Part shown: in pieces, positions 1 to 48,687 of the stretch
How the letters are laid out: every line of letters starts with the position of its first letter
Numbering within the stretch: position 1 is the stretch's first letter
NCBI GenBank assembly: GCA_946493765.1
Contig: CAMMAZ010000012.1
Location: forward strand, 1-48,687
Length of the DNA stretch: 48,687 nucleotides
Direction: 5' to 3'
DNA from: an uncultured Clostridia bacterium
GTDB taxonomy: Bacteria; Bacillota; Clostridia; Oscillospirales; Acutalibacteraceae
Translations under genes and position numbers: made by a program
Notes under the pieces: model-generated
What the model was told of the DNA's origin: nothing
The model's database searches: none
What the model saw: only the letters and a program-made list of their open reading frames with translations

Positions 1-10
1 CATGACTGAA

Positions 11-47
11 ATGGACCTCCAAATTTGCCTCAAAACAGGAGGTCCAT
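11..47. repeat. 10-bp inverted repeat
   Basis: The word ATGGACCTCC at 11-20 is exactly complemented at 38-47, with a 17-base loop. The same 10-base word occurs a third time at 292-301, in the orientation of the right arm. No gene overlaps it. It may be debris of a small repeat or of an insertion near the tRNA; the function is unknown. Confidence 0.5.
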
Positions 48-102
48 GCCAAAAACAGTCCGAGTTTGCTGATGCGCATGGAGAAAAATCCAATGCGTAG
101 GG

Positions 103-148
103 CAAAAAAGAAAGCCCGCAAACCCTTGATATTACTGGGTTTGCGAGC
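103..148 (-). terminator. Rho-independent terminator of tRNA-Leu
   Basis: Perfect 9-bp stem (117-125 with 137-145), extendable by two more pairs past one mismatch. On the minus strand it is followed by a T-rich stretch (complement of 104-113). It lies 14 bases past the 3' end of tRNA-Leu, so it most simply ends that transcript. Confidence 0.8.
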
Positions 149-161
149 CATTGAGTTCTGG

Positions 162-247
162 TGCCGGTGGTGGGACTCGAACCCACACGGGTGATTAGCC
201 CAACGGATTTTGAGTCCGTCACGTCTGCCAATTCCATCACACCGGCA
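162..247 (-). tRNA. tRNA-Leu (anticodon CAA)
   Basis: The minus strand folds into a complete 86-nt class II tRNA. The acceptor stem is TGCCGGT paired with ACCGGCA. The anticodon stem ACGGA/TCCGT holds the loop CTCAAAA, giving anticodon CAA, which reads UUG leucine codons. The long variable arm has GGG/CCC pairing, as expected for tRNA-Leu, and the T arm is GTGGG-TTCGAGT-CCCAC. CCA is not encoded. I see no good promoter directly upstream (248-290). The nearest consensus promoter is at 454-482, beyond a truncated copy of the same tRNA, so the gene may be transcribed through that remnant. Confidence 0.95.
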
Positions 248-390
248 TTTATATTTTTAAGTCGCACCCCGGATGGAGCCTCTGAGAAATCGGAGGTCCA
301 TCGTGGGGGACATTAAAAATCGCTTACATATTGAATTGTCAAATTTCCTTGAAAAATCAAGGGCTTCAGCCGAAGTGGTAACAACAGACG

Positions 391-437
391 AATGGGATTT
401 TGAGTCCAGCACGTCTGCCAATTCCATCACACCGGCA
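391..437 (-). pseudogene. Truncated tRNA-Leu 5' half (tRNA remnant)
   Basis: Positions 391-437 repeat the 5' half of the tRNA at 201-247: 5' acceptor strand, D arm and anticodon loop with CAA. Differences cluster around the anticodon stem. The variable arm, T arm and 3' acceptor strand are missing; beyond 390 the sequence is unrelated. The copy sits about 10 nt downstream of the expected start from the promoter at 454-482, where a real tRNA 5' end would be. It cannot fold as a tRNA. It is probably a duplication or integration scar. Confidence 0.8.
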
Positions 438-453
438 AATGGAAGACTTAAAT

Positions 454-482
454 ATTATACAATAATCTTTTTTTAAAATCAA
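454..482 (-). promoter_or_regulatory. Sigma-A promoter for the tRNA-Leu locus
   Basis: Minus-strand TTGATT (477-482), 17-bp spacer, TATAAT (454-459). The predicted start near 447 lies about 10 nt before the 5' end of the truncated tRNA copy. It is the only strong promoter upstream of tRNA-Leu. Confidence 0.75.
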
Positions 483-490
483 GTATTTTT

Positions 491-2143
491 TTAAGATATA
501 TTGATTTTTTTATTACAGATAGACAGCGCTTGTTTTCGATGCGTAACGATCAGACAGGTGATGTCTTTTAATTGTTTCAAATTCTGCAAAACGCTCGCTT
601 CCGTCTGTGCGTCCAATGCACTGGTCGCTTCATCTAACAGCAAAACCGGCGCACCGGAAACAATCGCTCTGGCAATCGCCAATCGCTGTGCTTGTCCCTC
701 CGATAATCCGAATCCATGTTCGCCGATTACCGTATCCAGTCCCTGCGGCAGGGTATTGATAAACAAATCAGCGCAGCTGTAATGCAAGGCTGTTTGCAGC
801 TGTTCTTCCGATATTGCCTGCTGATGAAAGAGGATATTTTCCCGAACTGTTCCCGAAAACAAGAGATTTCCTTGCGGTACATAGGCAAACAGACCTCTGG
901 TCGTGTTGTCGCATGCTAAATCTTTGTCTTCGCTTTCAATCCAAATCCGGCCGTTATTTGGCTTGTAAACTCCAAGCATCAATTTAAACAGCGTGCTTTT
1001 TCCGATGCCCGAATGACCGACAATCGCCACAAAATCGCCTTTTTCAATGTCAAAAGAAAACTGATGAAAAACTTTATCCCTGTCATAGGCAAAATCCAGA
1101 TTTCTAATATGAATCGCCCGCATTTTTTGATATAATTTTTTCATATCTGCAGAAGCTCGCGCGGTTTTTTCGTTTTCAATTGCATCGATTTCCATTAATC
1201 GTTCCGCAGAAGCGATCGCAGCATAAAATTTGGGTAAAATACCGGACATATTGGAAAACGGTGACTGGATCTGTCCGACTAACTGAATGATCGCTGTGAC
1301 TGTTCCATAGGTATATGCAGCGTCGCCCACAAAGAGCTTTACACCACAAAAAATAAACGCAAACACATAGCCTGCCCGCAACACCAAAGCATAACCGGCA
1401 TTGGCAAGCGTGCTGAATTTGGTTTTGCGCATTCTGGCATTAAAATTTTCTTTTTGGAGTTTGTCCGATTTTTCCGCCATTTTGGATTCCGCCGAAAATA
1501 CCTTGACTGCCAACAGATTGAAAACAGATTCCTGCCAGAAGGAACGCGTCTTATCATCCGTTTGCTGTACTTTTTTATGCAAAATTTTGATTTTGGTGCG
1601 CAACACTCTTGTTACAAAAAACACTAAAATACCGCCGGCCAAAAAAACAACGGCAAACCGCCACTCCAGATAAAAAATCACGGCAAAAGCGCAAATCAAC
1701 TGTGCAACAATTCCGGATAAATTGGGCAAAATGAGCGTTACCGCATCGCCGATCACCGTGATATCGCCGGTCAGCCGGTTCATCAGCTCCCCACTGTGGT
1801 AATGGCTGATCGCCGCATAATCCTTTTGCAGCAACGCTTTAAAAAATGCTTGTTTAATTGAATTTTCAATTTTGACACGGCATCTCTCCTGCATATATTT
1901 GCAAACCATGTTCAAAAGGATCTGTAAAAGATAGACGCCGCCGAGCAGCAAAGCAAATCCAATAAACGCATCACGTTCACCATCAATCGCGGAATCAATT
2001 ACCGATCGGGAGACCAGCGCAGCTACTGATCCTGCACAGGCCAATATGGCCGACAGAATCATAATGAAAACAACGACTGGGATCTGCTTTTTTACGATTT
2101 GATAAATCCAGCGCAGTGCACCACTGTTTTTCTGTTTCAACAA
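491..2143 (-). CDS. ABC exporter, fused permease/ATPase (peptide-type)
   Basis: A 550-aa half-transporter of the type I exporter family that should work as a membrane homodimer. The N-terminal ~300 residues carry the membrane helices (hydrophobic stretches near 20-48, 62-80, 138-160, 162-180, 250-272). The C-terminal part is the ATPase: Walker A GHSGIGKST (376-384), Q-loop Gln424, signature LSEGQ (480-484, a variant of LSGGQ), Walker B LLLDE (501-505) and H-loop His535. The start is TTG with an AAAGGGG Shine-Dalgarno site about 7 nt upstream; no ATG fits. It is the last gene of a three-gene unit after an HprK-like kinase and a PqqD-like protein, which suggests export of a modified peptide. 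No peptidase C39 domain is present. The substrate is unknown; a lipid or drug exporter is the alternative. Confidence 0.85.
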   Translation of the reverse strand: MLKQKNSGALRWIYQIVKKQIPVVVFIMILSAILACAGSVAALVSRSVIDSAIDGERDAFIGFALLLGGVYLLQILLNMVCKYMQERCRVKIENSIKQAFFKALLQKDYAAISHYHSGELMNRLTGDITVIGDAVTLILPNLSGIVAQLICAFAVIFYLEWRFAVVFLAGGILVFFVTRVLRTKIKILHKKVQQTDDKTRSFWQESVFNLLAVKVFSAESKMAEKSDKLQKENFNARMRKTKFSTLANAGYALVLRAGYVFAFIFCGVKLFVGDAAYTYGTVTAIIQLVGQIQSPFSNMSGILPKFYAAIASAERLMEIDAIENEKTARASADMKKLYQKMRAIHIRNLDFAYDRDKVFHQFSFDIEKGDFVAIVGHSGIGKSTLFKLMLGVYKPNNGRIWIESEDKDLACDNTTRGLFAYVPQGNLLFSGTVRENILFHQQAISEEQLQTALHYSCADLFINTLPQGLDTVIGEHGFGLSEGQAQRLAIARAIVSGAPVLLLDEATSALDAQTEASVLQNLKQLKDITCLIVTHRKQALSICNKKINIS

Positions 2144-2175
2144 AGCCTACCCCTTTCTTTTCGGTTCAAAGATTT

Positions 2176-2439
2176 TTAAGAAAACAAGTTTGCTCCCTTT
2201 AACTGATCGACCAGTGTTTGGACATCTTTCTTGGCCGTTACTTCATCAATATCAAATTTTGCAAGTACCGCCTGCACAACTTCCTCCACTGTTGTTTCCT
2301 GTTGAAATGATTCAAAAATAAACTTTGCGGTATCATTAAGGGTGATCATCCCGTTAAAACTCCGGCTCAGTTCCCCTGTCGCTACTGCTACGTTTTTCCC
2401 CGCAACTTCCCGAATGATAAATCCACTTTTGATTTTCAT
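2176..2439 (-). CDS. PqqD-family peptide-binding (RRE) protein
   Basis: An 87-aa protein of PqqD-like size and pattern: an N-terminal beta region (GFIIREVAGKNVAVATGE), an LNDTAKFIFESF segment, then helices with the typical TTVEEVV and FDIDEVTAKKDV spacing. In known systems such domains bind the leader of a ribosomally made precursor peptide and pass it to modifying enzymes. It starts 2 nt after the HprK-like stop codon, with its Shine-Dalgarno site (GGAGAATAA) inside the end of that gene, so the two are probably translationally coupled. I see no precursor-like peptide ORF beside it. Confidence 0.8.
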   Translation of the reverse strand: MKIKSGFIIREVAGKNVAVATGELSRSFNGMITLNDTAKFIFESFQQETTVEEVVQAVLAKFDIDEVTAKKDVQTLVDQLKGANLFS

Positions 2440-2441
2440 TT

Positions 2442-3146
2442 TTATTCTCCTTTCATGGTTGAAAACGATAATTCAGCCGCTTGCAGCTGCATGTTGCATT
2501 TTAATAAATACGCTGGAACCTGTTTTAAAACACGGTCTAACAAATCCAGCTGCATAGCAGCTTTACAACTGTCCTGTGGTATCAAAACCTGATGCATGAT
2601 CCGCAAAACCGCCTGCTGCGGCGACAGACGTTCGATGGTATTTTGCGCCGCACGCTCGATAAAACAGATCGCCTTTAGTCTGCTTTTTTTGTTGGTTTGA
2701 TAGTTTTCCTTTCCCGCCCACGGCGTTCCATAAGCAAACACGTCGTGATCCGAAACACGAAGAATCGGTTTATCGCCATTGATAAAAATCAATCGGTCGC
2801 CGAGCATCCGTTTCCACAAACGGACATGCGTTGTTTTTCCGGTACCGCTTTTGGCACAAAATGCATATGCCTCTTCATCGACTTCTACAACTGCCGCATG
2901 CATCAAAAACGCATCTTTCGATAAAATTTCGGTGCAAATCTGACGGTATGCGCATATACTCTCCAAATAACCTTCCGAAAACACATGCGGTGTTTTTCTT
3001 TTTTCTTCTTCAATTTCTTCCGGAGAAACGTTGATTTTAAAATCAACGTGATCCGCCTTGCCGCGATACTCCTCACACTGCTTTTTAAGATATTCAAAGC
3101 GGTTATTGATTTGAAAATTCATCTCTGCCATCTGCAAAACAAACAT
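2442..3146 (-). CDS. HprK-like (PEPCK-fold) kinase of RiPP type
   Basis: A 234-aa protein resembling the HPr-kinase C-terminal fold found in lasso-peptide and related clusters. Visible motifs are the P-loop AKSGTGKTTH (98-107), NGDKP (123-127, likely Mg/nucleotide contact) and GTPWAGKE (140-147). It lacks the N-terminal domain of true HprK (~310 aa), so it is unlikely to be the HPr Ser46 kinase. In paeninodin-type clusters such kinases phosphorylate the precursor peptide; that is the likely role here by analogy only. It is first in the unit with the PqqD-like protein and exporter. Its Shine-Dalgarno site directly abuts the U-tract of a terminator hairpin (3157-3192), so expression may need read-through. 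Confidence 0.75.
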   Translation of the reverse strand: MFVLQMAEMNFQINNRFEYLKKQCEEYRGKADHVDFKINVSPEEIEEEKRKTPHVFSEGYLESICAYRQICTEILSKDAFLMHAAVVEVDEEAYAFCAKSGTGKTTHVRLWKRMLGDRLIFINGDKPILRVSDHDVFAYGTPWAGKENYQTNKKSRLKAICFIERAAQNTIERLSPQQAVLRIMHQVLIPQDSCKAAMQLDLLDRVLKQVPAYLLKCNMQLQAAELSFSTMKGE

Positions 3147-3156
3147 GGTGCTCTCC

Positions 3157-3192
3157 TAAAAAACAAGCGGCCAGAGGGTTCTGACCGCTTGT
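3157..3192 (-). terminator. Terminator/attenuator directly before the HprK-like gene
   Basis: A 13-bp stem with one G-U position (3163-3175 with 3180-3192) and a 4-base loop. On the minus strand it is followed by T residues and then immediately by GGAGAG (3151-3156), the Shine-Dalgarno site of the HprK-like gene. It lies about 50 nt downstream of the start predicted from the promoter at 3248-3276. It could end read-through from the upstream operon, act as an attenuator, or mask the ribosome site. Confidence 0.75.
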
Positions 3193-3247
3193 GTAATTCT
3201 TTTACATCATACTGATTTCCCGGCTATTCCCTTTTGATCCTGCAACT

Positions 3248-3276
3248 ATCATAGCATATATGCTGGGAAGAATCAA
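3248..3276 (-). promoter_or_regulatory. Sigma-A promoter of the HprK-PqqD-ABC unit
   Basis: Minus-strand TTGATT (3271-3276), 17-bp spacer, TATGAT (3248-3253). The predicted start is near 3241, giving a leader of about 95 nt that contains the hairpin at 3157-3192. It lies after the stop codon of the upstream membrane protein gene, so the cassette has its own transcription start. Confidence 0.7.
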
Positions 3277-3308
3277 GCGCAAATTCATTTCATGGCAACC
3301 GCGCCGCA

Positions 3309-4295
3309 TCAAAATCTGTCTTTTTGCGCGGCGGTCACGGTGGTAACCGAATTCCATGAAAAAACCATCCAAATCCCAGCCGTCAAGAATAGCAAAATCA
3401 CGATGATCCACGGCATGATTGTAACCATAAAATGAATCATTATCAACACAATGCGTGCAACCGCCTGCAACAAAAATCCAAATTTGAAATAACGCTGCAA
3501 TGCCGGTGTGTCTTCTGTTTGTATAACAGACAAAAGATTGACCTTCAGCAGAGTAAATATCGGATAAGCCAGCAACAGCGTCGTTCCTGCAGCATATAAT
3601 GCGGGCTTTATGTCGGTATTATGCAGCAAAAACATGCCCGCCGCAGCCAAACAGATCATCAGCGAAAACAAAATAGCCATCGTACTCCAAGGACGAAAAT
3701 GTTTTACAGGCGCATACAAGGCTAGGTCGTACCGTCTATCAATTTGAAATGCACCCGCGCTGTCCACACGGTCTCCTGCACAAAAATAGTCTCCGGTATC
3801 TATCATTTTACCGTCAAAACATAAAATATCATTTTCGCAAACAAAAACGATATCACCTTTCCGCAAACGATTAAACCGGACAATTCGTTCAGTATCGTTT
3901 CGTTTGACCCGATAAACCGGATAACTGTCCTTTTGCTTTAAATAAAGCAACGTCAGTTTTACATCGACGATGTTGGAAATCGCCGTCATGAAACAACAGC
4001 ACATTGCAAGCAGCACCGCCTGCGTTAAACGCCCGGACAAAAACACAAACACGATGGATAAAAATAAAAACAAGTCCCCTGCCAGCATGCGGTTAAAAAT
4101 CATTTGAACAATATCTACAATATTCCGATAAACACAAACGGTTAATGCCGCAGCATAAAACAATGTTTCAAAGAAACTGCCTTTGTCAAACAGCAAGGTG
4201 AGCAACAGCAAAGTGCCCGATAAAATAATTTTGAGAAAGGCCGCGGAAATCTCATTTCTTGGCACAAATTTATAGCGATTTGTATTAATATCCAT
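3309..4295 (-). CDS. P-type ATPase-like membrane protein lacking the catalytic domains
   Basis: A 328-aa membrane protein. Hydrophobic stretches near residues 18-36, 44-62, 71-88, 90-110, 205-225, 230-256, 272-292 and 294-314 frame one soluble segment (about 120-200). That segment contains RKGDIVFVCENDILCFDGK (145-163), the pattern of a P-type ATPase actuator domain (GDIV..-PADG-like). The TGE dephosphorylation motif is not intact, and the DKTGT phosphorylation site and the whole nucleotide-binding loop are absent: the protein passes directly from the helix pair with AYPIF (243-247) to the last helices. The reading frame is clean, so this is a stable shortened gene, not a fresh pseudogene. 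It starts immediately after the panE stop. Function unknown; it cannot be an ATP-driven pump by itself. Confidence 0.6.
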   Translation of the reverse strand: MDINTNRYKFVPRNEISAAFLKIILSGTLLLLTLLFDKGSFFETLFYAAALTVCVYRNIVDIVQMIFNRMLAGDLFLFLSIVFVFLSGRLTQAVLLAMCCCFMTAISNIVDVKLTLLYLKQKDSYPVYRVKRNDTERIVRFNRLRKGDIVFVCENDILCFDGKMIDTGDYFCAGDRVDSAGAFQIDRRYDLALYAPVKHFRPWSTMAILFSLMICLAAAGMFLLHNTDIKPALYAAGTTLLLAYPIFTLLKVNLLSVIQTEDTPALQRYFKFGFLLQAVARIVLIMIHFMVTIMPWIIVILLFLTAGIWMVFSWNSVTTVTAAQKDRF

Positions 4296-5246
4296 TCAAA
4301 AATTTGCCTCCATCGATCGAATTAAATCATAAATCATACGGTGTGCGGCAACCTCTATTTGATGCGACTGAGCCAGCCGAATCACACAACCGTTCAGTGT
4401 GTCTATTTCTGTTTTTTGCTTTTTTTGAATGTCCTGCAAAGTGGACGAGCGATGGTCATAGGTATCAGGGATCAGTTTGGTGAAAAGTTCCTCAATATAA
4501 TCTTCCGCCCGATTCCAATAGGTCGAATAGCCGCAGGCTGATAAAACTGCAAAGGTTTCACAAACCAACATACGCATGATCTCACGGGAATATTCATTTT
4601 CAATCAACGCACCATAATGCAGGTTTAAAATTGCACTTAAAGGATTGAGCGTTGTGTTATAAAGCATTTTTGCCCAAAGCGCCTTTTCCACTTCATCGGT
4701 GACCGAACAGGGCAAACCGGCAGAAGATAAGCACGCGGCGAACGGTAACAGGCAAGATGTGTCTGCATGATAAAGGGATCCGATTAAAACAGGAGCATTA
4801 TGCACTGTAATTTTACTGCAATTGGGGCTTAAACGTTCAAAACCGGTGATTACACGTGCATGAAAAATTTTCTCCTTTGAAAAATAACGCAAATAATCCG
4901 CTTCGTTTCCCCACCCATTTTGCATAATCAAAATCACGCTGTTCGGCCTGAAAATACGCTTATGCTGCGCAAGTTGCCCGCTGATTTCTTCATTTGCCAT
5001 TGTTTTCGCACAAATCAAAATAAAATCAAATGCAGCGTCAGGCAAATCTTCATAACATAAATAGGTGTTTACCTGCGCTTTCGACAGTGCTATATCTCCA
5101 AACAGTCCTGTTTTTTGAATACCATTTCGATCAATACATGCTTTTGTGTTTTGCCGTGCCAAAAAAGAAACAGAACAGCCGGTTTTTCCAAGCATTGCAC
5201 CGACCGCAACCCCAATGGCACCCGCACCAATAATTAAAACATCCAC
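4296..5246 (-). CDS. panE: 2-dehydropantoate 2-reductase (ketopantoate reductase)
   Basis: A 316-aa NADPH-dependent reductase converting ketopantoate to pantoate in pantothenate/CoA synthesis, cytoplasmic. The Rossmann motif GAGAIG (7-12) begins the protein. MQNG (108-111) is the family's conserved loop, and WAKMLYNTTLNPLSAIL (191-207) contains the catalytic-lysine helix (Lys193) and the conserved Asn-Pro segment. The length matches the family. No other pantothenate genes are nearby. It has its own promoter (5276-5304) and is directly followed by the P-type ATPase-like gene. Because the ApbA/PanE family includes other 2-keto acid reductases, the exact substrate is inferred. Confidence 0.88.
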   Translation of the reverse strand: MDVLIIGAGAIGVAVGAMLGKTGCSVSFLARQNTKACIDRNGIQKTGLFGDIALSKAQVNTYLCYEDLPDAAFDFILICAKTMANEEISGQLAQHKRIFRPNSVILIMQNGWGNEADYLRYFSKEKIFHARVITGFERLSPNCSKITVHNAPVLIGSLYHADTSCLLPFAACLSSAGLPCSVTDEVEKALWAKMLYNTTLNPLSAILNLHYGALIENEYSREIMRMLVCETFAVLSACGYSTYWNRAEDYIEELFTKLIPDTYDHRSSTLQDIQKKQKTEIDTLNGCVIRLAQSHQIEVAAHRMIYDLIRSMEANF

Positions 5247-5275
5247 AATATCTTTCCATTCTCAAATTTTTGTCT

Positions 5276-5304
5276 ATTGTAACATCAAACATGAACTCCG
5301 TCAA
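5276..5304 (-). promoter_or_regulatory. Sigma-A promoter of panE
   Basis: Minus-strand TTGACG (5299-5304), 17-bp spacer, TACAAT (5276-5281), 30 bases before the panE ATG. Confidence 0.75.
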
Positions 5305-5362
5305 GAATGTAACAGAGCTTTTTGCAATAACAGTGAAAGATTTCTCTTTTTAAAAAAATTAT

Positions 5363-5392
5363 GTTTATTTCATCCTTTTTCTGCCAATTCTA
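5363..5392 (+). promoter_or_regulatory. Candidate sigma-F promoter of spoIIR
   Basis: GTTTA (5363-5367), 15-base spacer, GCCAATTCTA (5383-5392). This fits the sigma-F pattern (GYWTA, N15, GGNRANANTW) at most positions, and spoIIR is sigma-F dependent in Bacillus. The ribosome site follows at 5410-5414. The match is partial, so this is a candidate. Confidence 0.4.
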
Positions 5393-5423
5393 AGAATAAC
5401 AACGCAAACAGGAGATGACAATA

Positions 5424-6020
5424 ATGAAAATCAAAAAATGGGAAATATCTTTGCTAATCGGCTTGATTTTATGCATTCTTTTCAGTTGCATCAGTTTCAC
5501 GGCAACATGCGAAAATATTCGAGAAGACGTTTTTCGCCTTCATATTCTTGCAAATTCTGATTCAGAAGAAGATCAGAACCTGAAACTATGTGTGCGAGAT
5601 GCAATTTTGGAACAAACCGCCTATCTTTTTGAAAACAATCAGACAGTAGAAGAATCTATGCAAGCCGCAAGACAAAACCTCGATCTCTTACAAAGGACAG
5701 CCGAAGAAGTCATTGTGCAAAAAGGATTTAACTATTCCGTTCAAGTTGAAATAGGAAAAGATTATTTTGAGACCAGAACATACGGAGAAATCACCCTTCC
5801 CGCCGGAGAATATGAAGCACTGCGGATTTTGATTGGAGAGGCAAAGGGACATAATTGGTGGTGTGTGCTTTATCCTGTGATGTGCATCAATGCTTGCGGC
5901 GCAACGCCGGCAGATGAGGTGCTTTCGGAAAATGAATATGATGTCGTTCACAACAAAGATAAATATCAAATCCGCTTTAAGACTGTAGAATGGCTCGAAT
6001 CGATTTTCAATTTGTTTTAA
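5424..6020 (+). CDS. spoIIR: Stage II sporulation protein R
   Basis: A 198-aa secreted signalling protein. In Bacillus it is made in the forespore under sigma-F and triggers SpoIIGA to process pro-sigma-E in the mother cell. The N terminus has one membrane/signal segment (about residues 8-28). It is followed by the family signature VFRLHILANSDSEEDQ and LKLCVRDAILEQ. The C-terminal part (YGEITLPAGEYEALRILIG, GHNWWCVLYPVMCI) matches the conserved SpoIIR core. Start: AGGAG (5410-5414) is 9 nt before ATG 5424; an ATG at 5415 touches the Shine-Dalgarno site and is rejected. It is a single gene, divergent from panE and ended by a bidirectional terminator shared with HPr. Confidence 0.95.
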   Translation: MKIKKWEISLLIGLILCILFSCISFTATCENIREDVFRLHILANSDSEEDQNLKLCVRDAILEQTAYLFENNQTVEESMQAARQNLDLLQRTAEEVIVQKGFNYSVQVEIGKDYFETRTYGEITLPAGEYEALRILIGEAKGHNWWCVLYPVMCINACGATPADEVLSENEYDVVHNKDKYQIRFKTVEWLESIFNLF

Positions 6021-6035
6021 ACGAATATTTATCCA

Positions 6036-6069
6036 TTAAAAAACGCCCGCAAATGCAGGCGTTTTTTAA
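6036..6069. terminator. Bidirectional terminator between spoIIR and HPr
   Basis: A 15-bp stem with one mismatch (6036-6050 with 6055-6069), loop AAAT, with A-tract and T-tract on the two sides. It serves the convergent spoIIR (+) and HPr (-) genes. Confidence 0.9.
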
Positions 6070-6087
6070 TGTTCATTTACTTGGCGC

Positions 6088-6351
6088 TTATTCGGTAAAA
6101 CCGGAAAGCACCAAATCCACCAAAGCATTCACCGCATCTTCTTCATCAGATCCATCGGCAATAATACGAATAGAAGTGCCGCCCAAAATGCCTAATGACA
6201 ATACGCCAAGTAAGCTTTTTGCATTGACCCTTCTCTCTTCTTTTTCGACCCAGATAGAAGACTTAAACTCATTTGCTTTCTGAATAAAAAAAGTTGCAGG
6301 ACGAGCATGCAGACCAACCTGATTCTGGACTACAACATCTTTCACAAACAT
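6088..6351 (-). CDS. ptsH: HPr family phosphocarrier protein
   Basis: An 87-aa phosphocarrier of the PTS. GLHARPA places the phospho-accepting histidine at residue 15, and VNAKSLLGV places the regulatory serine at exactly residue 46, so both the Enzyme I relay and HprK regulation could use it. The start is the ATG at 6351 (MFVKDVVVQN), which gives the standard HPr length; upstream in-frame codons overlap the ribosome site. It stands alone, without ptsI. Because Ser46 and His15 are both present it is HPr rather than Crh. Confidence 0.92.
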   Translation of the reverse strand: MFVKDVVVQNQVGLHARPATFFIQKANEFKSSIWVEKEERRVNAKSLLGVLSLGILGGTSIRIIADGSDEEDAVNALVDLVLSGFTE

Positions 6352-6379
6352 AATGACAACCATTCCTTTCACAACATGA

Positions 6380-6400
6380 AGACAAGCACAAGGCTTGTCT
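6380..6400 (-). other. Leader hairpin of the HPr gene
   Basis: A perfect 8-bp stem (6380-6387 with 6393-6400) with a 5-nt loop in the ~90-nt leader between the HPr promoter and its ribosome site. No U-tract follows. It may be an mRNA-stability hairpin; no known riboswitch is recognised. Confidence 0.4.
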
Positions 6401-6449
6401 GCATCTCAAAACACAACATCATGTAAAATCATCTGATTTATTTTGTATT

Positions 6450-6477
6450 ATTATACCACATTTTACGCCAAGGTCAA
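6450..6477 (-). promoter_or_regulatory. Sigma-A promoter of the HPr gene
   Basis: Minus-strand TTGACC (6472-6477), 16-bp spacer, TATAAT (6450-6455), about 100 nt before the HPr start codon. Confidence 0.75.
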
Positions 6478-6564
6478 CGTTTGGTTCCCCGTTTTTATCC
6501 CGTTTTTTAAAAGTTCTAATATAAAGACAAAGCATACCATAATTCAATCCGCCGCTTTGTGGAT

Positions 6565-6598
6565 AATTAACAAAAAAATTTACACTTTTTTGTTAATT
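6565..6598. repeat. 13-bp A/T-rich inverted repeat downstream of trmD
   Basis: A perfect 13-bp inverted repeat (6565-6577 with 6586-6598) with an 8-base loop, made almost only of A/T. It lies 30 bases after the trmD stop, where the operon terminator is expected. The stem is poor in G-C, so a terminator role is uncertain. The rest of the 6478-6627 gap shows nothing else I can name. Confidence 0.45.
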
Positions 6599-6627
6599 GC
6601 AGAAACTGATTTGTTGCATACCACCAA

Positions 6628-7356
6628 TTATTTTCCAATATTATCTATAAAATCAATATTTTCTGAATCTTTTTGTTTTGCATAAAATAGATCTGGTCGC
6701 TTTTGTTTTGTAATCGAAAGTCTTTGCTGCTGTTTCCATTTTTCAATATTCAAATGATGGCCGGATAAAAGAATTTCCGGCACTTCCCGCCCATCCCAGA
6801 CGGCCGGGCGCGTAAATTGCGGATATTCCAAAAGGCCGTCATAATGGCTTTCATCTTTATAACAATCTTCGTTAGGCAGAACGCCGTCTACCATGCGAGA
6901 AAGCACGTCCGTCAGAACAAGTGCCGGTAATTCACCACCGGTGAGCACGTAATCGCCAATCGAAATCTCCATATCGCACCATTTGTCCAGCACACGCTGA
7001 TCTACACCTTCGTAATGTCCGCACAAAATAGCAATATTTTCATGCTGCTTCAGGGAAACAGCAAGCGGCTGCGTGAGTGTCTTGCCCTGCGGCGACATAT
7101 ATATGAAATACGGACGTTCCCCCACCATTTCACACACGGCTTTAAAGCAATCATCGATCGGCTGGGCCGACAAAATCATGCCGTTGCCGCCGCCATATGG
7201 TGCATCGTCCACCCTGTTGTGCTTATCTTTGGTATAATCTCGGATATTATGACAGTAAATTTCAATTTTTCCGTTTTGAACGGCTCTACCGATAATACTT
7301 TCCGAAACATAAGCTTCGCAAAGCGCCGGAAACAATGTCATGATATCAATCCGCAT
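6628..7356 (-). CDS. trmD: tRNA (guanine-37-N1)-methyltransferase
   Basis: A 242-aa SPOUT-family enzyme that methylates G37 next to the anticodon, preventing frameshifting. The canonical start MRIDIMTLFP is followed by RAVQNG, VDDAPYGGGNGM, the knot segment ILCGHYEGVDQR and the conserved SIGDYVLTGGELPAL. The start is ATG 7356; an upstream in-frame TTG (7362) would also fit. It overlaps the end of rimM by 11 nt, indicating coupling. In most Firmicutes rplS follows trmD, but here the next gene is HPr, behind its own promoter. Confidence 0.97.
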   Translation of the reverse strand: MRIDIMTLFPALCEAYVSESIIGRAVQNGKIEIYCHNIRDYTKDKHNRVDDAPYGGGNGMILSAQPIDDCFKAVCEMVGERPYFIYMSPQGKTLTQPLAVSLKQHENIAILCGHYEGVDQRVLDKWCDMEISIGDYVLTGGELPALVLTDVLSRMVDGVLPNEDCYKDESHYDGLLEYPQFTRPAVWDGREVPEILLSGHHLNIEKWKQQQRLSITKQKRPDLFYAKQKDSENIDFIDNIGK

Positions 7357-7861
7357 CGTCAAAAATCCCCTTTATCGGTCGCAGAAAGATTTTCTGCGCA
7401 TCAATGTCTACCCGAATGACAACATCACGAATGGCTGGCACCAGATATTCTTTCCCGTCTTTTTTAACATGCCAAACATCGTTTGCGCCCGTTTTGGAAA
7501 CATCCGACAGTTCTCCAAGCAGCACACCGCTGTCGGCATCATAAACGCTGCAATCCAATAAATCCTGCATAAAATATGCTCCTTGTGGCAGCTGCACATC
7601 ATTACGATCCATATAAAGAATCGTTCCACGCAAATTTTCCGCGTCCGCAATATTCTGCACGCCTTGAATCGTCATCAGAACAATGTTCCCATGCACTCTG
7701 GAGGCTGTGATTTTCAATTGACGCTTTCCTTCATTATCGGTATATAGCTTTTTGAATTGCGTTAAAAACTGTGCGTCGTCGCACCAGGGCTGCACGCGCA
7801 CTTCTCCCCGGATTCCATGTGTCCCGACAACTTTTCCTGTTTCTAAAAATTGATTTTTCAT
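7346..7861 (-). CDS. rimM: Ribosome maturation factor RimM
   Basis: A 171-aa factor for late assembly of the 30S subunit head; it binds S19. The N-terminal RimM domain begins ETGKVVGTHGIRGEVRV, and the C-terminal PRC-barrel region contains GELSDVSKTGANDVWHVK and EYLVPAI. The start is ATG 7861, 9 nt after GAGGA; the ATG at 7870 directly touches that site and is rejected. Fifth gene of the ylxM-ffh-rpsP-khpA-rimM-trmD operon, overlapping trmD. Confidence 0.95.
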   Translation of the reverse strand: MKNQFLETGKVVGTHGIRGEVRVQPWCDDAQFLTQFKKLYTDNEGKRQLKITASRVHGNIVLMTIQGVQNIADAENLRGTILYMDRNDVQLPQGAYFMQDLLDCSVYDADSGVLLGELSDVSKTGANDVWHVKKDGKEYLVPAIRDVVIRVDIDAQKIFLRPIKGIFDDAD

Positions 7862-7884
7862 GACTGTCATTCCTCAAAATCTTC

Positions 7885-7918
7885 TGATAAAACAAAAGGG
7901 AGCCGTCGGCCCCTTTTT
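7885..7918 (-). terminator. Terminator-like hairpin between khpA and rimM
   Basis: Imperfect stem (7894-7904 with 7908-7917, one bulged base), on the minus strand followed by a TTTTGTTTT stretch. It lies inside the operon, so it may give partial termination and lower rimM-trmD output relative to rpsP and khpA. Confidence 0.45.
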
Positions 7919-7931
7919 GCTTTCATCTTTT

Positions 7932-8165
7932 TTAGTCGATTTCCACCATGATTTTTTCATCATTGCGGCTGGCAACAGCGCGCATCACAACGCGAATTGC
8001 TTTTGCAATTCTGCCCTGTTTACCGATGACTCTGCCCATATCGTCTTCCGCAACATGCAGATGATAAACGATAACGCCGTCTTCATTCGGGTCGTCGACC
8101 GTTACTTCAACAGCGTCCGGCTGGTTGACGAGTCCCTGTGCCAGTGTTTTCAACAGTTCCTGCAT
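7932..8165 (-). CDS. khpA: KH-domain RNA-binding protein KhpA
   Basis: A 77-aa single KH-domain protein. The RNA-binding GxxG loop is in GRVIGKQGRIAKAIR (about 44-58). In Gram-positives KhpA pairs with KhpB/EloR and affects cell division and small-RNA-linked control. Its position between rpsP and rimM is the standard one. Confidence 0.93.
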   Translation of the reverse strand: MQELLKTLAQGLVNQPDAVEVTVDDPNEDGVIVYHLHVAEDDMGRVIGKQGRIAKAIRVVMRAVASRNDEKIMVEID

Positions 8166-8189
8166 GGAAACCCATCCTTTCCAATCATT

Positions 8190-8432
8190 TTAGATAATTT
8201 CGCTTTTTTTAAGCAGTTCCTTAACAGTATCGGTCGGCTGTGCGCCATTTGCAATCCATTTCTTAGCTTTCTCGCCGTCAATTTTAATTTCAGCGGGATC
8301 TGTCAGCGGATTGAAATAACCGATTTCTTCGATGAATCTGCCATCACGCGGATATCTGGAATCTGCAACGACAACACGATAAAAAGGAGCTTTCTTCGCA
8401 CCCATTCTGCGCAGTCTGATTTTTACTGCCAT
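8190..8432 (-). CDS. rpsP: 30S ribosomal protein S16
   Basis: An 80-aa ribosomal protein. [19 protein letters not shown] at the start and [19 protein letters not shown] are diagnostic. The start is ATG 8432, 8 nt after GGAGGTG; the in-frame ATG at 8438 is too close to that site. Downstream of ffh in the same operon. Confidence 0.98.
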
Positions 8433-8503
8433 TTTCATTTCACCTCCAAAAAGGATTCCTGTTATTTATTAAACGGAAAAACCGTTAAATACAATTTACA
8501 TTA

Positions 8504-9862
8504 TCACATGCCATTAAAAGGATTATTCATTCCACCCATTTTACCCATCATTTTAGGAATGCGTTTTCCTTTTTTGGAACCGTTCATCTGTTTGAACATC
8601 TTCTTCATCTGTTCATATTGCCGTAAAAGCCGATTGACATCCTCCACCTGCATGCCGGATCCGGCTGCAATTCTGCGCTTTCTGGAAGGATTGATAATTT
8701 CCGGCTTTTCCCGTTCCCGCTTTGTCATGGAATAGATGATTGATTCCACCCTGACAAGCTGCCGGTCGTCGATATCCACGTCTTTGACCTGTTTACCGAT
8801 ACCCGGAATCATCCCCAGCACCTGCTTTAACGGTCCCAATTTTTTAATTTCCTGGAACTGCGACAACAGATCGTTCATATCGAACCGGTTGGCTTTCAAT
8901 TTCTTTTCAAGCTCCGCAGCTTTTTTCTCATCCAAAGCATTTTCCGCTTTTTCGATCAAAGACATTACGTCGCCCATTCCGAGAATTCTCGATGCCATTC
9001 GATCCGGATGAAATTCCTCCAGATCGTCCAGTTTTTCACCGGTACCCGCAAATTTGATCGGTTTGCCGGTCACCGCCCGGACGGACAAAGCAGCGCCGCC
9101 TCTTGTGTCGCCGTCGAGCTTTGTTAAAATCACACCGTCGATTTCCAAGGCTTCATTGAAGGTTTTTGCAACGTTTACCGCATCCTGACCGGTCATCGAG
9201 TCGACGACCAACAAAATATCGTTCGGCTCTGCGACTTCTTTGACGCGTTTTAACTCGTCCATCATCGCTTCATCAATGTGCAGACGGCCCGCGGTATCCA
9301 AAATCACATAATCATTGCCATAATCCTTCGCATGCCGGATCGCAGCCTTTGCAATTTTCTCCGGCTTTTCCGTGCCCATTTCAAAAACGGCAACTCCCGC
9401 CTGTTCACCGACAATTTTCAGCTGTGAAATCGCGGCAGGACGGTAGATATCGCAAGCGACCAGCAGCGGACGATGCCCTTTGGATTTGAGCCATTTTCCG
9501 AGTTTGGCGCTGTGTGTTGTTTTACCGGAACCCTGCAAACCGCACATCATGATCACAGTCGGGATTTTGGCCGACGTGTTCAGACGGCTGTTCTCCCCGC
9601 CCATCAAAGCGGTCAGCTCTTCGTTGACAATTTTAATAACCATCTGCGCCGGCGTTAAGCTTTCCATAACCTTTTCACCGATACAGCGCTGGGTGACGGA
9701 ATTGGTAAAATCTTTGGCGACTTTATAGTTGACATCCGCTTCCAAAAGCGCTAAACGCACTTCACGCATCGCGTCCTTGACATCCTGTTCCGACAGCTTC
9801 CCCTTGGAACGGATCTTTTTGAACGCCGCGCCGATTTTCTCGGATAAACCTTCAAATGCCAT
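8504..9862 (-). CDS. ffh: Signal recognition particle protein Ffh
   Basis: The 452-aa SRP54 GTPase binds signal peptides of nascent membrane and secreted proteins and delivers ribosomes to FtsY. The N domain (1-90) is followed by the G domain with GLQGSGKTTH (108-117; the family usually has T where H117 stands), DTAGRL (189-194) and TKLDGD. The Met-rich M domain runs from about 300 to the end (KKMMGKMGG). ylxM lies 15 nt upstream, the conserved arrangement. The SRP RNA gene is not visible in the window. Confidence 0.98.
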   Translation of the reverse strand: MAFEGLSEKIGAAFKKIRSKGKLSEQDVKDAMREVRLALLEADVNYKVAKDFTNSVTQRCIGEKVMESLTPAQMVIKIVNEELTALMGGENSRLNTSAKIPTVIMMCGLQGSGKTTHSAKLGKWLKSKGHRPLLVACDIYRPAAISQLKIVGEQAGVAVFEMGTEKPEKIAKAAIRHAKDYGNDYVILDTAGRLHIDEAMMDELKRVKEVAEPNDILLVVDSMTGQDAVNVAKTFNEALEIDGVILTKLDGDTRGGAALSVRAVTGKPIKFAGTGEKLDDLEEFHPDRMASRILGMGDVMSLIEKAENALDEKKAAELEKKLKANRFDMNDLLSQFQEIKKLGPLKQVLGMIPGIGKQVKDVDIDDRQLVRVESIIYSMTKREREKPEIINPSRKRRIAAGSGMQVEDVNRLLRQYEQMKKMFKQMNGSKKGKRIPKMMGKMGGMNNPFNGM

Positions 9863-9877
9863 CGATTTTTTTCTCCT

Positions 9878-10204
9878 TTACATATTTTCTGCGATCGCGA
9901 TGATCTTCTGCCGCAGCTGCGCATCCGGAATTTCTTTTGCAAGCAAACAAATTTCCTCCGCCTGCCTGGCCGTTCGTTTTAAGCGGTCACAAAGCCCCAG
10001 CTGCGCTTCATAATCAAACAACTGCGCTTCCGCACGTTTGATTCCATCGCGCACAGCTTGCCGGGTGATTCCCTCGTTTTCTGAAATTTCCGATAAGGAC
10101 AGATCATCATTATAATAGCAAGTCACCAGACGGTTTTGTTTTTCGGTCAACAGTCCGCCATAACAGTCCAGAAGATCCGAAACAGCGAGATTTTTTGAAG
10201 CCAT
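9878..10204 (-). CDS. ylxM: YlxM-family helix-turn-helix protein
   Basis: A 108-aa UPF0122 protein resembling sigma-factor region 4. The HTH is in SLSEISENEGITRQAVRD, preceded by LTEKQNRLVTCYYNDD. It is found next to ffh in Firmicutes; streptococcal work suggests it modulates SRP assembly or activity. The start is ATG 10204 with AGGAGG 6 nt upstream; a GTG at 10207 would sit only 3 nt away. First gene of the SRP/ribosome operon. Confidence 0.93.
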   Translation of the reverse strand: MASKNLAVSDLLDCYGGLLTEKQNRLVTCYYNDDLSLSEISENEGITRQAVRDGIKRAEAQLFDYEAQLGLCDRLKRTARQAEEICLLAKEIPDAQLRQKIIAIAENM

Positions 10205-10219
10205 CACAAACCTCCTGCC

Positions 10220-10255
10220 CTTCAGCTGTAAAGCTAAAAGCCTTTACAGTTGAAG
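10220..10255 (-). other. Inverted repeat in the ylxM-ffh leader
   Basis: A 14-bp imperfect inverted repeat (10220-10233 with 10242-10255) starts right at the -10 box. From the predicted start near 10249, an 8-bp hairpin (CTGTAAAG/CTTTACAG) would form at the very 5' end of the mRNA, ahead of the AGGAGG site. It may stabilise the mRNA or act as an operator. Confidence 0.45.
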
Positions 10256-10284
10256 ATTATACAGGAAAACCCTCAAAAAGTCAA
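10256..10284 (-). promoter_or_regulatory. Sigma-A promoter of the ylxM-ffh operon
   Basis: Minus-strand TTGACT (10279-10284), 17-bp spacer, TATAAT (10256-10261). Near-consensus, as expected for a strongly expressed operon. Confidence 0.85.
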
Positions 10285-10292
10285 GCATTATC

Positions 10293-10991
10293 TTAAAAAT
10301 TTTTAATTTCGATCGGTGCGTCGATCGGCACAAGCTTTTTAAAAACAGCGGTATGTTTCACAGTGATCACACGATCTTCATGCACGGACCCAAAAAACCA
10401 TCGCTTGAATGTGCAGGCTTTGTTCAATTCTTCGAGATAACCGTTGAGTCGATTGACATAATTTGCCTTTCCCGCACGCAGCAGTAATGCACTTTTAATG
10501 ACGGACGGCGGCTCGTGGGTGATAATATAATCGACTTTGCAGTCGTGATTATCGATATTTTCCGCGCCTTCGGCCATTTGTTTGGGACTCGGAAGTTCTT
10601 CTCGGAACCAGACTTGATTCTCATTGCGTATATTTTTATCCGTACTTTCTCCGCCGCCGAATGTGAAGATCGTTTTCTCTTCGATGGTAAAAATCTGCCC
10701 CCGGCATAAATGAAACAGGTTCCCGGAAATTCTATGTACCCTTCCACCCTTCCAGACGGTTTCGCGATAGCTGTTGATCCGGTCAAAGTTATCGTGTGGG
10801 CCGTCGATAAAACAAATGTTATATTTTCTGGAGCCCAGATATTTTAAGAGTTTTCGTTCTTTTTTGCTGCCGTCCCAGATAAATCCGAAATCTCCGGCAA
10901 TGATAAGCGTGTCTCCACCTTTTAAACGTCGGAAATCTTTTGCATACAGACGTTCTTCGTCCCCATGCATATCTCCGGTCACATAAATCAT
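10293..10991 (-). CDS. Calcineurin-like metallophosphoesterase
   Basis: A 232-aa cytoplasmic phosphoesterase of the two-metal family. Visible motifs are GDMHGD (D-x-H ligand pair), GDFGFIWD, THEPP near the C terminus, and SVHED, where the last G-H-x-x motif would be (glycine replaced by serine). The usual GNH(D/E) motif reads GPHDN, so the metal-binding and catalytic asparagine is proline here. The substrate cannot be told; relatives in gut clostridia are uncharacterised. It lies alone upstream of ylxM with a weak ribosome site (GGGAAT). Confidence 0.8.
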   Translation of the reverse strand: MIYVTGDMHGDEERLYAKDFRRLKGGDTLIIAGDFGFIWDGSKKERKLLKYLGSRKYNICFIDGPHDNFDRINSYRETVWKGGRVHRISGNLFHLCRGQIFTIEEKTIFTFGGGESTDKNIRNENQVWFREELPSPKQMAEGAENIDNHDCKVDYIITHEPPSVIKSALLLRAGKANYVNRLNGYLEELNKACTFKRWFFGSVHEDRVITVKHTAVFKKLVPIDAPIEIKNF

Positions 10992-11131
10992 TTTTTATTC
11001 CCGGTCCTTTCAAAAAAATCGTCGAAAAACAAACTTTTTTATTTCAATCTGTTTTTATTTATGTTATACTGTTATTATACAATAAAAATCTTTTGTTTGT
11101 CTACTGTTAAAATCTTTCACGGAGGTTAAAA

Positions 11132-12466
11132 ATGAAAAAACGCAGCGCAATTCTTTCTTTCTTTCTCATTTTGATCTTTGTTTTATCACCGGTCGCCGCC
11201 AGCGCTTATGATATAACCGGCAGCGGTTTTACAATTACGTCTAAAGTTGCACTGCTTGTGAGTCTGGACACCGGCGAAATCATTTATTCGACGGATAAAG
11301 ATTCCGACACAGTCAAAACAACCGATCAAAAATATCAGCCTGCCGCACTGACCAATTTGATGACGGCTGTTGTTGTGTTGGAAAACTGCGAGGATATCGA
11401 CACACAAGTCACTGTGACATCGGATGAGATCGACCCACTGCTTGGCACCGGTGCTGCAGTTGCCGGACTCAAAGAAGACGAAAAAATCACTGTGCGCAGC
11501 CTTTTGCACTTGATATTGATGGGGTCTGCCGCTGACGCTTCCAACGTGCTGGCCGACTTTATCGGCGGAGATATCGATTCATTTGTTGCCATGATGAACG
11601 AAAAAGCAGCAGATTTATCTATGGATTCCACCCATTTTGTCAATGCGCACGGCCTTTCGGAAGATAATCAGTATACAACTGCTAATGACCTATATAAACT
11701 TGCCAAATATGCATTAGATCTTCCGATGATTATGGAAATCTGCGAGAAAACCCGCTATGATCTGCCGCAAACGAATCAAAACAGCGCTCGTGTCGTCTCC
11801 ACGACAAATATGCTGATTGATCCCACAACGTCCTATTACTATACCTATGCCAAAGGCATGAAAACAGGCTATTCCAGCGAATCCGGGCGCTGCCTGATCT
11901 CTACCGCTTCCAAAGACGGATATAACTATATGTGCATCATTCTCGGCGGAGATAATGCAACACGGTCTGAATTTACCGATTCAGAAAATCTGTATCGGTG
12001 GGTCTTTGACGAATATGAATATCGGAAAGTGGCTGATACCGCAACACAGATCGGTGAAATGGAAGTGGAGCTTGCGTGGGACACGGATTATATTCAACTG
12101 TTCCCCGAACAGGATGTTTCCGCCATTGTCCCGAAAAACATCGATAATTCCAGCATTCGTTATGAATTGGTAACCGATCAATCGGTTTGGGCGCCGGTTG
12201 AAAAAGGTGAAATCATGGGAAAAGCCGTCATTTACTGTGCAGAGAACCAGATCGGCGAAGTGAATGTCGTGGCAGGTGAAACAATCAAACGCAATCAGCT
12301 TTTATTTATCGCCAAAATTTTTAATATCATTGTCACATCTAAAATTTTTATCGGTTTTGTCGTGGTTCTTGTTCTGCTGCTTATCGGATTGATTGTTACG
12401 AACATTTTTCATCAAAAGCGCAAACGCGGGCGGAACAAAAAAGTAAAACCCATTCGAAAATTATAA
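11132..12466 (+). CDS. DacA-like (peptidase S11) protein with degenerate active site
   Basis: A 444-aa envelope protein with a signal peptide (residues 1-25, cut near ASA-YD), a D-Ala-D-Ala carboxypeptidase fold and a C-terminal anchor helix (about 403-425) followed by a basic cytoplasmic tail. The family's SxxK motif reads PAALTNLMT: serine is Ala72 and lysine is Asn75. The SxN motif reads GSAAD, with the asparagine replaced by Ala134. Only KTG (244-246) is kept. The fold landmarks FVNAHGLSEDNQYTTANDL and AKGMKTGYSSESGRCL are intact, so the protein is likely folded and inactive as a peptidase or beta-lactam target. GGAGG precedes the ATG. It probably binds peptidoglycan or regulates an active paralogue (inference). 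Confidence 0.88.
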   Translation: MKKRSAILSFFLILIFVLSPVAASAYDITGSGFTITSKVALLVSLDTGEIIYSTDKDSDTVKTTDQKYQPAALTNLMTAVVVLENCEDIDTQVTVTSDEIDPLLGTGAAVAGLKEDEKITVRSLLHLILMGSAADASNVLADFIGGDIDSFVAMMNEKAADLSMDSTHFVNAHGLSEDNQYTTANDLYKLAKYALDLPMIMEICEKTRYDLPQTNQNSARVVSTTNMLIDPTTSYYYTYAKGMKTGYSSESGRCLISTASKDGYNYMCIILGGDNATRSEFTDSENLYRWVFDEYEYRKVADTATQIGEMEVELAWDTDYIQLFPEQDVSAIVPKNIDNSSIRYELVTDQSVWAPVEKGEIMGKAVIYCAENQIGEVNVVAGETIKRNQLLFIAKIFNIIVTSKIFIGFVVVLVLLLIGLIVTNIFHQKRKRGRNKKVKPIRKL

Positions 12467-12480
12467 TCTAACAACATGGT

Positions 12481-12513
12481 AAAAAGCGAACAGTTTTTAG
12501 CTGTTCGCTTTTT
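12481..12513. terminator. Bidirectional terminator between dacA-like and ABC-F genes
   Basis: A 13-bp perfect stem (12481-12493 with 12501-12513) with A- and T-tracts at the ends, serving the converging genes. The right edge touches the ABC-F stop codon. Confidence 0.9.
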
Positions 12514-14066
12514 TAGTCGAAAAGTTTTTCAAAATCCAGCGTTTGCTCCGCAATCTGCTGGCAAAATTCCTTGCTGTGAGAAACAAATAAAACAGCGCCC
12601 TCAAACAGCTGGATCGCTACCTTTAACTGCTCAATCGCATTGACGTCCAAATGGTTGGTCGGTTCATCCAGCACCAGAAAATTATAATTTGAAAGCGTCA
12701 ATTTGCATAATTTCACTTTGGATTGCTCCCCGCCGCTTAAGGTTCCGATTTTCTGCAAAGCAAGTTCACCAGACAGCCCGCACCGTGATAAAGCGGCGCG
12801 CACCTCCTTATCGTTCATCCGCGGATACTCGTTTTTGATCTCCTCTACCGCGGTTCGGTTCTCGTCTTCCCAGCGATTTTCCTGCTGGTAATAACCGATT
12901 TTAATTTGTTCTGCCAGCACAAACTCGCCGGAAAGCGGCGGAATGATCCCACAGATCGTTTTGATAAATGTCGATTTGCCGATCCCATTAAAGCCGGTTA
13001 CCGCCATTTTTTGTCCGACACGCAATTCCATTGTGATATCCGGCACCAGCTGATCGTCATAACCAATCCCCAAACGGTCTGTTTTTAAAATCACCTGACC
13101 GACCGCCGGTGTGTAGGAAAACAAAAAACTGGGTTTTGGGGTTTTTCCGGGTTTTGTGATCTTTTCCATTTTCTCCAGCTTTTTTTGCCGGCTTTTTGCC
13201 ATTTTGGAAGTCGAAGCACGCACAATATTTTTATCAATATAAGTTTGCAGTTTTTCGATTTCCTTTTGCTGAGCATGATAATTTTTTAATTGTTCCTGCC
13301 GCTTGATTTCCTTTAATTTGACAAAACTCTGATAGTCGCCGTTAAAGCGGGTGATTTTTCCATTTTCAATATCGCAGATGCAATTGACGACATCGTTTAA
13401 AAACGCAAAATCATGGCTGACCAAAATAAAAGAACCTTTAAAAGTTTTTAAAAACTTCGTCAGCCAAGCGATATGTTCCCGATCCAAAAAGTTTGTCGGT
13501 TCATCCAGAAGCAGCACATCGGGTTTTAAAAGCAGCAATTTTGCCAGCATGACCTTTGCACGCTGCCCGCCGCTTAACGTTGTCACATCGTGATCGAGAC
13601 CGAATGCAGTGATGCCAAGTCCTGCCGCCACCTTTTCGATCTCGCTGTTGATTGCGTAAAAACCACCACTTTCCAATTGTTCCTGCAGCGCGGCAGATTG
13701 TTCACACAATGCCATTGCCTGCTCATTATCGGAACAAGCGCTAATCTGTTGATTCATACTTTGAAGCTGTTCCTCCAGCCGATATAAATCGTTGAACGCC
13801 TGGTTCAAATAGGCTTTGACCGTTATCGATTCCCGAATACTTGCCTGTTGATCCAAATAACCGTATTTAATTTTGGGATTCCACTTAACATATCCTTCGT
13901 CCGGAACGACCTCCTCAATCAAAATATTTAAAAAAGTCGTTTTTCCGGCGCCGTTTAAACCGGTCAACCCCATCTTATCGCCGCGAAACAATTGCATATT
14001 CGCTTTATTAAATAATGTTTTATCGCCATAAATATGCGTTAAATTTTTAACGTCCAAAATACTCAT
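12513..14066 (-). CDS. ABC-F family ATPase (ribosome-associated)
   Basis: A 517-aa cytoplasmic protein with two ATPase domains and no membrane segment. Domain 1 has GLNGAGKTT (39-47), LSGGQRAKV and LLLDEPTNFLD. Domain 2 has GFNGIGKST, LSGGEQSKV and LVLDEPTNHLD. The linker (about 240-310) is charged and helical (KNIVRASTSKMAKSRQKK), as in ABC-F proteins that reach the ribosomal P/E site. The size and the YLDQQ/YYQQE Q-loops resemble the YkpA/YbiT group, which act on translation. An antibiotic-resistance role cannot be excluded but nothing points to it. It has a consensus promoter at 14099-14127 and a short leader without an attenuator. Confidence 0.9.
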   Translation of the reverse strand: MSILDVKNLTHIYGDKTLFNKANMQLFRGDKMGLTGLNGAGKTTFLNILIEEVVPDEGYVKWNPKIKYGYLDQQASIRESITVKAYLNQAFNDLYRLEEQLQSMNQQISACSDNEQAMALCEQSAALQEQLESGGFYAINSEIEKVAAGLGITAFGLDHDVTTLSGGQRAKVMLAKLLLLKPDVLLLDEPTNFLDREHIAWLTKFLKTFKGSFILVSHDFAFLNDVVNCICDIENGKITRFNGDYQSFVKLKEIKRQEQLKNYHAQQKEIEKLQTYIDKNIVRASTSKMAKSRQKKLEKMEKITKPGKTPKPSFLFSYTPAVGQVILKTDRLGIGYDDQLVPDITMELRVGQKMAVTGFNGIGKSTFIKTICGIIPPLSGEFVLAEQIKIGYYQQENRWEDENRTAVEEIKNEYPRMNDKEVRAALSRCGLSGELALQKIGTLSGGEQSKVKLCKLTLSNYNFLVLDEPTNHLDVNAIEQLKVAIQLFEGAVLFVSHSKEFCQQIAEQTLDFEKLFD

Positions 14067-14098
14067 CTTTACTGTGTTCCTTTAATGTGATTGCAATT

Positions 14099-14127
14099 AT
14101 CATAGCATAAAGAAAAAACTTTTTCAA
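14099..14127 (-). promoter_or_regulatory. Sigma-A promoter of the ABC-F gene
   Basis: Minus-strand TTGAAA (14122-14127), 17-bp spacer, TATGAT (14099-14104). The leader is only about 25 nt, with AAAGGA before the start. Confidence 0.75.
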
Positions 14128-14206
14128 TAATCTGTGGAAAAAATATCAACGAACCGTTTTTTTAGGATGCCTCTTCCATGTATTTGAAAATATCGTCTAT
14201 AAATAC

Positions 14207-14235
14207 TTTACACCGGGATGAAGTTATGTTATAAT
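14207..14235 (+). promoter_or_regulatory. Sigma-A promoter of the small gene at 14276
   Basis: TTTACA (14207-14212), 17-bp spacer, TATAAT (14230-14235). The ribosome site AGGGAG (14262-14267) follows. Confidence 0.8.
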
Positions 14236-14275
14236 ATTTTTATTATGTAATCAATCTTTGAAGGGAGATGCAAAA

Positions 14276-14557
14276 ATGGAGCAGCTTTTAACCTATAAAG
14301 GCAAACCCCTTGTGCGGTGCGGAAATATTCTATATTACGGTGACATGTCCGACAAATATGTTGTGCAGCTGACCATTCAGGATTCAGAAACGATCAAGGA
14401 CATAAAATGCGCTAAAAAAGTTTTAGTGCAGCTTTTATCGACCGACACCTCGCTGGATATTCAAAAACGTGTAGCAAAGAAAAGTGAAAAAGGCGGGTTA
14501 TACGAAGCGATGGATATCGCAGATATCTGGCTGCATCGTGCTTTGAACGACAAATAA
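14276..14557 (+). CDS. Small conserved-looking protein of unknown function
   Basis: A 93-aa soluble protein. I do not recognise a characterised family. The N-terminal half (LTYKGKPLVRCGNILYYGDM) looks like a short beta-sheet; the C-terminal half is helical and charged (LLSTDTSLDIQKRVAKKSEK, MDIADIWLHRALND). It has a clean promoter, AGGGAG 8 nt before the ATG, and a strong terminator, so it is a genuine monocistronic gene. An in-frame TTG at 14258 precedes the ribosome site and is rejected. It converges with spoIIID. Confidence 0.75.
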   Translation: MEQLLTYKGKPLVRCGNILYYGDMSDKYVVQLTIQDSETIKDIKCAKKVLVQLLSTDTSLDIQKRVAKKSEKGGLYEAMDIADIWLHRALNDK

Positions 14558-14571
14558 TAAGCTTTCACAGC

Positions 14572-14600
14572 AAAACGCCGGTCTTAATGACCGGCGTTTT
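14572..14600. terminator. Bidirectional terminator with the spoIIID stop codon in its loop
   Basis: A 12-bp perfect GC-rich stem (14572-14583 with 14589-14600) with loop TTAAT. The spoIIID stop codon (14584-14586) is in the loop, so the last coding bases of spoIIID form one arm. A- and T-tracts flank both sides. Confidence 0.9.
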
Positions 14601-14850
14601 TTGCTTTTGCTTTATATTTATTCCGTGTTGCAATACCGCCGCGAATATGTCTTTCGGCTTTATTGAACTCCATAACTTCTTTGACCTTCACGTATAAACC
14701 AGGGTCGCATTGTTTTAATCGTTCCGACACATCTTTATGTACTGTTGATTTACTGATTCCATATTTCTTCGCACAAACGCGCACTGTCGCACCTGTTTCA
14801 ACAATAAATTCGCCGAGCTTCACAGCTCTTTCTTCTACTATACCGTTCAA
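14584..14850 (-). CDS. spoIIID: Stage III sporulation transcriptional regulator SpoIIID
   Basis: An 88-aa DNA-binding protein of the mother-cell sporulation cascade; in Bacillus it switches genes between sigma-E and sigma-K. The helix-turn-helix is in VRVCAKKYGISKSTVHKDV, followed by the basic C-terminal helix HIRGGIATRNKYKAK. Both match SpoIIID closely. The start is TTG 14850: GGGGAG lies 10 nt upstream, an in-frame stop lies just above, and no in-frame ATG exists. The gene stands alone between converging and unrelated units. Confidence 0.96.
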   Translation of the reverse strand: MNGIVEERAVKLGEFIVETGATVRVCAKKYGISKSTVHKDVSERLKQCDPGLYVKVKEVMEFNKAERHIRGGIATRNKYKAKAKNAGH

Positions 14851-14916
14851 ACATAATCAGCTCCCCTTGCTTTTTCTCTAAAGAATATGCCGGGAACTGC
14901 TCTTTTATTCCAAATT

Positions 14917-14946
14917 CAAAAAGCCGCGGAACTTTCCGCGGCTTTT
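14917..14946 (-). terminator. Terminator of rpsB-tsf
   Basis: A 13-bp perfect stem (14919-14931 with 14934-14946) rich in G-C, 17 bases after the tsf stop. On the minus strand it ends in T residues. Confidence 0.9.
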
Positions 14947-14963
14947 AATATCTTTTGTGTCTT

Positions 14964-15878
14964 TTATTTTACCATGCTGGCAACTTCGTCTGCGAAATTG
15001 TCTTCCCGTTTCTGGATACCTTCGCCTTTTTCAAAACGATCGAATCCAATCACTTTGATCGAACCGCCAAGTTCTTTAGCAACACTGTCGACATACTGTC
15101 CAACAGACAAATCACCGTTTTTGACAAACGCCTGTTCAACCAAGCAGTTCTCTTTATAATACTTGCCGATCTTTCCGGAAACGATTTTTTCGAGCACCTG
15201 TTCCGGTTTGTTCGCCATTTTCGGATCTTCTTTCATCTGTGCGATCAGAATTTCCTTTTCCTTTTCCAAAACTTCCGCCGGAACGGAGGCTTCGTCTAAA
15301 TAAGCAGGGTTGATCGCAGCGATTTGCATGGCAACATCTTTGGCCATTTCCTGAAATGCATCTTTCTGTGCGATTTCATCGGTTGTGTCAAACTGCACCA
15401 AAACACCGATTCTGCCGCCACCGTGCACATAGCTTGCCAAAACGCCTTCCCGGCGGACAAAACGGCGGATCTTCATGTTTTCACGCACGACCAAAAACAG
15501 TTCCTGCACCATTTCTTCGACAGTTTGTCCATCTTTTTTGCAGGCGAGCAGCGCGTCGAGATCAGCCGGATTCTGTTCCAGAACGACATCGACAACCTTT
15601 TCTGTCAACGCTTTAAATCCGTCGCCGCCGGCCACGAAATCTGTTTCCGCGTTGATTTCCACAACAGCGCCTGCCTTGCCGGAAACTTTCGCAATAACAA
15701 GACCTTCCGCTGCGATTCTATCTGACTTTTTCGCCTGTGCGGCAAGACCCTTTTCACGCAGATAGTCTACCGCTTTATCCATATCTCCGTCGCATGCGAC
15801 AAGTGCCTTTTTGCAATCCATCATGCCGCAGCCGGTTTTTTCTCTTAAAGCCTGCACATCTTTTGCAGTAAAAGCCAT
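14964..15878 (-). CDS. tsf: Translation elongation factor Ts
   Basis: A 304-aa guanine-nucleotide exchange factor for EF-Tu. The N-terminal UBA-like domain (MAFTAKDVQALREKTGCGMM, 1-45) is diagnostic; the core has ETDFVAGGDGF and MQIAAINPAYLD. The start is ATG 15878 with GGAGG just upstream. A longer frame reaching 16034 runs inside rpsB and is not real. Second gene after rpsB, 19 nt downstream, ended by the hairpin at 14917-14946. Confidence 0.98.
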   Translation of the reverse strand: MAFTAKDVQALREKTGCGMMDCKKALVACDGDMDKAVDYLREKGLAAQAKKSDRIAAEGLVIAKVSGKAGAVVEINAETDFVAGGDGFKALTEKVVDVVLEQNPADLDALLACKKDGQTVEEMVQELFLVVRENMKIRRFVRREGVLASYVHGGGRIGVLVQFDTTDEIAQKDAFQEMAKDVAMQIAAINPAYLDEASVPAEVLEKEKEILIAQMKEDPKMANKPEQVLEKIVSGKIGKYYKENCLVEQAFVKNGDLSVGQYVDSVAKELGGSIKVIGFDRFEKGEGIQKREDNFADEVASMVK

Positions 15879-15897
15879 TTTATTTTCCTCCCAAATC

Positions 15898-16671
15898 TTA
15901 TTCGGCAGCAGTTTCCGCTGCTGCTTCCTGCGCAGTTTCCACAGTTTCCGCTTCAACAGCTTCTGCTTCGGTTGCCGCAGAACCCTGTTCGCCCTGTTTG
16001 CCTTCCACAACGGCGCTGGCAATGGTGTGCGCAATCAATTTCACTGCGCGAATTGCATCGTCGTTGCCCGGAATCACATAATCGATTTCATCCGGATCAC
16101 AGTTGGTGTCCACGATCGCAACGATCGGAATGCCAAGTTTTTTCGCTTCCATAACGGCGATTCTTTCTTTTTTCGGATCCACAACAAATAATGCGCCCGG
16201 CAGTTTCTTCATATTTTTGATGCCGCCCAGGAATTTTTCCAATCTTTCGATTTCGGCACGCAGTTTAATAACTTCTTTTTTCGGCAGCAATTCGAATGTG
16301 CCGTCTTCCTCCATTTTACGCAGCTGAGTCAACCGATCAATTCTTTTACGAATGGTGCGGAAATTGGTCATCATACCGCCCAGCCAACGTGCATTGACAT
16401 AGGGCATACCGCAGAATTCTGCTTCTTCTTTCACAGAATCCATCGCCTGTTTTTTGGTACCGACAAATAAAATTTCTTTTCCGTCTGCTGCAAGTTCACG
16501 AACCAGATTATAGGCTTCCTCTAATTTTTTTACAGTTTTCTGCAGATCGATAATATAAATACCGTTTCTTTCTGTAAAAATATAGGGTGCCATTTTGGGG
16601 TTCCAGCGTCTTGTCTGGTGACCGAAATGCACACCGGCCTCCAACAGCTGTTTCATTGAGATGACTGACAT
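15898..16671 (-). CDS. rpsB: 30S ribosomal protein S2
   Basis: A 257-aa ribosomal protein: [40 protein letters not shown] and [12 protein letters not shown] are all S2 landmarks. The C terminus carries an Ala/Glu-rich acidic tail of about 30 residues beyond the core, an extension seen in several clostridia. The start is ATG 16671, preceded by GGAGG; the in-frame codons above overlap that site. Leader of about 105 nt from the promoter at 16784-16812. Confidence 0.98.
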
Positions 16672-16783
16672 GTTTTTTTCCTCCAATTTTTTGTTTTTAC
16701 CACCGCTTCGGTCAACTTGTTTTGCCCCCGGTCAATGATCAGGACGCGACAAAACAATCGCAAAGCGTGCGTATTGCCGTAAT

Positions 16784-16812
16784 AGTATACCACAAGCGAC
16801 ACAGTTTTGCAA
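16784..16812 (-). promoter_or_regulatory. Sigma-A promoter of rpsB-tsf
   Basis: Minus-strand TTGCAA (16807-16812), 17-bp spacer, TATACT (16784-16789). The ~105-nt leader could hold an S2-binding autoregulatory structure; I cannot confirm one by eye. Confidence 0.8.
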
Positions 16813-16821
16813 GAATTTTTT

Positions 16822-17088
16822 TCATATTTTAAAGATAATTTTTGCAACAACCATGCAAAGCACACCCGGCAGCCCAAAAATAACCGAACCACCCAGTGTA
16901 TATGGCGTTAATTCCAGCTTGAACCCGGTCAATCCTGATGTGAAATATAGGATAAATAAAGTTGCAAGCCCGATCGTCGCCGATGTCAACATCGTTTTTA
17001 AAAATTTCTTCGTTCGCACCGCAAAAAGCAGAACGACCACAACCGACAAAATTGCCAGAACGATGATGCTGTAATCAAATACCGTCAC
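16822..17088 (-). CDS. bofA: BofA-family sigma-K processing inhibitor
   Basis: An 88-aa integral membrane protein. Hydrophobic segments lie near residues 6-24 and 34-53, and a C-terminal segment (66-87) contains the BofA landmark FGLPGVLCMVVAKI. In Bacillus BofA sits in the outer forespore membrane with SpoIVFA and holds the protease SpoIVFB inactive until the forespore signal arrives. The start is GTG 17088 with a weak Shine-Dalgarno site. Family assignment is by pattern; BofA proteins are short and divergent. Confidence 0.75.
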   Translation of the reverse strand: MTVFDYSIIVLAILSVVVVLLFAVRTKKFLKTMLTSATIGLATLFILYFTSGLTGFKLELTPYTLGGSVIFGLPGVLCMVVAKIIFKI

Positions 17089-17185
17089 AAAACCACTTCT
17101 TTCATTTTATTACTACCAGTCTATGAAAGAAGCGCCGGTATTTATTCTAAAAACGGACAACTGTTTTCCTTGCATGTCCGGCCGC

Positions 17186-17212
17186 AAAAATCCCGCCGAC
17201 AAACGGCGGGAT
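17186..17212 (-). terminator. Terminator of the kdgK-eda unit
   Basis: A 9-bp perfect stem (17190-17198 with 17204-17212), loop of 5, followed on the minus strand by TTTT. It lies 7 bases after the kdgK stop. Confidence 0.85.
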
Positions 17213-17218
17213 CTGTTT

Positions 17219-18241
17219 TTATCTTTGCACTCTGCCGGAACCGTCTCCGGTTGCCAGCTTTTGAACCTCATTGACCGAAACCATGTTGAAATCGCCTTCG
17301 ATCGAATGTTTCAGACAACTTGCCGCAACAGCAAATTCAATGCTTTCCTGCGGCGCGTAATTTTCCAGCTGCGAGTAAATCAAACCCGCGCCAAAGCTGT
17401 CTCCCCCACCGACACGGTCAACAATATGTACATGATAGGTTTTGCTGAAATAATATTCCTGACCGTCATACAGCATCGCAGCCCAGTCGTTATCATTGGC
17501 AGAAATGGAGCTGCGCAGCGTGATCGCGACTTTTTTAAAGCCAAAACGGTCTGCCAACTGCTTGGCAACATCCTTATACCCCTCATGATTCACTTTACCT
17601 GTTGTCACATCTGTGTTTGCCGCCTTGATGCCAAAGACATCCGCCGCATCCTCTTCGTTGGCAATGCACACATCCACATAAGGCATCAGCTGCGCCATCA
17701 CCTGCCCGGCTTTTTCTCTGGACCACAGGTTTTTGCGATAATTGAGGTCACAACTGACGGTAATTCCCTTTTCTTTCGCAACTTTCAGCGCATCCAGGCA
17801 GATTGCCGCCACGTTGTCGCTAAGTGCCGGTGTGATGCCGGTAAAATGGAACCAGCGGGCGTCTTTTAAAATGGTATTCCAATCAAAATCTGATTGTGTC
17901 GCACACGCAATTGCAGAGCCTGCGCGGTCATAAATCACTTTCGACGCACGTTGACTGGCGCCTTTTTCCAAAAAATAGATGCCGACTCTATCGCCGCCGC
18001 GCGCAATAAACTGCGTGTCAACGCCGAATTTGCGCAGTGCATTCACGCCTGCCTGTCCAATATCATGCTGCGGCAGTTTGGACACAAACGCCGCGTCTAC
18101 GCCGAAATTGGCCAGTGATACGGCAACATTTGCTTCCCCGCCGCCGTAGGTCGCGCCATATTTTTCAGCCTGTACAAAGCGGTAGTATCCTTCCGGCGCC
18201 AGGCGCAGCATGATTTCTCCAAATGTAATGACCTTAGACAT
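17219..18241 (-). CDS. kdgK: 2-keto-3-deoxygluconate kinase (PfkB family)
   Basis: A 340-aa PfkB-type sugar kinase. It opens with VITFGEIMLRLAPEGYYRF and has GGGEANVAVSLANFG (substrate side) and the C-terminal catalytic motif GGGDSFGAGL with the proton-abstracting aspartate. It would phosphorylate 2-keto-3-deoxygluconate to KDPG, which the upstream aldolase gene product then cleaves. The start is ATG 18241, with AAAGGA upstream. The assignment as KDG kinase rests on the N-terminal pattern plus the adjacent aldolase; another keto-sugar acid is possible. Confidence 0.88.
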   Translation of the reverse strand: MSKVITFGEIMLRLAPEGYYRFVQAEKYGATYGGGEANVAVSLANFGVDAAFVSKLPQHDIGQAGVNALRKFGVDTQFIARGGDRVGIYFLEKGASQRASKVIYDRAGSAIACATQSDFDWNTILKDARWFHFTGITPALSDNVAAICLDALKVAKEKGITVSCDLNYRKNLWSREKAGQVMAQLMPYVDVCIANEEDAADVFGIKAANTDVTTGKVNHEGYKDVAKQLADRFGFKKVAITLRSSISANDNDWAAMLYDGQEYYFSKTYHVHIVDRVGGGDSFGAGLIYSQLENYAPQESIEFAVAASCLKHSIEGDFNMVSVNEVQKLATGDGSGRVQR

Positions 18242-18270
18242 ATTCTCATTCCTTTCTTGCAAATCAACCC

Positions 18271-19233
18271 TTATTTCCGGGAAAGATGAACGGCAAATCC
18301 GCCAAAATCAGCTTTTAAATAGATCAAAGTCAGCCTTCCCTTTTCATCGTAGACCTTGCTGTCTTCATCAAACGCAAAACCTTTGGAAGAAAGATACCGC
18401 ACAGCCCGATCCAGATAATTGGTCAAAATCGCGATATGGCCTTTTTGACCATAGCCGTTATATTTCATCACTTCGACTTCTTTGCCGCACCACACGCTCT
18501 TTTCGGCATCCCTTGTCTGCATGCCGAACATCGTTTCAAATAAAGCCGCCGTCTGTTTGGCCTCTTTTTCATCCGCACTGTTAATCCCAATATGACCAAG
18601 TTCAAATCCAAGCATTTCATGAACAGCCTCTTTGGTAAGTTGGCGAATCGCATCGAAATCACCGTTATTGATCAAATCCGCTTTGACCATCCAGCTGCCG
18701 CCGCAGGCAATGATTTTATCAAAATCCAAATAAGATTTCAAATTTTTAGCGTTGATACCGCCGGTGGGCATGAATTTGACACCGGTATAGGGCGCGGACA
18801 TTGCTTTGATCATCGCCAGCCCGCCCGCTGCTTCCGCCGGGAAAAACTTCACCACATCCAGGCCAAACGACAACGCACATTCCACATCGCTGGGCGAACT
18901 GCAGCCCGGTGTGATCGGGTATCCTTTTTCTATGCAGTACTGCACAATTTCAGGATTAAGCCCCGGACTGACAATGAATTTAGCGCCGGCGGCGATTGCA
19001 TCGTCCGCCTGTTCCTTTGTCAGCACCGTTCCCGCACCGACCAGCATATCCGGAAAAGCTTTTGTGATTGCGCGAATCGCTGCTTTTGCCGCCGCAGTGC
19101 GAAAAGTGATCTCCGCACAGGGCAGTCCGCCGTCCATCAACGCTTTTGCCAGCGGCAGCGCATCTTTTTCATTATCGATCTTGACAACCGGCACAATCCC
19201 GATTTGCTGGATTTCCTTTAACACGTCAAACAT
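18271..19233 (-). CDS. eda: KDPG/KHG aldolase fused to a VOC (glyoxalase-fold) domain
   Basis: A 320-aa two-domain protein. Residues 1-205 are a class I KDPG aldolase: GIVPVVKI, PCAEITFRT (Glu41, Arg45), VGAGTVLT, and the Schiff-base lysine Lys129 in DVVKFFPAE, then FMPTGGIN. Residues about 208-320 (LGFELGHIGIN... GHIAILTNYLDRAV... FAVHLSRK) look like a vicinal-oxygen-chelate domain. The aldolase yields pyruvate and glyceraldehyde 3-phosphate from KDPG. The extra domain's role is unknown; it might bind metal or the product. The start is ATG 19233; an upstream GTG (19245) touches the Shine-Dalgarno site. Operon with kdgK. Confidence 0.88.
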   Translation of the reverse strand: MFDVLKEIQQIGIVPVVKIDNEKDALPLAKALMDGGLPCAEITFRTAAAKAAIRAITKAFPDMLVGAGTVLTKEQADDAIAAGAKFIVSPGLNPEIVQYCIEKGYPITPGCSSPSDVECALSFGLDVVKFFPAEAAGGLAMIKAMSAPYTGVKFMPTGGINAKNLKSYLDFDKIIACGGSWMVKADLINNGDFDAIRQLTKEAVHEMLGFELGHIGINSADEKEAKQTAALFETMFGMQTRDAEKSVWCGKEVEVMKYNGYGQKGHIAILTNYLDRAVRYLSSKGFAFDEDSKVYDEKGRLTLIYLKADFGGFAVHLSRK

Positions 19234-19291
19234 TTTAAAATGCACCCTTTCCCCGATTTATCTTTACTGCCAAAAGCACAAAACAATGCAA

Positions 19292-19322
19292 AAAGCAGAA
19301 TCCGCCGACAAAATCGACGGAT
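19292..19322 (-). terminator. Terminator of the ispH-rpsA gene
   Basis: A 9-bp stem with one G-U pair (19300-19308 with 19314-19322), 11 bases after the ispH-rpsA stop, with TTTTT slightly downstream on the minus strand. Confidence 0.65.
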
Positions 19323-19333
19323 CAGCTACTTTT

Positions 19334-21406
19334 TTATTCGGCAGGCTGTTCAGAAGCTTCTGCTTCCGGAGCAGTCTCAACCGGATCTTCTGTTGATGCA
19401 ACGATTTCATCCTGCTGCACTACCGGTTCTTCATCCAAAACAGGATCGAGTAAAGCACGGATCGACAGGCTGACACGTTTGGTTTCATAATTGATCTCGG
19501 TAATTTTCGCGTCGACCATGTCGCCCACTTTCAGAACATCCTGCGGTTTTTCGATATGTTTATCTGCAATCTGGGAAATATGAATCAGTCCATCGATGCC
19601 GGGAATCACGTTGGCAAACGCACCATAAGGCGCAAAATTGACAACCTTAACGTTGACGACATCGCCGACTTTGTATTTCGTTTTCAGGATCTCCCACGGA
19701 TTATCCTCTGCCTTTTTAAAGCCGAGTGAAATTCTGCGTTTTTCTTTATCCATGTCTTTTACATAGACTTCCACAACGTCGCCGACATTGACAACTTCCG
19801 AAGGATGTTTGATTCGAACCCAGGACAATTCGGTGATATGAATCATACCGTCCACACCGCCGATATCAACAAATGCGCCATAGGAAGTGAGGGATTTAAC
19901 GGTTCCCTGATAGACTTTGCCAACTTCAATGGTGTTCCACAGTTCTTCTTCTGCAGCTTTTTTCTGCTCTTTGAGCACGGAACGGATCGAGCCGACAACG
20001 CTTCTGCCTCTGCGAATATCGATCACGCGGAACGGAACCGTTGCGCCGACCAAATCTTCCAAAGATTCATTTCTGGTCAGTGTTGCATGGGAAGCCGGCA
20101 CAAAAACGCGCACACCGTTGCAGGCAACGGTTACGCCGCCCTTGACAACAGCGGTTACTTTACCTTCCAGGATTTCATTGTTTTCCTGCGCTTCAACGAT
20201 CTTATTAAAACCTGCGCGCGCATCATAGCGACGTTTGGAAAGGGTGATAATCCCCTCCAGATCGTTTGTTTTCATCACGAGCAGATCCAGTTCGTCACCG
20301 ACTTTCACCAATTCATCGGGACGTTTTGTGGTATCGGCAGAAAGTTCGTCTGCCGGGATGATGCCGGTATATTTACGGCCGATGTCCACCTGGACTTCAG
20401 TCGGGTTTACAGCGATCACGACGCCTCTTACCTTTTGGTTCGAGTTCATGTTGCTCAGTGACGCTTCCAATGCTTCTTCAAAGGTCATATCGTCAAAGGA
20501 CTTCTCTGCAACCTCAGCAGCCTCCGTTTTTACTTCAGTTTCTTCGTTTTTGATGATCTCAGACATAGTGTTTAGTACCTCCTTAATTATAACAGCAGGA
20601 GTTGAGGCCCCCGCGGTCAATCCAATCCTTTGCGCCGTCCGGATATCCGCTGCCGGCAATTCTTTGGCAGTTTCAATCAAAATTGTTTTTGTGACGTTTG
20701 AACACAAATCAAACAACTTCACGGTGTTGGAACTGTGTCGGCCGCCGACGATCACCATCAGATCATTTTTCCCGGCCAAACACACTGCTTCTTCCTGCCG
20801 TTCAGACGTTGCATCACATATTGTATCAAAAATTTTTGCATTTGTATAGACTTTTTTTAAAATTTTCTCGCAATTTTTCCAAATTTTCAGTTGAAAGGTG
20901 GTTTGCGCAACAACACAAACCGGCGAATCACGGGGAATTTTGTCGTTTTCAATCAAATCTTTTAATTCTTCTTCATTTTTAAAAACATAGGACACACCTT
21001 TGACATGTCCGCGAATACCGATGACTTCGGCATGCTTTTCATCGCCTGCGATCAGAACCGGCATATTCTCTTTTGAATACCGCTCGACCAATTTATGTAT
21101 TTTCATGACAAACGGACAAGTCGCGTCACAGGCATCCAACTGCAAGTTCGCAATTTCATCATAGACAGTCTGTCCCACGCCGTGCGAACGGATCACGACT
21201 GTGTATCCTTCCGGGACATCCGACACGGTATCGGCGATCACAACGCCTTTTTGTTCCAGTTCCTCCACCATTTGTGGGTTATGGATAATCGGACCTAATG
21301 TGCAGACCTGTTTTCCATCCTTCAAAAGCCCTTGCACCAGATTCACAGCGCGGTCAACGCCAAAACAAAAACCCGCGGTTTTTGCAACTGTGATTTTACC
21401 ATTCAT
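19334..21406 (-). CDS. ispH-rpsA: IspH-S1 fusion: HMBPP reductase / ribosomal protein S1
   Basis: A 690-aa fusion. Residues 1-285 are the [4Fe-4S] enzyme IspH, which makes IPP/DMAPP in the MEP pathway. The cluster cysteines are Cys14 (AGFCFGV), Cys97 (DATCPFV) and Cys197 (ICDATSERQ), and HAEVIGIRGH is present. An acidic linker (about 286-325) leads to four S1 RNA-binding repeats (about 328-396, 412-478, 493-562, 578-648), the last two with GAFVDIGGVDGMIHI and GAFANVIPGIDGLIHI, then an acidic tail. The fusion is known from clostridia. One continuous frame with no internal ribosome site that I can see. It overlaps the end of plsC by 11 nt. Confidence 0.96.
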   Translation of the reverse strand: MNGKITVAKTAGFCFGVDRAVNLVQGLLKDGKQVCTLGPIIHNPQMVEELEQKGVVIADTVSDVPEGYTVVIRSHGVGQTVYDEIANLQLDACDATCPFVMKIHKLVERYSKENMPVLIAGDEKHAEVIGIRGHVKGVSYVFKNEEELKDLIENDKIPRDSPVCVVAQTTFQLKIWKNCEKILKKVYTNAKIFDTICDATSERQEEAVCLAGKNDLMVIVGGRHSSNTVKLFDLCSNVTKTILIETAKELPAADIRTAQRIGLTAGASTPAVIIKEVLNTMSEIIKNEETEVKTEAAEVAEKSFDDMTFEEALEASLSNMNSNQKVRGVVIAVNPTEVQVDIGRKYTGIIPADELSADTTKRPDELVKVGDELDLLVMKTNDLEGIITLSKRRYDARAGFNKIVEAQENNEILEGKVTAVVKGGVTVACNGVRVFVPASHATLTRNESLEDLVGATVPFRVIDIRRGRSVVGSIRSVLKEQKKAAEEELWNTIEVGKVYQGTVKSLTSYGAFVDIGGVDGMIHITELSWVRIKHPSEVVNVGDVVEVYVKDMDKEKRRISLGFKKAEDNPWEILKTKYKVGDVVNVKVVNFAPYGAFANVIPGIDGLIHISQIADKHIEKPQDVLKVGDMVDAKITEINYETKRVSLSIRALLDPVLDEEPVVQQDEIVASTEDPVETAPEAEASEQPAE

Positions 21407-22013
21407 TTTGTCCGTTCTCCCAAATCTCTCGAATATGATCCATAATCAGCGACGACACGCGATGCAGATTATTTCTGTTGTGCTCATCAAACTGAATTTC
21501 CGCATAAGGAATCGGTTTTCCGATCACTAACTTAATCCGTTTAAACGGCCGCAGCTTTCCTTTGCAGATCACCGCCGCCGGAATCACGTCAGCTTTTGCG
21601 GCATTGGCGATAAATGCGACGCCGGACTTTGCCCGGCCGGGTTTTCCGTCCTTGGATCGCGTTCCCTCCGGATAAATCCCCACAATACCGTTTTGTTCCA
21701 CGATCGAAATCGCATTGCCGATCGACTGCATATCCTTGGCGCCACGGACAATGGGAAAAACATCACACTTTTTCAAAAACCATGCCATGACCGGATTGTG
21801 AAACATCTCTTCCTTACACATGAAATGAACACTGCGCCGCACACCAATGATCCATAGCACCGGGTCAAGCACGGAAATATGATTGGAACAGAAAACGGCG
21901 CCTTTCTCTTTCGGAATATTTTCTTTTCCCTCCACCGAGTACCAGAACAAAGCCCGGTAAATGGGATACAGAATGATTTTTAAAACCAGCACAAATTTGT
22001 TCAACAAAAACAC
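21396..22013 (-). CDS. plsC: 1-acyl-sn-glycerol-3-phosphate acyltransferase
   Basis: A 205-aa membrane-associated acyltransferase that makes phosphatidic acid from lysophosphatidate. The catalytic NHxxxxD motif is NHISVLD, and the phosphate-binding EGTRS motif follows in IYPEGTRSKDGKPG. An N-terminal hydrophobic stretch (about 3-25) anchors it. It lies 7 nt after cmk and overlaps the ispH-rpsA start, in the order cmk-plsC-ispH-rpsA common in clostridia. Confidence 0.93.
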   Translation of the reverse strand: MFLLNKFVLVLKIILYPIYRALFWYSVEGKENIPKEKGAVFCSNHISVLDPVLWIIGVRRSVHFMCKEEMFHNPVMAWFLKKCDVFPIVRGAKDMQSIGNAISIVEQNGIVGIYPEGTRSKDGKPGRAKSGVAFIANAAKADVIPAAVICKGKLRPFKRIKLVIGKPIPYAEIQFDEHNRNNLHRVSSLIMDHIREIWENGQNEW

Positions 22014-22020
22014 CGCCCGT

Positions 22021-22686
22021 TTAATGGATCACCGATTCAACGACCTCCAATATTTTCATCACGCCTTCATCCAACGTCAGACCCGTGGTGTCGACCAAGA
22101 CACTGTCTTCCGCGGGTTTTAGCGGGGAAATTTCCCGATGGGTATCGTTGTAATCCCGCTGTTTTAAATCCTCTAAAACGGCTTCATAGGTAACATCTTG
22201 CCCTTTTTCGATCATTTCGTCATACCGGCGTTTTGCCCGATCTTCCGCAGAAGCTGTCAAAAAAATCTTGAGTTTCGCATTTGGCAAAACAACAGTGCCA
22301 ATATCACGACCGTCCATCACAATATTATATTTTTTAGCAAAGGAACGTTGAATGTCAAACAAAAATTTGCGCACCGCCGGAAAAGCCGACACCTTAGAAG
22401 CTGCCATCGACATTTCGGCGGTTCGGATCCGGTCGCTGACATCCTCGCCATTTAAAAAGACATGCTGTGTGTTATCGATAAATTGCAGTTCGATCTGAAT
22501 TTCCGGCAAACAGGATTCCACATCCGTCTCCAGGCCGGGATCTTTCCCTTTTTGAATCACATAATAGCCGATAGAACGATACAATGCACCGGTGTCCACA
22601 TAAATATACTGCAATTTTGCAGCCAGCTTTTTTGCCATTGTGCTTTTGCCGGCGCCTGCCGGTCCGTCGATTGCAATTGAAATCAT
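22021..22686 (-). CDS. cmk: Cytidylate kinase
   Basis: A 221-aa NMP kinase converting CMP/dCMP to the diphosphate. P-loop GPAGAGKST (8-16), GALYR (about 33-37), MDGRDIGTVVLP and the lid segment KRRYDEM are typical; the length matches Cmk. Good ribosome site (GGGGATAAAAAATG). Confidence 0.96.
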   Translation of the reverse strand: MISIAIDGPAGAGKSTMAKKLAAKLQYIYVDTGALYRSIGYYVIQKGKDPGLETDVESCLPEIQIELQFIDNTQHVFLNGEDVSDRIRTAEMSMAASKVSAFPAVRKFLFDIQRSFAKKYNIVMDGRDIGTVVLPNAKLKIFLTASAEDRAKRRYDEMIEKGQDVTYEAVLEDLKQRDYNDTHREISPLKPAEDSVLVDTTGLTLDEGVMKILEVVESVIH

Positions 22687-22716
22687 TTTTTATCCCCTTA
22701 AGCTTTTATTTCTTAT

Positions 22717-23952
22717 TTATTTTAATACATTTTTGCCTGCAATGCAACCGGTTGAAAATGCAATTTGCAAATTATACCCACCAGTATAAGCATCCACATC
22801 CATGACTTCACCGGCAAAATACAAATTTTCGCACTTTTGGGAACGCATGGTCCCGGGCTGGATCTCATTGACAGCAACGCCGCCTGCCGTTACAATTGCT
22901 TCTTCAATCGGGCGAAAACCGTCCACGATAAAAGTCAAGTTTTTTAGCAGCCGGCAAAAGGAAGACCTTTGTTCTTTGGTAATCTGCCCAACCTTGCTAT
23001 GCGCCGGAATCCCGCTGATATCCACCAGTACCGGCAGCATCTTTCCCGGCAGTAACTTATGGATCGCGTTGATAAAATCTTTGCCCGCATTTTCCTGGAA
23101 ATCACGCAATAGCCGTTTATCGAGCATTTCATCCGTCAACGCCGGTTTGAGGTCTAAAACCACACTGTATTTACCGGGCCGCATATCATGCATATGTGCG
23201 CTCGCGCTTAATATAATCGGACCGCTGACACCAAAATGGGTAAATAACAGTTCTCCAAAATCTGAATAAATAGTCTTTCCGGTATCGTTGTCCCGCACTT
23301 TGAGCGCGGTATTGCGCAAAGACAGACCCTGCATCCGGGTTGCGGCACCTTCATGGATACACAGCGGCACTAAAGACGGCACAGGCGGTATAATCGAATG
23401 TCCCGCCTGCTTTGCCAAGTCATAGCCATCGCCGGTTGAACCGGTTTTCGGATAGGATAATCCGCCGGTGCAGATCACCGCGGCGTCACAAAAAATTTCA
23501 TCACCGTTTTCGCAAGTGACCGAAATGAGCTTTTGCTCATGTATATTCAGTTTCACAGCACGACCTTGATAGAATGCGGCGCCGTTTGTTTTCGCAAACC
23601 GCACCAACGCATCAACAACATCTACCGCCCGGTCGGATACCGGAAACACCCGCTTACCGCGTTCTGTTTTGGTTTCAACTCCCATAGAACGCAGCAATTC
23701 GATCGTGTCATCCGAAGAAAAAGCGCTGAACGCGCTATATAAAAACCGGCCGTTTTTCGGGACCGCCGCAATCAATTCCTGCAAATCCGAAGCATTAGTC
23801 ACATTGCAACGCCCTTTTCCGGTAATCATGACCTTTCGGGCAGGACGTTCGTTTCGTTCCAGAATCAGGGTATCCAACCCCCGCTGCGCCGCAAATCCGG
23901 CGCAAATCAATCCGGCTGCGCCGCCGCCGATGACCAGCACCTGCGTTTTCAT
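22717..23952 (-). CDS. HI0933/YhiN-family FAD-dependent flavoprotein
   Basis: A 411-aa flavoprotein. The N terminus has the dinucleotide motif VIGGGAAGL followed by the family's ARKVMITGKGRCNVTN. CTGGLSYPKTGSTGDGY and the C-terminal TAGGVAVNEI and GEVMDVDAYTGGYNLQ complete the pattern. The physiological reaction of this family is not established. The start is ATG 23952, whose first bases overlap the stop codon of the upstream lipoprotein (ATGA), so translation is coupled. It is cytosolic. Upstream of cmk in the same run. Confidence 0.93.
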   Translation of the reverse strand: MKTQVLVIGGGAAGLICAGFAAQRGLDTLILERNERPARKVMITGKGRCNVTNASDLQELIAAVPKNGRFLYSAFSAFSSDDTIELLRSMGVETKTERGKRVFPVSDRAVDVVDALVRFAKTNGAAFYQGRAVKLNIHEQKLISVTCENGDEIFCDAAVICTGGLSYPKTGSTGDGYDLAKQAGHSIIPPVPSLVPLCIHEGAATRMQGLSLRNTALKVRDNDTGKTIYSDFGELLFTHFGVSGPIILSASAHMHDMRPGKYSVVLDLKPALTDEMLDKRLLRDFQENAGKDFINAIHKLLPGKMLPVLVDISGIPAHSKVGQITKEQRSSFCRLLKNLTFIVDGFRPIEEAIVTAGGVAVNEIQPGTMRSQKCENLYFAGEVMDVDAYTGGYNLQIAFSTGCIAGKNVLK

Positions 23953-24377
23953 GCAGCGCCCTCTTCTTCCAAATAGTTTTCGGAATATCTCCATTCAATT
24001 TGATCGCCGTTTTCAACGGTATAGCTGCCACAACTGGCATCCGGTTTAACGCCGTTAACATAATAAAGCCACCCGCTGTAGGGGCCTTTATCCATTTCTG
24101 CCAGTCCGTTGATCGACTGAATATAAACGCTGGAACCAAGTCCACTTTTCGCGATTGCGATTTTATGATCCTTTCCGGCGTCGATCAAAATGTCCGCAAC
24201 AGTATCTCCGGTTTCAAATGTCACATCGCAATTTAAAATTTCCTGCCCCTGATCGTCCAGAATCAGCAGTGACGCGGTGTTTAAATCCGCATCTGTTTCA
24301 ATCTTTTCTGTCCCGCAACCGGAAAACAATAACAGAACACAAACTGTAAATCCGGCAATAGATAATAACTTTTTCAT
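23949..24377 (-). CDS. DUF4430-domain lipoprotein
   Basis: A 142-aa predicted lipoprotein: signal peptide with lipobox LFSGCG (lipidated cysteine near residue 21), then a single domain ending GPYSGWLYYVNGVKPDASCGSYTVENGDQIEWRYS. That is the DUF4430 pattern, related to the C-terminal domain of cobalamin-binding transcobalamin. The start is ATG 24377. The upstream neighbour is a multi-pass membrane protein, so a surface receptor for a membrane uptake system is possible. That DUF4430 binds a cobalamin-type ligand here is inference. Confidence 0.85.
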   Translation of the reverse strand: MKKLLSIAGFTVCVLLLFSGCGTEKIETDADLNTASLLILDDQGQEILNCDVTFETGDTVADILIDAGKDHKIAIAKSGLGSSVYIQSINGLAEMDKGPYSGWLYYVNGVKPDASCGSYTVENGDQIEWRYSENYLEEEGAA

Positions 24378-24395
24378 ATTTCCACCACATGAAAG

Positions 24396-24423
24396 CAAGT
24401 GACTGTTCAAAACCAGTCACTTG
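24396..24423 (-). other. Intercistronic hairpin before the DUF4430 gene
   Basis: A perfect 10-bp stem (24396-24405 with 24414-24423), loop of 8, with the stop codon of the upstream membrane protein inside it. No real U-tract follows (CTTTC), so it is more likely a processing or stability hairpin than a full terminator. Confidence 0.5.
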
Positions 24424-24944
24424 ATCAATTTTCTGATTTTTGCATGATATTTTTTATAATACATCGATATTACCCCGGTAAACGCAATATCATAGAAAAT
24501 AAACATCGCATTGCCGCAAACAAAGAAGATCGCCACTGCAAAGTCGCCAAATGCACCGAAATCGTCCATACTGATTCCCAGCACGTAGGTGGACAAAAAA
24601 TAAAATACAGTGAAAGCAATATTGAATACCAGCAGCTTGATGATCCATTCCGGGAGACGTTTATTAATTTTTTCAATAAACATTTTTATGATCGGATAGT
24701 AACCGAAAAAGACGGTATAAAAAAGCCATGCTTCTTTTTCACAAATCAAAAATCCCAATGCCGCAACCACAACATAGGATAAAAACGCATATTTTGCTCC
24801 GCATTCAATCACCAAAACGATCGATAAGCAACCAGCAAGTGCCGGCAGTGCATATGTCAAATACGGAAAATAGGCCATCAGCATTACCACGATGGCCATT
24901 GCGGAAATAATTCCGCACAAAGCAATAATCACGCTTTTTTTCAT
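24417..24944 (-). CDS. Multi-pass membrane protein, possibly ECF S-component-like
   Basis: A 175-aa integral membrane protein with about five hydrophobic segments (near 3-22, 26-46, 50-80, 95-120, 132-158). I do not recognise a specific family, but size, topology and the N-terminal IIALCGIISAMAIVVML resemble substrate-binding S components of ECF vitamin transporters. The following lipoprotein would fit an uptake role. The start is ATG 24944 with GGAG 9 nt upstream; the earlier ATG at 24959 touches a weaker site. Function is open. Confidence 0.65.
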   Translation of the reverse strand: MKKSVIIALCGIISAMAIVVMLMAYFPYLTYALPALAGCLSIVLVIECGAKYAFLSYVVVAALGFLICEKEAWLFYTVFFGYYPIIKMFIEKINKRLPEWIIKLLVFNIAFTVFYFLSTYVLGISMDDFGAFGDFAVAIFFVCGNAMFIFYDIAFTGVISMYYKKYHAKIRKLIK

Positions 24945-24995
24945 TTTAGAAGGCTCCATCCCTTCACCGAATATCGAATAATCGTTTTCACAGGG

Positions 24996-25604
24996 TCAGC
25001 AGCACGGTACTAAATCGCCGCCCATACATTCGCAGCAACAGTCTGCGCAGATCAAGGAAGAACACATATCACAGCCGGTACATCCACCGGTTGTGTTAGT
25101 CGTCCTGTAACCGCCGGTACCGAAGCCGCCTCTGCGCTGGTTATTAATACGCTCAAAGGTAGCGCGATATTCCGGATTTGAGGGATCCATTCTGCATGCC
25201 GTTGAAAAAGACGCATAAGCATCATCGAACCAACCGCGTTTATATAAAACAGAACCGTTTAAATAATACCATTCCGCATTTCTTTTGGAAATATCAACGC
25301 CATCGAGCAATTCCTGTGCTTCTTCCAAACGGTTGGAATTAATCAAATTGGCAATATCGGCAAATTCGCTGGTTCTTCCACCCTGATAACCGCTTTGACG
25401 AGATGATCCTCTGCCGCGTTTGCGCGCCATGATCGCATCATAAGCCTCATTGATCTCTTTCATTTTTTCCTCGGCAAGATCCGACAAAGGATTGTCGTTA
25501 TAATTATCCGGATGATATTTTTTCGCCAGCTCTTTATAAGCAGCTTTGACTTCTTCTTCCGTCGCGTTTTTGTTAATCCCTAATACCTCATAAGGATCTC
25601 TCAT
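24996..25604 (-). CDS. DnaJ-domain protein with cysteine-rich tail
   Basis: A 202-aa protein. The J domain (1-63) has HPD at 31-33, the DnaK-stimulating motif. A Gly/Arg-rich linker follows, then TPR-like helices (about 83-155), then a C-terminal tail with ten cysteines in the last 29 residues. The G/F and zinc-finger domains of true DnaJ are absent, so it is not the housekeeping co-chaperone. The start overlaps the DUF5685 stop (ATGA). The tail may bind metal or be palmitoyl-like membrane-attached; both are inference. Confidence 0.85.
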
Positions 25605-26503
25605 TCAATTCCCTCCGATTTTGGTTTGCTGTCTTTCTCTTGTTTGTTCATAATGGTCTTCAAGGCATTTGGCATACCAAGATATAGAATATTTCCAATG
25701 ATGGTCTGATAGCGCTTAAGTTCCAACAATTCAAATGTCGCAGCCGCCTGAACAATACAGCTGTTGATCAGTGCTTTTGCCGCTTCCTTTGCCGTTTGCA
25801 TTTCCTGCGGATTTGCATTTTGATATAAAAGATACTTATGCGCGATCACATTATAATTTTTTCTTTTAATGTCTTCTTCCAGATCATCCAGCGCATCCAT
25901 CAGATAAATATATTTCCCTACACAGTATCCAAAATGCGAATAGATTCTCGAACGGCCATCTTCGTTGTTCTCCCGATTAAACAACTTTGATAAACAAACT
26001 GCCGTTGGATCCGCCGCTTTATCAAAGCTGACCGTTTTTTCATCTTCCGCCCTTTTTTGACTGCGCATCATTTCATCCACATTCTGATCAACCTGCGCAT
26101 ACTCTTTGCATGCTTTTTTTCGATACCGTGCAAAAAAAGGAAGCAATAAATAAGATTTGAATTTCCCAAAAAAGCCGCTGTCCGCAATGTTATCCTTTAA
26201 TTTATAATAAAACAAAAGAACAACGCAGGCCGCGGTATAAGACATTTCCTCGGAATAATCTTTTAACCGATAACATTTTTTCAATGGATTGAATGGACAG
26301 CGCATTGTTGTATATCCGCAACAGGCATCCAGCGCCGCAAGACGCAAAAGCGCCAAAAAGGTAAAATCATAAGATAAAATCAATTTAGCGGTCAGACCAA
26401 AGTCCTTGCCAAGCTGCCGGCAAAGCGAGCAATAAATCGCTTTATAGGTATCATATTCGGACATTTTCATTTCCGGCTTATACGCCTTGACATATCCAAA
26501 CAT
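25601..26503 (-). CDS. DUF5685-family protein
   Basis: A 300-aa mostly helical protein I recognise as DUF5685. It opens [17 protein letters not shown], then [13 protein letters not shown] and, further on, [17 protein letters not shown]: six or more cysteines in the first 100 residues. [18 protein letters not shown] resembles the acidic helix of terpenoid/polyprenyl synthase-like folds, although I cannot claim that activity. It is translationally coupled to the Cys-rich DnaJ protein, a pairing that recurs in clostridia from memory. Function unknown. Confidence 0.8.
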
Positions 26504-26576
26504 GCCCTGCCTCCAAACAATAATTTATCCTATTTTACAATAAATCGGAGCGAAATAGATTAACAAGTTGTAAACA

Positions 26577-29405
26577 TTAATTTTTCAATAGTTTGGACAA
26601 GTACTGTCCGGTATAGGATTTTGGATTTTTCGCAACCGTTTCCGGTGTACCCGTAGCAACGATTTTGCCGCCGCCGTCTCCGCCTTCGGGGCCGAGATCA
26701 ATCAGATAATCCGCACTTTTGATCACATCCAGATTGTGTTCAATCACAATAACAGTGTTCCCGGCATCCACCAAAGATTGCAGCACCTCGATCAGTTTAT
26801 GCACATCCGCCGTGTGCAAACCTGTTGTGGGCTCATCTAAAATATACACGGTGCGTCCAGTTCCTCGTTTGGACAGTTCAGTGGATAACTTCACCCGTTG
26901 CGCTTCACCGCCAGATAAAGTCGTTGCCGGTTGCCCAATCTTAATATAACCCAGTCCAACATCATAGAGTGTTTTCATTTTTCGTGCGATTTTCGGAATA
27001 TTTTCAAAGAACTGCATGCCCTCTTCCACTGTCATTTCCAGCACGTCATAGATATTTTTGCCTTTGTATTTGACCTCAAGCGTTTCCCTGTTGTACCGCG
27101 CACCCTTACAAACTTCACAGGGCACATAAATATCCGGCAAAAAGTGCATTTCGATTTTGATGATCCCATCGCCCTCACAGGCCTCGCACCGTCCGCCTTT
27201 TACATTGAAGGAAAAACGACCCGGCGAATAATTGCGGATCTTCGCGTCATTGGTGGAGGCAAACAGCGCCCGGATATCGTTGAAAACGCCGGTATAGGTT
27301 GCCGGATTGGAGCGCGGCGTTCTGCCGATCGGTGACTGATCGATGTCGATCACCTTGTCCACATATTGCAAGCCTTCAATTTTCTTGTGTTTGCCCGGTT
27401 TTAATTTGGAACGATTCAGATCGTGCGACAGTGTTTTAAACAAAATCTCATTCACCAAAGAGGATTTACCCGAACCGGAAACGCCGGTAACGGCAATAAG
27501 CGTTTGCAGCGGAAATGCAACATCAATATTTTTTAAATTGTTTTCAGCAGCGCCGATCACCTTCAAAAACTGACCGTTTCCGGTCCTTCGTTTTTCCGGA
27601 ACCGGGATTTTTCGCCGGCCGCTTAAATAGTCGCCGGTAATGCTTTCTTTACAATTGATGACCTGATCACAGGTGCCGGCGCAGACGACTTCACCTCCGT
27701 GCACACCGGCGCCAGGCCCAATATCCACAATATAATCCGCAGCGCGCATGGTGTCCTCATCATGCTCCACGACAACCAATGTGTTTCCAAGATCGCGCAG
27801 GCGTTTGAGCGTTGCGAGCAGCTTGTCGTTATCCCGCTGGTGCAGACCAATGCTCGGTTCATCCAGAATGTACAAAACGCCCATCAGCGACGAACCGATC
27901 TGTGTTGCCAATCGGATACGCTGACTTTCTCCGCCCGACAGCGTTCCGGAAGACCGCGCCAATGTCAAATAATTCAGCCCCACGCTATTTAAAAATCCCA
28001 TACGCTCCCGGATTTCCTTTAAAATGCCGTCGGCAATCATGTGCTCCCGCTGGGTAAGCTCCAGTTCATTGATAAATCGCAAACCATCGGTGATGGACTT
28101 TTCACAAAATTCCATGATATTGATCCCGCCGACCGTGACGGCGAGCGACTGCGGTGAAAGTCGTTTCCCATGGCAATCCGGACATTCTTCCGCGCTCATC
28201 AGCGATTCGATTTCATTTTTGGAAAAACTGCTGCCGGATTCCCGGTACCGTCTGGCGAGATTGTTGCAGATGCCTTCAAATTCCGCCATATAAGAACCGG
28301 ATCCATAGGCAAATTTGCGTTCCAGTTTTATTTTTTCCCCGTTGGTGCCGTATAATATAATATTTTGAATCTTTTCCGGCAGTTTTTCAAACGGTTCGTC
28401 CAACGAAAAACCATAATGCTTGGAAAGAGCCTGATAATACATATTGGCAATCGAAGTTTTATCGACCGCGCTCCAGCCATAAGCGCGGATTGCCCCCTGC
28501 CGGATGGATAACCGTTTATCCGGCACCACCAGGTCCGGATCGATTTTCATGAAAATGCCAAGACCGGTACATTTTTTGCAGGCGCCATAGGGTGCATTGA
28601 AAGAAAACATGCGAGGGGTCAGTTCCTCAATACTCATGCCGTGTTCCGGGCAGGCATATTCCTGTGAAAACAGGATTTCCTTATCCCCGATCACATCGAT
28701 CAAAACCAATCCGCCGGAAATCGAAGCCGCCGTTTCACAGGAATCCGCCAGACGTGAACGCACGTTTTCATTAATTTTCAGCCGGTCGACCACAATTTCA
28801 ATGTTATGCTTTTTATTTTTTTCGAGCTTGATCTCTTCGCTTAAATCATAAAGATTCCCGTCGGCACGCACCCGGACATAGCCCGACTTTTTTGCATCCG
28901 CAAACACCTTGACATGCTCGCCTTTCCGGCCGCGCACGACCGGTGCCAACACCTGAAATTTTGTGCCTTGCGGCAATTCCAGAACCTGATCGACGATTTG
29001 ATCGATCGTCTGTTGTTTGATTTCCCGGCCGCAAATCGGACAATGCGGAATGCCGATGCGCGCATATAAAAGTCGCAAATAATCATAAATTTCCGTGACT
29101 GTTCCGACAGTTGACCGCGGATTCTTGGAAGTCGTTTTCTGATCGATAGAAATCGCGGGCGACAATCCGTCGATGCTGTCAACATCCGGCTTTTCCATCT
29201 GCCCCAAAAACTGACGTGCATAAGAAGACAGCGACTCGACATACCGGCGCTGTCCCTCTGCATATAACGTGTCGAACGCAAGCGACGATTTTCCCGAACC
29301 GGACAGGCCGGTAAACACAACCAGCTTGTCCCGCGGGATCGTCACATTCACATTCTTTAAATTGTTTTCCCTTGCACCTTTGATGACAATTTTATCGTTT
29401 CCCAT
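26577..29405 (-). CDS. uvrA: Excinuclease ABC subunit A
   Basis: The 942-aa damage-recognition ATPase of nucleotide excision repair. The two ABC halves have [14 protein letters not shown] and [14 protein letters not shown] as P-loops and [12 protein letters not shown] and [12 protein letters not shown] as signatures, with Walker [12 protein letters not shown] and [11 protein letters not shown]. Zinc-module cysteines are visible in [16 protein letters not shown] and CEACEGDG...CEVCKGARY. Full length. It lies 8 nt after uvrB and shares its SOS-type promoter. Confidence 0.98.
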
Positions 29406-29413
29406 AGTAGCTT

Positions 29414-31378
29414 TTAACCTTTTCTCAATTTATTGATTCTGTCCCGCAAGTAAGCGGCATGTTCAAACTCCAGCATTTTAGCAGCCGATTTCATTTCCTT
29501 GGTCAGCGTTTCAATCAGCTGTTTGCGCTGCACCGGTGACAGTTTGGAGTCGTCCGTTTTCTTTTCTGCCTTTTTGGAGATTTCAAGCACTTCCCGCACA
29601 TCCTTGATAATGGTTTTCGGCGTGATGTGGTGTTCTTTGTTATACTGAATCTGAATTTCACGGCGGCGCTGTGTTTCCTTGATCGCATTATACATCGAAT
29701 CGGTCACGGCATCCGCATACATGATAACCTGCCCCTGCGCGTTGCGCGCCGCACGGCCGATTGTCTGCACAAGCGACGTTTCGGAACGCAGAAAGCCTTC
29801 CTTATCCGCATCCAGAATGGCGACCAACGAAACCTCCGGCAGATCCAGACCTTCACGCAACAGGTTAATGCCGACCAGCACATCGAATTCACCCAGACGC
29901 AAATCACGAATGATTTCCATGCGTTCGATGGTGTCGATATCATGATGCATATAGCGAACCTTGATATTGACGGATTCCAAAAATTCCGTTAAATCCTCCG
30001 CCATTTTCTTGGTGAGCGTCGTGACCAAAACACGTTCGTTTCTCTCGGTTCTCGCATTGATTTCGCCGATCAGATCCTCGATTTGATTTTCAGTCGGCTT
30101 GACGATCACTTCCGGATCCACAAGCCCAGTGGGCCGGATGACCTGTTCGACAATCGCAGTAGAATGTTCCTTTTCAAAAGGACCGGGTGTCGCGCTGACA
30201 AATATCGCCTGATGGACCTTACTGTAAAACTCATCAAAATTCAGCGGTCGGTTATCATATGCCGACGGCAGGCGGAATCCATAATCCACAAGATTTTTCT
30301 TTCTCGCCCGGTCGCCGCCGAACATACCGCGCACCTGCGGCAGCGTGACGTGGGATTCATCCACCATCAATAGAAAATCATCCGGGAAATAGTCCAGCAA
30401 AGTATAGGGCGTGCTGCCCGGCGCGCGCCCGGCTAAAACACGGGAATAATTTTCAATGCCCTTGCACATGCCGATCTCCATGAGCATCTCCATGTCATAT
30501 TCCGTGCGCTGCCGGATCCGCTGCGCTTCGATCAGCTGTCCGTTATCGGTAAAATATTTGACCCGCTCCCACATTTCCTTTTCGATCTCTTTAAGTGATG
30601 CCTGCAATTTTTCCCGCGGAATCACATAATGCGTCGCAGGATAAATGATCACGTGCTGCAAATCTTTTAAAATTTCACCGGTTAAAACGCGGATTTCGGA
30701 AATCCGTTCAATCTCATCACCAAAAAATTCAACCCGAATGGCATTTTCATTGGAATTTGCGGGGAAAATCTCCACAATGTCCCCCCGAACGCGAAATTTA
30801 TTACGGATAAAATTAATGTCATTGCGTTCGTATTGCAGATCGACCAGCCGACGCAGCAAAGTGTCCCTATCGATCTCCATACCTTCCCGCAGCGAAATGA
30901 CCATCGTGCGGTAATCGATCGGCGCGCCCAAACTGTAAATGCAGGAAACGGAGGAAACGATAATCACATCTCGCCGTTCCGACAACGCCGCTGTTGCTGA
31001 ATGCCGCAATTTGTCAATCTCATCGTTGATAGCGGAATCTTTTTCAATATAGGTATCGGTTCCCGGCAAATAAGCTTCCGGCTGATAGTAATCATAATAA
31101 GAAACAAAATATTCCACAGCATTGTGCGGAAAAAATTCTTTAAACTCACTGCAAAGCTGTGCCGCCAGTGTTTTATTGTGTGCCAAGATCAGCGTTGGCC
31201 GGTTGACTCTGGCAATTACATTCGCCATCGTAAAGGTCTTTCCAGATCCTGTAACACCCATGAGCGTCTGCTCTTTATCCCCTTTTTGAATGCCTTCTAC
31301 CAGCTTTTCAATCGCTTCAGGCTGATCGCCCGTCGGCTGATAAGCAGATACCAATTCAAATTTTTTCTGTTTTTCCAT
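29414..31378 (-). CDS. uvrB: Excinuclease ABC subunit B
   Basis: A 654-aa helicase-like repair protein loaded onto lesions by UvrA. Helicase motif I is [10 protein letters not shown], the beta-hairpin region is [14 protein letters not shown], and motifs [28 protein letters not shown] and QTIGRAARN are present. The C-terminal UVR domain (about 615-650) ends the protein. The start is ATG 31378 with GGAGA upstream; the longer in-frame option begins inside the promoter-side sequence. First gene of uvrBA. Confidence 0.98.
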
Positions 31379-31418
31379 AGACAATAATCTCCGCCGTTCG
31401 CTTGTCATTCCAAAAACT

Positions 31419-31432
31419 CAAACAAATGTTCT
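31419..31432 (-). promoter_or_regulatory. LexA (SOS) box at uvrBA
   Basis: Minus-strand AGAACATTTGTTTG matches the Gram-positive LexA box CGAACRNRYGTTYG at 12 of 14 positions. It lies just downstream of the -10 box, over the expected transcription start, where LexA would block initiation. Confidence 0.7.
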
Positions 31433-31437
31433 TGTTT

Positions 31438-31466
31438 ATTTTACACTACAGTGCTCCACCTGTCAA
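31438..31466 (-). promoter_or_regulatory. Sigma-A promoter of uvrBA
   Basis: Minus-strand TTGACA (31461-31466, full consensus), 17-bp spacer, TAAAAT (31438-31443). A LexA box follows directly. The remaining gap 31467-31600 is A/T-rich and shows nothing I can name. Confidence 0.85.
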
Positions 31467-31600
31467 CCAAATAAAACAAATTTTATCAATATCTGCAATA
31501 AATTCAACCAGATTGCTAATATTATATTTTCGCTATTCGGAAATTTTATTAGTTTTTTCATGCCGCAGGCATTTGATCTTTAATATTATGACTGCAAAAT

Positions 31601-31630
31601 AACAAAGGCCCGAAAATTCGAGCCTTTGTT
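31601..31630 (-). terminator. Terminator of the aldo/keto reductase unit
   Basis: A 14-bp stem with one mismatch (31601-31614 with 31617-31630), followed on the minus strand by ATTTTGC, 10 bases after the reductase stop. Confidence 0.8.
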
Positions 31631-31640
31631 GTTTTGCTTG

Positions 31641-32753
31641 CTATTCAAATACTTTTTCAACGCTTTTGAGCAGCTTTGTGATTTCCAAATGCTGCGGACA
31701 GGCCTTTTCGCACTGTTTGCAGCCAATACAATCCGATGCTTTTCCGCTAACTTGCGCTAAATTATCATAGTAATTCTGCTGGGTGGAAAATCCTTTGTTA
31801 TCCGCAATTTTTTCCGCATTGTAAAGCGCAAAATATTTCGGAATTGGAATCTGCTTGGGGCAACCATCCACACAGTAGCCACAGGCGGTACATGGAATGT
31901 TTTCCGACAAATGCAAAATACGGACAACCCGCAAAAGAACTTGTTTTTCCTCTTCGGTCAACGGCTCAAAGTCCTGCATGTAATCGGTGTTATCCAGCAG
32001 CTGCTGCATATTTGACATGCCGCTTAACACCATGAACACATTTTCAAGGCTTGCCGCATACCGGATCGCCAAAGACGCAGCGGACACATTGGGATTCATT
32101 TGCTTCAACAGTTCCATTGCTTCCTGTGGCAAATTGGCCAGTGTACCGCCTTTAACCGGTTCCATTACAATAACGGGAACACCATGTTTGACCGCCGTTT
32201 CATAGCATTTACGGGATTGAATTCCTTTATCTTCCCAGTCCAAATAGTTAATTTGCAGTTGGACAAAATCCACATCCCCATGCGCTGTTAAGATTTCATC
32301 CAGCACATCCGCCGTATCATGAAAAGAAAAACCGACGTTTTTTATTTTCCCTTCCCGCTTTTTTGCAGCGACAAATTCAAAAGCATTGAATTTTTGTGCC
32401 TTCGCATAGTTCTCGACGCCTAAATTATGTAAAAGATAATAATCAAAATAGTCCACGCCGCACTTGTCAAGCTGTTCGTTGAAAATACGCTCCAAATCTG
32501 CCTGTTCCTTTAAAAACATTGTCGGCATTTTATCCGCAACAGTAAAGCTGTCCCGCGGATGGCGACGCACCAGCGCATCGCGCAGCGCAAATTCGCTTTT
32601 AAATTCATGATACATATATGCTGTGTCAAAATAAGTGAAACCTCGTTCCAAAAAGGTATCTACCATTTTGCAAACTGTATCGATATCAATTTGATTTCCG
32701 TTTGCGCTTTCTTTTTGCGGAAGCCGCATTAAGCCAAATCCAAGCTTTTTCAT
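31641..32753 (-). CDS. Aldo/keto reductase with C-terminal 2[4Fe-4S] ferredoxin domain
   Basis: A 370-aa cytosolic oxidoreductase. The TIM-barrel part has FDTAYMYHE (Asp/Tyr of the tetrad), ADKMP (Lys) and YYLLHNLG (His), then VMEPVKGGTLA. The C-terminal part (about 285-365) has two clusters of cysteines, CTACGYCVDGCP and CIGCKQCEKACP, expected to hold two [4Fe-4S] clusters, so electrons may come from ferredoxin as well as NAD(P)H. The substrate is unknown. The start is ATG 32753; a TTG six bases upstream (32759) is also possible. Third gene of a unit whose promoter carries a MerR-type operator, which fits a role in carbonyl or redox stress. Confidence 0.9.
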   Translation of the reverse strand: MKKLGFGLMRLPQKESANGNQIDIDTVCKMVDTFLERGFTYFDTAYMYHEFKSEFALRDALVRRHPRDSFTVADKMPTMFLKEQADLERIFNEQLDKCGVDYFDYYLLHNLGVENYAKAQKFNAFEFVAAKKREGKIKNVGFSFHDTADVLDEILTAHGDVDFVQLQINYLDWEDKGIQSRKCYETAVKHGVPVIVMEPVKGGTLANLPQEAMELLKQMNPNVSAASLAIRYAASLENVFMVLSGMSNMQQLLDNTDYMQDFEPLTEEEKQVLLRVVRILHLSENIPCTACGYCVDGCPKQIPIPKYFALYNAEKIADNKGFSTQQNYYDNLAQVSGKASDCIGCKQCEKACPQHLEITKLLKSVEKVFE

Positions 32754-32755
32754 TT

Positions 32756-33196
32756 TCAAGATCTCTCCTTTCGTCCAGACAGCGCCCGCAGCGCAAGTTT
32801 TACCGCCAAAAAAGCAGCTGCCGGATCATTCAAATCGTGCACGGCCTGTTCCATCGGACATAAGCCGTTTCCCTGCCGGTTAATAATGGCATCTGTCAAT
32901 TCGTCATAGGCATACTGCACATGATTCCGGCGGAAATATTCCACTGCTGCAGCACTCATGACCGGTGCGTACACTGACACGACGCCCGCCAGCACAAACA
33001 GCATTGCCGCCGCTTTTCCCACAATTTTATCCGCAGCGGAAAAACCTTTTAAATCCACTCCATCCGATAAAAAAGACACCATCGGCCGAATACCGGTTTC
33101 CTGACTGGTATAAACTTTTCCCGCCTTGCAAAGCACACAAGTATAACCATCGCACAGCAGCGCTTGTGCCTTTTCCAAATCGATATTATTATTCAT
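32756..33196 (-). CDS. DUF1893-family protein
   Basis: A 146-aa soluble protein with the DUF1893 pattern: LLCDGYTCVLCKAGKVYTSQ, GIRPMVSFLSDGVDLKGFSA, ADKIVGKAAAMLFVLAGV, VMSAAAVEYFRRN. The fold is reported as related to cytidine deaminases, but the zinc-binding HAE/PCxxC motifs are not seen. Function unknown. The start overlaps the end of the ECF S-component gene by 8 nt, and its end overlaps the reductase start region, so the three are co-translated. Confidence 0.85.
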   Translation of the reverse strand: MNNNIDLEKAQALLCDGYTCVLCKAGKVYTSQETGIRPMVSFLSDGVDLKGFSAADKIVGKAAAMLFVLAGVVSVYAPVMSAAAVEYFRRNHVQYAYDELTDAIINRQGNGLCPMEQAVHDLNDPAAAFLAVKLALRALSGRKERS

Positions 33197-33746
33197 AGTA
33201 TTTCTTCAGATCTTTGCACCGATAAATCAAAAGCGGGATCAGCAGCCATTGCAGTAAAATACCCGGTAATCCGATCACGACGACATTCCAAGCCTGTTCC
33301 AAACCGATTGTGGTGTTTGAGAACGCATAAACTGAAATCAAAATTGCTGCTGCACGCGCCAAACGGCCGCCCACCTGAATCAGAAGAACCTTGACAAACA
33401 CCGGCATACGGACATTGCAAAGAAAACCTGCAATCAAACCATATGCAGCCAGTTCAATCATCATAAACGGCAGCAAAGCGGCCGCCGGCATCCCCGAAAT
33501 CGCAAAACTGATCAGCGGACTGATACCGCCTGCTACTACACCGACGATCGGCCCTGCTAATAATCCGGCCAGTAAAACCGGAATGTGCATCGGCAAAAAT
33601 GCAGCCCCCAGCGCGTTTCCCATGCCGGAAAGCAGTCCGACCGCATGGAAAATCTGCGGCAGAGCTACGGACAATGCGACCGCCAGCACGGCGGTGATTG
33701 ATTTCACTTTAATCTGCTGTGTTGTCAAATGACGTGTTTGTATCAT
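33189..33746 (-). CDS. ECF transporter S component
   Basis: A 185-aa membrane protein with six hydrophobic segments. The pattern LPQIFHAVG, LPMHIPVLLAGLLAGPIVGVV, GISPLISFAISGMPAA, with AAYGLIAGFL, is that of ECF S components, which bind a vitamin and dock to the shared EcfAA'T module. No EcfA or EcfT gene is in the window. The substrate is unknown. First gene of the unit with DUF1893 and the reductase; AAAGGGATGG precedes the ATG. Regulation is probably by a MerR-type activator (see the promoter). Confidence 0.8.
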   Translation of the reverse strand: MIQTRHLTTQQIKVKSITAVLAVALSVALPQIFHAVGLLSGMGNALGAAFLPMHIPVLLAGLLAGPIVGVVAGGISPLISFAISGMPAAALLPFMMIELAAYGLIAGFLCNVRMPVFVKVLLIQVGGRLARAAAILISVYAFSNTTIGLEQAWNVVVIGLPGILLQWLLIPLLIYRCKDLKKYYE

Positions 33747-33776
33747 GTTGATCCATCCCTTTCATTGTTTTCTATA

Positions 33777-33807
33777 ATTGTATACCCTAGAGTCTGCTCC
33801 AGGTCAA
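33777..33807 (-). promoter_or_regulatory. MerR-type promoter/operator of the ECF S - DUF1893 - AKR unit
   Basis: Minus-strand TTGACC (33802-33807) and either TATACA (33779-33784, 17-bp spacer) or TACAAT (33777-33782, 19-bp spacer). The spacer contains the imperfect dyad CCTGGAG-CAGA-CTCTAGG (one mismatch in 7-bp arms). A dyad lying between -35 and -10 with a 19-bp gap is the hallmark of MerR-family activation. No merR gene is in the window. Confidence 0.65.
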
Positions 33808-33820
33808 GTATTTTTTATAT

Positions 33821-33850
33821 AAAAATACCGAACGGCAACGCGTTCGGTAT
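33821..33850 (-). terminator. Terminator of radC
   Basis: A 10-bp perfect stem (33825-33834 with 33841-33850), loop of 6, followed on the minus strand by TTTT and A/T-rich sequence. It touches the radC stop codon. Confidence 0.85.
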
Positions 33851-34530
33851 CACACAAACATCAATGCATATTGTTTGGATTCGGCCATGGACACATAATC
33901 GTTTCCAGCCACAATAATATGATCCACCACATGCACGCCGATCGTTTTTAACGCGTCTATCGTTTTCTGGGTAGTGATACGATCACCCTCACTCGGAATC
34001 GCAATCCCGCTGGGATGATTATGACACATAATAATCTGCGTTGCATTGTACCGTAAACACAGTTCCACCAGTTTTCTGGAAACGATTTCGGCGGAATGAA
34101 CCGTTCCATCCCCCACTGCGCTCCATGCTAAAAATTTACCTCTGTTATTCAAAAATAAGGCAGAAGGAATTTCAATGTTCTTATCTAAATATCTGGGACT
34201 TAAAATTTCAAATGCTTTTTCAGACGAATTGATAATCACGCCGTCTGCATATTTTTCCGACTGATATTTCACGGCACAGGCAGGAATCAGTTTCAGAGAA
34301 AATGCTGTTGCTTCTCCGACACCATCCACCTTCATCAATTCGCTGAGTGAAGCGTCCAATACGCCTGCAAAAGAACCAAACCGATCAATCAAGGTGTGTG
34401 CCAGCGCGTTGGTATCCTTTCTCGGACATGTTGCATACAAAAGCATTTCCAGCAATTCATGATCGTGAAACGAATCAAAACCATTTGCAGCTGCACGTTC
34501 ACGCATTCGTTTCCGATGTCCTTCATGCAT
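33850..34530 (-). CDS. radC: RadC family JAB-domain protein
   Basis: A 226-aa protein: N-terminal helix-hairpin-helix region (about 55-80, LMKVDGVGEATA) and a C-terminal MPN/JAB metal-site domain with CHNHPSGIAIPSEGD, the HxHxnD zinc motif. RadC proteins are annotated in DNA repair, but the enzymatic role is not settled. Full length. The start is ATG 34530 with GGAAAGGA upstream. Divergent from the V-ATPase operon across a 268-base A/T-rich gap. Confidence 0.94.
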   Translation of the reverse strand: MHEGHRKRMRERAAANGFDSFHDHELLEMLLYATCPRKDTNALAHTLIDRFGSFAGVLDASLSELMKVDGVGEATAFSLKLIPACAVKYQSEKYADGVIINSSEKAFEILSPRYLDKNIEIPSALFLNNRGKFLAWSAVGDGTVHSAEIVSRKLVELCLRYNATQIIMCHNHPSGIAIPSEGDRITTQKTIDALKTIGVHVVDHIIVAGNDYVSMAESKQYALMFV

Positions 34531-34719
34531 ATTTCTCGTCCTTTCCGCCGGGTTTCACCGAATATACGCTTTATAAAATTTTTCTATATAAAAAATATCA
34601 GATTTTATTATATATCTTTTATGTGTGCTTTTCAAACATATTTTATAAATTCACGGCAAAATTAGTTGATATGCAACAAATTAAAATCTTATTTTTTGTA
34701 TATTTGTATAATTTCTCTC

Positions 34720-34748
34720 TTTCAATCGATGAACTGTTTCCTTATAAT
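34720..34748 (+). promoter_or_regulatory. Candidate promoter of the V-ATPase operon
   Basis: TATAAT (34743-34748) with TTTCAA (34720-34725) 17 bp upstream; the -35 box is weak. The start would be near 34755, 45 nt before the first gene. The rest of 34531-34719 is A/T-rich, and I see no riboswitch or other gene in it. Confidence 0.45.
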
Positions 34749-34798
34749 TAATAAATAAATAATGAATAGAAAAACATTTAATTTGGGAGGCGGAAGTT

Positions 34799-35107
34799 TT
34801 GGAAGAATTTGTCAAAAGAATTCTTGAAATCGATCAGCAGGCTAAAGCAATGACCGTTGATATGGATGAATTAAGACGGCAGGCCGATGATGCGCTGAAG
34901 GAAACGCTTGACGCTATCCAAAAAGAAATAAAACAGGATACCCAGCAGCAAATCGAGGCTTTTAAAGAAAAAGAACTGCAGCAAAGCGCTGAAAAGCTAA
35001 AGAAAAAAACCAGCGAATATCAGAGCATTCTGCAATCTTTCGATGAACAATATGAGAAAAATAAAGATTTTTGGGTGGACAAACTGGTCAAAAATGCGAT
35101 TGAATAA
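34799..35107 (+). CDS. V/A-type ATPase subunit G/H (peripheral stalk)
   Basis: A 102-aa, almost entirely coiled-coil protein (about 10-85, rich in Glu/Lys/Gln: KETLDAIQKEIKQDTQQQIE). It is placed first in the ATPase operon, as in other bacterial V-type operons where this subunit pairs with E to form the stator stalk. Start is TTG 34799 with GGGAGG upstream. The sequence alone is low-complexity; the context makes the call. Confidence 0.8.
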   Translation: MEEFVKRILEIDQQAKAMTVDMDELRRQADDALKETLDAIQKEIKQDTQQQIEAFKEKELQQSAEKLKKKTSEYQSILQSFDEQYEKNKDFWVDKLVKNAIE

Positions 35108-35148
35108 ATGAAACGTAAAAAATTATGCAAAGAAGGTGCGTGTGAATT

Positions 35149-36183
35149 ATGCCGGCGTCAACTGCTGTTCTGGTAAAATCCAGAGCCAAATTCGGAGCTA
35201 TGCTGACCGGACAGGACTATGAAAGCCTGCTCAGCTGCAAAAACATTCCGGAAATCGTGACTTATCTGCGCAGCAACACGCATTACAACGTTACGCTTGA
35301 AGGCATCAAGGAAGCTGCAGTGCACCGCGGAAATCTGGAGGCGCTGCTGCGCAAAAAAATTTATTCGGATTTTGCCGAACTTTGTTTTTTTGAACGTTCG
35401 ATCGGTGAACACTATTTTGAATATATCATGGTCAAAAACGAAATTGACATGCTGTCGGTGTTTCTGCGTTATTTTGTTGCGGGAACACCGGAAAAATTTT
35501 TATTCACCCTTCCGAATTTCTTCTCCAAGCATTCAAAGATCGATTTTATTACGATTGTGGAATGCAAAACGTATGACGATATTTTGCAGCATTTGAAAAA
35601 TACCGCCTATTACAAACTGCTGCTCCCCTTTCAGCCGCAGGAAAACGGGCGCCTTGATTTTACCACGATCGAAGCCGTTTTGGACCGGTATCTGCATGTT
35701 TTTGCACGCGATTTATTTTCCAAAAATTTTTCGGGAGAGGAATCCGAACAACTGATCGAAATCATGTCGATGCGTGCGGAACTTGAAAATCTGCGAAAAA
35801 TTTACCGTGCTAAAAAATATTATCAAATATCCGGCGATATGATCCGTGCATTATTGAACAACGAGCGCTGTTATTTGAATAAACGCCAGTTGGAGGAAAT
35901 GCTGGAATGTGAAAACGAGCAGGATGTTCTGGATCTGATGAAAAAGACGAAATACCGGCATGTTATGAAAAAAATTCCATTTCAGTTCATTGACGATTTT
36001 GCCGACCGCATTCTGTTTGATTATTGCAGGCGAAAAATGCGCTTTTCTACGCATGCTGCCGTTGTCATGGCATCGACGATCGAACTGTATGAAATTGAAG
36101 TCAAAAACCTGACGAATATTATCGAGGGTAAACGCTATATGGTCGACACATCTGAAATCCGCGAATTATTGATTTTAAATTGA
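35149..36183 (+). CDS. V/A-type ATPase subunit C (AC39-like)
   Basis: A 344-aa helical protein of the V-ATPase C/d family, the socket that joins the central stalk to the rotor ring. Landmarks are AVLVKSRAKFGAMLTGQDYESLL at the start, NEIDMLSVFLRYF, and EIMSMRAELENLRKIYRAKKYY in the middle, the second family repeat. ATG with AAGGTG upstream; 41 nt after the preceding subunit gene. Confidence 0.92.
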   Translation: MPASTAVLVKSRAKFGAMLTGQDYESLLSCKNIPEIVTYLRSNTHYNVTLEGIKEAAVHRGNLEALLRKKIYSDFAELCFFERSIGEHYFEYIMVKNEIDMLSVFLRYFVAGTPEKFLFTLPNFFSKHSKIDFITIVECKTYDDILQHLKNTAYYKLLLPFQPQENGRLDFTTIEAVLDRYLHVFARDLFSKNFSGEESEQLIEIMSMRAELENLRKIYRAKKYYQISGDMIRALLNNERCYLNKRQLEEMLECENEQDVLDLMKKTKYRHVMKKIPFQFIDDFADRILFDYCRRKMRFSTHAAVVMASTIELYEIEVKNLTNIIEGKRYMVDTSEIRELLILN

Positions 36184-36198
36184 TGGGGGTGATTCCTT

Positions 36199-38133
36199 TT
36201 GGCTATTGAAAAAATGAAGCTGGTTAGTATTATCGGGAAGTATGAACAGCTGGATGCAACCATCCAGGCTTACCTGGATTCCGGGTGCTTTCAGCCTGAA
36301 TCCTCTTCTCAACTGCTTGGCAATATTAAGGGATTTTCCCATGTTGACGATGAAAACCCTTACGCCGCGCATCTGAACCGGTTGACTGAAATTCTTGAAA
36401 TGTCCGGTATTAAACCGGTAACCGTCCCCCACTCGGGACCAACGCCGGATCTGAAAGAAATTGACCGGAAGATGCAGATCCTAAATGAAAGACTCGGCGC
36501 TTTGCAGGATCAAAAAGCGGCGCTGGCTCAGAAGATTGAGGAAACCAAAGAACGAATCGAAAATATGTCCCATTTTGAAGGGCTGGATGTCAAGCTGGAA
36601 GAAGCGTTTCATTCGGAATTTGTGAAGTTCCGGTTCGGAAAACTGCCCGCTGAAAGCTATGATAAACTGAAATTTTATAACAGTAATCCTTATGTAATCT
36701 ATTTTCCCTGCTCAAGGGAAGACGATTTTATCTGGGGCATGTATGTTGCGCCGAAAAACGGCGCAAATGAAGTCGACAGCATCTTCAACAGCCTGTTTTT
36801 TGAGCGGTTGCGGCTGCCGGATGTGAAAGGTACGCCGGAACAGGCCATTGAAGATATGAAAAAGGAGCTCGCGACCTATCAGGCCAACTATGACGAATTG
36901 TCCGAGATCATCAGTGAATTCAACGATCTTGAAATGGACGATTATCTGACGCTGTATACCCAGCTCAAACGTTCCTATGACGCTTTTGAAATTCGCCGGT
37001 ATGCCTCGAAATATGGTGATTCTTTCATGCTGGTAGGATGGATTCCCGAGGATTCCATTACGCTCTTTGAGTCCTACATGGATCAGGTGGATGCAATTGA
37101 ATACAGCTACAGTGATCCGGAAGACACCAAACTGATCGAACCGCCGATCAAGCTGGAAAATCCAAAACCTTTCAGGCGGTTTGAATATTATGTCGAGATG
37201 TTCGGTGTACCGGGATACAACGAAATCGATCCAACACCGTTTGTCGCCATCGCCTACACTTTACTCTATGGTATTATGTTCGCCGATGTCGGACAAGGCA
37301 TCATTCTGGCAATTGCCGGCTATTTGATGTATAAGCTTAAAGGCATGAAATTGGGACGCATTTTAGTGCCCTGCGGCATTGCCGGTTCTTTCTTCGGATT
37401 GATTTTTGGCAGTGTATTTGGTTTTGAACATGTGCTGGATCCGTTATATCATGCAATTGGTTTTGCCGAAAAACCCATCGAGGTGATGGATTCCATCAAT
37501 AGCATTTTGCTGATGGCTGTCGGGCTTGGCGTGGTGATGATGATCGTAGCGATCTGCTTAAACATTTATTGCTGTTTTAAGCGAAAAAATCCCGGCGAAG
37601 CAATATTCGGCGAAAACGGATTCTGTGGACTCATCGCATATGTCTCGTTGATTTGTATTCTGTTATCCTTGTTTGTCAGTCAGCTGGCGAATCTTCTGGT
37701 TGTTTTTGTGATCGCTTTGATTGTAACACTTGTGTTGATCATGTTCAAAGAACCATTGATGCATATGGTCAATCACAAAGAAAAATTCAAACCGGAATCC
37801 AGCATGGCAGAATACGTGATGCAAAGCTTTTTTGAAATGTTCGAAGCATTGCTCAGCTATGTGACTAACACTGTTTCTTTCCTGCGTGTCGGTGCATTCG
37901 TACTGGTGCACGCCGGTATGATGATGGTCTTCTTCACATTGGCGGAAATGATGCCCAATGCAATTTTATACTGGCTGATGATCGTTTTGGGCAATGTTCT
38001 GGTTTTGGTACTGGAAGGTCTGTTGGTCGGCGTCCAGTCATTAAGGCTCATGTTTTATGAAATGTTTTCAAGATTTTATCATGGCGACGGTAAACCCTAC
38101 ACGCCTGCTAAAATCGGAGAATATAAAGAATAA
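36199..38133 (+). CDS. V/A-type ATPase subunit I (membrane stator)
   Basis: The 644-aa subunit that carries the ion half-channels next to the rotor. Residues 1-340 are cytoplasmic and contain coiled coils (about 80-125, 215-240); seven to eight membrane segments follow from about 345 (FVAIAYTLLYGIMFADVGQG begins them). The C-terminal helices with FLRVGAFVLVHAGMMMVFF and LVLEGLLVGVQSLRLMFYEMFSRFY contain the conserved glutamate and essential arginine. Start TTG 36199 with GGGGGTGA upstream. Confidence 0.96.
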   Translation: MAIEKMKLVSIIGKYEQLDATIQAYLDSGCFQPESSSQLLGNIKGFSHVDDENPYAAHLNRLTEILEMSGIKPVTVPHSGPTPDLKEIDRKMQILNERLGALQDQKAALAQKIEETKERIENMSHFEGLDVKLEEAFHSEFVKFRFGKLPAESYDKLKFYNSNPYVIYFPCSREDDFIWGMYVAPKNGANEVDSIFNSLFFERLRLPDVKGTPEQAIEDMKKELATYQANYDELSEIISEFNDLEMDDYLTLYTQLKRSYDAFEIRRYASKYGDSFMLVGWIPEDSITLFESYMDQVDAIEYSYSDPEDTKLIEPPIKLENPKPFRRFEYYVEMFGVPGYNEIDPTPFVAIAYTLLYGIMFADVGQGIILAIAGYLMYKLKGMKLGRILVPCGIAGSFFGLIFGSVFGFEHVLDPLYHAIGFAEKPIEVMDSINSILLMAVGLGVVMMIVAICLNIYCCFKRKNPGEAIFGENGFCGLIAYVSLICILLSLFVSQLANLLVVFVIALIVTLVLIMFKEPLMHMVNHKEKFKPESSMAEYVMQSFFEMFEALLSYVTNTVSFLRVGAFVLVHAGMMMVFFTLAEMMPNAILYWLMIVLGNVLVLVLEGLLVGVQSLRLMFYEMFSRFYHGDGKPYTPAKIGEYKE

Positions 38134-38168
38134 AAACCGATCATTCGGTAAAATTGGAGGAAAAAATT

Positions 38169-38630
38169 ATGTTAACTACTATTCTTGCAATCTTATTCCC
38201 TATTGTTGCTGTCGGCGTTGCGGCGTTGATTGCAGTGCGTGTGATGAAAAAATCCGGGAATGCGAAACGTTCTTTCGGCATCAATCTTGCCGTGATCGGT
38301 ATTATGCTCGTTATGTTCACGCTTTTCAGTTTTGGCGCTTCGGCGGAGGCTGCCCCTGCTGACGATGCCGCGGCACAAACCACCGTGGAAGAAACAGCCC
38401 AAACACAAACCGACATGAACAGCGGACTTGGTCTGATTGCGGCGGGTCTTTGTACCGGTCTTGCCGGTATCGGCGGCGGTATTGCACTGGCAAGCGGCGT
38501 TCCTGCGGCGATCGGTGCGGTTTCCGAAGATCCTTCGGCCTTTGGTAAATCACTGATTTTCGTTGCTTTGGGTGAAACCATCGCGCTTTACGGCGTCGTC
38601 ATCTCGGTTATGATTTTGTCAAATCTTTAA
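38169..38630 (+). CDS. V/A-type ATPase subunit K (rotor proteolipid)
   Basis: A 153-aa rotor-ring protein. The N-terminal part has two hydrophobic helices (about 3-23, 36-56) followed by an Ala/Thr-rich linker (57-82) that does not look like a proteolipid hairpin. The C-terminal hairpin (85-151) does: GLGLIAAGLCTGLAGIGGGIALA, loop SEDP, and FVALGETIALYGVVIS with the ion-binding Glu136. Glu136-Thr137 and Tyr141 match the E-S/T-x-x-x-Y side of Na+ rotor sites, but the glutamine expected in the first helix is absent. The start is ATG 38169 (TTGGAGG upstream). Confidence 0.93.
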   Translation: MLTTILAILFPIVAVGVAALIAVRVMKKSGNAKRSFGINLAVIGIMLVMFTLFSFGASAEAAPADDAAAQTTVEETAQTQTDMNSGLGLIAAGLCTGLAGIGGGIALASGVPAAIGAVSEDPSAFGKSLIFVALGETIALYGVVISVMILSNL

Positions 38631-38674
38631 AAACATACCGGATGCTATTTTTCGGAAAGGAAAGCGGTCGTTTT

Positions 38675-38986
38675 ATGAAATTTCTTCTAATCAGCGATAA
38701 CCACGACACTTTGGTTGGTATGCGGCTTGCGGGTATTGAGGGCGTTCTCGCGCACGACGCGCAGACTGTGGAAACAGCGCTGAAGGAAGCGATAGCCAAT
38801 GAGGAGATCGGTATTATTTTAATTACTGAAAAGTTGGTTCCGCTGTGTCCGGATATTATTTATGATTTGAAGTTGAACTGTAAACGGCCGTTGATTGTGG
38901 AAATCCCCGACCGGCATACCGCCGACCGTTCCTCCGGTTCAATCACAAAATATATCAAGGACGCGATCGGCGTCAATCTGGATTAA
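38675..38986 (+). CDS. V/A-type ATPase subunit F (central stalk)
   Basis: A 103-aa Rossmann-like subunit that sits with D in the rotor axis. MKFLLISDNHDTLVGMRLAGIEG and EIGIILITEKL...LIVEIPDRH match subunit F; the length is as usual. Start ATG 38675; the longer frame from 38642 covers the ribosome site. Confidence 0.93.
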   Translation: MKFLLISDNHDTLVGMRLAGIEGVLAHDAQTVETALKEAIANEEIGIILITEKLVPLCPDIIYDLKLNCKRPLIVEIPDRHTADRSSGSITKYIKDAIGVNLD

Positions 38987-39009
38987 AACAGCCGGTTTCG
39001 GCAGATTGG

Positions 39010-39615
39010 ATGGTTTTTATGCTGCAGGATCAAAAATTCAGCAAATATGTAGATGCGATCACAAACGAAGCGAACGCTGCAAGAAAACAGGCGGAACAGC
39101 GCATTGAAAAATATAAAAAATCAAGAATTGATAATGCGCGCAGTCAGGCGCTGGAAAACAGTAAACTGGAGGTTCGCAGAACAACCGCCCGTATTCATCA
39201 GGACATCGGCCGGCAATTTTCTTCGGATGAAATCGAAGTGAGAAAACAGATTTTTGAAAAACGGGAAGATATTAAAACGCAGGTTTTTAAAGAAGCTGAG
39301 AAAAAAATTATTTCTTTTACGCAGTCCGAGGCTTATGAACCGTTTTTGGCAAAATCGATGGACGCAATCAAAACAAAACTGGTCGGCCGGGACAAGGTTG
39401 TCACCGTTTTTTTGCGGCAGGAAGACTTGAAATTTAAGGAAATGATCCAAACCCACACAGTTTTACCCTGTGATTTTGTAGTGGACAACGCCATTCGTTT
39501 GGGTGGTCTTCGGGTTCGGTTTGCAATGGTAGAAATCGACGATACCTTGGATACCCGGTTATCTTCCCAGACTCAATGGTTTGAAGAAAATTCCGGGTTG
39601 GTTGTAAAAGAATAA
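39010..39615 (+). CDS. V/A-type ATPase subunit E (peripheral stalk)
   Basis: A 201-aa stator subunit. Residues about 10-95 are a coiled coil (ANAARKQAEQRIEKYKKSR), and the rest is the globular head ending RLGGLRVRFAMVEIDDTLDTRL, the conserved C-terminal motif (GG..V......I..DNT/DTRL). Start either ATG 39010 or ATG 39019; the latter has a GGATGG nearby, so the choice is open. Confidence 0.92.
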   Translation: MVFMLQDQKFSKYVDAITNEANAARKQAEQRIEKYKKSRIDNARSQALENSKLEVRRTTARIHQDIGRQFSSDEIEVRKQIFEKREDIKTQVFKEAEKKIISFTQSEAYEPFLAKSMDAIKTKLVGRDKVVTVFLRQEDLKFKEMIQTHTVLPCDFVVDNAIRLGGLRVRFAMVEIDDTLDTRLSSQTQWFEENSGLVVKE

Positions 39616-39628
39616 GGCGGTGAAGCAT

Positions 39629-41389
39629 GTGGCAAATAAAAATGTAATCTATGGTATCAACGGTCCGGTTGTCACCGTTAAAAATTCCACTGATTTTTCC
39701 ATGCAGGAAATGGTGTATGTTGGCAATCAAAAACTGATCGGAGAGGTTATCGGTATTGAAGAGGACACAACGACCATTCAGGTCTACGAAGAAACCACAG
39801 GATTATCTCCCCGTCAGCCGGTGATTTCCACCAAAAGTCCTTTGTCCTTAACGCTGGGGCCCGGTATCCTGACAAATATTTTCGACGGTATTGAACGGCC
39901 TTTGCGTGATATTGAAAAAACGTCCGGTGCATTTATGGAAAAAGGCAGCGATATTCCGGCATTGGATCTCTCAAAAGAATGGGATGTGACAGTTACTGCC
40001 AAGGTCGGTGACCAGCTGACCGGCGGCAGCATCTATGCATCCTGTCCTGAAACGGCATCGATCGTTCACTATATCATGGTTCCGCCGACTTTAAGCGGAA
40101 CGGTGACTTTCGCTGCCGATAACGGTAAGTATAAGGTCAACGATAAAATTCTGGAACTAACTGATCAAAACGGAACGGTACATCCTTTGACACTGTGCCA
40201 GCGCTGGCCGATTCGGACACCCCGACCGATTGCCAACCGGTTGGAATGCACCATACCACTGATTACCGGACAGCGTGTAATCGACACGATGCTCCCGATT
40301 GCAAAAGGCGGAACGGCGGCGATCCCGGGCGGGTTCGGTACCGGAAAAACTATGACACAGCATCAGCTTGCCAAATGGTGTGATGCGGATATTATCATCT
40401 ATGTCGGCTGCGGTGAACGCGGTAACGAAATGACACAGGTGTTGGATGAATTCGGTGATCTGATCGATCCTCGAACCGGTAAAAAATTAACCGATCGAAC
40501 TGTTTTGATTGCAAACACTTCCAACATGCCGGTTGCAGCACGTGAAGCCTCGATCTATACCGGCATTACCCTGGCGGAATATTACCGGGATATGGGCTAT
40601 GACGTTGCCATGATGGCCGACTCAACCTCCCGTTGGGCGGAAGCATTGCGTGAAATTTCCGGTCGTTTGGAGGAAATGCCGGCTGAAGAAGGTTTTCCGG
40701 CTTATCTTCCTTCCCGACTGTCCGAATTTTACGAACGTGCCGGACGGGTGGACACGCTTTGTGGGAAAACCGGTTCCGTGACTGTTATCGGCGCCGTTTC
40801 TCCGCAGGGCGCGGACTTTTCCGAACCGGTTACTCAAAACACAAAACGGTTTACCCGCTGTTTCTGGGCGTTGGACAAATCGCTGGCCTATGCGCGGCAT
40901 TATCCGGCGATTAACTGGATTTCCAGTTACAGTGAATATGATATCGATCTGCAGCGTTATTTTGATGAAAATGTTGATCCGAATTTTATGAAATGCAGAT
41001 CGGAACTGATTGCGATTTTGCGTGAAGAAAATGCCTTGATGGAGATCGTCAAACTGATCGGCGAAGATGTTTTGCCGGATGATCAAAAGCTGGTTATTGA
41101 GATTGCGCGCGTGATTCGTGTTGGTTTCCTGCAACAAAACGCTTACCACAAAGAAGATACCTATGTCCCTTTGAAAAAGCAATATAAAATGATGGAGATT
41201 ATTTTATATTTATACAATATCGGCAAACAACTTGTTACCAGCGGCGTGCCCATTTCCAAACTTGTCGATAAAGGGCTTTTTGATATGCTGGTAAAAATCA
41301 AATATGAGATTGAAAATGATCATCTGGAAAAATTTGATCAAATCAAAGAACAGATCGATCATGCAGTGACTGAAATCAAATCAATCTGA
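39629..41389 (+). CDS. V/A-type ATPase catalytic subunit A
   Basis: The 586-aa catalytic subunit. The A-specific non-homologous region (about 110-190) precedes the P-loop GGFGTGKT; the usual form is GPFGSGKT, so two positions differ. [15 protein letters not shown] carries the catalytic glutamate, and [32 protein letters not shown] is the conserved core. The start is GTG 39629 with AAGGCGG upstream. Pairs with B in the hexamer. Confidence 0.97.
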
Positions 41390-41403
41390 AAGGTGGCAAT
41401 AAT

Positions 41404-42786
41404 ATGATAATTGAACATCTGGGACTCAGTTCGATCAGTGGTTCGCTGGTCGTTTTGGACAATGTTCTGAATGCTTCTTTTGAAGAAATGGTTGAATTGC
41501 GCCTGGAGGATGGAAGCAAACGCATTGGCCGAATCGTCCAGATCGACGGACAACGGGTCGTCATTCAGGTCTTTGAAGGGACAAAAGGCTTGTCGCTTGT
41601 GAATACCAAGACGGTTTTAACCGGCGAACCGATGAAAATTGCATTATCCCGTGAAATTCTCGGTCGTATTTTCAATGGCGTCGGCACGCCAATCGATGGA
41701 TTGGGCAATATCTATCCCACAGCCAGGAGAAACGTGAATGGCTCCCCAATCAACCCCGTTTCCCGTGAATATCCCCGCAATTTTATTCAGACCGGTATTT
41801 CCTCCATCGATTGCCTGACAACGCTGATTCGCGGTCAGAAATTGCCGATCTTTTCGGGCTCGGGCATGAAACACAATGAACTGGCAGTTCAGATCGTCCG
41901 GCAGGCCAAAATTGCCGGCGCAACGGATGAAAATTTTGCGGTTGTGTTCGCCGCCATGGGTGTTAAACATGATGTGGCGGACTACTTCAAACGCTCCTTT
42001 GAAGAAGCGGGTGTTTTGGAACGTGTTGTGATGTTTTTAAATCTGTCCGACGATCCGATTATTGAAAGAATCATTACCCCCCGCTGTGCGTTGACAGCAG
42101 CAGAATATCTCGCATTCACGCACAACATGCACATCCTTGTCGTGATGACGGATATGACATCCTATGCCGAGGCCTGTCGTGAATTCAGTTCCTCCAAAGG
42201 TGAAATTCCGGGTCGTAAGGGTTATCCGGGTTACCTGTATTCCGATCTGGCCTCCCTTTATGAACGCGCCGGTATGATCAAAGGCTGTTCCGGCTCCGTG
42301 ACACAGCTGCCGATTCTAACCATGCCAAACGATGATATTACCCATCCGGTTCCTGATTTGACCGGCTATATTACCGAAGGGCAAATTGTGCTCGACCGCC
42401 AATTGGACGGCGTCGGTGTTTATCCGCCGGTCGGTATTCTGCCGTCGCTTTCCCGTCTGATGAAAGATGGTATCGGCGAAGGCTTTACCCGTGAGGATCA
42501 TTCTCCGCTTGCCAACCAGCTGTTTGCTTCCTATGCCAAAGTGCAGGACGCCAGAGCGTTGGCATCGGTCATTGGTGAAGAGGAACTGTCTGCGGTCGAT
42601 AAAAAGTATATTGAATTCGGCAAACTTTTTGAAAACAGGTTTTTATCCCAATCCCCTACCGAGTCCCGTAGCATTGAACAGACATTGGATTTAGGATGGG
42701 AATTGTTATCCACCTTGCCGAAAGAAGAACTCGATCGTGTGGATGAAAAGCTTTTGGAACAATACTATAAACCCACCAACGCTTAA
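41404..42786 (+). CDS. V/A-type ATPase subunit B
   Basis: The 460-aa non-catalytic partner subunit. [18 protein letters not shown] replaces the P-loop of A, as expected for [18 protein letters not shown] and [18 protein letters not shown] are the conserved core. Good Shine-Dalgarno site AAAGGTGG; 14 nt after A. Confidence 0.97.
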
Positions 42787-42831
42787 AATTTGATATTCTT
42801 TTTCAGAATGTAAGAGAAAAGGGGTGCTGAT

Positions 42832-43440
42832 TTGGCACAACAGGTTTTCCCAACCAAGGGCAATTTAATTGCGGCCAAAAAGTCATTGTCATTGGCGCAA
42901 ACTGGTTTTGATCTGATGGACAGGAAACGGAATATTCTGATTCGTGAAACCATGGCATTGATCGATTCCGCTAAAAAAATTCAAAATTCGATCAATGTCG
43001 CCTATAAAGAGGCTTATCAGGCATTGCAGCTTGCCAATATCACGTTGGGTATTATCGATGAACTCTCTCAAACCGTGCCGGTCGACAACGGAATCCGTTT
43101 GGATTACCGAAGCGTCATGGGAGTGGATATTCCGATCGCAAAAATCGACTATACCCCGCCCCAACTGTTATACGGTTATACCAGAACCAATGAAAAACTG
43201 GATCTGGCATTTAAAAAGTTTGATGAAGTGAAAATGCTCACGGTGCAACTCAGTGAAATTGAAAACAGCGTTTACCGGTTGGCACAGGGTATCAAAAAAA
43301 CACAGAAACGGGCAAATGCATTAAAAAATATCATCATTCCGCAATTTCAGGAAACGATTCGATTTATCACAGAGTCGTTGGATGAAAAAGAACGCGAGGA
43401 ATTTTCCAGACTGAAAGTCATTAAAAAGACAAAAGGTTAA
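42832..43440 (+). CDS. V/A-type ATPase subunit D (central stalk)
   Basis: A 202-aa, helical shaft subunit. It opens VFPTKGNLIAAKKSLSLAQTG, has MDRKRNILIRE, and ends with the long helix ENSVYRLAQGIKKTQKRANALKN, typical of D. Start TTG 42832 with AGGGGTG upstream. It ends the operon, and a long hairpin terminator follows. Confidence 0.95.
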   Translation: MAQQVFPTKGNLIAAKKSLSLAQTGFDLMDRKRNILIRETMALIDSAKKIQNSINVAYKEAYQALQLANITLGIIDELSQTVPVDNGIRLDYRSVMGVDIPIAKIDYTPPQLLYGYTRTNEKLDLAFKKFDEVKMLTVQLSEIENSVYRLAQGIKKTQKRANALKNIIIPQFQETIRFITESLDEKEREEFSRLKVIKKTKG

Positions 43441-43441
43441 T

Positions 43442-43503
43442 AAAAACGAACAGGCTTTTTTAGCAGTTTCAACAAGAATTGCTCTGAAAGTCTGTTCGTT
43501 TTT
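43442..43503 (+). terminator. Terminator of the V-ATPase operon
   Basis: A long hairpin: 17-nt arms (43442-43458 with 43487-43503, one G-U pair) around a 28-nt apical region, ending in a T-tract. It starts directly after the subunit D stop. Confidence 0.8.
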
Positions 43504-43518
43504 ACTTTGGCAAATCCG

Positions 43519-43557
43519 TTGAATTCATACCTTTAAAATGATATACTTACTGTATAT
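43519..43557 (+). promoter_or_regulatory. Promoter and palindromic operator of the ABC transporter operon
   Basis: TTGAAT (43519-43524), 17-bp spacer, TATACT (43542-43547). A perfect dyad ATATAC-TTACT-GTATAT (43541-43557) covers the -10 box and the start site, so a bound repressor would block initiation. Transporters of this type are often controlled by a GntR/YtrA-like repressor, but none is in the window. Confidence 0.6.
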
Positions 43558-43586
43558 AACGCTATAATGAAAGGAACTATGGACTG

Positions 43587-44486
43587 ATGCTGGAAGTCAA
43601 GAATGTTGTTAAAAAATTTGGCAATTACACAGCTGTTTCCAATATGAATCTAAGGCTGGAGCCCGGAACAATTTTAGGGTTAATCGGCTCCAACGGCGCC
43701 GGAAAATCAACGATTATCCGCACTTTGACCGGCGTCTACCGGCAGGAGGAAGGAGAAGTTTTGTATGACGGTCAACCGGTTTATGATAACGTCGATGTGA
43801 AACGGGATTTGTTTTATTTCCCGGATGAATTATATTTTGCAGGCGCTACCGTCAAAGACACGGCGAATTTTTACCGCTGTTTTTTCCCAAATTTCAATCT
43901 GCAATTATTTTATCAATTGTGTGATTCCTTTAAACTGAAGAAGTCCCAGCCGATTTTCGCCTGCTCCAAAGGTATGAAACGGCAGGTCATGATGAATGCC
44001 GCGATTGCATCCGGTGTGAAATACATATATCTCGATGAAGCATTTGACGGGCTGGACGCCGTTGCACGGCAGACCTATATCAAACTTTTTATCGAACTCA
44101 GCCATGAAAAAGGCACCTGTGTGATCGTGGCGACGCACAACATCCGTGAAATCGATCATTTCTGTGATCGGCTTTGTCTGCTGTATAAATCCAATGTAAT
44201 TGCCGATACAACACCGGAAGAGCTTTTGTCCCGCCGGACCAGGGCAATTGTCGAAATGCCGGAAAACGCGGATCTGACTGCGTTTATCGAAGAACATGTC
44301 TCTTCCTATGAATGCCGTAATAACAAATATACATTGACATTCACAAAATCCAAAGAGGAAACAAAAGATTTAATCGATACCCTGCATCCTTTGTCCGTCG
44401 AATATGTCGCCATGACGTTGGAAGATGCATTTGTCTGCGAACTGGAGGAAAGCGGTTATGCAATTAAAAACATCGAAGTCGTTTAA
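43587..44486 (+). CDS. ABC transporter ATP-binding protein (YtrB-like)
   Basis: A 299-aa ATPase. P-loop GSNGAGKST (32-40), signature CSKGMKRQ (the SKGM variant seen in YtrB-type proteins), Walker B YIYLDEAFDGLD and H-loop ATHNIRE are all intact. A C-terminal domain of about 80 residues follows the ABC fold. It should energise the two permeases encoded directly downstream; the gene overlaps the first permease by 29 nt. Substrate unknown; relatives act in antibiotic response or peptide export. Confidence 0.93.
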   Translation: MLEVKNVVKKFGNYTAVSNMNLRLEPGTILGLIGSNGAGKSTIIRTLTGVYRQEEGEVLYDGQPVYDNVDVKRDLFYFPDELYFAGATVKDTANFYRCFFPNFNLQLFYQLCDSFKLKKSQPIFACSKGMKRQVMMNAAIASGVKYIYLDEAFDGLDAVARQTYIKLFIELSHEKGTCVIVATHNIREIDHFCDRLCLLYKSNVIADTTPEELLSRRTRAIVEMPENADLTAFIEEHVSSYECRNNKYTLTFTKSKEETKDLIDTLHPLSVEYVAMTLEDAFVCELEESGYAIKNIEVV

Positions 44487-46293
44487 GCCTTTAATCGGTT
44501 TTGCCAGATCGCAGATTCACAGTTTTATCTTTTCCGGTCTGATTTTTACCGTTGTGATGGTGGCGATCTCCTTTGCGACCGGTTCCAATCCGTTGTTTGG
44601 TTATGAAGTGCAGGATATTTCCTATATCGATACCAAAACAATGAATTTTGCAATTGTTTTAGCAGCTGCGGCTTTTCTGTTCGCCGCATATACCTTTAAA
44701 CCATTTATGTTCCGCAACGAATGCGATACCTTTTTATCGTTGCCGATCCGCAAAACGAGTCTTTTTGCTTTGCAAACCATATTTGGTCTTTTTTGCATTT
44801 TATTAAGTTGTCTGATCTCTTTTTGCATGTTCTATCCGGCGATGAATCTAAACCGGTTCGCAGATTTATCGGTCTATGCAACAGCCGTCAAATCAACTTT
44901 TTGCGAAATCATACTTCCTGCCTGTTTTTATTATTTACTGGCAGTGACACTGATTGCCAAAACCAAAAACTTTTTAAGCGGTGCTTCATTATTTGCTGCA
45001 TTTTGCCTGTTCTCCTTTTTCATCAGTAAATACATTGTTGCCAATATCGGCATCGATGCTATGGGCGTCGATTTATACGAAATCAATGCGGCAAACCAAA
45101 CCTTTTATTTTAACGCCGGTATTTTAATGCCGACCAAAATTGTGCTGCTGTTATTGAGACTGGTATTTTCGCTTGGCAGCAGTGTGGTGGCGCCGGCAGT
45201 TTTGCAGACGATTGTTCAAATCTGTCTGATCGTTTTGGTTTTTGCTATATTTTTATTGTCTTTAAAAACAGTCAATCTCGGTGATTTTGCCCGTCCTTTT
45301 ATGCCAAAACCTTTTTTAAAGGTTTTGCCTTTTGCAATTCTTCTCATGGTTATCCCATTTTTGCTGGAATCCTCCGCTTTATTTGTTCTCTTGATTCTGG
45401 CAGGAGTTTTAGCCGTAATCAGCGCCGTTTTGCTGCTTTTATTTATCAAACAAAAAAAACGTGCGATCCCGCTGTTTGCCGGATTACTGGTTTTGTTTTT
45501 AATACCGTCTTTCATCCCTCTGACCAATGCGCCTTACAGTGCAAAACTCACCTATGAAATGCCGGATATTGAGGATATCGAATGCGTTTACTTTGACGCG
45601 CTCCAGCCGATGTCCATGGAAAACTACGATTATTCGCTGTCGGTAAATCGTTATCAATTCACCTCCCCGGACGCAATTGAAAAAATTCTGCATCTGCATG
45701 AAACAATTGTCGATAATATGAAGAAATTTGATCTTATGGGTACCGAATCGGTCGGTATAGACAGTCCGATCGCCGTTGCCTCAGGTGGCTGCGAAATCTT
45801 TAATGTTGATGAATATGCGGATTATATCTATAGCTTGGAGGACGGTGAGGAGGAAGAAACAGAAGTATTCGAGGAAAAACACCGACGCGATTTTTATGTG
45901 AATGGCGAATTTGATGTTGAAGCCTATGAAGCCTATAAACAAGCGGAAGAGGAATATCAAATCGAACAGGAAAACGCCGGTGAATGGGGTCTGTTTCAAA
46001 CGGAAGATATCAGCGACAATTACTGGATGTATATTTCCGACCTCGGTTTATCTATTGAAAAGAAAACCGTCAATGATCTGAATGTCTATGGAAACGACGA
46101 TTATTCCGGCGATATTGTTGAAATCCCGTCTTACGTTGCAAGATTCTACTATCAGCTCAAGGACGGACGCTTTTTCTGCCGGATCTACACCCCGCTGCCG
46201 GTTTCGTGGATCGAAACCGATATGCAGGCAATTATGCAAACGGATGAATATTTAAGCAAAGAACAGGAAAGCGCAGGTGATTTCTATGAATAA
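44458..46293 (+). CDS. ABC-2 type permease with extracytoplasmic domain (first)
   Basis: A 611-aa membrane protein. Hydrophobic segments cluster in the first ~350 residues. A hydrophilic domain of about 250 residues follows the last helix (EMPDIEDIECVYFDALQPM onward), rich in Asp/Glu/Tyr, probably outside the cell. The start is ATG 44458 (GAGGAAAG upstream), inside the 3' end of the ATPase gene. It is a paralogue of the next gene in topology and in the domain opening (xPDIxDIxxV). Confidence 0.82.
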   Translation: MQLKTSKSFKPLIGFARSQIHSFIFSGLIFTVVMVAISFATGSNPLFGYEVQDISYIDTKTMNFAIVLAAAAFLFAAYTFKPFMFRNECDTFLSLPIRKTSLFALQTIFGLFCILLSCLISFCMFYPAMNLNRFADLSVYATAVKSTFCEIILPACFYYLLAVTLIAKTKNFLSGASLFAAFCLFSFFISKYIVANIGIDAMGVDLYEINAANQTFYFNAGILMPTKIVLLLLRLVFSLGSSVVAPAVLQTIVQICLIVLVFAIFLLSLKTVNLGDFARPFMPKPFLKVLPFAILLMVIPFLLESSALFVLLILAGVLAVISAVLLLLFIKQKKRAIPLFAGLLVLFLIPSFIPLTNAPYSAKLTYEMPDIEDIECVYFDALQPMSMENYDYSLSVNRYQFTSPDAIEKILHLHETIVDNMKKFDLMGTESVGIDSPIAVASGGCEIFNVDEYADYIYSLEDGEEEETEVFEEKHRRDFYVNGEFDVEAYEAYKQAEEEYQIEQENAGEWGLFQTEDISDNYWMYISDLGLSIEKKTVNDLNVYGNDDYSGDIVEIPSYVARFYYQLKDGRFFCRIYTPLPVSWIETDMQAIMQTDEYLSKEQESAGDFYE

Positions 46294-48580
46294 CAGATTG
46301 CTCCCGATCAAAAGCGCTTTTCGCTCTGCTTTTTCACGCGGAAAACTGTTGTTGATTCTTTATTCCGCTTACTTTTTATTCTGTATTATTGCAGGGATTT
46401 TGCTGTCGCTTTCGCTGCGGTATTCTGAATTTTTCGCGATCAACAATATCATGAGCAGCATCTACAGTATTCTCTCTAATATCGATATTGTTGGGCTTCT
46501 TTTGAGTTTGCTTTCCGTTGCTTGGCTGTTTGGTAAATATACCAATTATTGTTCAAACAATCTGATTCGTTCGCTGCCGATCAAAAACAGCCATCTGTTT
46601 TTCTCGGATTTTATTACCGGTCTGTATATTTTTCTGGTACCCGCCTGCCTGAGCCTTGCCGTGCAAACAATCATTGGAAAAATTATTGAATCCGGCGCGC
46701 AAACGGATGCAGTATTTTCAGCAGTCGGGGTCTCCTTTGGATTCATTTTAAATTATGTGTTTGGTTTTTGTATTGCCGTTTTCTGTTTTTCATTGGCAAG
46801 CGGAATGCTCGAAGGCATTGTTTTGTATGTTGTTTTGAACTTCATTCCCTCTGCCGTTTATTCTGTGATTGATTTTTCCCACAACTGTATTTTGGGAACA
46901 TTCCAGATCGATCAATATGAAACCACTTTGGAGCTTAATACCAGTTATGATTTGATTTATCGCTTAATTGTCGGAGACGATGTGCAAAAGGCAAATTATA
47001 CGCAAATGTTTACCGTCACAGCCGTCATTCTCATTGTCTGCATTGCCGTCACGGTGCTGGCGTATATCGCTTTCTTAAAGTTACGGTCCGCCGCCACTGC
47101 CGCCTCCCGATTCAAAACGATCATTTCCAAAACGGCAATCTGCGTGCTGTCCTGTTATTGTGGATTCTTGGTGTTGTATTTCAAACGGACCGGCATTTCC
47201 CTGTTCAATGCTTTCATTATCATCCCGTCGATGCTGTTGGTCAGCTTCATTATTTTCGATCTTGCCAACACGATCATCTACAAATCCCTGCGTATTCCAT
47301 TAAAGAAATTTGCGCCGTTTGCCGCCATTTTCGTGGTTTTATGTGTGACCGGTATCTTTTATTTTACCGGTGGGTTCGGTCAGGCGGTCTATGTTCCGGA
47401 TATTCGCGACATCGCGTCTGTGACTTTGAATTACGGAGACAGCGATTATTACCGGCATATCGATGAGGACCGCTGGAATCGTTTCACTTACTGCAAATTT
47501 TTAGCGCAGACGGATGTAGAAGTCACCTTCCCCATCACCTATTCCGACTACAAAAGTGTTTATTCTATTGTCAAATATCACGAATCGCTGCTGGAAGAAT
47601 ATCAAGCGCATGATCTGATGGAAACAGTTCTGCAAAATAACGAGAATTTTCCGCAGGATAATCCTCGCACAACAATTACCTACACATTAAAAGACGGTTC
47701 GGTCATGACGCGGTATTACAATCATAACGGCAATTCCAAGACATTGGGCTATCTTTCCAACCTCAGGCAATATGAAAATTCCGTGGAAATCGTTGAAAGC
47801 CGTGCGTTGTCTTATTTGAAACAAGAACCGACACAGGCGACGCATGAAATTTATATTTCCCCTGTCCTTGCCGTTAACAGCTCGGATGTCTATCATGTGA
47901 CGGACAGTCAGCTCCAACAGTTGGTGCAGGCGGTCTATGCAGATGAAAATGCATTGACGGATGAAGATATTCTAAATTCGGAAGGTGGAGATTACTGTGT
48001 TTTGACGGTGATGCCGGACGAACAGTATGCAGATTATTTTTCCGGTGTTTTCCGGCAATCCGGAGAAGGTTACCAGCTGGTGGTCAAACCATTGCATCAA
48101 AACACCATCGCTTTTATTTCCGAACTGACCGGCGAAGAAACGATCAAAGGGGAAGACCCCGCAAGTATCAAACAGATTCTGGCTGGCACCTTTGAAACTT
48201 CTTTCTTCCAATATGGATCCGGACTGAATTCCGGCGAATTTGCTTCTTCCTATTCTTATAGGAGTGAAATGCTGTTTAATTTCTACTATGATGCCTGTCA
48301 GCGTTTTTATAACACAGATGCTGTCACCGACAGCGAGGTTTCCAAAATCGACGGTCAAACCTGCGATACCGAGGCGATCGAATTTTTGGTTTCCAAACTC
48401 CGTTTGCTCACTTCGACGGAAGACAGGGGCATGTTCTTGTTTATCAACAAAGCGATCACGGAGCCCTTTAACAAAGATGCGATTTATGAAGAACACACTG
48501 CAGTCGGCGAACGACTCTATTATGTAAGAGCCGAAGACTGGGCGACATTCCTTTCAATGTGCGATACGTCAACCGATTAG
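46286..48580 (+). CDS. ABC-2 type permease with extracytoplasmic domain (second)
   Basis: A 764-aa paralogue of the preceding gene. About eight hydrophobic segments occupy residues 15-365, followed by a large extracytoplasmic domain (opening VPDIRDIASVTLNYGDSDYY) of about 390 residues, longer than in the first permease. The two probably form a heterodimer with the ATPase. The extra domain resembles what is annotated as DUF6449 in clostridial permeases, from memory. The start is ATG 46286, overlapping the first permease by 8 nt; no terminator is visible after the stop. Confidence 0.82.
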   Translation: MNNRLLPIKSAFRSAFSRGKLLLILYSAYFLFCIIAGILLSLSLRYSEFFAINNIMSSIYSILSNIDIVGLLLSLLSVAWLFGKYTNYCSNNLIRSLPIKNSHLFFSDFITGLYIFLVPACLSLAVQTIIGKIIESGAQTDAVFSAVGVSFGFILNYVFGFCIAVFCFSLASGMLEGIVLYVVLNFIPSAVYSVIDFSHNCILGTFQIDQYETTLELNTSYDLIYRLIVGDDVQKANYTQMFTVTAVILIVCIAVTVLAYIAFLKLRSAATAASRFKTIISKTAICVLSCYCGFLVLYFKRTGISLFNAFIIIPSMLLVSFIIFDLANTIIYKSLRIPLKKFAPFAAIFVVLCVTGIFYFTGGFGQAVYVPDIRDIASVTLNYGDSDYYRHIDEDRWNRFTYCKFLAQTDVEVTFPITYSDYKSVYSIVKYHESLLEEYQAHDLMETVLQNNENFPQDNPRTTITYTLKDGSVMTRYYNHNGNSKTLGYLSNLRQYENSVEIVESRALSYLKQEPTQATHEIYISPVLAVNSSDVYHVTDSQLQQLVQAVYADENALTDEDILNSEGGDYCVLTVMPDEQYADYFSGVFRQSGEGYQLVVKPLHQNTIAFISELTGEETIKGEDPASIKQILAGTFETSFFQYGSGLNSGEFASSYSYRSEMLFNFYYDACQRFYNTDAVTDSEVSKIDGQTCDTEAIEFLVSKLRLLTSTEDRGMFLFINKAITEPFNKDAIYEEHTAVGERLYYVRAEDWATFLSMCDTSTD

Positions 48581-48640
48581 TCGCGTCTTTCGTTGTGTAA
48601 TCCATATAAATGCCAAAACAGGCGGGAAGACGAATTGAAG

Positions 48641-48687
48641 TGAACCCCAAAGTTTAGACAAAATTAAATATTAAATTGTTTGTGAAT
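48641..48687 (+). mobile_element. Probable left end of an IS3-family element (cut by the window)
   Basis: From 48641 the sequence reads TGAACCCCAAAGTTTAGACA and then turns A/T-rich. This strongly resembles the terminal inverted repeat of IS3/IS150-group elements. The transposase genes would lie beyond the window end. The stretch 48581-48640 shows no gene or terminator. Confidence 0.45.

Follow-up and report, generated by a model that had tools for sequence, protein, structure and literature searches.

DD-carboxypeptidases have been investigated both as enzymes and as targets of penicillin, and E. coli PBP5 is attached to the membrane by an amphipathic helix. The Ser of the SxN motif belongs to the S11 catalytic triad (PMC9953012). 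Wild-type Streptomyces K15 DD-transpeptidase carries a Cys at the position of the SxN Asn (compare the C98N mutant entry 1es4), so some active S11 enzymes can do without this Asn. Two secreted Clostridia proteins, CspC and CspA of Clostridioides difficile, are pseudoproteases whose catalytic residues have degenerated and which are themselves retained for a signalling role (PMC6636752). In E. coli PBP4 (DacB, family S13), the S62A variant binds no Bocillin, and the inactive protein still localises to midcell (PMC9166362).

The gene considered here lies at 11,132–12,466 (+ strand) of the window, by which we mean the whole 48,687-nucleotide stretch of DNA from an uncultured Clostridia bacterium that was analysed. 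It starts with ATG and encodes a DacA/PBP5-like protein of 444 residues, in which Pfam recognises PF00768 Peptidase_S11 (150.2 bits; cut-off 27.6) followed by PF07943 PBP5_C (44.5 bits; cut-off 21.2; residues 295–387, 12,014–12,292, + strand). The score against the NCBIfam DacA/DacD equivalogs falls short of their cut-off (best 119.9 bits against 610). An AlphaFold2 model (mean pLDDT 78.4), built from the window protein and six relatives from public genomes, resembles PBP5 with its class A beta-lactamase-like fold (VIA Z 35) and superposes on the K15 DD-transpeptidase with a Z of 34.3 and an rmsd of 1.7 Å over 251 residues. By sequence and predicted fold, the window protein is thus an S11 protein of the PBP5 type.

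The motifs of the active site tell a different story, as the preliminary description had noted in reporting an S11 fold with A72-L-T-N75 and S-A-A134; codons, Pfam and the AlphaFold2 model all agree with that report. Motif I (11,345–11,356, + strand) replaces SxxK, with GCA for A72 (11,345–11,347) and AAT for N75 (11,354–11,356), both read directly and placed by alignment. Motif II (11,525–11,533, + strand; codons TCT GCC GCT) reads S132-A133-A134 instead of SxN, and motif III (11,861–11,869, + strand; codons AAA ACA GGC) is an intact K244-T-G246. The same description held that only KTG survives, which is right about KTG and overlooks the retained SxN Ser, S132. Further cleft changes, S108A, S109A and H180Q, fall at sites conserved among intact orthologues. 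Compared with a catalytic S11 DD-carboxypeptidase or PBP, the predicted protein therefore lacks both SxxK and SxN and keeps KTG, and it is well supported that this is a real pseudoenzyme, the catalytic residues being gone while the predicted fold is intact. As the nucleophile and the general base are both gone, neither acylation nor hydrolysis is expected, and the protein would probably not be acylated by beta-lactams. That it might still act as a DD-peptidase through an alternative nucleophile or base, using S132 and K244 of the S11 active site, seems to us barely plausible: nucleophile and base are both absent, and in E. coli PBP4, of family S13, replacing one Ser by Ala is enough to abolish both activity and Bocillin binding (PMC9166362).

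A ribosome-binding site, GGAGG (11,121–11,125, + strand), was read from the sequence, as was a predicted signal peptide, the hydrophobic signal-like segment MKKRSAILSFFLILIFVLSPVAASA (11,132–11,206, + strand). At the other end, hydropathy predicts a transmembrane helix followed by a basic cytoplasmic tail (12,338–12,463, + strand), the model placing a helix at residues 404–435, and the tail has a net charge of +10 over 21 residues. An intrinsic terminator hairpin (RNA fold −18.4 kcal/mol, z −4.5) follows at 12,481–12,513 (+ strand). The preliminary description spoke of an expressed pseudoenzyme and not of a decaying gene; the frame, anchor, terminator and ribosome-binding site bear out the absence of visible decay, but the promoter amounts to a candidate extended −10-like element picked out by eye, TGTTATACT (11,062–11,070, + strand), which is below threshold in a sigma-70 scan, and that scan found no promoter at threshold upstream of the gene. 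The gene may be expressed.

A calcineurin-like metallophosphoesterase gene (Pfam Metallophos; 10,293–10,991, − strand) is transcribed divergently from the pseudoenzyme gene. It has a promoter-like site, TAGACA-18-TATAAT (11/12; 11,074–11,103, − strand), which is a consensus match only, such matches being about as numerous as in shuffled sequence. A divergent metallophosphoesterase stands directly upstream in 152 of the 181 orthologous loci with enough flanking sequence, including 19 of 25 dead ones, and this linkage supports orthology through gene order. The conserved neighbour looks cytoplasmic and points to no mechanism. The ABC-F ATPase gene on the other side (window 12,513–14,066, − strand; 409.9 bits against a cut-off of 380 for the NCBIfam ribosomal protection-like ABC-F model) adjoins the dacA-like gene in a position that is not conserved. 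Elsewhere, the window encodes SpoIIR (5,415–6,020, + strand; Pfam Spore_II_R, 169 bits), which makes it probable that the organism forms spores or descends from a spore former.

The genome has three further S11 genes, with SITK/SAN/KTG, STTK/SGN/KTG and STTK/SGC/KTG, so DD-carboxypeptidase activity is very probably supplied elsewhere, and the first two are the active-looking S11 copies that the preliminary description had suggested looking for. The fourth S11 protein of the genome (L003, 1075–2478, + strand) has an S-G-C motif II like that of K15, between long threonine-rich stretches. In the same taxonomic family, two DD-carboxypeptidase paralogues, sampled like the window protein's own lineage, are intact in 30/30 and 27/27 sequences (57/57 together), and SxxK is retained by each of the fully read S11 paralogues that were fetched from genomes carrying a dead copy. 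These controls rule out SxxK loss as a general trait of S11 proteins in these genomes; the absence of SxxK in 22 of 95 genera for the window protein's lineage, against none of the 57 paralogues, gives a Fisher p of 1.7e-5.

That lineage is widespread. With a best match at E ≤ 1e-50 as the threshold, 364 of the family's 398 genomes and 132 of its 135 genera have an orthologue; for the order as a whole, at E ≤ 1e-45, the figure is 157 of 197 genomes. The same architecture occurs outside the family, and some of those copies are dead (PAYLAQ, PGALVD). A viral or mobile origin was rejected, there being no matches in viral contigs. A few genomes hold two or three copies of the lineage in place of one, with differing motif states (L222 and L262 in G074; L241, L263 and L264 in G073), and some orthologues have an altered KTG (KVG, KAG, RTG and KQT; L122, L138, L144 and L256), among which L122, L138 and L144 retain SxxK.

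The nearest orthologues, which are rumen metagenome assemblies going by their records, share 53% identity (another genus) or 47–48% (same genus) with the window protein and read SLTK or SITK in motif I and S-A-A in motif II. An eight-row clade that includes the window protein (branch support 99) has S-A-A in common, so N134A is ancestral there and S72A and K75N are private as far as sampled. The genome collections searched held no copy from the same species, and the A72/N75 pair is absent from all other genomes found. A conserved A/N/A triple, as the preliminary description had envisaged for the orthologous group, is rejected accordingly, since N134A is the only one of the three common to relatives.

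Private changes raise the question of error. S72A and K75N are each one base change away and were seen in a single genome, yet a sequencing or assembly fault would require two separate wrong codons in a genome of 99.78% completeness and 0.03% contamination, N134A and the further cleft changes are common to relatives or accompany A72/N75, and similar losses are seen in a dozen or more other lineages. We regard such an error as highly improbable.

The extent of those losses was gauged from an ML tree of 202 orthologues (LG+C20 PMSF, motif columns left out). SxxK is broken in 31 of them, in forms that include SLTT, SMVQ, AITS, ALVH, ALAT, GLAG, AISN, SITV and A-x-x-R, and the tree implies 16 independent losses, a figure that falls to 15 or to 12 when branches with support below 80 or below 95, respectively, are collapsed. 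A single ancient loss is ruled out by the tree and by a reduced AU test, which rejected one origin for 15 dead rows (p-AU 0.002). For motif counts, an even sample of 95 genera was used, in which SxC was not scored as a catalytic loss because the K15 DD-transpeptidase has it. SxxK is absent in 22 of these genera, and motif II has neither Asn nor Cys in 31; 19 lack both motifs, motif II alone is missing in 12, and 3 have lost SxxK but still have SxN. The split suggests that motif II is usually lost first, and where independent pairs are compared, the two losses are associated in a single direction (about 5 to 0; median p 0.06), which makes an order of motif II and then motif I suggestive. Decay was probably stepwise for the most part, the motif II Asn and adjoining cleft residues going before the Ser and Lys of SxxK, with KTG last.

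One dead clade spans nine genera (L248–L253, L255, L257 and L258) with a support of 100, mostly with A-x-x-R for SxxK and T-A-A for SxN. It is an old, stable dead S11 clade and a stronger case than the window gene. It shows 39 derived conserved residues against 1.2 in random sets, an excess that we keep only as a hint because the random sets are not monophyletic.

In the dead copies, cleft residues are mostly gone, with S72 retained in 29%, K75 in 19%, N134 in 19%, S109 in 3% and H173 in 16%, and S108 also among those lost. Core residues are nearly invariant (N156, G174, D186, Y266 and W290 in 100%, A354 and P355 in 97%, F151 in 97–100%). All 31 dead copies have the transmembrane anchor, and their median tail charge, +9, is the same as in intact copies. 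Between pairs of dead copies, dN/dS is 0.085–0.17 for the SMVQ clade and 0.27 for the old dead clade (dS is large but finite), which indicates that the dead relatives evolve under purifying selection after the loss. Conserved columns are violated on average 15.9 times in dead orthologues against 4.2 times in fully intact ones, so some relaxation is real. For the window copy, whose nearest orthologues stand at about 50% identity and are SxxK-intact, support for selection after the loss is indirect and comes from two comparisons: the copy violates 12 of the 62 conserved columns outside the motifs, compared with 11–12 in SxxK-intact sisters, and its branch in the ML tree is not longer than theirs.

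These comparisons bear on whether the species has recently lost catalysis, with the gene itself on the way out. Nearest orthologues at 47–53% identity that still have SxxK, and an A72/N75 pair found in no other genome, are what such a loss would leave, and the preliminary description had named close SxxK-bearing orthologues as grounds for abandoning the pseudoenzyme. They do exist, but we judge that they do not overturn it, because SxxK has been lost repeatedly in parallel and dead copies that evolve under purifying selection persist across genera and species. With the 444-codon frame, ribosome-binding site, terminator, signal peptide and anchor all intact, with rate and conserved-column retention matching those of the SxxK-intact sisters, and with dead copies elsewhere lasting across genera and species, a gene on its way out is, in our view, distinctly improbable.

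Another possibility is that D-Ala-D-Ala stem peptides still bind in the cleft, along the KTG strand, the protein serving as a sensor, shield or decoy for pentapeptides that competes with or regulates the active carboxypeptidases; the preliminary description had likewise considered that it could regulate active DD-carboxypeptidases, or be a peptidoglycan-binding adaptor. The window protein has not lost its KTG, the strand of which is the motif that dead copies preserve best (77% for K, 77% for T and 90% for G), and two intact paralogues are there to be regulated. However, the SxN Asn, S108, S109, H173 and H180 have also been lost in dead copies, which is unexpected if the same ligand were bound in the same way, and we consider this possibility unlikely, though less so than a recent loss.

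The retention of the core, the PBP5 C-terminal domain, the anchor and the tail, set against the loss of the cleft, favours a scaffold or adaptor over the binding of ligands in the old cleft. We therefore think it reasonably probable that the window protein is a dead S11 protein of the PBP5 type, from an order-wide lineage, that is retained for a non-catalytic role in the envelope, likeliest as an anchored scaffold or adaptor. It would be secreted and held in the membrane by its single C-terminal helix with the basic cytoplasmic tail, the S11 core and PBP5 C-terminal domain facing the wall and the helix and tail linking them to membrane or cytoplasmic partners, whose existence we infer. Two intact paralogues would carry out peptide trimming, and the function retained by the lineage would be independent of DD-carboxypeptidase chemistry. 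Both the adaptor role and the localisation are proposed on this basis. A broader proposition, about which we are evenly divided, is that the whole order-wide lineage, SxxK-intact members too, is primarily non-catalytic and acts as an envelope scaffold. This would explain why the active site can be shed, as it has been on a dozen or more occasions, and why a nine-genus clade carries a fixed A-x-x-R and T/S-A-x signature with conserved residues of its own.

The finding exceeds the window, the recurrent loss of the active site being its interesting part. A core-gene lineage that keeps its fold, wall domain and anchor and repeatedly sheds its active site amounts to a natural experiment: it separates the chemistry of PBP5-type proteins from a role that needs no catalysis, and that role can be tested in culturable relatives. 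Annotation as a carboxypeptidase or a beta-lactam target would be wrong for about a quarter of the sampled genera.

Pseudoenzymes are already known, also in Clostridia, and the S11 case is without precedent in the open-access literature searched, which describes neither S11 pseudoenzymes nor repeated losses in this lineage; a description may exist elsewhere. CspC and CspA are likewise secreted Clostridia relatives of peptidases with degenerate catalytic residues, but they have the unrelated subtilase fold and are two proteins confined to one family, not one orthologue with repeated losses. E. coli PBP4, a DD-peptidase whose midcell localisation is independent of activity, offers a precedent for a non-catalytic role, although the natural enzyme is active and belongs to another peptidase family (S13). 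The K15 DD-transpeptidase (1skf) is the closest fold match to the S11 domain alone and differs in keeping SxxK, in having Cys and not Ala in motif II, and in being without the PBP5 C-terminal domain. The PBP5-type DD-carboxypeptidases (DacA, PBP5, PBP6 and B. subtilis dacB, 3mfd) share with the window protein the fold, the order of S11 and PBP5_C, the signal peptide and C-terminal membrane attachment, whereas the window protein has shed the Ser, the Lys and the SxN Asn and has a predicted bitopic transmembrane helix with a basic cytoplasmic tail.
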